Positions 1-55,087 of a stretch of 55,087 nucleotides of DNA are shown here, in pieces. Location of the stretch: positions 1 to 55,087 of the forward strand of contig CANRCK010000009.1 of the NCBI GenBank assembly GCA_947629095.1. Reading direction: 5' to 3'. This DNA is from an uncultured Clostridia bacterium (GTDB taxonomy: Bacteria > Bacillota > Clostridia > Christensenellales > Borkfalkiaceae). The notes under the pieces were generated by a model that did no database searches, was not told where the DNA came from, and saw nothing but the letters and a program-made list of their open reading frames with translations. The translations under genes were made by a program, and so were the position numbers. Each line of letters starts with the position of its first letter. The first letter of the stretch is position 1.

Positions 1-357
1 TATTAAAACGCAACTTTGCACCTTTTCTTTATGTTGGGGGTGAGCCGGCTTTTCGCTTTGCGCTACTTCGCACTAATACTTTACACTGTTATGCTGTTTT
101 AGCTGCACAATAGATTTTCCTATTGACGCAGTTCTTATATTAAATTGTACCCGCACTTTTTTGGTGCGTGCAAGTATTATATAACGCAAAATGGATATTG
201 TCAAACATATGTTTATACATTTTATGAAAAATTTTTTACTTTTCCACATAAATGTGCGGGGATATGGCGTAAGGCATAAGCGAAAGCCGCACCGCCAACG
301 GAAGAAAAGATTATAAGCGGGATTAAAATTATTATTTGAACGAGCCGCCGCGCATGA

Positions 358-400
358 GGAAGGGCGATTCGCCAAGCGGGTTAGCGGCGAACGCCCTTCC
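358..400. repeat. Inverted repeat (hairpin)
   Basis: GGAAGGGCG then TTCGCC at 358-373 pairs with GGCGAA then CGCCCTTCC at 386-400; one A at 367 bulges out. No U-tract follows on either strand, so terminator function is unproven. Confidence 0.6.
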
Positions 401-443
401 CGCACAGCGTACAAATTATATTTTTGACCGATTTGTTTTCTTT

Positions 444-504
444 TGGGCGTGAGCTTGTCCGCGCGGCGTTAGCCGCGCGCTTGTCAAGACAAGCTCACGC
501 CTAA
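444..504. repeat. Nested double inverted repeat at the edge of the AT-rich island
   Basis: The outer arms GGCGTGAGCTTGTC (446-459) and GACAAGCTCACGCC (488-501) pair perfectly and can be extended by a G-T pair. The inner arms CGCGCGGC (460-467) and GCCGCGCG (472-479) close a GTTA tetraloop. A further CTTGTC at 480-485 could also pair with GACAAG at 488-493. This cruciform-capable element sits where composition turns AT-rich, ahead of the CHC2 gene promoter. Confidence 0.65.
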
Positions 505-548
505 ATGCCATTTTGTAAATTTAGAGCACGAGTTAATATAGTTTTCTA

Positions 549-577
549 TTGCTAAATAATGGTAATTATGATATAAT
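549..577 (+). promoter_or_regulatory. Promoter of the CHC2-helicase pair
   Basis: TTGCTA at 549-554, a 17-base spacer and TATAAT at 572-577. The ATG follows only 11 bases after the -10 box, so the transcript would begin about five bases before the start codon, nearly leaderless. No Shine-Dalgarno sequence is present. Confidence 0.7.
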
Positions 578-588
578 ACGGATAATTT

Positions 589-1248
589 ATGAACAACAAA
601 AAGAAATACAATGCAGAAAAAGTTAAATATTTAAAAAATAAAATTGATATTGTTCAAGTAGTGTCAAAAGATATTCAATTAGTAAAGCGGGGCAACAATT
701 TTTTTGGGAGTTGTCCATTTTGTAATGGGACTCACTCGTTAAGTATAAATAAACTCAAACAATATGGGCATTGTTTTTCCTGCGGTGAAAGTTTTGATGT
801 AATCGGTTATTTTCAGAAAGTTAAAGGTTTATCTTTTGTGCAAGCTATTTCACAGCTCATTATTGAAATCAATTCTGCCGATAATAAAGCATTTTCCAAG
901 TTGAATCGAGCATTTAGCCGTTTATCTGATATTGTTAATGATGAGAATAGCGATATTCTTAATAAATTAAGAGCTATTGATAATCAAGCCGAAAAAATAA
1001 TTACTGATTTTATGCTTATTATAGCGGATTTACTTGTTGATTTTGATAAAATGGAATTAGATAAAACAATAGATAGGTCAACTTGGGATATATATTATAA
1101 TTTGTTTGACTCTATGTATTGCAGTATTGAGTGTACAAGTCAAAACGCAATAAAATTAAGTAACCTTTTTAAATATTTGGTTTCTCTTTGCGATATTATT
1201 AAAAACAACGACTACAATTTGGGTGGCTTAATATACATTTCCGAATAA
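589..1248 (+). CDS. Stand-alone CHC2 zinc-finger (DnaG-type) protein
   Basis: This 219-residue protein begins with a DnaG-like CHC2 zinc-binding domain (about residues 15-95). It has C42-P-F-C45 and C62-F-S-C65, followed by the DnaG-like segment in which residues 68-90 read as 'FDVIGYFQKVKGLSFVQAI' and on. Primases usually have CHC2 with one His; here all four ligands are Cys. The TOPRIM catalytic domain of DnaG is absent. The remaining 120 residues are AT-rich, helical and unrecognised. It cannot be a complete primase, and a nucleic-acid-binding accessory role is my inference. It lies 10 bases upstream of the helicase gene with the same AT-rich codon use, so the two are probably co-transcribed. 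The start is near-leaderless. Confidence 0.8.
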   Translation: MNNKKKYNAEKVKYLKNKIDIVQVVSKDIQLVKRGNNFFGSCPFCNGTHSLSINKLKQYGHCFSCGESFDVIGYFQKVKGLSFVQAISQLIIEINSADNKAFSKLNRAFSRLSDIVNDENSDILNKLRAIDNQAEKIITDFMLIIADLLVDFDKMELDKTIDRSTWDIYYNLFDSMYCSIECTSQNAIKLSNLFKYLVSLCDIIKNNDYNLGGLIYISE

Positions 1249-1258
1249 CGAGACAATT

Positions 1259-4200
1259 ATGGGTATATTTGATATTTTCAAAAGACAGAGCAAAAATAAA
1301 AATTTTCCCGAAGAGTATAAAAGTGCTTTAAACTTTAATGAAAAGTTTGAGACCTTAATGTCTGCGGACAAATTTATTGCCCGTAGTGATTATAGGCATT
1401 TAATTGAGCAGTACAATTTTACTTATACTTTTTTTGAGAGTATGCAACGGGGAAATCTTCTTTCGGTTTATTGTAAACAAAATAAACTTCAAGAAAATGA
1501 ATTAAAAAAGTTTATCGGCTGTTATTCTGATATTATTGATTTGGCTAAAGGGTCGGAAATATTTAACGCCCATAACAACTCCTATATTCTATCCCACCTT
1601 GATAGTGAAAAATCCTATTTAGATAAAATCTTATACGAAGTTGACCCCAATATAAACCTTGATGAAGAACAGCGCAGGGTAATTTTATCTGACGAAGATT
1701 ACACTTTGATAATCGCCGGCGCAGGCGCAGGTAAAACAACAACCGTTGCGGCAAAAGTAAGATATTTGGTTGAAAAGAAACACATTGACCCTAAACAAAT
1801 TCTTGTTATATCTTTCACCAATAAAGCGGTTGGTGAGTTAAAAGAAAGAATAAATACAGGGCTTTTAATTCCTTGCCCGATTACGACCTTTCATAGTACG
1901 GGATACGCAATTTTGCGCCAACAGGAAGATAATAAAAAGAAAATTGTCGGTGATGGTTTTCTTTTTAATAGTGTAAATAACTATTTAAAAGGCAATATCC
2001 TTACTCAACCCGAATTAGTTGATAAACTTATTATGTTCTTCGGCTCTTATTTCGACGCTCCATACGAGGGCGATGATATTAACCTGTTTTTTAACTATAT
2101 CGCCAAAGCCGATTTCAGCACCTTAAAAAGTAATGTAAATGAGTACAACGCGCAAATCATTGACAGGCGCACTCACAAAGTTACCACCATTACAAATGAA
2201 ATTTTACGTTCCGCCCAAGAAGTTAAGATTGCAAACTTCCTTTACTTAAATCAAATCGATTACAACTATGAGGAAATATATCCTTATCACATTTTAAAAG
2301 CCAAAAAGCCCTATACCCCCGATTTTTGTATCAGACAGGGGAACAAAGTTGCCTATATTGAGCATTTCGGTATAACCGAAAATGGTAGGCATAGTTTTTA
2401 TACCGCCGAAGAACTCAATAGATATAAGCAGGAAATTCAAGATAAAATTGCCTTGCATAAAAAGCACGGCAGTACCTTGATTTATACATACTCTCAATAC
2501 AATGACGGACGTGATTTTTTAGAGCATTTAAAAGAACAGCTTGAAGAAAATGGTTTTGTATTGAATAGCCGTCCGTCGGAAGAAGTATTTACAAAGCTCG
2601 TCAACACCGAAGAGAATAAATACATATTAAAGCTGGTAAAACTCATCTGCACCTTTATAAATAATTTCAAAACAAACGGATATACGCTTGATGATTTCTA
2701 TCGTTTTGAAAGAACCAACGCAAATGTCCGCACAAAATTATTTTTTGATGTTTGCAAGGCGTGTTATTTAGAGTACCAAAAAAGATTATCGGAAGAAAAT
2801 GCTATCGATTTCCAAGATATGATTAACGATTCCGCAAGAATTTTGCGTGAAAAACAAAACGCCAACGAGAAACTTGATTATAAGTACATAATAGTTGACG
2901 AATATCAAGACATTTCAAGACAGCGTTTTGATTTAACAAAAGAATTATCAAAAATTTGTAATGCTAAAATTATAGCTGTGGGAGATGATTGGCAGTCTAT
3001 ATATGCGTTTAGCGGCTCGGATATTTCCTTGTTTACGCATTTCTGCTCTATTATGGGTTATGGGCAAGAACTGAAAATTACAAAGACTTACCGTAACGCA
3101 CAGGAAGTTATAGATATTGCAGGAAATTTTGTTCAGAAGAACGAAACGCAAATTAAAAAATCTCTTATTTCCCCCAAACATATTCAAAAGCCCGTCATTA
3201 TCCAAACTTACAGTGAAGATTATGACAAAAAAGAATTTAAGGGCAAAGGTGGTAAATATTTTCAACTTGGCAAGCAGGTTGAAGAACTTATCGGAAAAAT
3301 TTTAGAACAGAATAAGCGAGAGGGTAAAAGTTTAAACTCATCAATTTTGTTGATTGGGCGATTTAACTTTGATGCCCGCAACTTATGCTTTTCAAATGAT
3401 TTCGTTTATGACGAAAACAACGGTAAAATTTTCAGCAAGAAATATCCGAAAGCAAAATTGGAATTTTTGACGGCTCATAGCTCAAAGGGTTTGGGTTATG
3501 ATAATGTAATCATTGTAAATGCGAGAAATGAGCTTTACGGCTTCCCCGCAAAAGTCGATGATGACCCCGTGATGAAGTATGTTATTAAAGACGATACTTC
3601 AATAGAGTATGCGGAAGAAAGACGGCTGTTTTATGTGGCTATGACACGAACTAAAAACAGAGTGTTTATTGTAACACCCGAAAACCACCCGTCGGAATTT
3701 ATTTTGGAATTGGTAAAAGATTATCCCAATATTACCGTGCATGGAGAACTCAATAAAGAAAATGAAACAAATATCGGCACCATAAAAAAATGTCCTATCT
3801 GTGGCTATCCTTTACAATTAAGATATAAAAAAGATTATGGCTTCCGTTTATGGTTGTGTACAAACGAGCCAGAGATTTGCAGTTTTATGACCAACGAAAT
3901 AGGGGGCGGTGATTTTTCTATCCAAAAATGCGACAGTTGTCAAGACGGTTATCTTGTCGTCAAAAAGGCAAAAACAGGAGACAATTATATTTTGGGCTGT
4001 ACAAATTATAAAGCCGACGGAACGGGTTGCGATAGGCGTATGAGCCGAGATTATTACAAGCGTTGGCTTACCACGGGATTTGAAGATGATTTATCAGCCG
4101 ATAAACCACTTTATCAAAAAGAAATTCCTACGCAAATGCCGCAGATAAAATCGACCGATGAAAAGCCTGCCGCTTCGGAGCGCAAAAAAGCCGAAGTGCA

Positions 4201-4495
4201 TAAAACAACGCTTATCGGTAAAGATAATTTTAATGTTGTCGCAGATGATGAGGGCAATATTATTACCGATATGGAGCTTTTAACGGCTCTGCGTGCTCTG
4301 CGTTTTGATATCGCCAAAGAAAAAGAAATCGCGCCTTATAAGGTAATTAATAATCAAAAATTGGTAAGCCTTGCAACCTATCGCCCCGAAACGAGAGAAG
4401 AATTTATTTCACTCTACGGGTTTAGCGAAACTACATATAATGAGTATGGTTTAAGATTTTTAGAGGCAATAAAAAAGTTTTATTCCAAAAAATAA
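1259..4495 (+). CDS. UvrD/Rep-family helicase with nuclease-like insert, zinc ribbons and HRDC-like tail
   Basis: This 1078-residue SF1 helicase has Walker A GAGAGKTT near 153-161, DEYQD at 547-551, GDDWQSIYAFSGS near 575-587, TAHSSKGLG near 738-745 and YVAMTRTKN near 792-800. Inside the first helicase half, residues 320-420 resemble a PD-(D/E)XK fold: P354-D355, then E368 in 'IEHFG', as in helicase IV-like proteins; the usual E-x-K lysine is not evident. Two four-Cys topoisomerase-type zinc ribbons follow (C845, C848, C867, C874 and C891, C894, C914, C924), then an HRDC-like domain (about 1000-1075). It should be an ATP-driven 3'-5' DNA translocase; cleavage activity is inferred. It is far more AT-rich than most of the window and lies beside a tRNA gene, which suggests transfer. 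It has no strong ribosome site. Confidence 0.9.
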   Translation: MGIFDIFKRQSKNKNFPEEYKSALNFNEKFETLMSADKFIARSDYRHLIEQYNFTYTFFESMQRGNLLSVYCKQNKLQENELKKFIGCYSDIIDLAKGSEIFNAHNNSYILSHLDSEKSYLDKILYEVDPNINLDEEQRRVILSDEDYTLIIAGAGAGKTTTVAAKVRYLVEKKHIDPKQILVISFTNKAVGELKERINTGLLIPCPITTFHSTGYAILRQQEDNKKKIVGDGFLFNSVNNYLKGNILTQPELVDKLIMFFGSYFDAPYEGDDINLFFNYIAKADFSTLKSNVNEYNAQIIDRRTHKVTTITNEILRSAQEVKIANFLYLNQIDYNYEEIYPYHILKAKKPYTPDFCIRQGNKVAYIEHFGITENGRHSFYTAEELNRYKQEIQDKIALHKKHGSTLIYTYSQYNDGRDFLEHLKEQLEENGFVLNSRPSEEVFTKLVNTEENKYILKLVKLICTFINNFKTNGYTLDDFYRFERTNANVRTKLFFDVCKACYLEYQKRLSEENAIDFQDMINDSARILREKQNANEKLDYKYIIVDEYQDISRQRFDLTKELSKICNAKIIAVGDDWQSIYAFSGSDISLFTHFCSIMGYGQELKITKTYRNAQEVIDIAGNFVQKNETQIKKSLISPKHIQKPVIIQTYSEDYDKKEFKGKGGKYFQLGKQVEELIGKILEQNKREGKSLNSSILLIGRFNFDARNLCFSNDFVYDENNGKIFSKKYPKAKLEFLTAHSSKGLGYDNVIIVNARNELYGFPAKVDDDPVMKYVIKDDTSIEYAEERRLFYVAMTRTKNRVFIVTPENHPSEFILELVKDYPNITVHGELNKENETNIGTIKKCPICGYPLQLRYKKDYGFRLWLCTNEPEICSFMTNEIGGGDFSIQKCDSCQDGYLVVKKAKTGDNYILGCTNYKADGTGCDRRMSRDYYKRWLTTGFEDDLSADKPLYQKEIPTQMPQIKSTDEKPAASERKKAEVHKTTLIGKDNFNVVADDEGNIITDMELLTALRALRFDIAKEKEIAPYKVINNQKLVSLATYRPETREEFISLYGFSETTYNEYGLRFLEAIKKFYSKK

Positions 4496-4500
4496 AAGTT

Positions 4501-4534
4501 ACCCTATGGCTGTCGCAGTCATAGGGTATTTTCT
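4501..4534 (+). terminator. Terminator after the helicase gene
   Basis: ACCCTATGGCTG and CAGTCATAGGGT form a 12-pair stem (one G-U) at 4501-4527, followed by a T-rich stretch. It starts five bases after the stop codon. Confidence 0.85.
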
Positions 4535-4575
4535 AAAAAATAAGGACGTAAATTGATTGTGTTCAACTTACGTCC
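4535..4575 (-). terminator. Terminator of the tRNA-Ser gene
   Basis: Arms at 4544-4556 and 4563-4575 (GGACGTAAGTTGA read on the minus strand) form a 13-pair stem with one G-U pair. On the minus strand the T-run lies at 4543-4535. It sits directly after the tRNA 3' end. Confidence 0.8.
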
Positions 4576-4579
4576 CCCT

Positions 4580-4671
4580 TGGCGCGGATGGAGGGATTTG
4601 AACCCTCGCTACGATTCACTCGTACTACTCCCTTAGCAGGGGAGCCCCTTGAGCCACTTGGGTACGTCCGC
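4580..4671 (-). tRNA. tRNA-Ser (anticodon GCT)
   Basis: On the minus strand the acceptor begins GCGGACG and pairs with CATCCGC, with one C-A mismatch. The anticodon stem CTCCC/GGGAG encloses loop CTGCTAA, giving anticodon GCT (serine AGC/AGT codons). A long variable arm, as expected for class II tRNAs, precedes the T-arm GAGGG-TTCAAAT-CCCTC. The CCA end is encoded. Ser tRNA genes are common integration sites, and the AT-rich helicase island lies against its 3' side, although I find no duplicated 3' end. Confidence 0.95.
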
Positions 4672-4684
4672 TCAATGCTCAATC

Positions 4685-4713
4685 AATATATCACAATTTT
4701 GCGGGTTTGTCAA
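4685..4713 (-). promoter_or_regulatory. Promoter of tRNA-Ser
   Basis: On the minus strand TTGACA (4713-4708), a 17-base spacer and TATATT (4690-4685), ending 13 bases before the tRNA 5' end. Confidence 0.8.
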
Positions 4714-4798
4714 AGCATTATTCGGAGTTTTAAAAAATTAATATTTTTATTTTCAGTCCCGCAAACGCCCTGTTCCCACCCGCCGTTAAACGGCAATA

Positions 4799-5911
4799 TT
4801 ACTTGCCGATATATATAAGGGGAACTTCCATTTCCGCGGTTAAGGACGTGTGGTGACCATTGAAGCTGTGACCGAGCGGAGTGAGCTGCATTATTTTATC
4901 GGTGGTTCCAACGGCGATATAGTCGCCCAAAAGATCTGCGTGGACATTGGGAACGCCAACGCCGAAATAGTTGCTTTCAATCAACTCCCGCGAAGTGAAA
5001 AGCGCAAAATCGTCGCCGTATTTTTGGGTGAAAAGCTTTGAAAAACGATTGCCGCAGCCCGGTTTGACCTTGAAGGCAGGCGCGCGCGCCTCGAGATAGG
5101 GCGGCCACTCCAGAAGGGAAAGAAGCTCGGCGTCCTTATATAATTCAATACACCCGCCGATATCTATCTGACCGTGGTCGGCGGTGACGATGAAAAGGGT
5201 GTTTTCAAGCCCGGCAAACAAACTTTCAACGCCGGCGTTAAGAGCGGTTATTACAGAGCGCGCCTCTGCCGAAGAAACGCCGTGGCGGTGCATTGTGGAA
5301 TCCGGCTCGGTGTAGTACGCGTATACGAACTGTCTGCCCTCCCCCGAACATGCCGTTTTGATATTTTTGAGCAATCCCTCGAAAGAATCCCATATATATT
5401 TGTGTTTATCGTCGCTGCGCCAGAATGAAGGGATTACGCAGTTTACCGTTATTCGGTCGGTTGCGCACTTGTAGAAGGGTACAACGGGGAGAGCCTTGTA
5501 GGCATAGCCGTCCTCCACCCGTTCGCCCGTAAAAGAGTCGGTATCGCGGAAGATATCAACCGCCCTGCCAAGCTCCTTAAAATAGAGACTCCAACCGAAC
5601 CAACCGTGCTCCATGGGATACTCGTTTGTGAGAAGGGACGTGGTTGCGTTGGTTGTGGTGGACGGAAACACAGAGGTTAAAGTTTGCCGTACGTTTTTCC
5701 TTAAAAAACTTTCCGCGGGGAGATTTGTTTCCAACGGATGGGTGCCAAGCCCGTCGAGAATAAGAAAGACTACGTTTTTATAGTCCTTTTTCAGCTCGAC
5801 GCTAAGCCCTTCCAAAACGGGTTTGTTGTTGGGGCAACCGAGATATTCGGCAAGGGTTGCGGAGATATTTACGATATTGCGCGTGAAGTCGGGCTTTATG
5901 AGCTTAGTCAC
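4799..5911 (-). CDS. Type I phosphodiesterase / nucleotide pyrophosphatase family protein
   Basis: This 370-residue protein belongs to the alkaline-phosphatase superfamily of metal-dependent phosphodiesterases. Seen: the metal-binding 'LILDGLG' with D53, the nucleophile region 'FPSTTTNATTSLLT' around T86-T87, a 'TADHGQ' metal site near 245 and a final 'GHHTSL' histidine region near 355. There is no signal peptide or membrane segment, so it is probably cytoplasmic; the substrate is unknown. The start is GTG, chosen because GGGAGG lies seven bases upstream. It stands alone, with its own promoter at 5937-5965 and oppositely oriented or RNA genes downstream. Its short length fits the bacterial family rather than the longer eukaryotic enzymes. 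Confidence 0.85.
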   Translation of the reverse strand: MTKLIKPDFTRNIVNISATLAEYLGCPNNKPVLEGLSVELKKDYKNVVFLILDGLGTHPLETNLPAESFLRKNVRQTLTSVFPSTTTNATTSLLTNEYPMEHGWFGWSLYFKELGRAVDIFRDTDSFTGERVEDGYAYKALPVVPFYKCATDRITVNCVIPSFWRSDDKHKYIWDSFEGLLKNIKTACSGEGRQFVYAYYTEPDSTMHRHGVSSAEARSVITALNAGVESLFAGLENTLFIVTADHGQIDIGGCIELYKDAELLSLLEWPPYLEARAPAFKVKPGCGNRFSKLFTQKYGDDFALFTSRELIESNYFGVGVPNVHADLLGDYIAVGTTDKIMQLTPLGHSFNGHHTSLTAEMEVPLIYIGK

Positions 5912-5936
5912 TTGGACCTCCCTATGGTTTTGGAAT

Positions 5937-5965
5937 ATTGTAGCATATGGCGCGGATTATGTCAA
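5937..5965 (-). promoter_or_regulatory. Promoter of the phosphodiesterase gene
   Basis: Minus-strand TTGACA (5965-5960), 17-base spacer, TACAAT (5942-5937), followed by the GGGAGG ribosome site and the GTG start at 5911. Confidence 0.85.
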
Positions 5966-6008
5966 TAAGGCAGACCATTCTACCACTGTTCTGCTATGTG
6001 TTGAGGCG

Positions 6009-6060
6009 CACCCCCTCAGTCTGCTGCGCAGACAGCTCCCCCACGAGTGGGGGAGCCAAG
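6009..6060. repeat. Interspersed double-hairpin repeat, copy 1
   Basis: Layout: CCCCCTCA, hairpin 1 GTCTGC-TGC-GCAGAC-like, hairpin 2 GCTCCCCC-ACGAGT-GGGGGAGC, then CCAAG. The same two-hairpin layout recurs at 49944-49995 and 54945-54998 with different but still complementary stem bases. A degenerate tail related to it continues to about 6160, ending in another GGGGAGCCAAG. Confidence 0.85.
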
Positions 6061-6275
6061 TGGTGGGTGTGTTGCAGCCGGCGCCCTTTGACTCAAGGTG
6101 GACAAAGAAGGGCGCGGGACAGACGGCGCCCTTGCTGCGAGGGGAGCCAAGAAAAAAGGCGCGTTCACTCCCCCCCCCTGTCATTCTACGCGAGCTTGCG
6201 ACGCCTCACCTTTGGTGATAGGAGGGTGCAGCCACCCCCTCCCATGTCATTCTGAGGCGTTAGCCGAAGAAAATC
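6061..6275. other. Repeat-derived intergenic DNA without a gene
   Basis: The stretch holds shuffled fragments of the double-hairpin repeat (TGTGTTGCAGCC, GGGGAGCCAAG) and GC-rich direct fragments such as GGCGCCC. Short open frames on both strands overlap each other and lack ribosome sites and recognisable domains. I support no gene here. Confidence 0.6.
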
Positions 6276-6307
6276 GGCGCGGGGCTTTTTGGAAAAAGCC
6301 CCGCGCC
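6276..6307. terminator. Bidirectional terminator-like hairpin
   Basis: GGCGCGGGGCTTTTT and AAAAAGCCCCGCGCC form a perfect 15-pair stem with a two-base loop. It lies 16 bases beyond the stop of the CotF-like gene and probably ends that transcript. Confidence 0.85.
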
Positions 6308-6323
6308 GGTTAAATTTTTTTGG

Positions 6324-6617
6324 TTACTTTGCCTTTAACTGGCTTTTTTGCTTTTTGTATGTTTGGTTTGCCGTGTCGATGAGATTTTTATTGGCGGGCT
6401 GCGGCTGATAGTAACCGCGCGTGGACATCTGCGTGAAAAGCGTGTACTGGTTTTCGGCTACGCCAAGAAGATTTGACGAAAAGTTTTTGCGTATGGACTT
6501 GGTGCTGCCCTCAAACAGCGCGGTTGTGTATAGAGTCATAAGCTGTTTTTCACTTTCGAGCATATCCTGCAGAGCGTCCTTTTCATTGAGCGTTACGTCG
6601 CTTTTTGTAAGCTTCAT
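6324..6617 (-). CDS. CotF-family spore coat protein
   Basis: This 97-residue protein resembles the CotF spore coat family: an all-helical chain with 'DMLESEKQLMTLYTTAL', 'SIRKNFSSNLLGVAENQYTLF' and a C-terminal 'MSTRGYY' with Gln/Pro/Asn-rich residues. CotF-type proteins are deposited on the spore surface in Bacillota, and small CotF-like proteins are numerous in Clostridia. I take the ATG at 6617 because AGGAGGTT lies just upstream; the longer frame to 6884 would run through the preceding coat gene in another frame. It follows the 62-residue partner by two bases, so the two are translated together. Confidence 0.85.
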   Translation of the reverse strand: MKLTKSDVTLNEKDALQDMLESEKQLMTLYTTALFEGSTKSIRKNFSSNLLGVAENQYTLFTQMSTRGYYQPQPANKNLIDTANQTYKKQKSQLKAK

Positions 6618-6619
6618 TT

Positions 6620-6808
6620 TCAACCTCCTATAACGTTGAGAAGAGCGTTGTAGCGCTGTTCGTGTTCGTCTGCAATAAGCGACATGCATTGCGCCAGATC
6701 GATGTCCGTCAAGGACTTGGAATAGGCGCGCGCCTTTTTGCAGATAAGCCCCTCGGCGGTCAAGGCGTCGGAGATGAGTTCGAGTTCCTTTGAAGTTATA
6801 TCCTGCAT
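6620..6808 (-). CDS. Small spore-coat-associated protein
   Basis: A 62-residue helical protein ('LELISDALTAEGLICKKARAY', 'DLAQCMSLIADEHEQRYNALLNVIGG') that resembles the N-terminal half of CotF/ferritin-like coat proteins. It is encoded directly upstream of the CotF-like gene, with a CGGAGGT ribosome site. Such paired small genes are common in sporulating Clostridia. The coat role is inferred from the neighbour and from the family-like helix pattern. A G+C-rich hairpin lies upstream at about 6837-6862; I could not assign a sporulation sigma promoter. Confidence 0.7.
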   Translation of the reverse strand: MQDITSKELELISDALTAEGLICKKARAYSKSLTDIDLAQCMSLIADEHEQRYNALLNVIGG

Positions 6809-6893
6809 AAAAAAATACCTCCGCTCTGTTTATTGCCCGCGCGCGGCTTTTTATACGCGGGAGAGCGGAGATATTGCGCGGCAATGCCGCATT

Positions 6894-7733
6894 TTATACT
6901 TTTTTGGGGTCGATGAAGGAGGCGAACAGGTCGGTCACCTCGGGCGACTTGCCCTTTATCATCTGATAGTATGGGTCGGAAGAGAAATCCCTCTCCTTTT
7001 CATACTCGCCGCCCAGCGCTTCTATTGCGAATTTAAGTTCCTGATATTCTATAAAGGATATCCCCTCTTCGTCGATTTTGTCGAGAAGATACGGGAGGGC
7101 GCGCTCGTCGCCGTACGCGGCAAGATAGCTTGCGTGCATGGGGATATTTTCCACGTCGCCGCGGAATTCCTTCAACAAAATATCGAAAATGCGCTCGTCG
7201 CGGACGACCGAACGGGAGAGAATTTCGCACATAAGCTCCTTTTCCGTGCCGTTGCGGTAATTTTCGAGGGCTTCGTTTAAAACGAGGTCGGCTTTTTCCT
7301 TTATTAAATCGGCGCAGCGGTCCTTTAAATCGTCGTCGTCCGTTTCAACGAGGATTTGCAAATATTTTTTTATTGCGCGGTCGTCGGAACCGATTATGGT
7401 CATTGCATACTCGCGCTCAGAGCCATCGCCGTCGAGCATCGGAAGGAGAGCTTCGGTTAAATTTCTGCCCTCAATCTCCGTGCATAAAAACTCCGGAACG
7501 GGCACATTTTCGCGTATATGTGCCTTTAAACTGCGGATAAGGTCGGCGTCGGACATCTCCGCGTAGAACTCACGCGGGGTTTTGCCTATGGATTTTATTA
7601 CCGTGTCGCCGAATTTTTGATAGAGCTTTGGAATTATGTCCTCCCACTCCTCTTCACTGTATTTGCCTGAGTTTTTTGCGATATAGTCGCTGAGTTTTTC
7701 ATCGAACATACCGTCGAAATCGTAAAGCTTCAT
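6894..7733 (-). CDS. HEAT-like helical repeat protein, unknown function
   Basis: I do not recognise a named family. The 279-residue acidic protein has no signal or membrane segment. Its middle (about residues 100-250) is a run of paired helices with HEAT-like signs, such as 'DDRAIKKYLQILVETDDDDLKDRCADLI' and 'YGDERALPYLLDKI'. The start overlaps the stop of the upstream TPR protein gene by one base (TAATG), so the two are translationally coupled and probably work together. A cytoplasmic protein-protein scaffold is the likeliest class. Confidence 0.6.
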   Translation of the reverse strand: MKLYDFDGMFDEKLSDYIAKNSGKYSEEEWEDIIPKLYQKFGDTVIKSIGKTPREFYAEMSDADLIRSLKAHIRENVPVPEFLCTEIEGRNLTEALLPMLDGDGSEREYAMTIIGSDDRAIKKYLQILVETDDDDLKDRCADLIKEKADLVLNEALENYRNGTEKELMCEILSRSVVRDERIFDILLKEFRGDVENIPMHASYLAAYGDERALPYLLDKIDEEGISFIEYQELKFAIEALGGEYEKERDFSSDPYYQMIKGKSPEVTDLFASFIDPKKV

Positions 7734-9388
7734 TATTTACCTCCGAGAGCTTTGAGTCTCTCCTCCGAAATTCCGAAAAAGGCGCACAAATTGTCCTTTG
7801 TTATGCCCGTATCGGTGATATTTGAATTGCTGAAAATTGCCGCCGTGAGGGCGTCCGTGTCGGACGCTGCGTCCAGCCTGCCCTCTTTTTCAAGCCGGTT
7901 ATATAATTCTTCGGCGGCGGTTATGAATTTTGCGCCGTAGCTGTCGTCCAGAATGGAAAAATGGGATACGAGCCGCGCATAAGCCGTGCGGAAATTTTTG
8001 CGTTTTTTGGCGCCCGTATTCAATTTTTGCATAGTAATGCGCTTGTATATATTGCAGACCACCACGCCGAAAACGTTATCTTCGGCGCGGGCGCACAGAA
8101 GCTCGATAATATCCACCTTTAAGCTGTCGGAAAGGGTGGGATGAAGCAAAAGGTCGCGGATATAGTCGTCCGAACGGGCTTTTACGGCAACCTGCGCGGC
8201 AAGACCGCGAAGCTCTTCGGAGCCGCCGGGGGCGTCCTCCTCGAAGCACCACTTTATGTGGCTGTCGATATTCAGCTCGTCGGCAAGGCGGACAGCCTGC
8301 TTGTTGCTTAGCCTCAAAAACGCGGCAAGCACCTTTACCGAAGCCTTTTTTACCTCGGTGGGAAGGGTGTAGAAATAGCCAAGCTCTTCAAAGGCGCCGC
8401 CGTCGTGCATGGTGCGGGCTACATTGCAGTAGAACTGCGCCGTGGGGGAGTCGGGATAGACCGTGAGAAGGGTGTCGAAAGCGGAAAAGCACTTGTCGTA
8501 CATCTTTGAATTGAACGCGGATATCGCCTTGAAATACAGCACGTTTTTGTCGTATTGAACTTCCTCGCCCATCTTGCAGAAAAGGTTGTACGCCTCCCTA
8601 TGCATCTTATTTTCGCAGCACACGGTAGCCGCCTTATATATATCGTCCGGGTCGGTCATGTCAAGCTTTAAAAGGGCTTCGGTGAGAGCGACAGCCTCCC
8701 CGCGGTTGCCCGTTTCGTTTTTTACAGCGGCAAGGGTTGAGAGAGCCTGAACGTTTTGAGGCTGTTTTTCAAGGACCTTTAAGCACTCCTCTTCGGCAAG
8801 GTCGCACCTGTCGTTTACTACGTGGCACATGGCAATATAGTTGCGCGCGGAAGCCCAGCGCGGATTGCCCTCGGCAACGGAAGAAAATTTTTCCACTGCC
8901 TTTTCGAACTCCCCGTCCTTCATAAACTCCACGCCCTCGCGCATTACGTCGGAGACGTCGGCAAGTTCGGGGGGATAGGAAAATTTGAGGGGATTATCTT
9001 CGTCGGAGAGAAAATCGCGCACGATCTGTTCGCGCGTTTCGGCGTCCACCTCGTCCGTTTCAACCAGCAATTTGTTGTAGTAATACGCCGAAAACTGCTC
9101 GTTGCCCAAATTCATATAGCCTATTGCAAGACCTTCGTAACAGTCGGCAAGGTCGTTGAACTCCGCCACGTCCAAAAACTTGAACCAGTGGTGAATACTG
9201 CGCTCGTATAAGCCCATATCGTCAAAAGCCTCGGCGTAGAGCATATAACTGTCCTCGTCGTTGCCCGTGATGCCGGCGTTTTTGTTGAGCATCTTTAAAG
9301 CGCCTATATAGTTGTGCCCGTCGATCATGTCCGCGGCGATGGCAAGGAGCCTGTCGTCGCTGAAATCGATTTCTACAGTCTTTGACAT
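7733..9388 (-). CDS. TPR-repeat protein
   Basis: A 551-residue cytoplasmic protein with tetratricopeptide-like helix pairs over roughly residues 30-330: 'DSYMLYAEAFDDMGLYERSIHHWFKFL', 'ASARNYIAMCHVVNDRCDLAEEECLKVL', 'AFNSKMYDKCFSAFDTLLTVYPDSPTAQFYCNVA'. The rest is helical and unassigned. It has no enzymatic motif. It lies six bases downstream of hslO and is coupled to the HEAT-like gene. It may be a scaffold or chaperone-linked adaptor; the function is unknown. Confidence 0.75.
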   Translation of the reverse strand: MSKTVEIDFSDDRLLAIAADMIDGHNYIGALKMLNKNAGITGNDEDSYMLYAEAFDDMGLYERSIHHWFKFLDVAEFNDLADCYEGLAIGYMNLGNEQFSAYYYNKLLVETDEVDAETREQIVRDFLSDEDNPLKFSYPPELADVSDVMREGVEFMKDGEFEKAVEKFSSVAEGNPRWASARNYIAMCHVVNDRCDLAEEECLKVLEKQPQNVQALSTLAAVKNETGNRGEAVALTEALLKLDMTDPDDIYKAATVCCENKMHREAYNLFCKMGEEVQYDKNVLYFKAISAFNSKMYDKCFSAFDTLLTVYPDSPTAQFYCNVARTMHDGGAFEELGYFYTLPTEVKKASVKVLAAFLRLSNKQAVRLADELNIDSHIKWCFEEDAPGGSEELRGLAAQVAVKARSDDYIRDLLLHPTLSDSLKVDIIELLCARAEDNVFGVVVCNIYKRITMQKLNTGAKKRKNFRTAYARLVSHFSILDDSYGAKFITAAEELYNRLEKEGRLDAASDTDALTAAIFSNSNITDTGITKDNLCAFFGISEERLKALGGK

Positions 9389-9394
9389 ATTTTT

Positions 9395-10231
9395 TTAAGC
9401 CTTGAACAGCTTGTCTATATCCTTTTGGGTGAATATGTAGTCGGTGTTGCAATAGTGGCAGTGAACCTTTACCTGCCCCTCTTCCGCAATTATATTTTCC
9501 AGCTCTTTTTTCCCGAGAGAAGTTATTACGTCGGTGATTTTGGCACGCGAACAATTGCATTTATACTCGGGAAAAGTGAGATATACCCCCGCATTTTCCG
9601 TTTCACCGGAAAAATATTCGCTCATTATTCCGTCCGCGCCAAACCTTTCCACAACGTCGGCAGCATTGACGAAAGCCTGCATTCTCTCCTCCGCCCTGTC
9701 CATATTCTCCTCCGACGTGCCCGGCAGAAGCTGCATTATCACGCCGCCGGCGACTTTGCAGACGCCGCCCTCAACCTTTACGCCGATTGCAACGGCGGTG
9801 GGGATTTGTTCGCTTATATGGAAATACTGCATCAGATTTTCGGATACGGACGGGGATTTAAGCTCGCACGTGCCAACGAAGGGACGATAGAAGCCGTCGT
9901 CCTTGATTACGGTGAGAGTGCCTCCCTTTATGCCCCCTTCGCCGCCCTCGATATAGCCGCGGATATGACCTTTGCAGTCGCCCGAAACGCTTACGGTGGC
10001 GCTGCCGTCGCCCGATTTCACGGTGAGAGAAACGGCGCCGCGTTCGCTCTTTAAGCAGCCCGCCATATACGCCGCCGCGGTTAAAAACCCGCCCAGAATT
10101 TCGGCGGAGGCGTCGCTTAAATTATGGATTTTTACAGCGTCGTTGACAAGCCGGGTTATTTCCAGAACGGAGAGAGATACCTGATTGTCGTAGACAAGAC
10201 TTTTATAGAGTTTATTTATGGTTTTTTGCAT
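9395..10231 (-). CDS. hslO: Hsp33 redox-regulated chaperone
   Basis: This 278-residue protein matches Hsp33 in length and layout. The N-terminal substrate-binding domain covers about 1-190, and the C-terminal redox switch carries all four zinc-binding cysteines: C225-x-C227 and C258-x-x-C261. Under oxidising, unfolding stress the zinc is released, disulfides form and the protein holds unfolded clients in the cytoplasm. Its start lies within the 3' end of the upstream methyltransferase gene (16-base overlap), showing coupled translation. It belongs to the minus-strand operon 12182-6894. Confidence 0.95.
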   Translation of the reverse strand: MQKTINKLYKSLVYDNQVSLSVLEITRLVNDAVKIHNLSDASAEILGGFLTAAAYMAGCLKSERGAVSLTVKSGDGSATVSVSGDCKGHIRGYIEGGEGGIKGGTLTVIKDDGFYRPFVGTCELKSPSVSENLMQYFHISEQIPTAVAIGVKVEGGVCKVAGGVIMQLLPGTSEENMDRAEERMQAFVNAADVVERFGADGIMSEYFSGETENAGVYLTFPEYKCNCSRAKITDVITSLGKKELENIIAEEGQVKVHCHYCNTDYIFTQKDIDKLFKA

Positions 10232-10941
10232 ATAAAATTAATTCTTTCTTCCTTTGAGCCGCCGAGGTGACCCTCGGTGCGGACGGAAAATCCGGCTTCC
10301 TCCAAAGCCGCCGAAATTTGCAATTCGTCGTATATATATTGCGTTTGGCTTTCGTCGCGGCGGGAATATAACCCCGACTCGCCCTTTAAAAACAGGGTTA
10401 TATCCATTTCCACCCTGTCGCCCTTTAAGGTGTTGAGCCATATCACGGTGGCGTTTTCGTAGTCCTTTACGAAAGTGTTGTTGCCAACGGTGTTTTCAAG
10501 CTTATTGCGGGAGCTGACGTCGAATATAAATAAGCCGCCCTTTCTGAGGTTGGAAAACACGCCCTTGAAGGTTTTTGAAAGTTTTTCCGGCGGGACGTAG
10601 TTTATGCAGTCGTTTACGGCGGTGATGAAGCCGGCTTTGCCGCATAATCGTAGTTTGGTTATATCGCCGATTAAAAATTCCGCCCCCACTCCCTCTTTGC
10701 GGGCAATTTCGGTTGCCGTGGAGAGAGCTTCGGGTGAGATGTCCATTCCCTGTACGCTGTAACCCGCCCTGAACAAAGCGCGCGTGAAATAGCCGTTGCC
10801 GCAGCCGATATCAACGCCGTCGCGCGGGGCGCCCTCGCCTGCAAGGGTTTTAATTAAATACTGCGACCATGTTGAATAGTCGCAGTCCGAGTTTAAGTAT
10901 TCAAATACGCCGCCTATTGCGGAGTAGCTGACGCTTTTCAT
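10216..10941 (-). CDS. Class I SAM-dependent methyltransferase
   Basis: A 241-residue protein with a Rossmann-type SAM-binding motif 'VDIGCGNGYFTRALF' near residues 40-54 and an acidic loop 'GMDISPEAL' near 61-69. The family is broad (small-molecule, RNA or protein targets), and nothing here fixes the substrate. Its start overlaps the stop of the upstream membrane-protein gene by four bases, and it overlaps hslO by 16 bases, so it is embedded in that operon. Confidence 0.85.
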   Translation of the reverse strand: MKSVSYSAIGGVFEYLNSDCDYSTWSQYLIKTLAGEGAPRDGVDIGCGNGYFTRALFRAGYSVQGMDISPEALSTATEIARKEGVGAEFLIGDITKLRLCGKAGFITAVNDCINYVPPEKLSKTFKGVFSNLRKGGLFIFDVSSRNKLENTVGNNTFVKDYENATVIWLNTLKGDRVEMDITLFLKGESGLYSRRDESQTQYIYDELQISAALEEAGFSVRTEGHLGGSKEERINFICKKP

Positions 10942-12182
10942 TTTAAGAGATTGTCCGCGCTGATTTTTTTCTTCTTTTTATCCTTGGGATCTTCACGGAG
11001 CGCCTTTTCGCGCTCGGCAAACATCTTGTTATATTCAACATATACGGGGTCGTTTTGGTGTTCCTTTTCGTATGCCGAGATATCCCCGGAGAGTTTTTTG
11101 CGGTTTTCGGCTACGCCCGAAATATTTGCACGGGTGAACGTTTTGCCCAAGGTTTCAAACCTTTCGGACCTGTCGATGGGCTTTATGGGGCGAGATATAA
11201 GGTCGCTCTTGCCCGCGGCAAGAAGCTCGAGGGCGCGCTGCCTTTCGGCGGCTGCCCTTTCTTCGGCAAGCTCTTCGGGTGTTTTTTGGGCGTTAGCCGC
11301 CTCCTTTTCGGTTTTTACGGCGGGGGTTATATACATATCAAACGCCCACTGCGTGAAAGCGAGCCAGCTTATGAGTATGAACGAGAAGCCGAGGAAAACC
11401 ATGAATACGGAGCCTATAATGCGCCAGAAGCCGCCCGCCATCATAAACCATACGGGTATGAGCGAAAAGGCTGCCATAAACACTGTTTGTATGGGGGTGC
11501 CTATTACGAGAATTGCGGCGTTGCGGAGCATATGGAAGAGCTTTACGCGATATCCGCTGCCTATTGCAAATACCCACGCAAGATATATGCCCATGAGGAC
11601 GTCGGCAATTATTATAAAGACGTATGCGGTTATAGAGCCGCCCACGTTTACGCCCGTTGCGCGGGAAACTTTCATCCAGTCGCCCACTATAAACGTGCCG
11701 TACATAAAAAGCATAAATATGGTTACCGGCAGCACGGTGCTGAAATAGCCAACGCGTATGCCGTGGAAAAAGCTTTTGAAGTGAAATTCGCCGTGGGTCT
11801 GGAGCAATTTGCGTATGCAATAAGTTGCGCCCGAAATGCCTATGGAGGCTATGAAGCCCGCGCCGATGAGAAGAGCATAAAATAAAATGTCGGCGGAGAG
11901 ATTGACCCTTTCGGCAAGCCCCGTTAAAACTGCGGGCGGGTAGTTGCCCACGGTGGCGTTGAAGGGATATATGCCGCCGAGCCCCTGCACGTAGGCGGAG
12001 CGGAAGTATACTATTACTATCCCCGGGACAAAAGTTAATAGAACTATTAAATTGAGCACGACAAGCTTCCAGAAAGAGCCTTTGAAAACCTCCCATGCGT
12101 CCCGCCAGCGCCCCTGCGCCACGCCTTTTCTTTTAAAATCGTCGGCAATCTCGTTGCCTTGCATTCCGTTGAGTTCTGCCAT
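10938..12182 (-). CDS. Multi-pass membrane protein, unknown function
   Basis: I do not recognise a named family with certainty. The 414-residue protein has about six hydrophobic spans (near residues 40, 100, 145, 190, 225 and 265) and a long charged cytoplasmic tail (about 290-414) rich in Glu, Lys and Arg. Span spacing and 'WKLVVLNLIVLLTFVPGIVIVYF' recall DUF624/YesL-like proteins, but the tail is extra. It is the first gene of an operon with the methyltransferase and Hsp33. The tail could be a soluble docking segment; that is inference. Confidence 0.65.
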   Translation of the reverse strand: MAELNGMQGNEIADDFKRKGVAQGRWRDAWEVFKGSFWKLVVLNLIVLLTFVPGIVIVYFRSAYVQGLGGIYPFNATVGNYPPAVLTGLAERVNLSADILFYALLIGAGFIASIGISGATYCIRKLLQTHGEFHFKSFFHGIRVGYFSTVLPVTIFMLFMYGTFIVGDWMKVSRATGVNVGGSITAYVFIIIADVLMGIYLAWVFAIGSGYRVKLFHMLRNAAILVIGTPIQTVFMAAFSLIPVWFMMAGGFWRIIGSVFMVFLGFSFILISWLAFTQWAFDMYITPAVKTEKEAANAQKTPEELAEERAAAERQRALELLAAGKSDLISRPIKPIDRSERFETLGKTFTRANISGVAENRKKLSGDISAYEKEHQNDPVYVEYNKMFAEREKALREDPKDKKKKKISADNLLK

Positions 12183-12292
12183 ATTTTACCCTTTGCTTTT
12201 TTTTGCCTGCAAACAGCCCTGCGGGCTTTATACAATAATAGCATACCCCAAAAAATATTTCAATAAATTTACGGGGATAGAATACAAAAAAC
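12183..12292. other. Divergent intergenic region
   Basis: This is the start of the divergent gap between the minus-strand membrane-protein operon and the plus-strand lysine-pathway operon (12183-12589 in all). It is AT-rich, with no supported gene. The plus-strand promoter and riboswitch follow from 12293. Confidence 0.6.
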
Positions 12293-12321
12293 TTTACTTT
12301 GAACGTGCGTTATGGTATTAT
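12293..12321 (+). promoter_or_regulatory. Promoter of the asd-dapA-dapB operon
   Basis: TTTACT (12293-12298), 17-base spacer, TATTAT (12316-12321), ending just before the lysine riboswitch. Confidence 0.75.
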
Positions 12322-12323
12322 TA

Positions 12324-12520
12324 GGGGGCAAATCAGAGGAGCGGACGGGCATAAGTACCCGCGGACAGGAGTTTTTGAGAGGAAATTCCGCTTTGAATCC
12401 GCGGCAAAAGGGCGCCTCCGCCGAGATTCGGCTGCTCTCCGCCGCGTCGGGCGCACGGGTCAATACCCTTGCGACTGTCACTTTTTGTGTTGCGCTATTT
12501 GCCTTGGTCGGTTTTTTTGG
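12324..12520 (+). promoter_or_regulatory. Lysine riboswitch (L box)
   Basis: The leader carries the conserved lysine-riboswitch blocks in order: AGAGGAGCG near 12335, ATAAGTACC near 12351, AAAAGGGCGCCTCCGCCGA near 12405-12424, and ACGGGTCAATACCC with GACTGTCA ending at 12480. The order and bases match the Bacillus lysC aptamer layout. Downstream, GGCAAAT at 12327-12333 can pair with ATTTGCC at 12497-12503, and GGTCGG plus seven Ts (to about 12518) could serve a terminator stem that competes with the aptamer base. Lysine binding should reduce asd-dapA-dapB expression, a classic feedback loop, because these enzymes lead to lysine. Confidence 0.85.
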
Positions 12521-12589
12521 GGGGCGGCGCAGAGCTTGCCTCCTTTGTTTATACCTTTATTTTGCGCTTTCAGGGCGGAAGGAGTTTTT

Positions 12590-13666
12590 ATGAAAAAATT
12601 CAACGTGGGCGTGATCGGCGCCACGGGAATGGTCGGGCAAAGATTTTTGTTGCTCTTGGAAAATCACCCGTGGTTCAATGTGGTGTGCCTTGCGGCTTCA
12701 AAAAATTCGGCGGGGAAAAAATATAAGGACGCCGTTAAGCTTTGGCAGCTTGCGGAACCTATGCCCGAAAAGTTTGCCGATATGACTGTGATGGACGCAA
12801 CGGCGGATTTAAATACAATAGCAAAACTTGCAGACTTTTGCTTTTGCGCGGTGAATATGCCCAAAGAGGAAATCCGCGCCCTGGAAGAGGCGTACGCAAA
12901 GGCGGAATGCCCCATAGTTTCAAACAATTCGGCGCACCGCTTTACCTGCGACGTGCCGATGATAATCCCCGAAATAAACGCGGAGCATCTGGAGGTTATA
13001 GCCGCGCAGCGCAAAAGGCTGGGGACCTCGCGCGGGTTCATTGCGGTTAAATCCAACTGCTCCCTTCAATCCTACGTGCCCCTGCTGCATCCTTTGAAAA
13101 AATTCGGGATAAAGAGCGTGACCGTGTGCACTTACCAGGCGGTTTCGGGCGCGGGGAAAACTTTTAAGACGATGCCGGAGATTGTGGACAACGTAATCCC
13201 TTTTATAGGCGGCGAAGAGGAAAAGAGCGAAAAGGAACCGCTCAAAATTTGGGGCAAGGTGGAAAACGGAGAAATAGTTTGCGCCGAGGCGCCCGTTATA
13301 ACCGCGCAGTGCCTGAGGGTGCCCGTATCCGACGGCCACGTGGCTGCGGTGTTTGTGAAATTCGAAAATAAACCCGCAAAAGAAGAAATTCTACAAGCGT
13401 GGAAGGAATTTTACGGGGAACCGCAGGCGCTCGGGTTGCCCTCCGCCCCCAAACGATTTATTCACTACTTTGACGAGGACGACCGCCCCCAGCCCAAGCT
13501 GGACAGAAACACGGAAAACGGAATGGCTGTGTGCGCGGGAAGGCTGCGGGAAGATAACCTTTACGACTATAAATTTATAGGTTTTTCGCACAATACCCTG
13601 CGCGGAGCCGCAGGCGGAGCCGTGCTGCTTGCCGAGCTGCTGGCGGCAAAGGGATATTTTGGATAA
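12590..13666 (+). CDS. asd: Aspartate-semialdehyde dehydrogenase
   Basis: A 358-residue NADP-dependent enzyme that reduces aspartyl phosphate to aspartate semialdehyde. Seen: 'GVIGATGMVGQRF' (N-terminal nucleotide-binding) and catalytic C157 in 'KSNCSLQS'. The 'SNNSAHR' segment resembles the archaeal/fungal-type branch rather than the common E. coli-type enzyme; this is a judgement from motifs. I take the ATG at 12590 behind GGAAGGAG. A longer frame extends upstream but would run through the lysine riboswitch. It heads the lysine-branch operon asd-dapA-dapB. Confidence 0.92.
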   Translation: MKKFNVGVIGATGMVGQRFLLLLENHPWFNVVCLAASKNSAGKKYKDAVKLWQLAEPMPEKFADMTVMDATADLNTIAKLADFCFCAVNMPKEEIRALEEAYAKAECPIVSNNSAHRFTCDVPMIIPEINAEHLEVIAAQRKRLGTSRGFIAVKSNCSLQSYVPLLHPLKKFGIKSVTVCTYQAVSGAGKTFKTMPEIVDNVIPFIGGEEEKSEKEPLKIWGKVENGEIVCAEAPVITAQCLRVPVSDGHVAAVFVKFENKPAKEEILQAWKEFYGEPQALGLPSAPKRFIHYFDEDDRPQPKLDRNTENGMAVCAGRLREDNLYDYKFIGFSHNTLRGAAGGAVLLAELLAAKGYFG

Positions 13667-13741
13667 AAGCCCGTTTGAAGAGCGGCGCATATAATGTAAT
13701 ACTATAAAAAAGCGCATACGGTATGCGCAAAAGAGGTGTTT

Positions 13742-14629
13742 ATGACAGGATTTTGCAGCGGAATTTTAACTGCTATGATTACGCCCTTTGACGGGAACGA
13801 CGAGCTGAATCTTCCCGAACTCGGCAGAATGATAGAGTACCAGATAAACGGCGGAACGGACGCCGTTGTGATTTTGGGAACCACGGGGGAACCCGCTACG
13901 ATGACCGAGGACGAAAAGGTGCGTGTTATCAAATACGCCGTGGAAAATTTTAAAGGGCGCATAAAGATTATAGTGGGCACGGGCAGCAACGACACAAAAA
14001 AAGCCGTGGCGGCAAGCGTGAGAGCCGAATCCCTGGGCGCGGACGGAGTGCTGGTGGTTACGCCGTACTACAATAAGTGCACTCAGGAGGGGCTTTACCA
14101 ATATTACAAGACCATATGCGACGCAGTCAATATACCAGTTATAGCTTATAACGTGCCCTCGCGGACGGCTGTGAATATAATGCCGGAAACAGCCGAACGG
14201 CTTGCGGATATCCCCAATATGGCGGGAATTAAAGAGGCAAGCGGAAATATGGCGCAGGTGGTTGAAACCATGCGGCGAATACGCGGAAAGCTGGACCTGT
14301 ATTCCGGAGAGGACTTTTTGAATCTGCCGATGCTTGCAATCGGCGGGGCGGGGCTTGTTTCGGTGACCTCGAACATTGCGCCCGCGCTTGTTAAAAGAAT
14401 GTATACCCTCGTAAAGGAAAACAGGCTGGACGAAGCAAACGAGGTGCAAGATTTTTTGCTTCCGCTGGAGGACGCGTGCTTTTTGGAAGTGAACCCCATT
14501 CCCATAAAGGCGGCTTACGAAATGCTCGGATACAGGGCGGGGCTGCCCCGCTCGCCGCTTACGGAGCTTGCGGAAGAGAATAAAATAAAACTCAAAAAGG
14601 AAATGATACGCGCGGGGTTGATAGAATGA
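13742..14629 (+). CDS. dapA: 4-hydroxy-tetrahydrodipicolinate synthase
   Basis: A 295-residue aldolase-fold protein that condenses aspartate semialdehyde with pyruvate to hydroxy-tetrahydrodipicolinate. Seen: Schiff-base K164 in 'GIKEASG', Y136 in 'IAYNVPSRT', and 'GTTGEPATM' near 46-54, matching E. coli K161 and Y133. The chosen ATG at 13742 has AGAGG five bases upstream; a GTG at 13736 sits inside the ribosome site. It is co-transcribed with asd (75-base gap) and overlaps dapB by four bases. Confidence 0.96.
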   Translation: MTGFCSGILTAMITPFDGNDELNLPELGRMIEYQINGGTDAVVILGTTGEPATMTEDEKVRVIKYAVENFKGRIKIIVGTGSNDTKKAVAASVRAESLGADGVLVVTPYYNKCTQEGLYQYYKTICDAVNIPVIAYNVPSRTAVNIMPETAERLADIPNMAGIKEASGNMAQVVETMRRIRGKLDLYSGEDFLNLPMLAIGGAGLVSVTSNIAPALVKRMYTLVKENRLDEANEVQDFLLPLEDACFLEVNPIPIKAAYEMLGYRAGLPRSPLTELAEENKIKLKKEMIRAGLIE

Positions 14630-15372
14630 TAAGGATTTTGATTTGCGGTATAGGCGGGAAAATGGGTGCGAACGTGCGCGACGTAATTGCCGCGGACCCC
14701 GAGGCGGAGGTTGTTTGCGGCGTGGATATTGCCGCAACGGACTGCGGAACGCCCGTTTATACTTCGTTTAAAGATGTGCGCGAAGAGGTTGACGCGGTGA
14801 TAGATTTTTCCTCACCCGCCGCCCTACGCGGAGAGCTTGAATGGGCAAAAACAAAACACGTACCCGTGGTTCTGGCGGCTACGGGATACACTGCCAGAGA
14901 TTTGGAATATATTAAAGCCGCGGCTGAGGAAACGGCTGTTTTTAAAACGGCAAACTTTTCAATCGGAATCAACCTCCTTAAAAAGCTTGTAAAGGAAGCC
15001 GCCCTTGCCTTGGGAGAGAGCTTTGACATAGAAATTACCGAAAAGCACCACCGGCTTAAAGCGGACGCGCCCTCCGGAACGGCGTTGGCGCTGGCAGAAA
15101 GCGCAAATTCGGCGTTCGGGGACGAAAAAAAGTACGTGAACGGGCGCGAAGGCATAGTTGGCAAGCGCGGGACCGAAATTGGCATACATGCCGTGCGCGG
15201 CGGCACGATTGTGGGAGAACACGAAGTTATGTTTGCCGGAGATGACGAAATTATAACCCTCTCCCATTCGGCGCGCTCTAAAAAGGTGTTTGCTTCGGGT
15301 GCGGTTAAAGCCGCAAAATGGATTTGCGGGAAGAGCGCGGGGCTTTACGGCATGGAAGATATGCTCGGCTGA
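14626..15372 (+). CDS. dapB: 4-hydroxy-tetrahydrodipicolinate reductase
   Basis: A 248-residue NAD(P)H-dependent reductase that converts hydroxy-tetrahydrodipicolinate to tetrahydrodipicolinate, the next step after DapA. Seen: N-terminal 'GIGGKMG' nucleotide-binding loop at 8-14 and the catalytic 'EKHHRLKADAPSGTA' with H141, H142 and K145. Its start overlaps the dapA stop in an ATGA junction, so translation is coupled. The operon ends at the hairpin 15433-15462. Confidence 0.96.
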   Translation: MIRILICGIGGKMGANVRDVIAADPEAEVVCGVDIAATDCGTPVYTSFKDVREEVDAVIDFSSPAALRGELEWAKTKHVPVVLAATGYTARDLEYIKAAAEETAVFKTANFSIGINLLKKLVKEAALALGESFDIEITEKHHRLKADAPSGTALALAESANSAFGDEKKYVNGREGIVGKRGTEIGIHAVRGGTIVGEHEVMFAGDDEIITLSHSARSKKVFASGAVKAAKWICGKSAGLYGMEDMLG

Positions 15373-15432
15373 AAAGCGCTCTCAGTCATTGTATAATAAA
15401 AAAGTCAATACATATTGCGTTTTTGAAATGTT

Positions 15433-15462
15433 AAAGCCCGCGGACAGCCGTCCGCGGGCTTT
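15433..15462. terminator. Bidirectional terminator between dapB and helD
   Basis: AAAGCCCGCGGAC and GTCCGCGGGCTTT form a perfect 13-pair stem with an AGCC loop. T-rich tracts flank both sides, so it can end both convergent transcripts. Confidence 0.9.
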
Positions 15463-15469
15463 GATTTTT

Positions 15470-17836
15470 TTACTTTATTATTGCAAGCTCTTTAAGCGCC
15501 CTGGTGTAGGCGACGTATTTCTCATTCAGGCTCAAATCGCCGTCGGCTACGGCTACTGCCGTAAATTCAAGCCCCTTGCTTTGGTAGACCGTCATAAGAT
15601 TGATTTTTGTTTTGGAAATTTTGCCCGTGACCGCAGGGAGATTATAGCTCTTCCTTGAAAACTTTTCAAAGTTTTTCTCCGAACAGATGAGCGCCTTTAA
15701 ACCGTTTTTGCCGCTGAGCCACGCCGTTACGGAACGCTTGTCAATCCTCTCTATCCCTGCGCCGTTAAGCCCTATGGATGTCATATCTATGCCCAAAAGC
15801 TCGGCTACGTACTCCACTATCTGGTTTGTGTTGCGATAGTTCAGGCTTAAATTATATACGGGAAGGTTAAGCCGGGACCAGCTTGAAACGCCGCGATACT
15901 CCGTTATGTTTTGCTTTAAATCGCCGAATATATTGAATATTGCCCTGTCGTTTACCGCCCTGAGCACGCCGTACTCCGCGGGGGAGATATCCTGCCCCTC
16001 GTCCACAAACAAAAACGCGTACTTGGGGGAGAGATTGTAGCCCAGCTTGACCAAAATTAGACAGAGGGCGAACGGATCGCACTTATACAGCACGCCCGGG
16101 TCGGCGGATAATTTGGTTTTTGTCTTTTTTAGTATTTCGCGGTTGAAAAAACGCAACACGTCCCGCGTGTTTTCGCACTTGCCTATCTGCACAAAGTAAT
16201 TTTCGCCGCGGAGAACGTCGGCAAAATCGTACACCACCGAAAAGGCGTCCCTTATCTTTTCCACTCGGGAATACGCCTCGTCCGCCTCTTCGAGGAGCTT
16301 TTGGCGTTTTTCAATACCCACGGAATAGGTGAAAACCTCCTCCGACCCCACCTTCATTTTATAGCGTTTAAGGTCGGCTATTTCCTTTTCGACCGTGGCT
16401 TTAAGGGAGGAGATATCCTCCATTGCGGCAAGGCATATTTTGTTGGAATAGCGGCGCAAAAACCTTATGGATTTATAGAACGAGAGAAGCTGTTGATAGA
16501 AAAAGGCGTATCCGCGCATTCTTTCGTCCGAGCGGACGAGCGTTAAAAATTCTATTACGTCCAGAACGCAGTTGAACATGTAGCGGAATTGCTTGGTGTA
16601 GTACAGACCGCCGTCCGGCTTTTCCTTTATTTCTCCGAGAATGCAGCGGCGGACCCTGAGTCCCGCGTTTTTTATTTTTTCGTACTCGGCGGACTGCATA
16701 CTGACCGCAGAGAGAACTTCGTCGACGGTAGACTGCACGTCCGAAGAGGCAAACATACCGAAAACGCCGTCGTATATCTTGCCCAAACGCTTTATAACGT
16801 CGCTTTCAAACTTTTCGGAATATATATACTCCGCGTAGTCGCCCGGCAGCGCGGAAGTGACCTTTGAAGAGATGTCCACGCCAACGCTGCGCAAAAGGGT
16901 GGTAAAATAGCTGTCGAGCGTGCTGGTTTTTACCCGTTCAAGCTCTAAAACGGCGGCAAGCTCCTCTATGAAGGCGTTGAACGAGTCGGACGGGGTGACG
17001 ACCAAAACGTCGCTGCGCCTTATGGAGTCGTTGTTGTACATTATATATGAGAGACGGTGCAGCATAATCATGGTTTTGCCGCTGCCCGCAACGCCCTGAA
17101 CGATGAACTCCGATGGCTCGGGCAGGGTTATAATTTCATACTGCCGCTCCTGAATGGTTTCGATTATGTCGGTTATTTCGTGCTTTTCCTTGCGGCTCTT
17201 TAAAATTTCCTTTAAATAGGGGTCGAATATAAGCTCTTCATCCCTGCCGGCAATCTCCTCCCTGGAGAGGTAGTCCGAAAGCGACAGAAATTCGTTTTTG
17301 AAGTCTATAAGCTTGCCGTTTGAGGTGCGGAGAGCACGGCGCAACACAAGCTTGTAGTCGTAATCGTTTATGGAGAACGAAGTGTTGCTCTTTTGATAAT
17401 ATTTGCGGGCGAGTGGGGCGCGCCAGTCAACTATTTCCAGCCCCGAATCACCGTGCTTGCCGATATAGTAGCAATTGTAGCCCTCACGGGGGTCGGTGAC
17501 GTCCATTCTGGCAAAATACGGTTCGCTGAAAAAGGGTTTATATGCGTTGCATTTTTGCTTGTATTTGGAAATTTCTGCGTTTAGCTCCAGAATTCTTTTG
17601 TACTTTTCGGCATTATAATCCGGAGATTTGGTTATGGAAATCTTTTCCTCGCGCGCAGCCGTAATTTTATTTTTGAGCTTGACAAGATAGAGGGCTTTGA
17701 GCATAAGCATAACCGCCTGCAAATGCTTGTGTTCTGCGGCGTTTTGCTTATTTTCGTCCAAAAGGTCCAAAAAGAACTGTTTATCGGGTTCCTTGTGCGG
17801 GTCGATTAAGTTTTTGATATCCTCTAAGCTTGGCAT
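15470..17836 (-). CDS. helD: HelD-type RNA polymerase recycling ATPase
   Basis: A 788-residue UvrD-like SF1 ATPase of the HelD class. Seen: an N-terminal helical, coiled-coil-like arm (about residues 30-100), a 'GLEIVDWRAPLARKYY' HelD-type segment near 132-147, Walker A 'GVAGSGKT' at 248-255, 'LFVDEGQDISPAEY' and a C-terminal 'YVAYTRALKELAII'. In Bacillota, HelD binds RNA polymerase and helps release stalled complexes. It differs from the helicase at 1259 by lacking zinc ribbons and having the N-terminal arm. It is a single-gene unit with its own promoter at 17858. Confidence 0.88.
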   Translation of the reverse strand: MPSLEDIKNLIDPHKEPDKQFFLDLLDENKQNAAEHKHLQAVMLMLKALYLVKLKNKITAAREEKISITKSPDYNAEKYKRILELNAEISKYKQKCNAYKPFFSEPYFARMDVTDPREGYNCYYIGKHGDSGLEIVDWRAPLARKYYQKSNTSFSINDYDYKLVLRRALRTSNGKLIDFKNEFLSLSDYLSREEIAGRDEELIFDPYLKEILKSRKEKHEITDIIETIQERQYEIITLPEPSEFIVQGVAGSGKTMIMLHRLSYIMYNNDSIRRSDVLVVTPSDSFNAFIEELAAVLELERVKTSTLDSYFTTLLRSVGVDISSKVTSALPGDYAEYIYSEKFESDVIKRLGKIYDGVFGMFASSDVQSTVDEVLSAVSMQSAEYEKIKNAGLRVRRCILGEIKEKPDGGLYYTKQFRYMFNCVLDVIEFLTLVRSDERMRGYAFFYQQLLSFYKSIRFLRRYSNKICLAAMEDISSLKATVEKEIADLKRYKMKVGSEEVFTYSVGIEKRQKLLEEADEAYSRVEKIRDAFSVVYDFADVLRGENYFVQIGKCENTRDVLRFFNREILKKTKTKLSADPGVLYKCDPFALCLILVKLGYNLSPKYAFLFVDEGQDISPAEYGVLRAVNDRAIFNIFGDLKQNITEYRGVSSWSRLNLPVYNLSLNYRNTNQIVEYVAELLGIDMTSIGLNGAGIERIDKRSVTAWLSGKNGLKALICSEKNFEKFSRKSYNLPAVTGKISKTKINLMTVYQSKGLEFTAVAVADGDLSLNEKYVAYTRALKELAIIK

Positions 17837-17857
17837 TTTTTAACCTTTAATTAATTA

Positions 17858-17886
17858 AGTATAGCACGCCCGCAAAAAAATTGCAA
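17858..17886 (-). promoter_or_regulatory. Promoter of helD
   Basis: Minus-strand TTGCAA (17886-17881), 17-base spacer, TATACT (17863-17858), followed by an AAAGG ribosome site before the ATG at 17836. Confidence 0.8.
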
Positions 17887-18009
17887 TACCCCCGCCGCAT
17901 TAAATTTTTTTAAACATTTTCCTTATTTTCACACAGTTTACACACGTAAGCCGTATGCTGTATGCAAACCTAAAGACCTCCTGAAAGTTTTTTGAAATTT
18001 TTCCTATTG

Positions 18010-18049
18010 AAACTCCCGCCCGAAGCCTTGCTGCTTCGGGCGGGAGTTT
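18010..18049. terminator. Terminator after guaA
   Basis: AAACTCCCGCCCGAAGC and its complement form a 17-pair stem with a short loop, about 45 bases beyond the guaA stop, in the gap between guaA and helD. Confidence 0.85.
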
Positions 18050-18094
18050 GTGTATTTATAAACAAATTATCCAATAACGGTAAAAGATAAAGCG

Positions 18095-19627
18095 CTACTC
18101 CCATTCTATTGTGGCGGGCGGCTTTGAGGTGATATCGTACACTATGCGGTTGACGTGGTTTACCTCGTTTACGATGCGGTTTGAAATAGCTTCCAAAATG
18201 TCGTAGGGAATGCGCGCCCAGTCCGCCGTCATGGCGTCTACCGAGTTTATTGCGCGGATTGCAAGTACGTTTTCATAAGTTCTGAAATCGCCCTGCACCC
18301 CAACCGTTTTGCTGTTTGTCAACACGGTGAAGTACTGCCAGATTTCGCCGTCCAGCCCGGCTTTGGCGATTTCTTCCCTCAATATAAAGTCGCTGTCGCG
18401 CACGATTTTTAATTTTTCTTCGGTGACTTCGCCCATTATTCTTATGGCAAGCCCCGGCCCCGGGAAAGGCTGGCGCATTACAACCGATTTGGGCAAGCCA
18501 AGCTCAAAGCCGACTTTGCGCACTTCGTCCTTGAACAGATCGCGCAGAGGCTCTATAATCTCCCTGAAATCGACTACCGAGGGAAGCCCGCCAACGTTGT
18601 GATGGCTTTTTATTACGGCGCTCTTGCCCTTGCCGCTTTCGATTACGTCGGGATAAATGGTGCCCTGCACGAGGAAATCCACCTTGCCTATTTTTTTGGA
18701 CTCCGCTTCAAAGGCGCGGATAAATTCCTCTCCTATTATTTTGCGCTTCTTTTCGGGGTCGGTGACTCCCTTGAGCTTTTCGAGGAACACGGCGCCGGCG
18801 TCGGCTTTTATCAGGTTCATTCCCAGCCCGTCTTTGAACACGGACATAACCTCCTCCGCTTCGTTTTTACGGAGCAGACCGTGGTCCACGAATACGCAGG
18901 TGAGCCTTTCGCCCACAGCCTTATGGACGAGGGTTGCCGCAACTGCCGAATCCACCCCGCCCGACATAGCGCAAAGCACCTTTTTGTTGCCTATTTTACG
19001 CCGCAATTCCGTAATTTTATCGGAGACAAAGTTGGACATTGTCCAGTCGCCCGCGGCGCCGCAGACGCCGTAGAGGAAATTTTTTAAAATCTGCGTTCCG
19101 TACTGAGTGTGGTTGACCTCGGGATGGAACTGCACGCCGTATATCTTTTTTTGTTCGCTGCCGAACGCGGCATACGGGCAGTTGGCGCTGTATGCAATCC
19201 TTTCAAAGCCCTCGGGAAGCTCGGTAATCCTGTCGGTATGGCTCATCCAGCTTACGGCGCGCTGCGGCAAGCCTTCGGTGAGGGGGGATTTGAGATAGGT
19301 TACCTCCGCCTTGCCGTATTCAGAGGCTTGGGCGCGCTCCACAACGCCACCCAAAGTAAAAGCCGTGAGCTGGCAGCCGTAGCAGATGCCCAGCACGGGA
19401 ATGCCGAGGGAGAATATTTGCGGGTCGACCTTGGGGCTGTTCTCTTCGTACACGCTGTTGGGACCGCCCGTGAAGATTATGCCGATGGGGCTGTATTCCT
19501 TTATTTTTTCAAGGCTCATTTCGGAGGGCAGAAGGTCGCAGAATACGCCCAGCTCGCGCACTCTTCTTGCAATGAGCTGGTTGTACTGTCCGCCGAAATC
19601 GAGAATCAATATCTTTTGGTGCTGCAT
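18095..19627 (-). CDS. guaA: GMP synthase (glutamine-hydrolysing)
   Basis: A 510-residue enzyme that aminates XMP to GMP using glutamine and ATP. Seen: the class I amidotransferase half with nucleophile C82 in 'GICYGCQ' and 'FHPEVNHT'; then the ATP-pyrophosphatase loop 'SGGVDSAV' near residue 225 and the conserved tail ending '[11 protein letters not shown]'. Length is standard. It follows guaB on the same strand, which places both GMP-synthesis steps from IMP in one unit. Confidence 0.97.
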
Positions 19628-19701
19628 TTTAAATTCCTTTAAGTAAATAGGTTTTAAAAGACGGGCGGCGGAGACGCTTTGCGCCCCGCCGCACTGTGAA
19701 T

Positions 19702-21159
<1,458 letters not shown>

Positions 21160-21184
21160 TTATATCTGTCTCCTTGGCTTATTT

Positions 21185-21793
21185 TCAAGTTAAAATCGCA
21201 ACGACCTCATCGTAGTACGCCTGCTGCTCTGCGGTAGGCGTTATGGCTTTTACGGCGCTATACAGCTGCCCGGCAAAGGACTTATCGCCGCTTGCTGCGG
21301 CTGCCAGCGCGGCAAGGGGGTTGTTTACGGGGAAGCCAAAAAGGTTTGCCATGGAATCCGTTGCGGTTTGAAGCGCGCCGTCCTTGTCGCCGTTTTCGTA
21401 TTGGGCGCGGGCGATATTGCCGTACACTACGTTGTAGTAATCGTATTTTTCGCGGAGTTCCGCGGGGAGATTTTCACGCTCGGCGGCGGTGCGGCTTTGG
21501 GAATATTCCAAAAAGCCTTCACGCAAAACAAGCTCCTTGCCGTAGTTTACGGTGTTTACTCTGTCGCCTGCCAGAATACTGTCGTCAAGGCAACGCGCAA
21601 GGTTTTCGGTAGTGCCGGAATAGCCGTAGGCAAGCCCCGCATAGCCGACGGCAAAATTATATGCGCGCATATTTTCAAAGAGAGTTGCCATATGCGCGGG
21701 GAAAGCGAGGCTGGCTACCGCAAAAGCAAGAACTGCTGCCATTATAAGCGCCAAAAGCGTTTTTAGCGCGGTTTTTAAAATTACGTTATTCAA
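21185..21793 (-). CDS. Small membrane-anchored protein, unknown function
   Basis: Not recognised. This 202-residue protein has one N-terminal hydrophobic span (about residues 8-30) and a mostly helical body with TPR-like helix pairs, such as 'YNVVYGNIARAQYENGDKDGALQTATDSM'. It lacks a lipobox. It precedes guaB on the same strand by 25 bases, so it may be co-transcribed with guaB-guaA, but no shared biology is evident. The domain would lie outside the membrane if the span is a signal anchor; the orientation is not shown by the sequence. Confidence 0.6.
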   Translation of the reverse strand: MNNVILKTALKTLLALIMAAVLAFAVASLAFPAHMATLFENMRAYNFAVGYAGLAYGYSGTTENLARCLDDSILAGDRVNTVNYGKELVLREGFLEYSQSRTAAERENLPAELREKYDYYNVVYGNIARAQYENGDKDGALQTATDSMANLFGFPVNNPLAALAAAASGDKSFAGQLYSAVKAITPTAEQQAYYDEVVAILT

Positions 21794-21911
21794 ATCGTTT
21801 TACCGTATATTAAGTATAAATTTTTTGTATTTTACCATAGGCGGGGAAAAAATGCAACTGTTTAATATGAATTTATTCATATTATTCCCTGCGGCTGAAA
21901 TATATTATCGT

Positions 21912-22562
21912 ATGAAAAAATTTTTTGTTGCCGCCCTTATTGCGGCTTTGGGAACGGCTGCGCTGGCGGGATGCGCCGCCAAGCCGAGCTACGGCGAGTA
22001 TATTTCGGAAAGGCGGAGTGAAATTTACGTATACAAGGACGATTCGGCGGACATTTCGGTGCACTGCGTGAGCCGCGAACAACCGTATAACGCCGACGGA
22101 ATATGCGGGGATATGTGCGATTTAGTGGAAATTTTTGTAAAGCTTACAAAAACGCCCGAGAGCGTGGAAATAAGCCTTGACGGATACTCCGGGGAGATGA
22201 ACTACGAGGCTGTGGACGGGCGGTTTACCGCAAGCTATTCCGCCCCCGCTTTCAGCGCGGATAAGCTGGATTTGACGCTTGATTTCGGCGGAGAATCGCA
22301 TACGTATTGCGTTTTAAGCGTTTTGGACGGGAATACGATGACGTGTGAACAGGCGGTGCAATATGCGGCGGAATACGACAGGGAACGCTTTGAAAGTCTT
22401 ACAAAAAAGCGGGACTTCGAGGGAGAAATTTACGTGCGACTCATATACGACGAAGGCTGCTACTACTACGTAGGCGTTTGCGACCGCGATAAAAATATAA
22501 CCGCCTATCTTTTGGACGGCGGTATGGGAAAGGTTATTGCGACCAAAAAAATACGCGGTTAA
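21912..22562 (+). CDS. Lipoprotein of unknown function
   Basis: A 216-residue predicted lipoprotein: MKKFF start, hydrophobic stretch, then lipobox 'LAGC' with C21. The mature part is acidic with beta-like and Tyr-rich segments ('EIYVRLIYDEGCYYYVGVCD'). No known family is recognised. I prefer the ATG at 21912 for the ideal signal-peptide length; an ATG at 21852 behind a GGGG stretch is possible. Its stop overlaps the hemW stop by four bases, in a convergent arrangement. Confidence 0.65.
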   Translation: MKKFFVAALIAALGTAALAGCAAKPSYGEYISERRSEIYVYKDDSADISVHCVSREQPYNADGICGDMCDLVEIFVKLTKTPESVEISLDGYSGEMNYEAVDGRFTASYSAPAFSADKLDLTLDFGGESHTYCVLSVLDGNTMTCEQAVQYAAEYDRERFESLTKKRDFEGEIYVRLIYDEGCYYYVGVCDRDKNITAYLLDGGMGKVIATKKIRG

Positions 22563-23671
22563 ATTGATAAAAATTCTATTATTATGGAATTCTGGACGAA
22601 GAGATATTCATCCTTTATTCTGAAGCTGTCCCCCAAAAACTCAACATATTCCCGCATTTTGGCAATGGCGGGGGCAAATTCCTCCGCAAAATCCGTGCCG
22701 AAGAGAGACTTGTATTTTAAAAGCGGAATACCCTCGGACGTGCGCAGGGCGAGCATTATGAACTCCTCCTTTTGCCCTTCCGCGTCCACATCTTCCCTGT
22801 CGATTACGGCGAGATGCCCCGAGAGGATGCACTTGAAATATTCGTCCAAGTCAAAGGTGTTTGTAAAGCGGATATTGTTTATGCAGGACGAGGCGGAAAC
22901 GCCGAAGCCAATATATTCCCCGCGCCGCCAATAATTTAAATTGTGCCTGCTCTCCCTGCCCTTTTTGGCAAAATTGGAGACTTCGTAGCGGTTGAAGCCG
23001 AGTTCTTTGAGCTTTTTTACTCCCGCTTCGTACATTTCGGCAACCTCGTCGGAATCGGGCAGTTCGCCGTTGAGATAGTCGGTGTAGATGGGCGTGCCGT
23101 CCTCGGGGGTGAGTGCGTACATTGAGATATGGCTTGCGCCGAACGCGGAGGCGACTTCTATTGTTTTTATGACGTCGTCAACGGTTTGGTCCTTTAAACC
23201 TATCATCACGTCGGCGTTGAAGTTTTTGTCTTTGAGAAGCTTGGCGCAGGTTACAAAATCGTTGAGCGTGTGGATTCTGCCCAGCTCCCTGAGCTGCCCG
23301 TCTATTGCAGACTGCAAGCCCACGGAATAGCGGTTTATGCCGCACTTTTCATATAAATCTATCTTCCCCGCGCTTATGGTGCCGGGGTTTATTTCTATGG
23401 TGATTTCCGCGTCCTTTTTAAGATTGAAATTTTTCCTTGCGGCGGCTACGAGCATAGCTATATAGCTTTCGTCCACTACGGACGGAGTGCCCCCGCCTAT
23501 ATACAGCGTGTCAAAGGAATAGTCCTTTAAATCGTCCTTTCTGAGCGACATTTCGCGGTAGACGCACGCCATATAGCTTTCGGCAAAGGTGATTTTATCG
23601 GGAAAGGACGCAAAGTCGCAGTAGCGGCACTTGGACTTGCAGAAGGGAATATGTACATATATGCCTGCCAT
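22559..23671 (-). CDS. hemW: HemW-type radical SAM protein
   Basis: A 370-residue radical SAM protein of the HemW/HemN-like class. Seen: 'IPFCKSKCRYCDF' with the iron-sulfur cluster C11, C15, C18 and 'TLYIGGGTPS'. HemW members are now seen as heme-trafficking proteins, so the old coproporphyrinogen oxidase name is unsafe. It directly abuts the MGMT-family gene upstream and lies in a lepA operon. Confidence 0.9.
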   Translation of the reverse strand: MAGIYVHIPFCKSKCRYCDFASFPDKITFAESYMACVYREMSLRKDDLKDYSFDTLYIGGGTPSVVDESYIAMLVAAARKNFNLKKDAEITIEINPGTISAGKIDLYEKCGINRYSVGLQSAIDGQLRELGRIHTLNDFVTCAKLLKDKNFNADVMIGLKDQTVDDVIKTIEVASAFGASHISMYALTPEDGTPIYTDYLNGELPDSDEVAEMYEAGVKKLKELGFNRYEVSNFAKKGRESRHNLNYWRRGEYIGFGVSASSCINNIRFTNTFDLDEYFKCILSGHLAVIDREDVDAEGQKEEFIMLALRTSEGIPLLKYKSLFGTDFAEEFAPAIAKMREYVEFLGDSFRIKDEYLFVQNSIIIEFLSI

Positions 23672-23980
23672 TTAATTTGCCTCCCAACGGAAAACGGACA
23701 TATCGATTGCGCCGTCGGCGGAAAATTCAACCCCCTCCGCCTCCAACATTGCGCGCTGGACTTGCGGTCCGCCGAACGCAAAGCCCGAACTCACCGTGCC
23801 GTCTTTGAAAACGACCCTGTGGCAGGGAATTTCACCCGGGCGGGGATTTACGTGCAGCGCCCAGCCGACCTGCCGCGCAGAACGCGGGCTGCCGGCAAGA
23901 CGGGCGACGTCCCCATAGGAGAGCACCTTGCCGCGGGGTATTTGAACCACTACGTTATAAACTCTTTCAAAAAAGCTCAT
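23672..23980 (-). CDS. Short MGMT-family protein (alkyltransferase-like)
   Basis: A 102-residue protein covering only the C-terminal DNA-binding domain of O6-alkylguanine-DNA alkyltransferase. The active-site motif 'PCHR' with C53 is kept, and 'GDVARLAGSPRSARQVGWAL' is the helix-turn-helix part. Alkyltransferase-like proteins of this length often lack the Cys; here it is present. It could repair alkylated DNA or act as a DNA-binding alkyltransferase-like protein. It ends where hemW begins (TAA-ATG junction) and follows lepA by two bases. Confidence 0.85.
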   Translation of the reverse strand: MSFFERVYNVVVQIPRGKVLSYGDVARLAGSPRSARQVGWALHVNPRPGEIPCHRVVFKDGTVSSGFAFGGPQVQRAMLEAEGVEFSADGAIDMSVFRWEAN

Positions 23981-23982
23981 TC

Positions 23983-25788
23983 TCAGTCCTTATTGGTTTT
24001 AAGAATCTGCATAAATACTTCGCTGGGCACTTCCACGCTGCCTATCTGGCGCATACGCTTTTTGCCCTCCTTCTGCTTTTCGAGAAGTTTCTTTTTGCGG
24101 GTGATATCGCCGCCGTAGCACTTGGCAAGGACGTCCTTGCGCATTGCCTTTACAGTTTCGCGCGCGATTATTTTGCCGCCTATAGCCGCCTGCACGGGGA
24201 CTTCGAAGAGCTGGCGGGGAATGGCGTCCTTTAAATTTTCGCACAGCGTTCTGCCGCGGGGATAGGCGCTGTCCTCGTGGACTATCATAGAGAGTGCGTC
24301 GCACACCTCGCCGTTCAAAAGGATATCCAATTTTACGAGCTTGCTCGGGCGGTAGCCTATAATCTCATAGTCGAAACTTGCGTAGCCGCGCGTGCGCGAT
24401 TTGATTGCGTCGAAAAAGTCGAATATGATTTCGTTGAGCGGCAAGTTGTATTCAAGCTGCACGCGGCTCTTGTCGAGGTAGGTCATCTGGAGGAAAGTTC
24501 CGCGCTTTTCGCGGCATAAATCCATAATCTGACCCAGATAATCGGGCGGGGAATATATGTCCGCCTTTACTATCGGCTCCTCCATTCTCTCTATTTCGGA
24601 TGTGGGCGGCAGGTGAGAGGGGTTGTCCACATATATCTCTTCGCCGTCCGTTTTTATTACCTTATAGCTTACTGACGGTGCGGTGGTTATTATATCCAGC
24701 CCGAACTCGCGTTCTATTCTCTCCTGTATGATCTCCATATGGAGAAGCCCCAAAAAGCCGCACCTGAAGCCGAAGCCGAGGGCGACGGACGTATCCGGTT
24801 CGAAGATGAGGGAAGCGTCGTTGAGCTGCAGTTTTAAAATGGCGTCCTTTAAATCGTTGAATTTGCTGCCGTCGAGGGGATATATCCCGCAAAATACCAC
24901 GGATTGCACCTTTTTGTAGCCGGGCAGAGGCTCGGCGGCGGGATTGTCGGCGTTTGTTACCGTGTCGCCCACGGCAACGTCCTGTATGGACTTTATAGAA
25001 GCGGCTATATAGCCCACTTCGCCCGAGGATAGCCCGCTCTTGGGCAAAAGCCCCGGGTTGAAGGCGCCCGTTTCAACAACTTCGTAAATTTTATCGGAAC
25101 GGAAGGTCTTTATTCTGTCGCCCGGCTTTACTCCGCCGTCCATAATTCTGACGAAGAGTATTACGCCCTTGTAATTATCGTAGTAGCTGTCGAATATCAG
25201 CGCCTTTAACGGTGCGTTTTCGTCGCCGCCGGGCGCGGGGAAATATTTTACGACGTCCTCCAAAACCTCGTGGATATTTATGCCCTCCTTTGCGGAAACG
25301 AGAGGCGCGTAGGAGGCGTCGAGACCTATTACCTCCTCTATCTCCTTTTTTGCCTCGTCGGGGCGGGCGGAAGCCAAATCGATTTTGTTTATGACGGGCA
25401 AAATTTCAAGGTTATTCTCTATGGCGAGATAGACGTTGGCAAGCGTTTGCGCTTCAACGCCCTGAGTGGCGTCCACTATGAGTATTGCGCCCTCGCACGC
25501 GGCAAGGGAACGGGAGACTTCGTAGGTGAAGTCCACGTGCCCCGGAGTGTCTATCAGGTTCAGCTCGTACTCCTCCCCGTCGTCGGCTTTGTAGAACATT
25601 CTGACGGGGGCGAGCTTTATGGTTATGCCGCGCTCCCGCTCGATATCCATAGAGTCGAGAAGCTGTGCCTCCATATCCCTTTCGGAGACCTGACCCGTAC
25701 ATTCCATAAGTCTGTCGGCAAGCGTGGACTTGCCGTGGTCGATGTGCGCTATTATGCAGAAATTACGTATGTTTTGTTTTTTGCCCAT
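23983..25788 (-). CDS. lepA: Elongation factor 4 (ribosome back-translocase)
   Basis: A 601-residue GTPase. Seen: P-loop 'AHIDHGKST' near residues 14-22, 'DTPGHVDF' G3 motif, 'INKIDL' G4 motif and the LepA-type C-terminal domain with '[26 protein letters not shown]'. It associates with the ribosome and the membrane. It is the first gene of an operon with the MGMT-like and hemW genes. The promoter's -10 lies about seven bases before the ATG, implying a leaderless message. Confidence 0.96.
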
Positions 25789-25794
25789 AGCATA

Positions 25795-25823
25795 ATTATA
25801 GTAAATGCCGCCGTTTTTTGCAA
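25795..25823 (-). promoter_or_regulatory. lepA promoter (apparently leaderless)
   Basis: Minus-strand TTGCAA (25823-25818), 17-base spacer, TATAAT (25800-25795). The ATG at 25788 begins about seven bases after the -10 box, so the transcript would start at or near the start codon and carry no ribosome site. Confidence 0.75.
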
Positions 25824-25858
25824 GAATTTAGAGGGGAAAGCAAAAATTTATCATAACA

Positions 25859-25888
25859 TTGACATATTCGGGCGGTCTATGATAAGAT
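25859..25888 (+). promoter_or_regulatory. Strong promoter of a short transcription unit
   Basis: TTGACA (25859-25864), 18-base spacer and TAAGAT (25883-25888). It drives the short unit that ends at the terminator 26250-26276. Confidence 0.7.
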
Positions 25889-25932
25889 ATTTTATATAAA
25901 AATTCTTGTTTTAACGCGAAAAGGAGAGAATA

Positions 25933-26190
25933 ATGTTTCACTATGTGGTACGTTAAATTATTCGGCTTCTCCCCTGCCTTATCTTTACCGTGATGCCCCT
26001 TGCGGGCAAGAGCCTGCCTGCCCAAACCGCGGGCGCGGAATACGCTACATTGCTTGGCTGCATTTCTTCAACGACGTGGATAAGCGGCGTTTGCTATATA
26101 CTGCTGTGGCTCATTTCAATCTGTTGGGCGTTCCCCATAAAAAAGCGGATACGGCGGTTGCACCATGAGGGCGTAAGCTATAAGGACTGA
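25933..26190 (+). pseudogene. Small two-span membrane protein frame with an internal stop
   Basis: An AAGGAGAGAATA ribosome site precedes ATG at 25933. The frame reads 'MFHYVVR', a TAA at codon 8, then continues open for 78 codons to 26190. After the stop come two hydrophobic stretches: 'IIRLLPCLIFTVMPLAG' and 'GVCYILLWLISICWAF', then a basic 'PIKKRIRRLHH' tail. The start signal and the downstream hydrophobic frame suit one 85-residue protein broken by a nonsense codon. Alternatives: a short leader peptide, restart at GTG 25990, or an RNA gene. No family is recognised. Confidence 0.45.
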
Positions 26191-26249
26191 GGGTAAACAA
26201 CGCGGTTGGAGGGCATATATCCCGCAGTGAAACAAAAAAATACATAAAT

Positions 26250-26276
26250 GGACCCGCTGTTTTGCGGGTCCTTTTT
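26250..26276 (+). terminator. Terminator of the short plus-strand unit
   Basis: GGACCCGC and GCGGGTCC form an 8-pair stem around TGTTTT, followed by five Ts. It lies 60 bases past the end of the interrupted small frame. Confidence 0.9.
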
Positions 26277-26294
26277 AGCTTGGTGCGCGGAATG

Positions 26295-26810
26295 TTACGC
26301 GAGGCTGATTTTTACCTCGGCGGGATTGGCTGAGGTGAGAATATTTTTTATTTCCTCCGCGGAATAGCCCTGCATTTTGCCGAGCCGAGTATATTGCCAC
26401 GAGTTACTGCCGTAAAACAACACTATATTGTTGCCCATATACAGAATTACGTCGCCCGCCTCAGTAGTTATGGGGCTGTCGCTGTGGGGAAGAGTATGCC
26501 CCAGCGCGCCAACCTTTTCAAAGCCGCCGTAGTCGCTTGCGGAGTAGGTTATATCACCCTGCTTCAAAAGCTCCGCCAACGCGGTTGCCGCAGCGTTTTT
26601 TTCAAGCGCAACTTCGATTTTATAGCCGTTTATTGTCAAGTATATAGTATCCATAATTTCAACCTCTCCGTCGGGTGTTTTTCCGGGCGCGTCAGGCGTT
26701 TGCGCGGACGGCGCGGAAGAGCTTTCGTTCCCATCCCTGTTGCAGGCGGGAAAGACAAAAACGAGCGCACATATTGCAATGAGCAACGCTATAAAGCGTT
26801 TGAATTTCAT
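26295..26810 (-). CDS. Cyclophilin-like lipoprotein
   Basis: A 171-residue secreted lipoprotein: signal peptide with 'FPAC' lipobox at C23, then a Ser/Pro/Gly-rich linker and a cyclophilin-like fold domain (about residues 55-165) with 'AATALAELLKQGDITYSASDYGGFEKVGALG' and 'AGDVILYMGNNIVLFYGSNSW'. Such domains are called cyclophilin-like because of fold, not proven isomerase activity. It lies seven bases after the alpha/beta hydrolase gene and is probably co-transcribed. Confidence 0.8.
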   Translation of the reverse strand: MKFKRFIALLIAICALVFVFPACNRDGNESSSAPSAQTPDAPGKTPDGEVEIMDTIYLTINGYKIEVALEKNAAATALAELLKQGDITYSASDYGGFEKVGALGHTLPHSDSPITTEAGDVILYMGNNIVLFYGSNSWQYTRLGKMQGYSAEEIKNILTSANPAEVKISLA

Positions 26811-26816
26811 AATTCA

Positions 26817-27806
26817 TCACTCCGTAAATCGGGAATTGAAAAATTTTTGAATTTTATCGAACGGAATGACGTCCTTTCTGTCATAGAGGTCGGTGTGGAC
26901 TGCCCCGGGAATGAGATAAAGCTCCTTGTTTGCGGCATATTTGCCGTCCTTTGTCATTGCGGCATAGGCATCCTTTGAAAAATAGCACGAGTGCGCCTTG
27001 TCGCCGTGAATCAACAATACTGCGCTACGTATCTCGCTGCTATATGTCAAAATGGGCATATTGATGAAGGAGAGCGAAGAGGTTTTGTTCCAGCCGCCGT
27101 TGGAGTTAAGCGAACGGACGTGATAGCCGCGCTTCGTCTTATAGTAATCGTAGTAGTCCTTTACGAAGAACGGCGCGTCGTCGGGAAGAGGGTCAACCAC
27201 ACCGCCGCCGAGTTCGTAGTTTCCGCTTTTATAATCGGCTGTGCGCTGCTCGTTTAAAGCCTTTTTGGTTTTATAGCGCGCCTCTTCGCTGTCGGCTGCG
27301 TCGAAATAGCCCTTTGCATTGACGCGCGTCATATCGTACATTGTAGAGGCAACGGTAGCTCTTATCCGCGTATCCATCGCCGCGGCGTTTATTGCCATTC
27401 CGCCCCAGCCACAGATGCCTATTATGCCGATTTTTGTTGCGTCGACGTCCTCACGGCAGGAGAGATAGTCCACCGCGGCGCAGAAATCCTCGGTGTTGAT
27501 ATCGGGGGAGGCAACGTAGCGTGGCGTGCCGCCGCTTTCGCCCGTGAAGGACGGGTCGAACGCTATTGCCAAAAAACCGCGCTCAGCCATTTCCTGCGCG
27601 TATAGCCCCGATGACTGTTCTTTGACCGCGCCGAAGGGTCCGCAGACCGCGATTGCGGCAAGCTTTCCCTTTGCGCTTTTGGGTTTATAAACGTCGCAGG
27701 CGAGAGTAATGCCGTAACAGTTATGAAAAGTAGCCTTTTCGTGCAATATATTTTCGCTCTTGGGGAATACTTTGTCCCATTCCTTTGTCAATTTCAATTC
27801 TTCCAT
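26817..27806 (-). CDS. Alpha/beta hydrolase with a Cys nucleophile motif
   Basis: A 329-residue cytoplasmic protein of the alpha/beta-hydrolase fold. The nucleophile elbow is 'GICGWGG' with C132, like dienelactone hydrolases, instead of the usual Ser. A late Asp in 'LLIHGDKAH' and a final His in 'PGAVHTDLYD' near residue 308 complete a plausible triad. Substrate unknown. GGGGAG lies upstream of the ATG at 27806. It has a consensus promoter at 27900-27928 and heads a two-gene unit with the cyclophilin-like lipoprotein. Confidence 0.82.
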   Translation of the reverse strand: MEELKLTKEWDKVFPKSENILHEKATFHNCYGITLACDVYKPKSAKGKLAAIAVCGPFGAVKEQSSGLYAQEMAERGFLAIAFDPSFTGESGGTPRYVASPDINTEDFCAAVDYLSCREDVDATKIGIIGICGWGGMAINAAAMDTRIRATVASTMYDMTRVNAKGYFDAADSEEARYKTKKALNEQRTADYKSGNYELGGGVVDPLPDDAPFFVKDYYDYYKTKRGYHVRSLNSNGGWNKTSSLSFINMPILTYSSEIRSAVLLIHGDKAHSCYFSKDAYAAMTKDGKYAANKELYLIPGAVHTDLYDRKDVIPFDKIQKFFNSRFTE

Positions 27807-27899
27807 ATCATAACTCCCCTATTATTTATTACTTTTGCGGGAAAGCCCGCCGCGGCAGAGTTTAAGGGACATGCTTTGCCCCTACCGCTTGCCGAAGTT

Positions 27900-27928
27900 A
27901 TTATAAAGCAACAATTGAAATATGTCAA
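27900..27928 (-). promoter_or_regulatory. Promoter of the hydrolase-lipoprotein pair
   Basis: Minus-strand TTGACA (27928-27923), 17-base spacer, TATAAT (27905-27900); about 90 bases of leader precede the ATG at 27806. Confidence 0.85.
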
Positions 27929-27949
27929 ATGCTTATATGGGGCGTGTGA

Positions 27950-28108
27950 CAATCCCCTCAGTCACCTTTCACACGGCGTAAGGACAACGCCGTGTTCGGG
28001 CACCGTGCGCGCAGGACGTATGCGCGCACTCTTCTCGCTTCGGCACGAACAGCGCACTGTGCTGTGCTATGAAACGCCTCGCTCGTCCTTGCTAAGGGTA
28101 GCCAAGGG
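27950..28108. repeat. Degenerate copy of the double-hairpin repeat
   Basis: It begins CAATCCCCTCAGTC like copy 3 and ends GGTAGCCAAGGGG, but the middle differs and holds a CACGGCG...CGCCGTG hairpin near 27972-27995. Open frames here run antisense to each other and lack support, so I call no gene. Confidence 0.55.
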
Positions 28109-28141
28109 GTGGGGCGGGGCAGGCAAGAGAGCGAGGTGAAA

Positions 28142-28167
28142 AAAGGACCCGTGCAGACGGGTCCTTT
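28142..28167. terminator. Terminator after the ABC ATPase gene
   Basis: AAAGGACCCGT and ACGGGTCCTTT form an 11-pair stem with a GCAG loop, about 25 bases past the stop of the minus-strand ATPase gene. Confidence 0.8.
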
Positions 28168-28189
28168 ATTAAAATATGCGATATGTTTT

Positions 28190-30121
28190 TTATATAATGC
28201 GTATATCCATTTCAGACTGTATAACCGACAGGGCGTCAATATTGGGCATAAGATATACATTCCCCGAAACGTCGCCGTCGCAGCGGACGTACGCGGTGTT
28301 GCCGCAGATGTTGCATACGGCAAATTTTTCGGCGCCGTAGTCGGCAACGTAGAGCACTTCCGCGGGAATGCCGCTTTCGGCAAAGGTAAGGTCGTAGGGG
28401 CTGCACTCATAGCGGAGTTTGCCGCCGAACGCCTTTTTTACGCCCATTGCGGAGATGAGCTTAGCCGAAATTTTGTCGGGCGCGGGGAATACTGCGCCGC
28501 CGATATTGAGGAAAAACGCAATACGTGTTACGGTTTTTTGCTTGCCGTTGCGCTCTGCCGTCTCCTTTACCTTCTCCTTGTACATATAGCCTTCCATGCA
28601 CACCTTTTCAGGCATAGCCGCAACCACGATTCCACTGTCGTTGGACAATGAAATCTTCTTTAAATCGAAGGATATATTGAGTTTTCCGCACGGAACTTCC
28701 TCTTTTGACACGGCAAACATACGGCGACCCTCAACATTGAGCGAAACGAGATTTTTGCCGTTTATTTTTTCGGAAGATATCGCCTCCGCCTCTATGTCGC
28801 CGCCGATTTTTACGGCGTCGGTGGGAACGAGCAGCCTGTACTCGCCGTCGGCGCAGGATATTGCGGGAGGCAGGGAAATTGAAACGCCCTGCAAAAGCAG
28901 TTTGCCCCCGGCAACTTTGCAGTCGAGATAGTTGTACTCGGGCAGGCGGGGAAGTATGGAACGCTCCGTTTCAACGTCGAACAGATGAAGTTTATCCACG
29001 TTGAGCGCGGCAACTATAATATCGCCGCTCTCCGCTTCAGCCTCGTCCGCCTGTATTATGACGCGTGTGCCGCTTTCGCCGTAGCCGTCGCCTTCCATAT
29101 TTATGTCGCCGTAGATGAGCGTTTGATTGCCAAGCTCCTCCTTGTGGGAAACTTTTACCTTTATAAGAGCTTCGGCATTTGAAATCTTTTCGGGGTCGAT
29201 GGAAATATCTTCCGCGCGCAGACCTATGCAAACGGTAGTTTTGCCGTCAAGATAGGTGGGCACGACCTTATAGAGCTTGCTGTACGGCACGGTGATTACC
29301 GACGAGGAACCGGCAAGGCAGATCTCCACGTTTTCGCCCAGCTTTTTGAGCGTGCCCGTGAAAAAGTTCATTTGCGGGGTGCCTATAAAGCCCGCAACAA
29401 ACTTGTTGCCCGGATAATTATAGAGGTTTTTGGGAGTGTCTATCTGCTGGATATAGCCGTCCTTCATTACCACTATTCTCGTGCCCATTGTCATGGCTTC
29501 AACCTGGTCGTGGGTGACGTAAATGAAGGTTGTATTGAGTTTTTTGTGAAGCTTTGAAATTTCCGACCGCATCTGCGTGCGGAGTTTTGCGTCGAGGTTG
29601 GAAAGAGGTTCGTCCAAAAGCATAACCTTAGGTTCGCGCACTATTGCGCGCCCCAAGGAAACTCTTTGCCGCTGGCCGCCGCTCATCTCCTTGGGCTTTT
29701 TGCCGAGATATTCGGTTATGCCCAAAATTTCCGCCGCCTCGGTGACCTTGGCGTGGATCTCCTCCCTGGTCATTTTGCCGTTTTTATGCAATTCGTCGCG
29801 GGGGACCTTTCTCAAACGCAGACCGAACGCTATATTGTCGTACACGGTCATATGGGGATAGAGCGCATAATTCTGGAATACCATTGCTATATCCCTGTCC
29901 TTAGGCTCCACGTCGTTTACAACGAGGTCGCCTATGGTGAGTTCGCCCGCGCTGATATCTTCAAGCCCGGCAACCATTCTGAGCGTAGTGGATTTGCCGC
30001 AGCCCGAAGGTCCTACAAAAACTATAAATTCCTTATCTTCAACATTCATGTTGAAATCGTTTACCGCCTTAGTTCCGTTGGGGTAAACCTTATATATGTG
30101 TTTGAAAGTTAAACCTGCCAT
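28190..30121 (-). CDS. MsmK/UgpC-type ABC ATPase with a long C-terminal extension
   Basis: A 643-residue sugar-importer ATPase. The first ~365 residues are standard: Walker A 'GPSGCGKST' near 37-45, signature 'MSGGQRQRVSLGRAI' near 145-159, Walker B 'VMLLDEPLS', then a TOBE-like regulatory region. The usual family length is about 360-380. Here a further 270 residues follow, which look beta-rich and may hold extra TOBE-like repeats; they match nothing I can name. Last gene of the MalEFG-amylase operon, it probably energises that importer. Confidence 0.85.
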   Translation of the reverse strand: MAGLTFKHIYKVYPNGTKAVNDFNMNVEDKEFIVFVGPSGCGKSTTLRMVAGLEDISAGELTIGDLVVNDVEPKDRDIAMVFQNYALYPHMTVYDNIAFGLRLRKVPRDELHKNGKMTREEIHAKVTEAAEILGITEYLGKKPKEMSGGQRQRVSLGRAIVREPKVMLLDEPLSNLDAKLRTQMRSEISKLHKKLNTTFIYVTHDQVEAMTMGTRIVVMKDGYIQQIDTPKNLYNYPGNKFVAGFIGTPQMNFFTGTLKKLGENVEICLAGSSSVITVPYSKLYKVVPTYLDGKTTVCIGLRAEDISIDPEKISNAEALIKVKVSHKEELGNQTLIYGDINMEGDGYGESGTRVIIQADEAEAESGDIIVAALNVDKLHLFDVETERSILPRLPEYNYLDCKVAGGKLLLQGVSISLPPAISCADGEYRLLVPTDAVKIGGDIEAEAISSEKINGKNLVSLNVEGRRMFAVSKEEVPCGKLNISFDLKKISLSNDSGIVVAAMPEKVCMEGYMYKEKVKETAERNGKQKTVTRIAFFLNIGGAVFPAPDKISAKLISAMGVKKAFGGKLRYECSPYDLTFAESGIPAEVLYVADYGAEKFAVCNICGNTAYVRCDGDVSGNVYLMPNIDALSVIQSEMDIRII

Positions 30122-30138
30122 TTATTTTTTTCTCCCTT

Positions 30139-31665
30139 TTACGTTAATATAGCTATGGAACGCCCCGGCATTTGAAGCGTATTCCCTTCTTTTTTTACAG
30201 AGCCTGAAACGCATATCGACTGCGCCAGCGTTCCCTCGGCTTCCGCCGACAATTCGCGCGCCGCAAGATTGATTACTATGGTCACAGACTCGCTGTTATA
30301 AGTCTTTTTTACGATAAGCACGCTTTCACTCTCGCTTGGAAGCTTTTCCGGCGTTCCGCGCATTATTGCGGGGAAGGCGTTGCGCGCGTTGTTGCAGAGC
30401 TTATAATAGTTCAAAATGGAATTTCCGTCCTCGAGCTGCTCCTTTACGCCGTCGAAAACGTATTCGGGAGTTTTTGCACCGGGGGGAGTTTTTGTTAAGT
30501 TGGTTTTTGCGTTGTCCCAAAGCATACCCACGCGCTTATCGGGATCGCTTGCGCTGCCAAGCATACCTATTTCATCGCCGTAGTAGGTGAACGTGTTGCC
30601 GTTATACATTGACAAAAGCCCGTAGGCAAACTTTATTTTATCCTCATTTCGGCTCATAACGCCGGCTATTCTGCCTACGTCGTGATTATCGAGGAAGGGC
30701 GCGGGGATATAGCCGTTGGCAACGGAGAGCATCGTGTTCATAGAGTTCCAATAGGTGCTTGCAAGCCCCGAGTCAACCGATTTGCGGACGTTTCCGTCGG
30801 CGCCGTGCGCGGGGAAATAGAAGAAGCTGTCCGCGCCGCTCTTATAGAACTCTTTTAAATTTGCCGTGGACATTCCGTCCCACATTTCACCTACGATATA
30901 GGCTTGGGGATTGTACTTTACAGCCGTCTCCTTTATCCATTTGCAAAATTCTATGCTCTTTGCGGTATTGCCGGTGTAGTAGTAGAAACAGCCGTCGAGG
31001 CGGAAGCCGTCGGCTCCCTTTTCCGTCCAGAACTTGATTATATTGTCTATTTCGGCACGGACGTTTTCGTTGTCGAGGTTTAAGTCGGGCATACCGCCGT
31101 CAAACCTGCCCTCGTAGTAAACGTTGCCGTTTTTGTGGTAGTCGGACTGCGAAGTCGTGGAAAAGTTGTACCAGTCGGCATACTTTGAATCGGCGCCCTG
31201 AACGCCGTTGCGGCTGTTTACCGCGTTTACAAACCACGGATTTGACGAAGCAGTGTGGTTTACCACGAGGTCGGTTATAATCTTTATACCCTTTTCGTGG
31301 GCGGCTGCCGCAAGGTTTTGGAAGTCCTCAACCGTGCCGTATTTTGTGTTTACCTTATAGTAATCCCTCACGTCATAGCCATGGTAGCTGGGGGAATCGC
31401 AGATGGGCATAAGCCAAATGCCCGTGTAGCCCATATCGCGGATATAATCGAGCTTTGAAGTTACCCCGTTGAGGTCGCCGTAGCCGTCGCCGTCGGAATC
31501 GCAGAAGGAATAGACGAAAATTTCATAGTAGTTATCGTAGTTGTCGTCTATTATGTTTTCCTCGAGCAGATTGAGATTGGACTTGGAGACGCACGCCGTT
31601 AGCGGGAGCAACGACAGAAGCGCCGCGCATATTACGCACAGAAGGCAAAGTAATTTTCTTTTCAT
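30139..31665 (-). CDS. GH13 alpha-amylase, lipoprotein
   Basis: A 508-residue secreted lipoprotein amylase: signal peptide with 'LTAC' lipobox at C25 and a GH13 catalytic barrel. Seen: 'DLVVNHTASSNPWF' region, nucleophile Asp in 'GFRLDGCF', acid Glu in 'IVGEMWD' and third Asp in 'FLDNHDVGRI'. It cuts alpha-1,4-glucans at the cell surface. The start at 31665 (AAAGGTT just upstream) is chosen over one 13 codons further up because it gives a clean signal peptide. It directly follows malG with one base between, so the importer and enzyme are co-expressed. Confidence 0.92.
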   Translation of the reverse strand: MKRKLLCLLCVICAALLSLLPLTACVSKSNLNLLEENIIDDNYDNYYEIFVYSFCDSDGDGYGDLNGVTSKLDYIRDMGYTGIWLMPICDSPSYHGYDVRDYYKVNTKYGTVEDFQNLAAAAHEKGIKIITDLVVNHTASSNPWFVNAVNSRNGVQGADSKYADWYNFSTTSQSDYHKNGNVYYEGRFDGGMPDLNLDNENVRAEIDNIIKFWTEKGADGFRLDGCFYYYTGNTAKSIEFCKWIKETAVKYNPQAYIVGEMWDGMSTANLKEFYKSGADSFFYFPAHGADGNVRKSVDSGLASTYWNSMNTMLSVANGYIPAPFLDNHDVGRIAGVMSRNEDKIKFAYGLLSMYNGNTFTYYGDEIGMLGSASDPDKRVGMLWDNAKTNLTKTPPGAKTPEYVFDGVKEQLEDGNSILNYYKLCNNARNAFPAIMRGTPEKLPSESESVLIVKKTYNSESVTIVINLAARELSAEAEGTLAQSICVSGSVKKEGNTLQMPGRSIAILT

Positions 31666-31666
31666 T

Positions 31667-32536
31667 TTAACCTTTGACGGAACCGCCCGTAACTCCTTCA
31701 ACATAATATCTTTGCAGCATGAAGAAAAGCCCTGTGGGAACTATGGAGACGATTACCGCCGCCGCGCAGAAGCGCGTGAAATATTCAGCCGCGGTTTCGC
31801 GCTGCAACATTTCCTTTAAGCCAACCGCAACGTTCCAGTTGTTCTGGTTGCCGAGAGTTATGAGGGAAGCGAACATATATTCCCCCCACGGCGCCAGAAA
31901 TGACGTTAAAACGGTGTAGATTATGATGGGTTTTGCAAGGGGCAGTATGATTTTGAAGAAAACCATGCGGCGGCTTGCGCCGTCTATCCTTGCCGCCTCG
32001 TCCAGCGAACGGGGAATGGTATCGAAAAAGCCCTTGCAGACATAGTATCCCATGCACGAGCTGCCGACGTAGACGAATATAAGCCCGACTATGCCGAAGT
32101 CCTGCGTGAGGTTCATAAGCTTCAACAAAAAGTAAAGCGCCGTCATGGACATAAAGCCGGGGAACATTCCCAAAACGAGCATAAGGTTCATGAGAGGCTT
32201 GCGCATTTTAAAGCGCAGGCGGGAGAGCGCGTAGCTGGTTACGAGCACTATTACGGTTTGGATAACCGTGACAACAACGGCAATTATGAGCGTTGTGCCG
32301 TACCACTTTAAAAAGTTAAAGGGCTTAGTTTCGGTGAACAGCTTTATGTAGTTGTCAAAAGTCCATTTGCGGGGGAAGAAGCTGCTTGTGGCAAGACCTA
32401 TTTCGCCGCGGAAGGACTGCATAAGCATATATGCGAACGGAACGAGCCAGATAAAGCTTATGATAACCAAAATAACGTAGATTATTGCGTTTGAAAGCCT
32501 TTCGGCTCCCTTTTTGCTGCGTAATTTCTTTGCCAT
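31667..32536 (-). CDS. MalG-type maltose ABC permease
   Basis: A 289-residue inner-membrane permease with six hydrophobic spans and the EAA loop 'DEAARIDGASRRMVFFKIILPLAKP', which docks the ATPase. Pairs with the MalF-like protein, whose stop overlaps its start by one base. Imports maltodextrins handed over by the solute-binding lipoprotein. Confidence 0.93.
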   Translation of the reverse strand: MAKKLRSKKGAERLSNAIIYVILVIISFIWLVPFAYMLMQSFRGEIGLATSSFFPRKWTFDNYIKLFTETKPFNFLKWYGTTLIIAVVVTVIQTVIVLVTSYALSRLRFKMRKPLMNLMLVLGMFPGFMSMTALYFLLKLMNLTQDFGIVGLIFVYVGSSCMGYYVCKGFFDTIPRSLDEAARIDGASRRMVFFKIILPLAKPIIIYTVLTSFLAPWGEYMFASLITLGNQNNWNVAVGLKEMLQRETAAEYFTRFCAAAVIVSIVPTGLFFMLQRYYVEGVTGGSVKG

Positions 32537-34065
32537 TACATGAAGTCCTCCTCGTTTTTAACAGCCTTTGAACGGTTGTATACCACAAGGGATATTGCCG
32601 CCGTTATTATAAACATCATTATGCTTATAACCGAAGCAACGCCGTACAGCTTTTCGTTCATTATCATTTTGTAGAGCCAGGTTATGAGCAAATCGGTCTG
32701 TCCCGCGCCGCCTGCCGCGCCTTCCGAAAGAAGGGGCGCGCCGCCCGTCAACAGGAAGATGACGTTGAAGTTGTTGAGATTGCCTATGAACTGGGTTATA
32801 AGATAGGGCGTGGTTACGTGCAGAACGTAGGGCAGAGTTATTTTCATATACGCCTTTACGGGACCGGCGCCGTCGATTTTAGCCGACTCGTACAGGTCCT
32901 CGGGGATATTCATAAGAATACCCGTGCACATAAGCATTGTATAGGGTATGCCGACCCACATATTTACCACGATTATTGTGACCTTTGCAACGGTGCCGTC
33001 CGATAAAAATGGAATCGGTCCCGAAGTTATCCCCCACTCCTGCAGCATGGTGTTTACAAAGCCCGTGTCGCTGAGCATCTGGGACATAAGCAAAAGGCTT
33101 ATGAACTGCGGAACGGCTATTGTAAGAATGAGTATCGTCCTCCACAGCTTTTTGAGCCGTATGCCCTTTTTGTTTATGATAAGCGCAACTATCATTCCAA
33201 GAATATAGTTGGAGAACGTGGCAAAGAACGCCCAGATTACCGTCCAGATAAGGATATCAAGGAAAACCTTGCCGAAGTTGTTAGCCGCGCCGACTGCGCC
33301 GCCGCCGAAAAGCTTTGCAAAGTTATCCCAGCCAATCCAGGTGAACAGCGTTGTGGGCGGATTGTGGTTTACGTCGTAGTTGGTAAACGCCACAAATATC
33401 ATAAATATAATGGGGAATATTGTGAATATTGTAAGCCCCAGAAGAGGAACGGACAGCAACGTTTTGTGATACTGTTCGTCGGCAAGGGAAGCTATGTCGT
33501 CCCTTGCGGTGGGCAGTTTTTTGCGCGCTTCCTCTATCTCCTGCGCGGCGTAGCCCGTTTTTAAGTTGTAGTACCAAAGATATACAAAAGCAACTATTAT
33601 AAAGAGCGTTAAGATGCTGTATATCAGAATCAAGAGGCTGTTGTCGCCCGCGGTGTATTTTTCGATGCCCGTTACGGGGTCGATGTAGCTTCCCCTTTCG
33701 TGCGTGCCGAGCGTGCCGAACATTGCAAGCTGCCCGGCGCCGAAAAATACCATATACAGCACGAAAAGCACCTCAAACACAAGATAGATAAGCCCGCGCA
33801 TTATCTGTTTGCGGGCAAGGTGCGAAAAGCCCATTACAACAAAGGACATTCTCGTCTTCCAGTCGCCGTATTTTGCGGCGTTGGATATAACCGAGAACCA
33901 TCCCTTGAGCGTGTACCAAAGCCTTAAAAACAATGCCGGAATTACGGCGGTAAAAAAGCGCTTGAATTTATTTGGGATATCAGTGAAAAACCACACGAAA
34001 TTATAACCGAATTTTTGGAGTGCGGTCATTTTCAAATATTCCAGCTCGGGAATTCTTTCAGTCAT
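32536..34065 (-). CDS. MalF-type maltose ABC permease
   Basis: A 509-residue permease, nearly the length of E. coli MalF. It has an N-terminal extension with extra spans and loops (about 1-220) before the core permease domain, and the EAA loop 'YESAKIDGAGPVKAYMKITLPYVL'. Partner of the MalG-like gene in one operon: binding protein, MalF, MalG, amylase, ATPase. Confidence 0.92.
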   Translation of the reverse strand: MTERIPELEYLKMTALQKFGYNFVWFFTDIPNKFKRFFTAVIPALFLRLWYTLKGWFSVISNAAKYGDWKTRMSFVVMGFSHLARKQIMRGLIYLVFEVLFVLYMVFFGAGQLAMFGTLGTHERGSYIDPVTGIEKYTAGDNSLLILIYSILTLFIIVAFVYLWYYNLKTGYAAQEIEEARKKLPTARDDIASLADEQYHKTLLSVPLLGLTIFTIFPIIFMIFVAFTNYDVNHNPPTTLFTWIGWDNFAKLFGGGAVGAANNFGKVFLDILIWTVIWAFFATFSNYILGMIVALIINKKGIRLKKLWRTILILTIAVPQFISLLLMSQMLSDTGFVNTMLQEWGITSGPIPFLSDGTVAKVTIIVVNMWVGIPYTMLMCTGILMNIPEDLYESAKIDGAGPVKAYMKITLPYVLHVTTPYLITQFIGNLNNFNVIFLLTGGAPLLSEGAAGGAGQTDLLITWLYKMIMNEKLYGVASVISIMMFIITAAISLVVYNRSKAVKNEEDFM

Positions 34066-34087
34066 AAATCACCTGTAATTACCGAAT

Positions 34088-34113
34088 TTGGGGCAAAGCG
34101 TGCTTTGCCCCAA
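34088..34113 (-). promoter_or_regulatory. Intercistronic hairpin between the binding protein and MalF genes
   Basis: TTGGGGCAAAGC and GCTTTGCCCCAA form a perfect 12-pair stem with a two-base loop, in the 70-base gap. There is no T-run, so it is probably an mRNA-stabilising or partial-termination element that leaves more binding-protein message than permease message. Confidence 0.75.
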
Positions 34114-34135
34114 TTGTACGGTTATTGCGTTTTTG

Positions 34136-35443
34136 TTACGATTGGGGAGTAGTTTGTCCCTTGAGTTCCTGCACGAGGGTGGCTATACGGGCGGTTATAT
34201 CCTGCGTGGAGGGAGCCGTGGTGGCTTTGGTCCACTCTATAACGTTGGTGCCGTAAGCTTCCATTGCGGACCAATATGTGGAGGGCATGGACTTCTGTAT
34301 TACGTAATTGTGCTCAAACTGCTTTGATATTGCGTTTATGGCAACGTTGTTTTTAACCTTATCCATTGCGGCGACGGTCTTGTTGGAAGGACCTATTTCA
34401 ACCGCGTCGAATCTCTTTTCCTGCATAGCCTGGCTGGAAAGGAACTGCGCCAGCTTATGAGCTTCCTCGGGGTGCTTGGAATAGGAGTTTACGCCGTAGA
34501 GCTTGTAGCCCGCAAAGGTATACCAGTGATATGTTTTATGATCGAGGCTGCTCTCGTAGTCGGGCAGTATGGTTGCCGCGTATTTATCGCCGAGATTTTC
34601 GGAGATGAGCTTGCCGTTCCACGTTCCGGTTATGGCAACGCCCATTTTTTTGTTTTGAAGATAATTTGTTATAACGGTGTCGTCGCCGTCAACAAGGGCG
34701 TCGTGCTTGCCCAGATCATAGTGCATCTGCGCGCCTATAACGCCCGCGGAATATTCGCTTACCGTTCCGTCTGCCGCCACTGCCTTTTTGGTGTCGAAAT
34801 CGCAGACAATGCCGTTTTCAGCAGGTTCCGCGCCGTCCCATGTAACTTCGTAGGAGCCGCCCGCGCCGTAGATGAACGAGCCTGCATACCAGCCGGTTTT
34901 CATCTGGTAAATGAAGTACAGACTCTTTTCTGCGCACGCGTCGAGAATCTCGTTGAGGGTCATATCCTCTATTTTGGTGTCTGCGGGAACTATGTCGGTG
35001 TTGTAGTACATAAAGAAGCCGTTGTCCGCAGCATAGGGATAGCCGTAGTAATACTCCCCTATTTTGCCCGATTCAACCGCGCCGGCGTCGTCGGTCTGCT
35101 TCATCGAGGTTACCGCTGCGTCGGGAACGCGTGCAAGCGCGCCTATGGAGCGGAGCTGTACGAGCTGGTCGTTTGCATAGGCGTACACGTCGGCGCCCGC
35201 CTCTACGTCCTGCGAAAGCTTTGAATATGCGTCGCCTTCGCCGACTATGCCAAGCTCGATGGGAATTGTTATATCGGGATTCTGTGCAAGGAACTCGTCA
35301 ACCATCTGCTGTAAAACGGCTTGTTGCGTGGCAGGTCCCCACACAATCATTTTGTCTTCGCCGCCGCCGCAGGCCGAAAGCCCCATAACGGTGCCCGCGG
35401 CAATTGCGCCGCATGCAAGTAAAGAGATAATACGTTTTTTCAT
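34136..35443 (-). CDS. MalE-type maltodextrin-binding lipoprotein
   Basis: A 435-residue solute-binding lipoprotein: signal peptide with 'LSAC' lipobox at C25, then a periplasmic-binding-protein fold with 'MIVWGPATQQAVLQQMVDEFLAQNPDITI'-type N-lobe. Binds maltodextrins on the cell surface and delivers them to MalFG. The ATG at 35443 has GGAGG seven bases upstream; an ATG at 35455 would use the ribosome site as coding sequence. First gene of the importer operon. A CACTTAAAGTG palindrome lies just upstream, with no clear consensus promoter. Confidence 0.93.
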   Translation of the reverse strand: MKKRIISLLACGAIAAGTVMGLSACGGGEDKMIVWGPATQQAVLQQMVDEFLAQNPDITIPIELGIVGEGDAYSKLSQDVEAGADVYAYANDQLVQLRSIGALARVPDAAVTSMKQTDDAGAVESGKIGEYYYGYPYAADNGFFMYYNTDIVPADTKIEDMTLNEILDACAEKSLYFIYQMKTGWYAGSFIYGAGGSYEVTWDGAEPAENGIVCDFDTKKAVAADGTVSEYSAGVIGAQMHYDLGKHDALVDGDDTVITNYLQNKKMGVAITGTWNGKLISENLGDKYAATILPDYESSLDHKTYHWYTFAGYKLYGVNSYSKHPEEAHKLAQFLSSQAMQEKRFDAVEIGPSNKTVAAMDKVKNNVAINAISKQFEHNYVIQKSMPSTYWSAMEAYGTNVIEWTKATTAPSTQDITARIATLVQELKGQTTPQS

Positions 35444-35511
35444 TTTTTCCTCCAAATTTTTATTAAATCACACTTTAAGTGACAAAATTTTTTACTGTTA
35501 AAGTTTTTTAT

Positions 35512-35533
35512 GGGCAAGCCGTCAGGCTTGCCC
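35512..35533 (-). terminator. Terminator after malQ
   Basis: GGGCAAGCC and GGCTTGCCC form a 9-pair stem. On the minus strand it is followed by ATAAAAAA rather than a clean T-run. Confidence 0.6.
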
Positions 35534-35560
35534 CCTTTATTTTTGGAACAAAAATAAAGG
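35534..35560. terminator. Second hairpin in the malQ-malE gap
   Basis: CCTTTATTTTTG and CAAAAATAAAGG form a perfect 12-pair stem with loop GAA, directly beside the first hairpin. The two in tandem lie between malQ and the importer operon. Confidence 0.7.
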
Positions 35561-35581
35561 CTGTGTGTGCAAAATTCAGCT

Positions 35582-37099
35582 TTACCTTGCGCAGTCGGCA
35601 GCTCTGCCCGTGCTTTGGGCAAGCGCCTTTAAATATTCCTGCGTGAGGGTGGTAAAGTCCCCTTTTTCAAAGCGGAACGACCAGTTCTTGTCGGATACGG
35701 TGGAAGGAAGGTTTATCCTTGCCTCGCCGCCGAATGCAAGCACATCCCACATGGGGATTATAACCGTTGCCGCCACGGACCTGAATGCAAGCTCCACTAT
35801 GCTCGAACACATAGCCGCGGGCGACGAAAGTTTCGCCTCGAACCCGAGCAGCTTGCACTCTTTTTTTAAATCGTCTTTATAAATTTTAAGCGAATCCGCG
35901 CTTAAATCCTCTATGTATTGCCTCAAAGGCATGTTGTCGTGCGTGCCTGTGTAGCACACAAAGTTTTGGGTGTAGTTGGAGGGTTTGTGCTCGTTGTCCG
36001 CCGTGCCGTCGAAGGCAAATTCCAAAATCTTCATTCCCGGGTAGCCTACGTTCTTCATAAGCCGCCTTACGCCGTCGTCGATTACTCCCAAATCCTCAGC
36101 CACGATCCTGAGGTGAAGCTTATCCTTGAACAGCTCTTCCTTGGGACCGTCGCTCCAGTGCCCGTTCCTTGCGGTTTTTTCGCCTACGGGGATTTCATAA
36201 TATCTGTCAAACCCGCGGAAGTGGTCTATCCGCAAAATATCAAACAGCTCCATACAGTTTGCTATGCGCCTGTTCCACCACCCGTAGCCGCTTTTTTTCA
36301 TCTTCTCCCAATCGTAAACAGGGTTGCCCCAAAGCTGACCGTCGTCGGTGAAGGCATCCGGTGGAACGCCCGCTACGCACTTCAGCCCGCGGTTTTTATC
36401 GAGCTTGAACAGCTCGTCGCCGTACTTCCACACTTCAAGGCTGTCGTAGGCGACATATAAGGGAATATCCCCCATAATCTTTACCCCGAGGCTATGCGCG
36501 TAGGCTTTTAAGGCGTTCCATTGATGGAGAAAAATATATTGCGTAAATTGCCAAAACTCAATTTCAAAAGCATTTACGCGAACAAACTCGTTTACTTTGT
36601 TTTGGTCATAAATTCTGTAACCGGCATCCCAATCGGTAAAGGGCTTGTGGTTGAATGTGCATTTGAGCGACATAAACACCGCAAACTCGGAATAGTCGCC
36701 CTTTTTTAAAAATTGCTTAAACCCTTCGTCCGAGCGGTTGAACCGCGAAAACGCCGTGCGCAGCAGGGATATCTTGGAAGTGAACTGGGCGCCGTAGTCT
36801 ACCCTGCGCGGATTTGCGCCGAGATCGGACCCGCTTACTTCACTCTCCGTTAAAAGTCCCTCCCGCACAAGCTCGTGCAGGTCTATAAAATAATAATTCA
36901 GCGCGCTTGCCGCGCACGACGAGTAGGGACTGTCGCCGTAGTTGGTGGGATTGAGCGGCAACACCTGCCATATGGTTCCGCCCGAGGACGCCAAAAATTC
37001 CACAAAGCGGTACGCCTCCGCCCCGAGAGTCCCTATGCCCTCTTTTGAAGGAAGGGCGGATATCGGCATCAGTATGCCGTAGTTCCTGTGTTTTTCCAT
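35582..37099 (-). CDS. malQ: 4-alpha-glucanotransferase
   Basis: A 505-residue GH77 enzyme that rearranges maltodextrins by transferring alpha-1,4-glucan segments. Seen: 'GILMPISALPSKEGIGTLG' start, 'SPYSSCAASALNYYFIDL', nucleophile region 'LRIDHFRGFDRYYEIP', acid region 'RIVAEDLG' and 'YTGTHDNM' third Asp. Cytoplasmic; processes imported oligosaccharides to glucose and longer chains. Divergent from the LacI regulator gene, with a consensus promoter and palindromic operator sites between them. The ribosome site is weak. Confidence 0.95.
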   Translation of the reverse strand: MEKHRNYGILMPISALPSKEGIGTLGAEAYRFVEFLASSGGTIWQVLPLNPTNYGDSPYSSCAASALNYYFIDLHELVREGLLTESEVSGSDLGANPRRVDYGAQFTSKISLLRTAFSRFNRSDEGFKQFLKKGDYSEFAVFMSLKCTFNHKPFTDWDAGYRIYDQNKVNEFVRVNAFEIEFWQFTQYIFLHQWNALKAYAHSLGVKIMGDIPLYVAYDSLEVWKYGDELFKLDKNRGLKCVAGVPPDAFTDDGQLWGNPVYDWEKMKKSGYGWWNRRIANCMELFDILRIDHFRGFDRYYEIPVGEKTARNGHWSDGPKEELFKDKLHLRIVAEDLGVIDDGVRRLMKNVGYPGMKILEFAFDGTADNEHKPSNYTQNFVCYTGTHDNMPLRQYIEDLSADSLKIYKDDLKKECKLLGFEAKLSSPAAMCSSIVELAFRSVAATVIIPMWDVLAFGGEARINLPSTVSDKNWSFRFEKGDFTTLTQEYLKALAQSTGRAADCAR

Positions 37100-37130
37100 G
37101 AGACGCGTTCTTATTCTATGTTCGAAAATT

Positions 37131-37170
37131 TATTATTTTGTTTTCGAAAATATTATACCATATTTTTCGC
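37131..37170. promoter_or_regulatory. Palindromic operator sites between malQ and lacI-type gene
   Basis: TTTTCGAAAA at 37141-37150 is a perfect palindrome; TTCGAAAATT at 37131-37140 and ATTTTTCG near 37162-37169 are related half-sites. A CG-centred palindrome is typical for LacI-family operators, and the sites overlap the malQ promoter. The same arrangement recurs at 49779-49818 upstream of the surface pullulanase. Confidence 0.75.
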
Positions 37171-37179
37171 AAATGTCAA
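37152..37179 (-). promoter_or_regulatory. malQ promoter
   Basis: Minus-strand TTGACA (37179-37174), 16-base spacer, TATAAT (37157-37152), with CGAAAA-containing operator bases inside the spacer. Confidence 0.9.
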
Positions 37180-37254
37180 TAGAAAAAATAAATAAAATAA
37201 TAATTTTTTTCAATTTTTGTAATTTGTTTTCAGTAGCCGAAAAGGCAAAAGAAC

Positions 37255-37283
37255 TTGACAGAAGCAAAACATATATATATAAT
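37255..37283 (+). promoter_or_regulatory. Promoter of the LacI-family gene
   Basis: TTGACA (37255-37260), 17-base spacer, TATAAT (37278-37283): a full consensus promoter, followed by GGAG before ATG 37313. Confidence 0.9.
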
Positions 37284-37312
37284 TTGTATAAGAAGAACGA
37301 TCGGAGAATTTT

Positions 37313-38296
37313 ATGACGATAAAAGAAATCGCCGAAGCTTTGAATATTTCGATAAGCACCGTATCCAAAGCTTTAAACGACGCCACCGATATTGCCGAAG
37401 AAACGAAGATGACCGTGAGGAAATATGCCGAAAGCATAGGATATCCCATGAAGTCGAAAATTAAAGAATCCCACCGCATCTGCGTTATGTACGAGAGGGT
37501 CCACAGCGATATCCGCAACCACGTTTTTACCCCTATCGTCTCCGCCTTTACCGACGTTGCCGTAAGCAACGGGTATGAGGTGATTATTGACACGGTATCC
37601 TCAAAGCCCGACGGCTTTGTGCTGGACGACTATCTCCGCCAGAACAATTTCTGCGCGGCGTTTATAATGGGAATGAACTTTAAAAGCCATATTTACAGGC
37701 AGCTGAGAAACACTTCCGTGCCCCTCGTTTTGCTTGACAACCGCGTTTCGAACTGCCAGCTCATTTCCTCGGTATCCAGCGAGAATGCCGCCGCGATAAT
37801 GATGGCAATGCGCCATTTGCAGAAGAAAGGGCACACTAAAATAGGTTTTTTGATGGGCGAAAAATTTTCGCTCGTTTCCGCCGAAAGGCTTGCGGGGTAT
37901 ATTTTGGGACTTGCGCAGGCGGGGCTGGACTTTAAAAACGAATATGTGTATTACGGCGACTTTACGAGAGAGGCGGGCGAACAAGCCGCAAAGTTCTTTT
38001 GCGAGACAAACGTTTCCGCGGTTATAAGCTGCTCCGATATGATGGCGATAGGGCTTATAGACGGTTTGAGCGCCGCGGGCAAAAAAGTGCCCGACGATAT
38101 ATCCGTTTGCGGCTTTGACGATTTGAGTATTTTGAAATTTACGCCGTACAACCTTACTACGATGAAACAGGACTACGCGCAGCTGGGCGAAAGCGCGTTC
38201 CGCCAGATACGCGAGATGCTTGACGGAAGAATTTCGCAGAACGTATATCTGCCCTGCCAGCTGATTGAACGCGGTTCCATAAAGCAATTGACCTGA
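37313..38296 (+). CDS. LacI-family transcription regulator
   Basis: A 327-residue regulator with the LacI helix-turn-helix at residues 1-22 ('MTIKEIAEALNISISTVSKALN') and a hinge, then a periplasmic-binding-like effector domain (about 60-325) with 'FLMGEKFSLVSAERLAGYILGL' and 'CGFDDLSILKFTPYNLTTMKQD'. Divergent from malQ, with CG-centred palindromes between the two. Likely repressor of malQ and of the surface pullulanase, whose promoters share the same palindrome; the effector is unknown. Family rules predict that maltodextrin-like sugar relieves repression. Confidence 0.92.
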   Translation: MTIKEIAEALNISISTVSKALNDATDIAEETKMTVRKYAESIGYPMKSKIKESHRICVMYERVHSDIRNHVFTPIVSAFTDVAVSNGYEVIIDTVSSKPDGFVLDDYLRQNNFCAAFIMGMNFKSHIYRQLRNTSVPLVLLDNRVSNCQLISSVSSENAAAIMMAMRHLQKKGHTKIGFLMGEKFSLVSAERLAGYILGLAQAGLDFKNEYVYYGDFTREAGEQAAKFFCETNVSAVISCSDMMAIGLIDGLSAAGKKVPDDISVCGFDDLSILKFTPYNLTTMKQDYAQLGESAFRQIREMLDGRISQNVYLPCQLIERGSIKQLT

Positions 38297-38328
38297 AATT
38301 AAACGCCCCTTTTTACGTGGAAAATATG

Positions 38329-38358
38329 AGCCGGGAGTTTGAAGCTCCCGGCTTTTTT
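38329..38358 (+). terminator. Terminator after the LacI-family gene
   Basis: AGCCGGGAG and CTCCCGGCT form the stem, followed by a T-run ending near 38358. Confidence 0.9.
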
Positions 38359-38402
38359 GTTGCGCATATTCAATTTTTTTGCGGCGGGCAAAAGCGCGCC
38401 TT

Positions 38403-40904
38403 TTAAACGTTGTTGCGGAAGGTATACTTGCCGCTGCCGACTTCATACGTTTTGCCCGAGGGCAAAATTATTTTTGCAGTGGTGTTGAACGGAATTTCAA
38501 CGCCGAGAGTGAATTCATCCCCCTCCATCTTCCAATCGCAGGCTATTTTGCCGTATGCGCCCAAATAGGACGTTTTGCAATAGGAAAGCCCTTTGCAAGG
38601 TTCGGGCGATATGATTATTTTTTTATAGCCCGCCGAACCCGCGTTTATGCCGCCAAGCTTTTTATACAGGAAATCGCCCACCGCGCCGTACGCGTAATGG
38701 TTGAAGGAAGTCATTCCCGTATCGGGGATAGAACCGTCGGGAAGCATTGCGTTCCAGCGCTCCCAGACGCTCGTTGCGCCCATATTGACCTGATAGAGCC
38801 ACGAGGGATAATCTTCGTTAAAAAGAATTTTGCATGCAAGTTCGTGTTGACCGTTTTCCGAAAGCACCTTTAAAAGATGCGGGGTGCCGGCAAAGCCCGT
38901 TGTGAGGTGATCGTTGTGGTCGTGCAGGTTTTTTAAGAGCTTTTGAAGGACCCAATCCTTTTTATCGCCCGCAAGGTCAAACCGCAGCGTGAGCACGCAC
39001 GCAGTTTGGGTTGACAGCTTGTCGCCCTCCACATACTCCTCCTTATACGAGCGGACAACGGTGTTATAAATATCCGTATAATAGTCCGCTTCCTCACCGC
39101 GCCCAAGCGTTTTTGCCGCTTCGGCAATAATTTTAAGAGAGTTTGCAAAATAGGCGTTAGCCACGAGATAGACGTCGGTTGCGCCCTTTCTTTCGTCGCC
39201 CGTCTTGGGTTTTTCCAGCGCAAGCCAGTCGCCGAACTGCAAATCGCGCCGCCACAGCTTCTTTTCGTCCGTTCTGCCGATAACGTAATCCACCCAAGTC
39301 TTCATAAGGGGATACTGTTCGCCCAATACGCGCAAGTCGCCGTAAACCCCGTAAAGCATATCGGGTATTACGGTTGCAACGTCGCTCCATACGGCTGCGC
39401 CGCTTAAAATCATTCCGGGTTTCAGCCGCTCGGGATGAATAGACAAAATATCGGGAATAATCACGGGTACGCCGCGCTCGGCGGACGTTTCGAAGGCGAC
39501 GTCAAGGAGCCATTTTCTTAAAAAGGGCATTACGTTGCCGTTAAAGGCAGCCGTGGAGCCGAAAACCTGAATATCGCCCGTCCAGCCCAAACGCTCGTTG
39601 CGCTGGGGACAGTCGGTGGGGATATCCAAAAAATTGCCCCTTTGGCTGCACTCTATGTTTGCAGCAAGCTTGTTTATGCCGCCGTGGGAGCAGGTGAACT
39701 CCCCCGTCCTTTCAAATGCGGTTGACAGCGCAAGCGCGGTAAAATTGTAGGAGGTGCAGCTTTCAAGCCCGATGACCTCAACATATCTGAACCCGTGATA
39801 GGTAAGCGATGGAACAAAGACGTCCTTGCCGCCGCTCATTACAAACGTGTCGGCTGCGGCTATTCCCCTCAGGTTTTGGGTATAGAGGCTGCCGTCCACG
39901 TCGAGCACCTCCCCGTGCCTCAGCACTACCCTTCCGCCGCGCTTACCGCAAAGCTCTGCCTGAACTATTCCGGCAATATTTTTCCCGAAGTCAAGGATTA
40001 CCGACCCGTTGCGCCCGATGACGCGCACGGGTTTAAGACGCTCATAACAGCGCACCGGTTCGCAGTTTCTCGCAACGATTTTTTCAATTTCACTTTCCTC
40101 CTCAACCGCGCCCGTGCAGATAGCCGGCTGCACGGTTTTATCAATGGTTTCGCCCTCGTAAATTCCCGCAGAGATAACTTCGCCGCAGGTTACGTACCAG
40201 CTTTTATCGGTGGAGATTCTTTCCTCCGTACCGTCCGCATATGAAATTAACAGCATGGCAAAGAGGGCGGTTTTTGTGCCGTAATGGTTGTTTTGGTGAA
40301 AAATTCCGTATTCTCCGCAGTACCAGCCGGGAGCTACCGCAACTTCGATTGCGTTGTCCTTTTTGAGCATGGCGGAAATATCGTATGTTCTGTAACAGAT
40401 ACGGAAATTATAATCCGTCCAGCCCGGTTCGAGAAAATCTTCTCCTATCCTTTTTCCGTTCAGCCGAGCTTCGTATACGCCGCGGGCGGTGACGTACAGC
40501 CGCGCCCTCTTTATTTCTTTTTTAAGGGTAAATTTTTTCCCGAATACGCTTACACCGGCGGGCTTTATGTCGTAAGTTATCCATTTGCCGCACAAACGCC
40601 CCATGGCGCCCGTTTCAAAAAAGGACGTTGCCGTTGCAGTTTCGTTAAAGTTATTTTTTACGCGCAAGGTTATCCCGTAACGGGTAAACGGTTGCAGCGG
40701 GATATCGATTTGGCAAAAGCCGTCGTCCGAAGCCTTTGAGTATGTGTAAACCTCGCTTCCGTCTATATTTAACTTAATCTCGTAGCCCGTTTGGCGGGCG
40801 TCGTTAAAATCGCATTCGCAGCGCCAAAATATGCGGGGGGATTCAAATTCTATCCCCATAGCTTCACCGAGATATTCGGTTTTTATATCACTGATTTTAA
40901 ACAT
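38403..40904 (-). CDS. GH78 alpha-L-rhamnosidase
   Basis: An 833-residue protein with GH78 organisation: N-terminal beta domains (about 1-330), then the (alpha/alpha)6 catalytic barrel with the signature 'CPQRNERLGWTGD' near residue 435, followed by a C-terminal beta domain. It removes terminal rhamnose, for example from pectin or plant glycosides. It has no signal peptide and is probably cytoplasmic. Single-gene unit: a TATAAT box lies at 40924-40929 on the minus strand, with no clear -35, and GAGGAGAAAGG before the ATG. It shares no operator with the starch genes. Confidence 0.9.
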   Translation of the reverse strand: MFKISDIKTEYLGEAMGIEFESPRIFWRCECDFNDARQTGYEIKLNIDGSEVYTYSKASDDGFCQIDIPLQPFTRYGITLRVKNNFNETATATSFFETGAMGRLCGKWITYDIKPAGVSVFGKKFTLKKEIKRARLYVTARGVYEARLNGKRIGEDFLEPGWTDYNFRICYRTYDISAMLKKDNAIEVAVAPGWYCGEYGIFHQNNHYGTKTALFAMLLISYADGTEERISTDKSWYVTCGEVISAGIYEGETIDKTVQPAICTGAVEEESEIEKIVARNCEPVRCYERLKPVRVIGRNGSVILDFGKNIAGIVQAELCGKRGGRVVLRHGEVLDVDGSLYTQNLRGIAAADTFVMSGGKDVFVPSLTYHGFRYVEVIGLESCTSYNFTALALSTAFERTGEFTCSHGGINKLAANIECSQRGNFLDIPTDCPQRNERLGWTGDIQVFGSTAAFNGNVMPFLRKWLLDVAFETSAERGVPVIIPDILSIHPERLKPGMILSGAAVWSDVATVIPDMLYGVYGDLRVLGEQYPLMKTWVDYVIGRTDEKKLWRRDLQFGDWLALEKPKTGDERKGATDVYLVANAYFANSLKIIAEAAKTLGRGEEADYYTDIYNTVVRSYKEEYVEGDKLSTQTACVLTLRFDLAGDKKDWVLQKLLKNLHDHNDHLTTGFAGTPHLLKVLSENGQHELACKILFNEDYPSWLYQVNMGATSVWERWNAMLPDGSIPDTGMTSFNHYAYGAVGDFLYKKLGGINAGSAGYKKIIISPEPCKGLSYCKTSYLGAYGKIACDWKMEGDEFTLGVEIPFNTTAKIILPSGKTYEVGSGKYTFRNNV

Positions 40905-40982
40905 AACCTTTCTCCTCGTTTTTATTATAGCATACCGAAAAAATAAAAGCTATAAAAATATTAAAAGTATTTGAAAGCGCGC

Positions 40983-41016
40983 AAAAGCGGTTTGGCTGAC
41001 TGCCCAAACCGCTTTT
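40983..41016 (-). terminator. Terminator after the cytoplasmic pullulanase
   Basis: AAAAGCGGTTTGG and CCAAACCGCTTTT form a 13-pair stem about 25 bases past the pullulanase stop. Confidence 0.8.
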
Positions 41017-41040
41017 AAAAATATTCGGCAAAACTGCCGT

Positions 41041-42849
41041 TTAAAGCTTTTTTACAAGCCCCGCAAATACGTTGCGGGCTTTTATTGTTACAGAACCGCG
41101 CAGGGCGGCGAATGGTTCCGCGCCCGCCCTGTCTATGTCGCAGGTTTGCAAAATTTCGGCGTTGCCGACGGGGATTTCCGCGTCCTTTTCCGTTGCGTTT
41201 ACGCCGTAGAGGACGTTGCCGACCATATACGCAGCAACGCCATTAGGCGCCGGAAGCCGCTTGAAATGTTTGCGGGAATCGGAAAGATTGTTGAATACGG
41301 GGTTGCTTTTGCGGAGCTGTATAAGCCCTTTATAGTAGTTGACCGTCTCCCACTCCTCCGACATTCTGCGCCAATCAAGCTTGTTTACGGCGTCGCCCGA
41401 TTTATAGGAGTTGCCGTCGCCGTACTTTGTGCGGTAAAATTCCTGACCGGCAAGAATAAAGGGTATGCCCAGCCCCGAAAAGACCATAAAGTCAGCCATT
41501 CTGTGCATTGCACGCCTGTCCTCGCCCTCGTCCGTGGTGAGACACAGCTGGTCGAAGAGAGTGTAATCGTCGTGGCAGGCGGTGTAGAGAATTTGCTGGA
41601 CGGGCGATTTTACGCGCATATATTCGGCGTTTTCGGGATAGCCGCCCGAAATTCCGCTCATCGCCTCTTCAAGGCAGGCGTGATTGCCCTGCACGTAGCC
41701 GCGCGTTGCGTTTACTAAATGCATTCCGCGTATGCCGTTGCGTGTGGAATCGTTGAACATACCTATGCGCTCGCTGAGCTTGCCGAAGTGCGCCTTATCA
41801 GCTCCCTCCACCGTTGCGGGAGGGTCCACGTACCACGGTTCGCCGTAAGTGAGTATCCTCTTGCCGCTGCCGTCGGGATAAATATTATCCAGCGCCTCGC
41901 GCACGGCGTTCATTGTGGCAACGTCGTGCAGACCCATGAGGTCAAAGCGGAAGCCGTCCGCGTGATATTCCTTAACGAGGTGCGTTACGCAATCTATAAT
42001 AAGCTTGCGGAACATTTCGCTTTCGCTGCGGGTTTCGTTGCCGCAGCCCGAGCCGTTGTAGGGCGTTAAGCCGTGCATACGGTAGTAGTAATCGGGCGCG
42101 CAGATATCGAGGGGGTTGCCCTCCTTGGTGTAGGTGTGGTTGAAAACGACGTCGAAAATTACGCCAATGCCCGCCGAATGAAGATTTTTGACGAGCGTTT
42201 TAAGCTCCCGTACCCTTGCCGCACCGTCGTGCGGGTTTGAGGAATAGCTGCCCTCGGGCATAAAATAGCACACGGGGTCGTAGCCCCAATTGTAACCCCC
42301 GCAAAGCTCGTCAACGCTGCCGAAATCGGCAACGGGCATAAGCTGAACATAGGTTACGCCGAGATATTTTAAATAATCGATGAGCGCGGGTTTGCCGTCA
42401 GGAGTTGAAACGCCCTGCCTGAACGCGGTGAACTTGCCCGCGTCGGGCAGATTGAGCCACCCGTCCGAGGAAAAATCGCGCACGTGCACCTCCCACACCA
42501 CGGGGGCGGAGGGCGTAAAGCTGTCGTTTTGCCAGCCCTCGGGGTCGGCAGAGCCGGGCGCGTAGATATAGCCGCGCTTTGAGTTTGCGCCGCCGGAGAG
42601 AGCGTACGGGTCGATAGTCTCTTTGCCGTCGACAAGATACGTGTAGTAAAGCCCGCAGAGATTCCCGCGGAGGACGCAGGCAAAAAGTCCGCCGCCCGTG
42701 TAGGAGAGCGCCTTTTTTATGGACCAGTGCGCGGCTGTATCGGAAATATAAAGTTGTAAACTTACAGAGTGTGCGTACGGCGCAAAAACGCAAAACGTTG
42801 TTTGAGTTTGAGTGCAGACCACACCGGGTGAAAATCTTTGCTTTGTCAT
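41041..42849 (-). CDS. Cytoplasmic type I pullulanase (GH13_14)
   Basis: A 602-residue debranching enzyme. Seen: N-terminal CBM48-like domain, the pullulanase signature 'YNWGYDP', nucleophile Asp in 'GFRFDLMGLHD', acid Glu in 'LTYGEPW' and third Asp in 'HDDYTLFD'. It cuts alpha-1,6 links in branched dextrins. There is no signal peptide, so it acts inside the cell, unlike its relative at 47009. It overlaps the upstream HAD gene by four bases. Confidence 0.92.
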   Translation of the reverse strand: MTKQRFSPGVVCTQTQTTFCVFAPYAHSVSLQLYISDTAAHWSIKKALSYTGGGLFACVLRGNLCGLYYTYLVDGKETIDPYALSGGANSKRGYIYAPGSADPEGWQNDSFTPSAPVVWEVHVRDFSSDGWLNLPDAGKFTAFRQGVSTPDGKPALIDYLKYLGVTYVQLMPVADFGSVDELCGGYNWGYDPVCYFMPEGSYSSNPHDGAARVRELKTLVKNLHSAGIGVIFDVVFNHTYTKEGNPLDICAPDYYYRMHGLTPYNGSGCGNETRSESEMFRKLIIDCVTHLVKEYHADGFRFDLMGLHDVATMNAVREALDNIYPDGSGKRILTYGEPWYVDPPATVEGADKAHFGKLSERIGMFNDSTRNGIRGMHLVNATRGYVQGNHACLEEAMSGISGGYPENAEYMRVKSPVQQILYTACHDDYTLFDQLCLTTDEGEDRRAMHRMADFMVFSGLGIPFILAGQEFYRTKYGDGNSYKSGDAVNKLDWRRMSEEWETVNYYKGLIQLRKSNPVFNNLSDSRKHFKRLPAPNGVAAYMVGNVLYGVNATEKDAEIPVGNAEILQTCDIDRAGAEPFAALRGSVTIKARNVFAGLVKKL

Positions 42850-43550
42850 GGTAGCTGTGATATAAGATATTCGCTGAGGCTGCCGAAGCTGTCGGTTGAA
42901 AAGTCGGCTGCCGAGGTTGCAAGTTTTAAACTATCTGAGGGCGGGGACGCAGGCGAAAGGATATACGCCGTTTTAAGCCCCAGCGCCCTTGCGGGGAGTA
43001 TATCGCACAAAATATCGTTGCCGATATAAATAGTCTGCGATACGTTGAGGGAATATTTTGATATGATGTGTTTGAAAAACGCGGGAGAGGGTTTTTTTTG
43101 ACCGAACCGAGAGGAAAGCTCAATACCGTAAAAATATTGAATAAGGTTCAGTTTTTTTAGTTCCGGCATGGTGAACGCCGCCTGTGCGTTGGATAATATA
43201 TACGGTTTTGCGCCGCGAGAGAGGAGAGCTTTTAACAGTTCTGCAGCGCCCACGCAAAGGCTGAGGCGGCGGGTTGACAGTGTGCGGAACATTTCCGCGG
43301 CTCTGCGCGATTGACCCACCGTGACTACGCCGCCGCTTTTTTGTATTGCAAGCCTTATTACCGCGCATATATCCGGTTCGGAATATCCCGTGTATGCGCC
43401 GAGTATTTTTGAGTATTCACGCTCCAAACCCTCGCCCGCGCCGAAAGTTTCGGCGGCGTATGCCGTAAAGCGTTGCCAAAATTCCCGTGAATACTCGTCC
43501 GTGGAAATATCCACGAGCGTGCCGTATAAATCAAAAACAAAATTAAGCAT
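42846..43550 (-). CDS. HAD-family hydrolase
   Basis: A 234-residue haloacid-dehalogenase-type phosphatase with the nucleophile motif 'FDLYGTLVDIS' at residues 5-15 and a later 'YIGNDILCDILPARALG' acidic motif. It probably dephosphorylates a small phosphate ester; the substrate is unknown. The start at 43550 lacks a clear ribosome site; an upstream GTG is possible. It is translationally coupled to the pullulanase gene, which hints at a sugar-phosphate role, but this is inference. Confidence 0.85.
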   Translation of the reverse strand: MLNFVFDLYGTLVDISTDEYSREFWQRFTAYAAETFGAGEGLEREYSKILGAYTGYSEPDICAVIRLAIQKSGGVVTVGQSRRAAEMFRTLSTRRLSLCVGAAELLKALLSRGAKPYILSNAQAAFTMPELKKLNLIQYFYGIELSSRFGQKKPSPAFFKHIISKYSLNVSQTIYIGNDILCDILPARALGLKTAYILSPASPPSDSLKLATSAADFSTDSFGSLSEYLISQLP

Positions 43551-43561
43551 AAAAGAAATTG

Positions 43562-43608
43562 ATTTCACAAAATTCTCGGCAAGCCGTGCCTGCGAATTTT
43601 CGTGAGTT
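43562..43608. repeat. 47-base direct repeat, copy A
   Basis: A 47-base sequence starting ATTTCACAAAATTC and ending TTTTCGTGAGTT, identical to 43754-43800. It is also an imperfect inverted repeat. It flanks 145 bases that hold a perfect inverted repeat (43627-43670). Confidence 0.9.
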
Positions 43609-43626
43609 TTAGGGCTTCTCGCCCTC

Positions 43627-43670
43627 TGCCTGCGATTTATTAAGCGCCCACAATTATATAATCGCAGGCA
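43627..43670. repeat. Inverted repeat between the direct repeats
   Basis: TGCCTGCGATT (43627-43637) pairs perfectly with AATCGCAGGCA (43660-43670). Its TGCCTGCGA block resembles the centre of the flanking 47-base repeats. Confidence 0.75.
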
Positions 43671-43753
43671 TTCACCTCGCTCAGGCGCAGGTGTGCGCAA
43701 ATTGGGGCTTGCTGCGCAAAAGCGTGGTTTTGCTTGCAACGTAAATTATTTTT

Positions 43754-43800
43754 ATTTCACAAAATTCTCGGCAAGCCGTGCCTGCGAATTTTCGTGAGTT
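43754..43800. repeat. 47-base direct repeat, copy B
   Basis: Identical to 43562-43608, 192 bases apart. The intervening stretch has no supported gene. Confidence 0.9.
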
Positions 43801-43806
43801 AATTTC

Positions 43807-43835
43807 GCGGCGCGGGAAATAAATTCCCGCGCCGC
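43807..43835. terminator. Hairpin after the multi-module lipoprotein gene
   Basis: GCGGCGCGGGAA and TTCCCGCGCCGC form a 12-pair stem with a five-base loop. The plus side has a T-run after it. It lies about 53 bases past the stop of the minus-strand gene. Confidence 0.8.
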
Positions 43836-43887
43836 TCCATTTTTTTGCGTTTAACTTTATTTTATAAGGAGAGAAAAATTTATAAAG

Positions 43888-46794
43888 TTACGCGGTCTTT
43901 TGTGTTACGGTTATTGTATTTGTTGACGTGTCAAACGTTACGGTGTATTCGCCTGCCTCATGGAAGAAGTAGTTAGAACCGTCCACACCGTAGTCAGCTT
44001 TACGTCCGCCGAGAACAGTACCGTAAACTACCTTTATTGCAAATATGGCGTTGTCACCCTCGGTAGCAAGCCACCCGTAGTTGCTGGTGCCGTCGACAAC
44101 TTTTGAAACGTCGGTTACGTTGACGGTTGCAACGTATTTGCCGTCGGACTCCGTCATGACGGGAGTGAGGTCTTTAACTATTACAAAGTTCTGGATATGA
44201 TTGTCGCCATCAACAAACGTGCCATATACATAGTATTCACACTTTTCGTATTGAACGGTTTTAGCCTCTACGTTGAACTTAACAAAGTATTCGCCTGCCT
44301 CAAGGTTGCCGTCGCCTACGGGATATTCCTTGTTGCCGTCGTACTTATCAATGAGCTTTAAGGGCTTTGTGCCGTCAACGGTAATTGTTCCCGTCCAAGC
44401 TTCATCACCCGCGCCGAGCTTTGTTTCTTTGCCGTCATATACAAAGTACATATCGTTGGGGTTTGCAAGGGGTTCAACCGTCCATGTAAGCTCGTTTGTA
44501 TCGGCATTGGCATACAGAACATAGTCGCCGCTTACTTTAACCTCAATATTGTCGCTACCTGAAAGCTGGGAACTGTCGCCCCTTAAGGTGCCGGCGGCGA
44601 ACGGACCCCAAGTATTGTCGCAGCAAATCTTAAATTGATCGCCCGCAAACAGTCTTATTGATATGGTAAATACATTTGCGGTGGGATATTTATCGGAATG
44701 GGTAAGCACAAGTTTATCCACATCATCAACATTCCAGTCTCCGATTCTATCGTCTTTGATTTTGCCGACTATATGGTATTTACCGGTTTTGATTTTGTTC
44801 CAATGTGCGTAAACGGTTTTATTTTCGGTTACAAGCTCCTCAAAGTTTACAAGCTCGCCGTTGTTTTGGGCCGTGTACCAGCCGAGGAAGTAATATCCTG
44901 CGCGTTCCGCAGCTTCGGGAGCGACAAGACCCTTTTCGTTGCTCTCAACCTCTTTATTCTGCGTTGTGCCGTCGTTATAGTTAAAGGTTACCTTTTTGCC
45001 GGTGGGGATTTCGGACGTCTTTACCCAGCGGGCATAGAGCTCGGTGTTTGCGTTTACGGGTTTAGTAAAGTCAAACTTGTTTTGGCACTCTTCTTCGGTA
45101 TACCAGCCGTAGAAGGTGTAGTCCGTGCGGGTGGGCGCGGTGGGTTCGGTTACGGTTGTGCCCTGCGTTATGGTTTCAACTTCGGGTGCAGCCGCGTCCG
45201 TGTAGTTGAGGTTGAAAGTTACGGTTACTTCGTGAACTACGGGAGCCACGGTTATTTCGTGCGTTTCCGCATTGAAAGTTACGGTGTATTCGCCTGCTGC
45301 GGGAATAAGAACGTTGTCCTCACCCTTTTCGCCGCCGCCGTACCAAGCGGTGTCGGGCTTAACGCCCGCAATGGTGGTGCCGTAAACGACCTTGAGCGCA
45401 AATACGCCGGGAGCTACCCAATCATATTGTGCCGATACGTTGGGATAGTTATAGTCTACCGAGTAAACGTTTGCGGTTTGGGTTGCATTGAGTTTTATGG
45501 AAGAGTCCGCATTGAGTTTAAAGTTATAATTGTCGTTGTCTGCTTCGCCCTGAGCGTTGGTGAAAGAGCCGACTATGAAGTATGCGCACTGTTCATACTT
45601 TACTTCCTTTGTTTCGGGATTATATGTAAACGCATATTCGCCCGCGGTGAGGGAAATATTGTTGCCGTCGGGGGAAAGCCACTTTTCGGAATCGTCTTTG
45701 CCGAGCTTGTTATAAATTTTAACCTCTGCGTGGTCGCCGCCGTCAACATAGTCATCTTCGGTTATGGTGAGATAGCCCGACCAAATGCCCGTTGCAAGGT
45801 CCTCGGTGAGTTTCCATTCGTCGCCCATGTCGGTGTTCCAACCGTTCATGGAGCCGATAAAGTAGATGTCGTTTGCACCCGCTTTTATGGTTACGGAATT
45901 ATCCGTGCCGTTATAAGTTATGGTGTATATGCCGGCGGGAACAAGGTTATATTCGTCGTTGCCGTGGAGAGCCTTTTTATAGCTACCGGAAGCGTCGGTA
46001 TAAACCATTTTTACGTTGTTATCGTTAGCAACGTTGTTCATAACGCCTATCATGGTGTATTCGTTACCGGGTTCGCCGTTTTCGTTATATTTGAGGTGCT
46101 TTTCGGTAACTTCAAGCGAATAGCGCCATATGTCGCCGTTCTTGGTCATGTGCGCATCTTCAAATGCCGCCTGCTTGAACCCGAAGTCGTTGAAATCGCC
46201 CACTACATACATATCGGAAAGGGGCTTTAAGTCGTCGCCTTTTACATATGTTATGTATGCGTCCTGATCGCCGTCGGGGAAAGTGTGAAGAGAGAATGTG
46301 TACTGCGCGTCATAGCCCTTGGAAAGGGTGATATCCGATTTATAATCGCCGCCGCCATAGAAAATTACATTTTCGTCGGCGTCCTTTACTACCGTTTTGT
46401 CGCCATCTTCAACGGCACCCTGCATAAAGGAGATGCCCATCTGACCGTCCCAGCTGTCGTCGTGGATAATCTGGAACGCGTCGTCCGCATACATGCTTAT
46501 TGTGATAGTAAACACGTTGTGGTCCGCTTCTTCGTCCCGTACGAGTTTGAGAATGTGATTTGTATTTGACCATGCGTTTTGCTTTAAATCGCCCGCGCCG
46601 GTTCCGACGAGGTAGTATTCGGTTTCGTCCAATGTGTAGTCTGCGGTGGTGCCGCCACCGCCGCCTGTACCGCCACCGCCGCCGGTGCCGCCGGCATCGG
46701 AGTTTTCGCCATTATTGCAAGCTACGGCAAATGTGCCGAGCGCTGCCGCCATGGCGCCCGTAAGTAAGAGCGCCAATAATTTTTTTGCCTTCAT
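43888..46794 (-). CDS. Multi-module surface lipoprotein with SusE/F-like starch-binding repeats
   Basis: A 968-residue surface lipoprotein: 'AVAC' lipobox at C26, a Gly/Thr linker, then repeated modules beginning 'YYLVGTGAGDL', 'MYVVGDFNDFG', 'IYFIGSMNGWNTD', 'YFIVGSFTNAQ', 'KYHIVGKIKDD' and 'YYVYGTFVDGD'. These look like the starch-binding repeats of Bacteroidetes SusE/SusF. Two InlB B-type repeats ('YTFYGWYTEEECQNKF', 'YYFLGWYTAQNN') sit in the middle. No catalytic motif. It should hold starch at the cell surface next to the lipoprotein pullulanase upstream. Start 46794 has GGAGG upstream. Confidence 0.85.
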   Translation of the reverse strand: MKAKKLLALLLTGAMAAALGTFAVACNNGENSDAGGTGGGGGTGGGGGTTADYTLDETEYYLVGTGAGDLKQNAWSNTNHILKLVRDEEADHNVFTITISMYADDAFQIIHDDSWDGQMGISFMQGAVEDGDKTVVKDADENVIFYGGGDYKSDITLSKGYDAQYTFSLHTFPDGDQDAYITYVKGDDLKPLSDMYVVGDFNDFGFKQAAFEDAHMTKNGDIWRYSLEVTEKHLKYNENGEPGNEYTMIGVMNNVANDNNVKMVYTDASGSYKKALHGNDEYNLVPAGIYTITYNGTDNSVTIKAGANDIYFIGSMNGWNTDMGDEWKLTEDLATGIWSGYLTITEDDYVDGGDHAEVKIYNKLGKDDSEKWLSPDGNNISLTAGEYAFTYNPETKEVKYEQCAYFIVGSFTNAQGEADNDNYNFKLNADSSIKLNATQTANVYSVDYNYPNVSAQYDWVAPGVFALKVVYGTTIAGVKPDTAWYGGGEKGEDNVLIPAAGEYTVTFNAETHEITVAPVVHEVTVTFNLNYTDAAAPEVETITQGTTVTEPTAPTRTDYTFYGWYTEEECQNKFDFTKPVNANTELYARWVKTSEIPTGKKVTFNYNDGTTQNKEVESNEKGLVAPEAAERAGYYFLGWYTAQNNGELVNFEELVTENKTVYAHWNKIKTGKYHIVGKIKDDRIGDWNVDDVDKLVLTHSDKYPTANVFTISIRLFAGDQFKICCDNTWGPFAAGTLRGDSSQLSGSDNIEVKVSGDYVLYANADTNELTWTVEPLANPNDMYFVYDGKETKLGAGDEAWTGTITVDGTKPLKLIDKYDGNKEYPVGDGNLEAGEYFVKFNVEAKTVQYEKCEYYVYGTFVDGDNHIQNFVIVKDLTPVMTESDGKYVATVNVTDVSKVVDGTSNYGWLATEGDNAIFAIKVVYGTVLGGRKADYGVDGSNYFFHEAGEYTVTFDTSTNTITVTQKTA

Positions 46795-46945
46795 TTTTTC
46801 CTCCAAAAAATTTATAAATTTTGCAGATAGGGCGTGTTCCGGGCGCCCGTATCTCATTGCCTTGTTAAATTGCGGATAAATTTCCGCCTGCGCGGAGATC
46901 GCCGCGCAAAAAATGATATATGTATTGAGTTTTTAAGCTGCGATA

Positions 46946-46961
46946 CGCCGCAAAAGCGGCG
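46946..46961. repeat. Small hairpin
   Basis: CGCCGC and GCGGCG around AAAA, between the surface pullulanase and the multi-module lipoprotein. Confidence 0.6.
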
Positions 46962-46968
46962 CTTTTCG

Positions 46969-46999
46969 CCCCGCGGCCCGGGGGGACTGAGCCGCGGGG
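46969..46999 (-). terminator. Terminator-like hairpin after the surface pullulanase
   Basis: CCCCGCGGC and GCCGCGGGG form a 9-pair stem ten bases past the stop. It is probably only partial, since no clear new promoter precedes the next gene at 46794. Confidence 0.7.
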
Positions 47000-47008
47000 T
47001 TTTGATTT

Positions 47009-49714
47009 TTAAGCTTGCTTATATACGTAGCAGCTTATGGGTGTTACCGACTGAACGCCCGTGCAATTTGGCACTATGGGCGTTGCGCGTGCCTCCGTGC
47101 CGTTAATGTACAGATCCCAATTGCCCGAGAGCGTGAGGCTGTGCGCCGTTGTGCCCGCGTTGTAGACAATAAGCACCTTTTCGCTGCCGCTTTCGATCGT
47201 GAACGCCACGAACGCGCCGTCCTTTTGCACTATCTTGCAGGTTGCCGCCGTGATTTCGGCAAGGCGGAGCGTAGGGCACGATTTGCGGAATGCTATGAGC
47301 CCCTTGTAGTACCGCATCATCTGATATTCGTTTGAATTTTCGGTGAGAAGATCCCACTTCAGATTGTTGACTTCGTCGGAAGCGTTGTAGCTGTTTTCGT
47401 TGTAGCTGCCGTCCTCGTTTATCTTGGCGCGGAGCATTTCCTCGCCCGCCTGCATGAAGGGCACGCCCAATGAGGTTTGAATTATAGCCGCAGACAGCCT
47501 GTTCTTTGCAAGCCTCGTTTCGAGAGTGGAGGCGTCGGTGCCGTCAACGTGGCAGATCCTGTCCCAAAGGGTGTTGTTGTCGTGCGCGGAGCAATAATTT
47601 ATAACGTTTGTGGGGCTTGCAGAGCTCCAGCTTGCGCTGTGGCCGCTGAACGCCGAGTTTGCAAAGCCGCCCTGTACGCCGAAGAGCACTCTGCCGAGGT
47701 AGTCGGCTTTTGCGCCCGTCGCATAGCCCGTGTCGTTGATATCGAACACCGAGCCCTTTATGCCGTCGCGGATAACGTCGTTGAACATTGCCACGCCGTT
47801 TTTATTGCTGCCGTTGAGCTTGCCTATGTTGTCGAGTTTGGCCTGCTCTTCGCCCGGAAGAGTGGAAGTGCCGCCCGTCCAGCCCTCGCCGTAGATGAGA
47901 GCGTGGGGATTCTTTTCGTGAACGGTGCGCTCAACTTCCTTCATCGTTTCGATATCGTGCAGACCCATGAGGTCGAAGCGGAAGCCGTCGAGGTTGTACT
48001 CGTCGAGCCAATAGTTGACAGAGTCCACTATGAACTTTTTGACCATGGGGCGCTCGGAAGCCGTTTCGTTGCCGCAGCCGGAGCCGTTGGAAAGAACGCC
48101 GTTGTTGTATCTGTAATAATAATTGGGAACTATTTTAGTGAAGTTGGAATCGGCGGAATAGGTGTGGTTGTAAACAACGTCCATAATCACGCCTATGCCC
48201 GCGTTGTGCAGAGCCTGAACCATCTGCTTGTATTCGTTTACTCTCACCGCGCCGTCGGAGGGGTTTGAAGAATAGCTGCCCTCGGGCACGTTGTAGTTTT
48301 GGGGATCATAGCCCCAGTTGAACGCCGCGTCGGGGTCGGATTCGTCAACGGAAGCATAGTCGTACGAGGGCAGAAGATGAACGTGGGTTATGCCAAGCTC
48401 TTTGAGATAGTCTATGCCCACGGGCTTGCCCGCCGCGTTTGTAAGTCCCGTTTTGGTGAAAGCAAGATACTTGCCGCGCTCGGCGTCCGAAAGTCCGCTT
48501 ATCTTGTTGGAGAAGTCGCGCACGTGGATTTCCCAAATGTTGGCGTCGGTGTAGTTGTTCACCTCGTAGCCGCCCGCATATTTAGTGAAATTCTCGTTTG
48601 TCCAGCCATCGGGGTCGGTAGTGTCGAGGTCGATTATCATGCCGCGCTTGCCGTTCATGCCGGCGGAACGGGCGTAGGGGTCTACCGCTTCCTGCGCGCC
48701 CATGGACGTGGTTACGGTGTATGTATAATACTTACCTACGTAATTTTCCTTGTTCTTTTCGTTGTAGCGCTCGCCGGTGTAGCTCCAAACGCCCTTATCG
48801 CCCTTTTCAAGCGCAATGTGCGTTTTGCTTTCGCCCCATTCGCCGTCGCCGTAGATATTGAGCGTTACATTGCTTGCCGTGGGCGCCCAGAGACGGAACG
48901 TTACGTCGTCTGCGCCGATATCTACGCCAAGTTCGCCGTCGTAGGTGAACCTGTTCACGAAATCATCGCTCGAAAAATAAGTTGAAGGAACAATGCCCGC
49001 GGGGTCGTAGCCCTCTATGTTGAGCGTGTAGGGCTTGGAGATATCCAAATCCTGCTTGGTGACTATAACGTTTTGGTTGGTGATGCCCGCATACTCAACT
49101 TCCTTGCCCGCCTCGTCGAGAACGCGAACGTTCTGAAGCTGGTTTACGAGTATTTTGGGGTCGCTCATCGTCACTTTGATGTGGCGCAGGTCGGTTATGT
49201 CGGCAAGGGCTACGTAGCGCACGAGCTGCAGGGTTTTGCCGCCGTCGTCGCTTTCATAGGAGCCGCCGTCGCCCGATTTTGTGTAGATGACCGTGCTTTG
49301 ACCGCGCAGCGTGACCCATCTGTCGGCGTCGGTTCCGTCCTTTACAACGCCGTCCCACGCCGCAATGCCGGGATTGACGCAGTTGGTCCTTATTATAAAG
49401 CCTACTTTTACCGTTGTTTCGGGAACGTTGAGTATTACTTTGCCGCCGTATTCGCACTCATGGAACAACAGCGCAACGCCGTCGGCATTGTCGTACCAAA
49501 GCCATACGTCGCAGTCGCTGTAATCCCCCGAGCTGCGGTTCCAATAGATTGTTAGCTGCCTTTGACCTTCGGGGATCTCAAGCGTATACTCTTCGCCGGG
49601 TTGCTCTCCGCCTTCGCCGCCGGGTTGCTCACCTTCCGTAGGTGCGCACGCGCCGAAAACAAAAAGCATTGAGAACAGTACGCAAAATACTGCCCACAAC
49701 AGTTTTTTCTTCAT
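47009..49714 (-). CDS. Surface lipoprotein type I pullulanase (GH13_14)
   Basis: A 901-residue enzyme: 'FGAC' lipobox at C23, a Gly/Glu-rich linker, an N-terminal CBM41-like region ('QLTIYWNRSSGDYSDCDVWLWYDNADG'), a CBM48-like domain, then the catalytic barrel with 'FNWGYDP', 'GFRFDLMGLHD', acid Glu in 'IYGEGWTGG' and 'HDNNTLWDR'. It debranches starch or glycogen on the cell surface. Start 49714 has GGAGGC upstream. The promoter and operator match malQ. Confidence 0.93.
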   Translation of the reverse strand: MKKKLLWAVFCVLFSMLFVFGACAPTEGEQPGGEGGEQPGEEYTLEIPEGQRQLTIYWNRSSGDYSDCDVWLWYDNADGVALLFHECEYGGKVILNVPETTVKVGFIIRTNCVNPGIAAWDGVVKDGTDADRWVTLRGQSTVIYTKSGDGGSYESDDGGKTLQLVRYVALADITDLRHIKVTMSDPKILVNQLQNVRVLDEAGKEVEYAGITNQNVIVTKQDLDISKPYTLNIEGYDPAGIVPSTYFSSDDFVNRFTYDGELGVDIGADDVTFRLWAPTASNVTLNIYGDGEWGESKTHIALEKGDKGVWSYTGERYNEKNKENYVGKYYTYTVTTSMGAQEAVDPYARSAGMNGKRGMIIDLDTTDPDGWTNENFTKYAGGYEVNNYTDANIWEIHVRDFSNKISGLSDAERGKYLAFTKTGLTNAAGKPVGIDYLKELGITHVHLLPSYDYASVDESDPDAAFNWGYDPQNYNVPEGSYSSNPSDGAVRVNEYKQMVQALHNAGIGVIMDVVYNHTYSADSNFTKIVPNYYYRYNNGVLSNGSGCGNETASERPMVKKFIVDSVNYWLDEYNLDGFRFDLMGLHDIETMKEVERTVHEKNPHALIYGEGWTGGTSTLPGEEQAKLDNIGKLNGSNKNGVAMFNDVIRDGIKGSVFDINDTGYATGAKADYLGRVLFGVQGGFANSAFSGHSASWSSASPTNVINYCSAHDNNTLWDRICHVDGTDASTLETRLAKNRLSAAIIQTSLGVPFMQAGEEMLRAKINEDGSYNENSYNASDEVNNLKWDLLTENSNEYQMMRYYKGLIAFRKSCPTLRLAEITAATCKIVQKDGAFVAFTIESGSEKVLIVYNAGTTAHSLTLSGNWDLYINGTEARATPIVPNCTGVQSVTPISCYVYKQA

Positions 49715-49778
49715 TTTTGCCTCCAAAATGCCTTTATTTTTGTTTTTTTATTTTTGTTCCTGAAATTATTTTCGATTG

Positions 49779-49810
49779 TTTTCGAAAATTATTATATCAT
49801 ATTTTCGAAA
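49779..49810. promoter_or_regulatory. TTTTCGAAAA operator sites of the surface pullulanase
   Basis: TTTTCGAAAA at 49779-49788 is a perfect palindrome, with a second related site ATTTTCGAAAT at 49801-49811 inside the promoter spacer. Near-identical layout to the malQ promoter. Confidence 0.75.
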
Positions 49811-49818
49811 TATGTCAA
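49791..49818 (-). promoter_or_regulatory. Promoter of the surface pullulanase
   Basis: Minus-strand TTGACA (49818-49813), 16-base spacer, TATAAT (49796-49791), base for base similar to the malQ promoter. Confidence 0.9.
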
Positions 49819-49943
49819 GTGGTATTGTAATTATTTTTCAAAATTTGTTAAAACTTTTAGGATTAGCTTTTCGAAACAGGTTCCCCGCCCGCGCTCTGAA
49901 CAAATTCTTCGTCGGGCTGAGGGGATTGTTTTTATGGTTACGC

Positions 49944-49995
49944 CACCCCCTCAGTCATTAAAATGACAGCTCCCCCACACTGTGGGGGAGCCAAG
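49944..49995. repeat. Interspersed double-hairpin repeat, copy 2
   Basis: CCCCCTCA, then stem 1 GTCATT/AATGAC, then GCTCCCCCACACTGTGGGGGAGC and CCAAG. Stem 1 bases differ from copies 1 and 3 but still pair. Confidence 0.85.
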
Positions 49996-50019
49996 GGGGG
50001 GAGCGAAGCTGTCAGCTGC

Positions 50020-50106
50020 CCTTGTTGCCAAGTTTAGGGTGTGTTGCAGCCAGCCCCCTTGTTGCCAAGTTTAGGGTGTGTTGCAGCCAGCCCCCTTGTT
50101 GCCAAG
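50020..50106. repeat. Tandem 37-base repeat
   Basis: Two full 37-base units starting at 50020 and 50057 and a truncated third at 50094-50106; each begins CCTTGTTGCC and contains TGTGTTGCAGCC. The last phrase also occurs near 6067, beside copy 1 of the double-hairpin repeat. Confidence 0.9.
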
Positions 50107-50165
50107 GGCAGATGAGGGCAACAAAAAAGCGGCGCAGAGCGCCGCAACAGAATTTGCGTTTATAC

Positions 50166-50414
50166 TTATTTGCCAAACAATCCGCGTTTTTTATAGGGCG
50201 CGGTCTCCGTTTTCCCAACGCCGTAGCCCTGCGCAGATATCGCAGCGGCAATGTCCTCGGCTCTTGTGCCGTCCTCCGCAATTATCACGCTAACACCCTT
50301 TGCGTGCGACGACTTAACTTTTTTTACGCCCGCAACCGCGCGGACAACGTCGTTTACGTGACTTTCACACATTCCGCAGTGCATTCCCTCCACTTCTATT
50401 TTTATCTCCTGCAT
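50166..50414 (-). CDS. HMA-domain copper-chaperone-like protein
   Basis: An 82-residue heavy-metal-associated domain with metal motif 'GMHCGMCESHV' (C13, C16). Such CopZ-type proteins carry Cu(I) to exporters or regulators. Start 50414 has GGGAGG upstream. A Lys-rich tail 'YKKRGLFGK' follows. No copper ATPase or CsoR gene is in the window. A perfect consensus promoter with an inner palindrome (TAACCGCGGTTA) lies upstream. Confidence 0.85.
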   Translation of the reverse strand: MQEIKIEVEGMHCGMCESHVNDVVRAVAGVKKVKSSHAKGVSVIIAEDGTRAEDIAAAISAQGYGVGKTETAPYKKRGLFGK

Positions 50415-50464
50415 ATTTTGCCTCCCACATACGCGCACGTGCACGCGCGTTTTATTTTGGTAAA

Positions 50465-50493
50465 ATTATATAACCGCGGTTAAGTTTTGTCAA
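50465..50493 (-). promoter_or_regulatory. Promoter with inner palindrome for the HMA protein
   Basis: Minus-strand TTGACA (50493-50488), 17-base spacer, TATAAT (50470-50465). The spacer contains TAACCGCGGTTA, a 12-base palindrome that could be a metal-responsive operator. Confidence 0.85.
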
Positions 50494-50591
50494 CCGTTCA
50501 GCCGCAAGAGGCGATAATTTAATAAATTACTTATAAAATTACATTTATATAATATTTATAAATAAAATATGAATAAATATAATAAAATAGC

Positions 50592-50620
50592 TTGACAAAA
50601 CAGAGGGGAAATTTTAAATT
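50592..50620 (+). promoter_or_regulatory. asnB promoter
   Basis: TTGACA (50592-50597), 17-base spacer, TAAATT (50615-50620); a GGGAGG ribosome site precedes ATG 50652. Confidence 0.75.
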
Positions 50621-50651
50621 TAATAGTAATATACTTAATTGGGAGGGGCGT

Positions 50652-52241
50652 ATGTGTTCTATTATAGGTTACGAGGGCAGGGACATAACCCTGCAACAGC
50701 TTGACGAGGCATTTGCAAAAACTTATATGCGGGGACCGGACGCGAGGTGTATTCAGACGCTTGCGGGGGGATATATAGGGTTCAACCGTCTGGCGATTAT
50801 GGGGCTGTCCTCCCTTGGCATGCAGCCCTTTTCCCTGAAGGGAAACCAGGTGGTGTGCAACGGGGAAATATTCGGGTTTAGGGCGATACGCAGAAAATTG
50901 ATTGAACAGGGATATGAATTCCGCTCGAACTCCGACTGCGAAGTGCTGCTGCCGCTCTACGAGGAGTATGGCGCGGAGATGTTCAAAATGCTCGACGCGG
51001 AGTTTGCCATAATCATATACGACAGAAAATCGCAAAAATTTGTTGCGGCGCGAGACCCCATAGGAATCAGACCGCTGTTCTACGGCTATTCGAAGAGCGG
51101 GAATATTATGTTTGCCTCCGAAGCGAAGGTGTTGACGGGGCTGACAAAAAAGGTTATGCCCTTCCCGCCCGGGCACTACTATAAGGACGGGGAATTCGTT
51201 TGTTACAACGATATAGCCGCCGTGGACGGGTATAATGCGGACAGCCGCGAAGAGATATATAAAAAAATAAACACACTTTTGACGGAAGGGGTTTTGAAGA
51301 GGCTGGAATCGGACTCGCCCATAGGGTTTTTGCTTTCGGGCGGGCTGGACAGCTCGCTGGTGTGCTCGATTGCGGCAAGGCACTTTAAAAAACAGGGCAA
51401 GAGAATAAAGACCTTTGCCGTGGGAATGAGCGAGGACGCCATAGACCTGAAATATGCAAGACGTGTTGCGGATTTTATCGGAAGCGAACACACCGAAGTT
51501 TACATAGACAGGGATTTGGTTCTTGAGAGCCTGGACGAGGTTATAAGGATTTTGGAGTCATTTGACGTGACTACGGTGCGGGCTTCGGTTGGTATGTACC
51601 TTGTGTGCAAGGCCATACACCAAAATACAGACATACGCGTGCTGCTTACGGGGGAAATTTCGGACGAGTTGTTCGGATATAAATATACCGACTTTGCACC
51701 CAACGCCGAAGAATTCCAGAAAGAGAGCCAAAAACGGATACGTGAGCTGTATATGTACGACGTTTTGCGCGCGGACAGGTGCATTGCCGCAAACTCGATG
51801 GAGGCGCGCGTGCCGTTCGGGGATCTGGAATTTGTGAAATACGTTATGTCGGTGGACCCCGAAAAGAAGCTGAACACGTACAATATGGGAAAATATCTTT
51901 TGAGAAAGGCTTTTGAAGGCGACTACCTCCCCCACGACATTCTGTACCGCCAGAAGGCGGCGTTTTCGGACGCCGTGGGACATTCGCTTGTGAACCACCT
52001 TAAAGATTACGCCGAAAAACTCTACACGGACGAACAATTTGAGGAGCTTTCAAAAAAATATACCCATGCAAAGCCCTTTACCAAGGAATCGCTTTTATAC
52101 CGCGAAATATTCGAAAAGTATTACCCCGGGCAGGGGCATATGATTGCGGAGTTCTGGATGCCAAACAAAAATTGGGAGAACTGCGATGTGAACGACCCTT
52201 CGGCGCGCGTGCTTAAGAATTACGGCGACAGCGGGGTGTGA
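50652..52241 (+). CDS. asnB: Asparagine synthase (glutamine-hydrolysing)
   Basis: A 529-residue enzyme that makes asparagine from aspartate, ATP and glutamine. Seen: an N-terminal class II amidotransferase domain with Cys2 as the nucleophile ('MCSIIGYEG'), and the synthase domain with the P-loop 'LLSGGLDSSLV' near residue 230. Start 50652 chosen because Cys must follow the first Met and GGGAGG lies upstream. Cytoplasmic. No T-box was found in the leader. Confidence 0.95.
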   Translation: MCSIIGYEGRDITLQQLDEAFAKTYMRGPDARCIQTLAGGYIGFNRLAIMGLSSLGMQPFSLKGNQVVCNGEIFGFRAIRRKLIEQGYEFRSNSDCEVLLPLYEEYGAEMFKMLDAEFAIIIYDRKSQKFVAARDPIGIRPLFYGYSKSGNIMFASEAKVLTGLTKKVMPFPPGHYYKDGEFVCYNDIAAVDGYNADSREEIYKKINTLLTEGVLKRLESDSPIGFLLSGGLDSSLVCSIAARHFKKQGKRIKTFAVGMSEDAIDLKYARRVADFIGSEHTEVYIDRDLVLESLDEVIRILESFDVTTVRASVGMYLVCKAIHQNTDIRVLLTGEISDELFGYKYTDFAPNAEEFQKESQKRIRELYMYDVLRADRCIAANSMEARVPFGDLEFVKYVMSVDPEKKLNTYNMGKYLLRKAFEGDYLPHDILYRQKAAFSDAVGHSLVNHLKDYAEKLYTDEQFEELSKKYTHAKPFTKESLLYREIFEKYYPGQGHMIAEFWMPNKNWENCDVNDPSARVLKNYGDSGV

Positions 52242-52250
52242 AAAAATTTA

Positions 52251-52279
52251 AGTCCGCCGCATAAAACGGCGGGCTTTTT
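52251..52279 (+). terminator. Terminator after asnB
   Basis: CCGCCG and CGGCGG (extended by a G-U pair) form the stem around CATAAAA, then a run of five Ts. Confidence 0.85.
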
Positions 52280-52281
52280 GG

Positions 52282-52310
52282 TTTACTTTTGAACGATTGG
52301 GTGATATCAT
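52282..52310 (+). promoter_or_regulatory. Promoter of the GH95-like gene
   Basis: TTTACT (52282-52287), 17-base spacer, TATCAT (52305-52310); AGAGGTGA precedes ATG 52342. Confidence 0.65.
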
Positions 52311-52341
52311 TGAACACGTATTTCTTTTTAGAGGTGAAACC

Positions 52342-54903
52342 ATGAAAATAAACGGATACACGGGCATTGAGCTCAGCTCGGTGTGCAACATTAAGGAATC
52401 GCAAAACGCCTGGCGGGAAGCCATGTTCACGGCAAACGGGGAGATGGGAATTATAGGCGGGTTGGAGCCGTGCGACGACACGGTGATTTTTAATAATACA
52501 AAGTGCGTTATGGACACCGTTAACCCGATGGAGACGGCGGAGCTGTTCCCCATTGACTTTGAGATGAAAAAAGCCGCCATAAACCGCGTTAACACGGATA
52601 TATGGGTGGATTATTTAAAAAATCATTGGTTTGAAAAATATAAGATACAGGACTACGTAGCCTGCCCGGCACGCCCCTACTTCCCTGCCGCGCTTCTGAA
52701 AATACAGAGCGGCGGAAAGGTGGAAAATTATGTGCGCGGAACGGATTTTTACACAGCCGAAATATACTGCCGCTGCACTGTGGACGGGGCGGAATTCAAG
52801 CGCATGGAGTTTGTTTCAAGGGCAGACGAAATTGCCGTTATTATGACGGAGTGCGCAGAAAAACGGGATTTTAATCTTTACTTTGAAGATTTGGGGGATA
52901 TGTTCTCCGACGGGGAGACCGACAAGAGAAAGCTTGACAGCATAAAATTTCCGCAGACGGAAAAAAGATATGCGCAAAACGGAGAACTATCATTTTACGG
53001 AAAGCCGCCGATATCGCACATAGGGGATATCCCCGAAAATCCAGTTACGGGACTTTCGCACAGCGGATTTTGGACTGCCGTAAAAGCGCTGACGGACGGC
53101 GAAATAACCGCGGACGGGGATTCAATTAAGATACGCTCGGCAACAAACCTGATACTGCTTGTTAAAACGGACTATGCAAGGCGGGGAATGGCGAGCATAA
53201 AGGACGTTGAAAAACGCTGCAAAGAGACATTTAAATACCTCGGCGCGATTGCGCGGGGATATAAAAACGGCAACCTGTATGCAAAACTTCTGTCAAAACA
53301 CGTAAAACTGCACTCCGCGCTTATGCGCTCGGCGGGTGTGAACCTTTCGGGCGGCAGCGGCGTGGCGGACGTAGATAAAATACGCCTTGCGCAAAAACGG
53401 GCGGACGACGGAAAGGTTAACGCAGATTGGCTGGATTTGCTCTACGTGCACTCCCGCTTTGTGAGCGTTTGCTCGCACGGGTACTCAACCGCGCGGCTCG
53501 GCGGGATATGGATAGGAAATCTTTTGCCCGCGTGGAGCGGCGACCACACCTTAAACGCCAATACTAACGCGCAGATATGCGGGCTGAATACGGGAAATCT
53601 GCCCGAATGTACCGAGAGCTACATAAACTTTTTGCTTGACTTTGCCCCCGACTGGCTGGAAAACGCAAAGAATATCCACGGCATAGACAACGCTATAAAG
53701 GCGCCCGCGCGCACGGACGGAGCCGGCTGCGGGCTGTTCTTCTCCACTCCTGCGGGATACCCAATGGTGTACTGGAATGCGGGCGCGGCGTGGCAGCTTT
53801 TGCCCGTGTTTGAAATGTGGGAGTGCTACGGAAACCGCAAAATAAAGCTGAGAAAGGATTTAGACATAAAACGCTTGAAACCCCTTTTGGATCTTTCGGG
53901 CGAGCGGGTAGACGAGGTTGAGCGCGAGCGCACTCTGGACCTCGAAAGAGAAATATTGAAGCCGATGATAACAAAACTTATGAACTTTTGGCTGGGATTT
54001 GCAGACGAAAGATTTTATACCGACGGAAACGGAAAGGTGCATGCGGGCGACGGCACAAAGATAGGCGCGGACGGAAAATATATTTTGGCGCCTGCATATT
54101 CCCCCGAAAACGCCCCCGACGAGGTAAAGAGCGCGCCCGTTTGCGCAAACGCGGCAATAGATATTGCGGCGGCAAGGGATTCGGTGAGAATGTTGAAAAA
54201 GCTTGTTGCAAGGGGAATAATAACAGACTACGATATGGGCACGGTGGAACTCTTTGAATCGAGACTGCCCGGATATATGACCGAAAGCGACGGGGCGCTT
54301 AAAGAATGGTCGCTGGAATACACAAAAAACCGCAACAACCACCGCCACTCCTCCCACCTCTACGCCGCATGGCCCGCTTACGAGGCGGCAAGGGACAATA
54401 AAATTGCCGACGCGGTTAAACAGGCCGTGAAGGACAGGCGCACTTACCAGAGCGAACAGCGCACAACGGGGTTCGGAAGAATGCAGCTTGCAATGGCTTC
54501 GGCGCGCATCGGAAATAAATTACTGTTTGAAAAATGTCTTTACGACCTCACGGGCGCGGACTTTGAATATGCCTCGCTTATGACCGGGCACGATATGGGC
54601 AAGGCGCCCCGCTCGTTCTGCCAGGACAACGCGGCAAGTATTCACGGGGTTGTGAACGAGGCGCTTATATATTCCGACGACAAGGGAATAGTTTTGTTGC
54701 CCGCGGGCATATGGCAAAAAGGCGAAGCGCGCGGGCTGGTTACAAGGCTCGGCGTGCGCGTGAACGCGATGAAGTGGAAAAACGGACGGGTAAGCGCAAA
54801 ACTGGAGGCTTTGCAGAAGGATATTTCGGTGCGGATAAAATATTGCGGGCTTGAAAAGACGGTGAATCTTGTTAAGGGCAAGCCCCAAACGGTGAGCTTT
54901 TAA
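52342..54903 (+). CDS. GH95-like glycoside hydrolase
   Basis: An 853-residue protein similar to GH95 alpha-fucosidases/galactosidases: 'AWSGDHTLNANTNAQ' keeps the N-x-N pair known from the catalytic site, and 'NNHRHSSHLYAAWP' matches the family's His-rich segment. There is no signal peptide, so it acts inside the cell. It would remove fucose or galactose from imported glycans; the exact sugar is undecided. It has a single-gene promoter and no starch operator. Confidence 0.8.
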   Translation: MKINGYTGIELSSVCNIKESQNAWREAMFTANGEMGIIGGLEPCDDTVIFNNTKCVMDTVNPMETAELFPIDFEMKKAAINRVNTDIWVDYLKNHWFEKYKIQDYVACPARPYFPAALLKIQSGGKVENYVRGTDFYTAEIYCRCTVDGAEFKRMEFVSRADEIAVIMTECAEKRDFNLYFEDLGDMFSDGETDKRKLDSIKFPQTEKRYAQNGELSFYGKPPISHIGDIPENPVTGLSHSGFWTAVKALTDGEITADGDSIKIRSATNLILLVKTDYARRGMASIKDVEKRCKETFKYLGAIARGYKNGNLYAKLLSKHVKLHSALMRSAGVNLSGGSGVADVDKIRLAQKRADDGKVNADWLDLLYVHSRFVSVCSHGYSTARLGGIWIGNLLPAWSGDHTLNANTNAQICGLNTGNLPECTESYINFLLDFAPDWLENAKNIHGIDNAIKAPARTDGAGCGLFFSTPAGYPMVYWNAGAAWQLLPVFEMWECYGNRKIKLRKDLDIKRLKPLLDLSGERVDEVERERTLDLEREILKPMITKLMNFWLGFADERFYTDGNGKVHAGDGTKIGADGKYILAPAYSPENAPDEVKSAPVCANAAIDIAAARDSVRMLKKLVARGIITDYDMGTVELFESRLPGYMTESDGALKEWSLEYTKNRNNHRHSSHLYAAWPAYEAARDNKIADAVKQAVKDRRTYQSEQRTTGFGRMQLAMASARIGNKLLFEKCLYDLTGADFEYASLMTGHDMGKAPRSFCQDNAASIHGVVNEALIYSDDKGIVLLPAGIWQKGEARGLVTRLGVRVNAMKWKNGRVSAKLEALQKDISVRIKYCGLEKTVNLVKGKPQTVSF

Positions 54904-54944
54904 AGACAGACCCGCATGGCGCTTTCAAAAACCGGCGGAATTAA

Positions 54945-54998
54945 CAATCCCCTCAGTCTGCTACGCAGACAGCTCCCCTTGACTCAAGGGGAGCCAAG
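54945..54998. repeat. Interspersed double-hairpin repeat, copy 3
   Basis: CAATCCCCTCA, stem 1 GTCTGC/GCAGAC, stem 2 GCTCCCCTTGA/TCAAGGGGAGC, then CCAAG. The second stem differs from copies 1 and 2 but still pairs perfectly. Confidence 0.85.
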
Positions 54999-55056
54999 GG
55001 AGAACAACGGATAAGTAAATATCCCCCACTAATGTTAAATACTCTTGGGGAATTTG

Positions 55057-55085
55057 CGGGTAGGTAGGTTTTAACTGCCTACCCG
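55057..55085. terminator. Hairpin at the window end
   Basis: CGGGTAGG and CCTACCCG pair at 55057-55085; the following bases are cut off by the window edge. It may end the GH95-like transcript or a downstream unit. Confidence 0.6.
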
Positions 55086-55087
55086 TT

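Follow-up and report, generated by a model that had tools for sequence, protein, structure and literature searches.

The two adjacent genes at the left end of this 55,087-nucleotide stretch (the window, which is a whole contig whose upstream neighbourhood is carried by another contig, C1) are probably a horizontally acquired candidate anti-phage cassette, located beside a tRNA-Ser gene, where a small integrative element with a serine recombinase and a G2P-type Rep ends in a hairpin. This reading builds on direct observations: how the genes are put together, their patchy distribution, the element, a common boundary motif and defence-type neighbours elsewhere. An earlier note on this DNA had described an AT-rich two-gene unit with its own promoter and terminator at a tRNA-Ser gene, and this layout was confirmed (Table 1). 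GC content per kb is 0.316-0.363 over positions 1-4000, 0.425 over 4001-5000 and 0.435-0.557 from 5001 onward, placing the pair below the remainder of the window. The two reading frames are separated by 10 bp, and the 3' end of the pair lies 84 bp from the tRNA gene, whose own 3' end faces the pair because it is encoded on the minus strand. The promoter and terminator are known from consensus scans only, which returned 24 promoter-like sites in the window against 18.2 (sd 3.9) in shuffled sequence, and 7 terminator-like sites against 4.3 (sd 1.8).

Table 1. Features at the left end of the window, in window coordinates (a full stop marks features given without a strand).
Feature	Position	Strand	Basis or remark
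Overlap with the end of C1	1..77	.	identical to C1:304114-304190 (C1 = 304190 bp); assembly overlap
Right-hand end of ~3.6-kb recombinase/Rep unit	1..514	.	blastn against 5 related copies
Hairpin at unit end	446..501	.	DNA fold z -8.8
Boundary motif AAGCTCACGCCTAWMTGCCATTTT	491..514	+	24 bp; motif search with up to 3 mismatches
Promoter-like site, TTGCTA-17-TATAAT, TG preceding second hexamer	549..577	+	consensus match only
ORF1, orphan CHC2 zinc-finger protein, 219 aa	589..1248	+	profile
ORF2, UvrD/helicase-IV-like SF1 helicase, 1078 aa	1259..4495	+	
PD-(D/E)XK-like insert, residues about 316-411	2204..2491	+	T7-endonuclease-I-like sequence; ExK lysine replaced by Phe
Two four-cysteine zinc ribbons, residues 845-924	3791..4030	+	
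HRDC domain, residues 1005-1071	4271..4471	+	
Terminator-like stem of the pair, 13 bp	4500..4528	+	consensus scan
Terminator-like stem of the tRNA gene	4542..4577	-	consensus scan; between tRNA and pair
22-bp direct repeat of the tRNA-Ser 3' end	4579..4600	.	second copy C1:300829-300850
tRNA-Ser (GCT)	4580..4671	-	

The smaller protein, ORF1, comprises a zinc module (residues about 9-95) and a helical C-terminal domain (about 99-206). PF01807 is the sole profile that it passes (77.1 bits; cut-off 24.9), in line with the earlier description of a DnaG-type CHC2 domain and nothing else. The score is accompanied by conserved metal ligands, with C42, C62 and C65 present in 19/19 sequences and C45 in 18/19, identifying a CHC2 zinc finger. 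ORF1 is not a DnaG primase: at 219 aa it has no polymerase (TOPRIM-type) domain, and it reaches 83 of 283.6 bits against the DnaG equivalog model, in a match limited to residues 8-95. It further differs from the DnaG zinc-binding domain (PDB 1d0q) in having four cysteines, Cys45 standing where DnaG has a histidine. No clear match to the fold of the C-terminal domain was found, and a primase helicase-binding domain was not seen among the matches listed for it.

The larger protein, ORF2, had been proposed to combine an SF1 helicase, a PD-(D/E)XK-like insert, two zinc ribbons and an HRDC-like tail. Profiles and conserved residues agree on the helicase, the ribbons and the tail: ORF2 scores 164.9 bits as a UvrD helicase and 52.7 bits for HRDC (PF00580 and PF00570 both above cut-off), and the Walker-A lysine K159, the DE motif (D547-E548) and all eight zinc-ribbon cysteines are kept in 37/37 aligned relatives. 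The Top1-type zinc ribbon reaches 35.3 bits as an excised piece (cut-off 32) and 23.2 bits, below cut-off, within the whole protein. The insert gives a mixed picture. It shares with T7 endonuclease I an RSxxE...YTPDF...E pattern, and E321, P354-D355-F356 and E368 are kept in all 37 relatives, but the position of the catalytic ExK lysine is Phe370 in every one of them, and the scores are weak (E 0.06-0.15 against T7 endonuclease I; E 0.0012 and 18.9 bits, below the 29.1 cut-off, against Pfam Phage_endo_I). Among described systems, ORF2 resembles GajB of Gabija (UvrD-like helicase profile match, 161 bits), but it carries its nuclease-like domain within the helicase, and inspection by eye of the window's reading frames and of those in the final 14 kb of C1 showed no GajA-like gene. 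The locus is therefore not a Gabija system, for which GajA would adjoin GajB; PADLOC profiles were run for this comparison on the two window proteins.

Orphan CHC2 proteins are rare. The profile was found in 1/396 genomes of the order, 1/391 of the class and 2/398 of the family, counts that include the genome under study each time and come from overlapping sets. The family count marks the pair as accessory and speaks against a housekeeping pair conserved in relatives, an outcome that the earlier note had considered. The full-length helicase is present in 2/61 close genomes, our own and G024. A CHC2 gene was absent from the flanks examined at all 53 other helicase loci (14 + 39; several flanks end at contig ends), and from the longer flanks covered for 10 of them, so we do not take the pair to be obligate. 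This goes part of the way to the other refuting outcome named in the note, that the two genes seldom adjoin. The window is the one place where adjacency was read directly; a further contig (P0006 and P0036, both of source 'ncbi', longest contig 8573 bp) probably has it too. As for the CHC2 protein, a single-protein scan of the genome contigs found no relative, and in the profile scan the 80 of 553 relatives listed are DnaG-like by frame length, except L044 (for L080 and L116 the frame extends past the contig end). By eye, L107, considered as a short CHC2 gene, appears to be a DnaG broken into two reading frames. The profile scan of viral contigs gave three loci. Long primase-like frames are present on L041 (807 aa) and L042 (at least 450 aa), and L043 has a 119-aa CHC2 frame amid phage-like genes; the window's helicase was not found on any of them.

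Relatives of the helicase occur in mixed company. By profile, one shares its stretch with PtuA/PtuB (L136), one adjoins an HNH/type-IV-REase-like gene (L183) and one has a GmrSD_N gene within about 6 kb (L187); by eye, cytosine-methylase genes lie about 3 kb from another (L254), and the surroundings of several loci (e.g. G024, G587 and G616) are ordinary. The ordinary surroundings would suit accessory genes of DNA repair or recombination that play no part in defence, a helicase-IV-like enzyme resolving branched DNA while the CHC2 protein acts as a single-stranded DNA adaptor. This alternative also draws on the top-scoring named model, DNA helicase IV (HelD, NCBIfam NF008276; 277.3 bits), with which ORF2 shares the SF1 core. 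ORF2 differs from that enzyme, however, in falling below the 543-bit equivalog cut-off, in its zinc ribbons and C-terminal HRDC domain and in being accessory, and the patchy distribution and defence-type neighbourhood argue against a plain repair role, which we consider unlikely.

The pair abuts a mobile element. The adjoining end of C1 encodes a serine recombinase (PF00239, PF07508) and a G2P-type Rep, and the remainder of the ~3.6-kb unit lies at about C1:301030-304190; both sides of the window/C1 junction are found on one contig in G820, G014, G864 and G018. The site-specific recombinase gene on the adjoining contig end fits a tRNA-linked integrative element. The recombinase/Rep/hairpin unit was found in 5/5 compared related genomes, where the window alignments end at 510, 510, 512, 514 and 525, just before the start of the pair, and beyond the hairpin end the neighbours vary. 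The comparison took in copies in which a close Rep gene adjoins the motif, leaving out a sixth (G291:C6) and more distant Rep genes. The hairpin fold recurs in L240 (z -7.5), L243 (-7.5) and L241 (-5.9), and in L239 z is -2.6 for a slice cut without the left arm. The unit end touches a tRNA-Ala in G864 and a tRNA-Ser in G006. The 22-bp repeat would be a candidate attachment site of such an element, but its far copy lies about 180 bp outside the unit end, and fragments resembling a tRNA 3' end are also present at other places in the genome and the genus. Single-protein queries found no close Rep relatives in plasmids or viral contigs. Since the five compared copies stop before the pair, we rejected the idea that it belongs to the conserved core of the element. 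The same observation bears on the possibility that the genes replicate or maintain the element, the Rep drawing on a dedicated helicase and on a primase-like zinc protein for its rolling-circle replication. Rep and recombinase do lie directly upstream, and rolling-circle plasmids use UvrD/PcrA-type helicases; yet the pair is absent from the five other copies, and by eye helicase relatives occur with no Rep gene in view, making such a role quite improbable.

At the unit end lies the boundary motif, which had 33 matches (up to 3 mismatches) in 20/93 genomes of the genus, compared with a single match for the reversed control pattern. The nearest downstream gene was a known defence gene at 12/29 other motif places, a raw, uncontrolled count; by eye, none had a defence gene as its nearest upstream gene. 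Ten of the 12 were called by profile (restriction-modification, UzuA, AIPR/AbiU), and L222 and L245 by likeness to profile-tested proteins. The 29 places are 29 printed loci plus L245, minus the window's own locus; G291:C11 and G008:C29 were left out, and a reverse match in G804 is the same place as L224. The remaining 17 have no recognised defence gene adjoining; they include the G014 copy of the element, which adjoins a phosphatase-like gene, L210 and L223, with little sequence past the motif, and L230, which adjoins a methyltransferase outside the set run against profile libraries. Also among the 17 are L226, where the match falls within a gene and probably arose by chance, and sites of a second motif type (e.g. 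G003, G016, G888), which have no defence neighbour. An exact 27-base form of the boundary motif was not found in viral contigs. The window pair thus shares its boundary motif with the Uzume (UzuA) and restriction-modification cassettes of the genus, although the proteins are unrelated; in G014, UzuA stands behind this motif at the same tRNA-Ser site. Uzume is described as a defence system in PMC10482375 and PMC11811056, and in PADLOC.

The earlier suggestion of a module for defence or for handling foreign DNA is retained, since foreign composition, rarity, the adjoining mobile element and the boundary repeat common to defence cassettes all fit it; the absence of CHC2 from the flanks of the other helicase loci and the missing ExK lysine count against it. 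In such a system, the CHC2 protein might read single-stranded DNA like the DnaG zinc module, without a polymerase domain, while its helical C-terminal part could dock on the helicase and guide it to wherever phage DNA, invading or replicating, is single-stranded. Aided by its zinc ribbons and HRDC domain, the helicase would then unwind or strip the DNA, and the embedded nuclease-like domain may cut or hold branched DNA; given the missing lysine, cutting is predicted to be weak or absent. In G1083, a CHC2 relative is located between UzuA and a RecQ-like helicase, and the PADLOC PsyrT model matches the RecQ-like helicase adjoining the CHC2 relative; PsyrT is a RecQ-like toxin from an already described system. 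That match, together with the small gene 10 bp ahead of a large enzyme, recalls an abortive-infection or toxin-antitoxin-like pair, in which CHC2 would hold the helicase in check, or imitate the zinc domain of a phage primase, until infection frees a toxic activity, but the other helicase loci examined stand without CHC2, which is therefore not a required antidote, and we regard this as highly improbable.

A broader and more tentative proposal, going beyond the anti-phage reading of the pair itself, is that the hairpin-ended recombinase/Rep element of this genus brings exchangeable defence cassettes to tRNA genes and to sites of other kinds, and that CHC2 plus helicase-nuclease constitutes an undescribed defence system there, with the RecQ-like helicase arrangement as a cousin. 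We found no description of the CHC2 and helicase pair in the open-access literature; a Porphyromonas gingivalis operon of a zinc-finger protein and PcrA was set aside because PMC3747172 describes its zinc finger as SWIM-type. The locus suggests that the zinc module of a primase has been put to new use in the absence of the rest of the enzyme, paired with a helicase that bears its own nuclease-like domain. The 24-bp motif, in turn, offers a sequence handle for further defence genes in the genus, including those standing alone among ordinary genes.

The orphan CHC2 zinc-finger gene (ORF1) and the UvrD/helicase-IV-like SF1 helicase gene (ORF2) have a GC content of 0.32-0.36, compared to 0.44-0.56 across the contig from 5 kb on. 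Downstream, on the opposite strand, lies tRNA-Ser(GCT), whose 3' end points to the pair and whose own terminator-like stem lies between the two. This foreign composition, together with the rarity of the pair, the adjoining element and the company it keeps, leads us to favor, with moderate confidence, a role in defense or in dealing with foreign DNA.

Features of the window and of the adjoining contig C1 of the same genome
Feature	Position	Strand	Remark
Promoter-like site	549-577		before pair
ORF1	589-1248	+	10 bp before ORF2
ORF2	1259-4495	+	10 bp after ORF1
Terminator-like stem	4500-4528		after pair
22-bp repeat	4579-4600		tRNA-Ser 3' end
22-bp repeat	C1:300829-300850		tRNA-Ser 3' end
Lysine riboswitch	12326-12505	+	Rfam RF00168, 56.6 bits

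Among 61 close genomes, the CHC2 query matched DnaG-sized genes (open frames of at least 325 aa), the orphan form occurring only in the genome holding the window. The orphan family profile was matched in 1 of 396 order, 1 of 391 class and 2 of 398 family genomes (overlapping sets, each figure including our own genome), and a search of 5.8 billion proteins returned 60, most of them in one of two groups, 219 aa and 227 aa. The helicase is more common: at E <= 1e-120 it occurs in 12 of 391 class genomes (own included), and 3835 of 7999 scored proteins reach E <= 1e-30, a cut-off that also admits distant helicases. Helicase relatives include P0045 and P0102, with tandem HRDC-like ends by eye, and P0072 and P0087, for which the precomputed Pfam list gives a GreA/GreB-type domain. 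To the earlier note the two genes together looked like one module. The CHC2 gene was found in the examined flanks of 0 of 14 and 0 of 39 other helicase loci; one further contig probably carries the pair, P0006 and P0036 both having a longest contig of 8573 bp. Longer flanks of 10 of the 14 loci likewise held no CHC2 gene, in a search that recovered its positive controls: the CHC2 gene of the window and the two pieces of L044, a CHC2 match set apart from DnaG-like ones by frame length.

The window is a complete contig, and its first 77 bp equal the last 77 bp of C1, at whose adjoining end lie genes for a serine recombinase (PF00239, PF07508) and for an ORF2/G2P-family Rep (PF23343). This ~3.6-kb unit is kept in G820, G014, G864, G229 and G018, and similarity on the window side ends at 510-525, directly past a hairpin. 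The C1-window join is supported because the element is continuous over the junction in G820, G014, G864 and G018, though not in G229, where the match is patchy. In G864 the recombinase-side end abuts tRNA-Ala at its 3' end, and in G006 it abuts tRNA-Ser, likewise at the 3' end; in G820, G014, G229 and G018 this end has diverged, and inspection by eye showed no tRNA. A gene on that side in G820 (L239 17756-18382) resembles, by eye, a TIR-like defense protein.

The two 22-bp repeats enclose ~7.9 kb comprising recombinase, Rep, CHC2 and helicase genes, and could be read as simple attachment sites. Against this stand the position of the C1 copy, ~180 bp beyond the unit's end, and the tRNA-3'-like fragments elsewhere in the genome and genus. 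In the same chromosomal neighborhood of G014, the Uzume defense gene UzuA lies at the tRNA-Ser gene in place of the pair, the tRNA-Ser block (L143 8160-8251; window 4580-4671) being inverted relative to a neighboring phosphodiesterase-like gene.

Searching 93 genus genomes for the boundary motif at the hairpin end gave 33 matches, spread over 20 genomes; the reversed control gave 1. At 12 of the 29 non-window places examined, picked by motif and not by defense genes, a known defense gene is nearest on the cargo side (a raw count); at the other 17, other genes or none recognized are nearest. Ten are confirmed by profile: an NgoPII restriction enzyme (own genome), a C5-methylase (G820:C5), an N6/N4-methylase (G820:C1), a type IIG enzyme (G864), AIPR/AbiU (G229), an MvaI/BcnI enzyme (G018), a D12 methylase (G805), a C5-methylase fused to Eco47II (G061) and UzuA (G014, G804). 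For the remaining two the assignment is by likeness: G882, and G820:C3, where an AbiH gene is part of the cluster too. The NgoPII-type enzyme and a cytosine-methylase-like gene form an AT-rich stretch immediately past the motif (L246 8264-10202; C1 ~218263-220201). A second motif type (L210, L229, L215, L231, L228) adjoins a conserved protein with MKMLVTKLS and has no defense neighbors.

G1083, of the same family, carries a 227-aa-type CHC2 gene interrupted by a frame change in the assembly. It is flanked by UzuA with a nudix-like remnant (by eye), placing a defense gene near CHC2 here as well, and by a helicase that opens with what looks by eye like a DEDD exonuclease and matches DEAD, DpdF and PsyrT models over its visible part, the contig stopping within it. 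CHC2 genes of one family therefore accompany two unlike helicases. It is plausible, from these few loci, that CHC2 and helicase act jointly; judging by their domains, CHC2 would recognize single-stranded DNA and the helicase would process it. A further locus (L136 162-5051) holds, in order, PtuA and PtuB (both by Septu profiles), a 239-aa gene of unknown kind and a helicase relative that is truncated where the contig ends.
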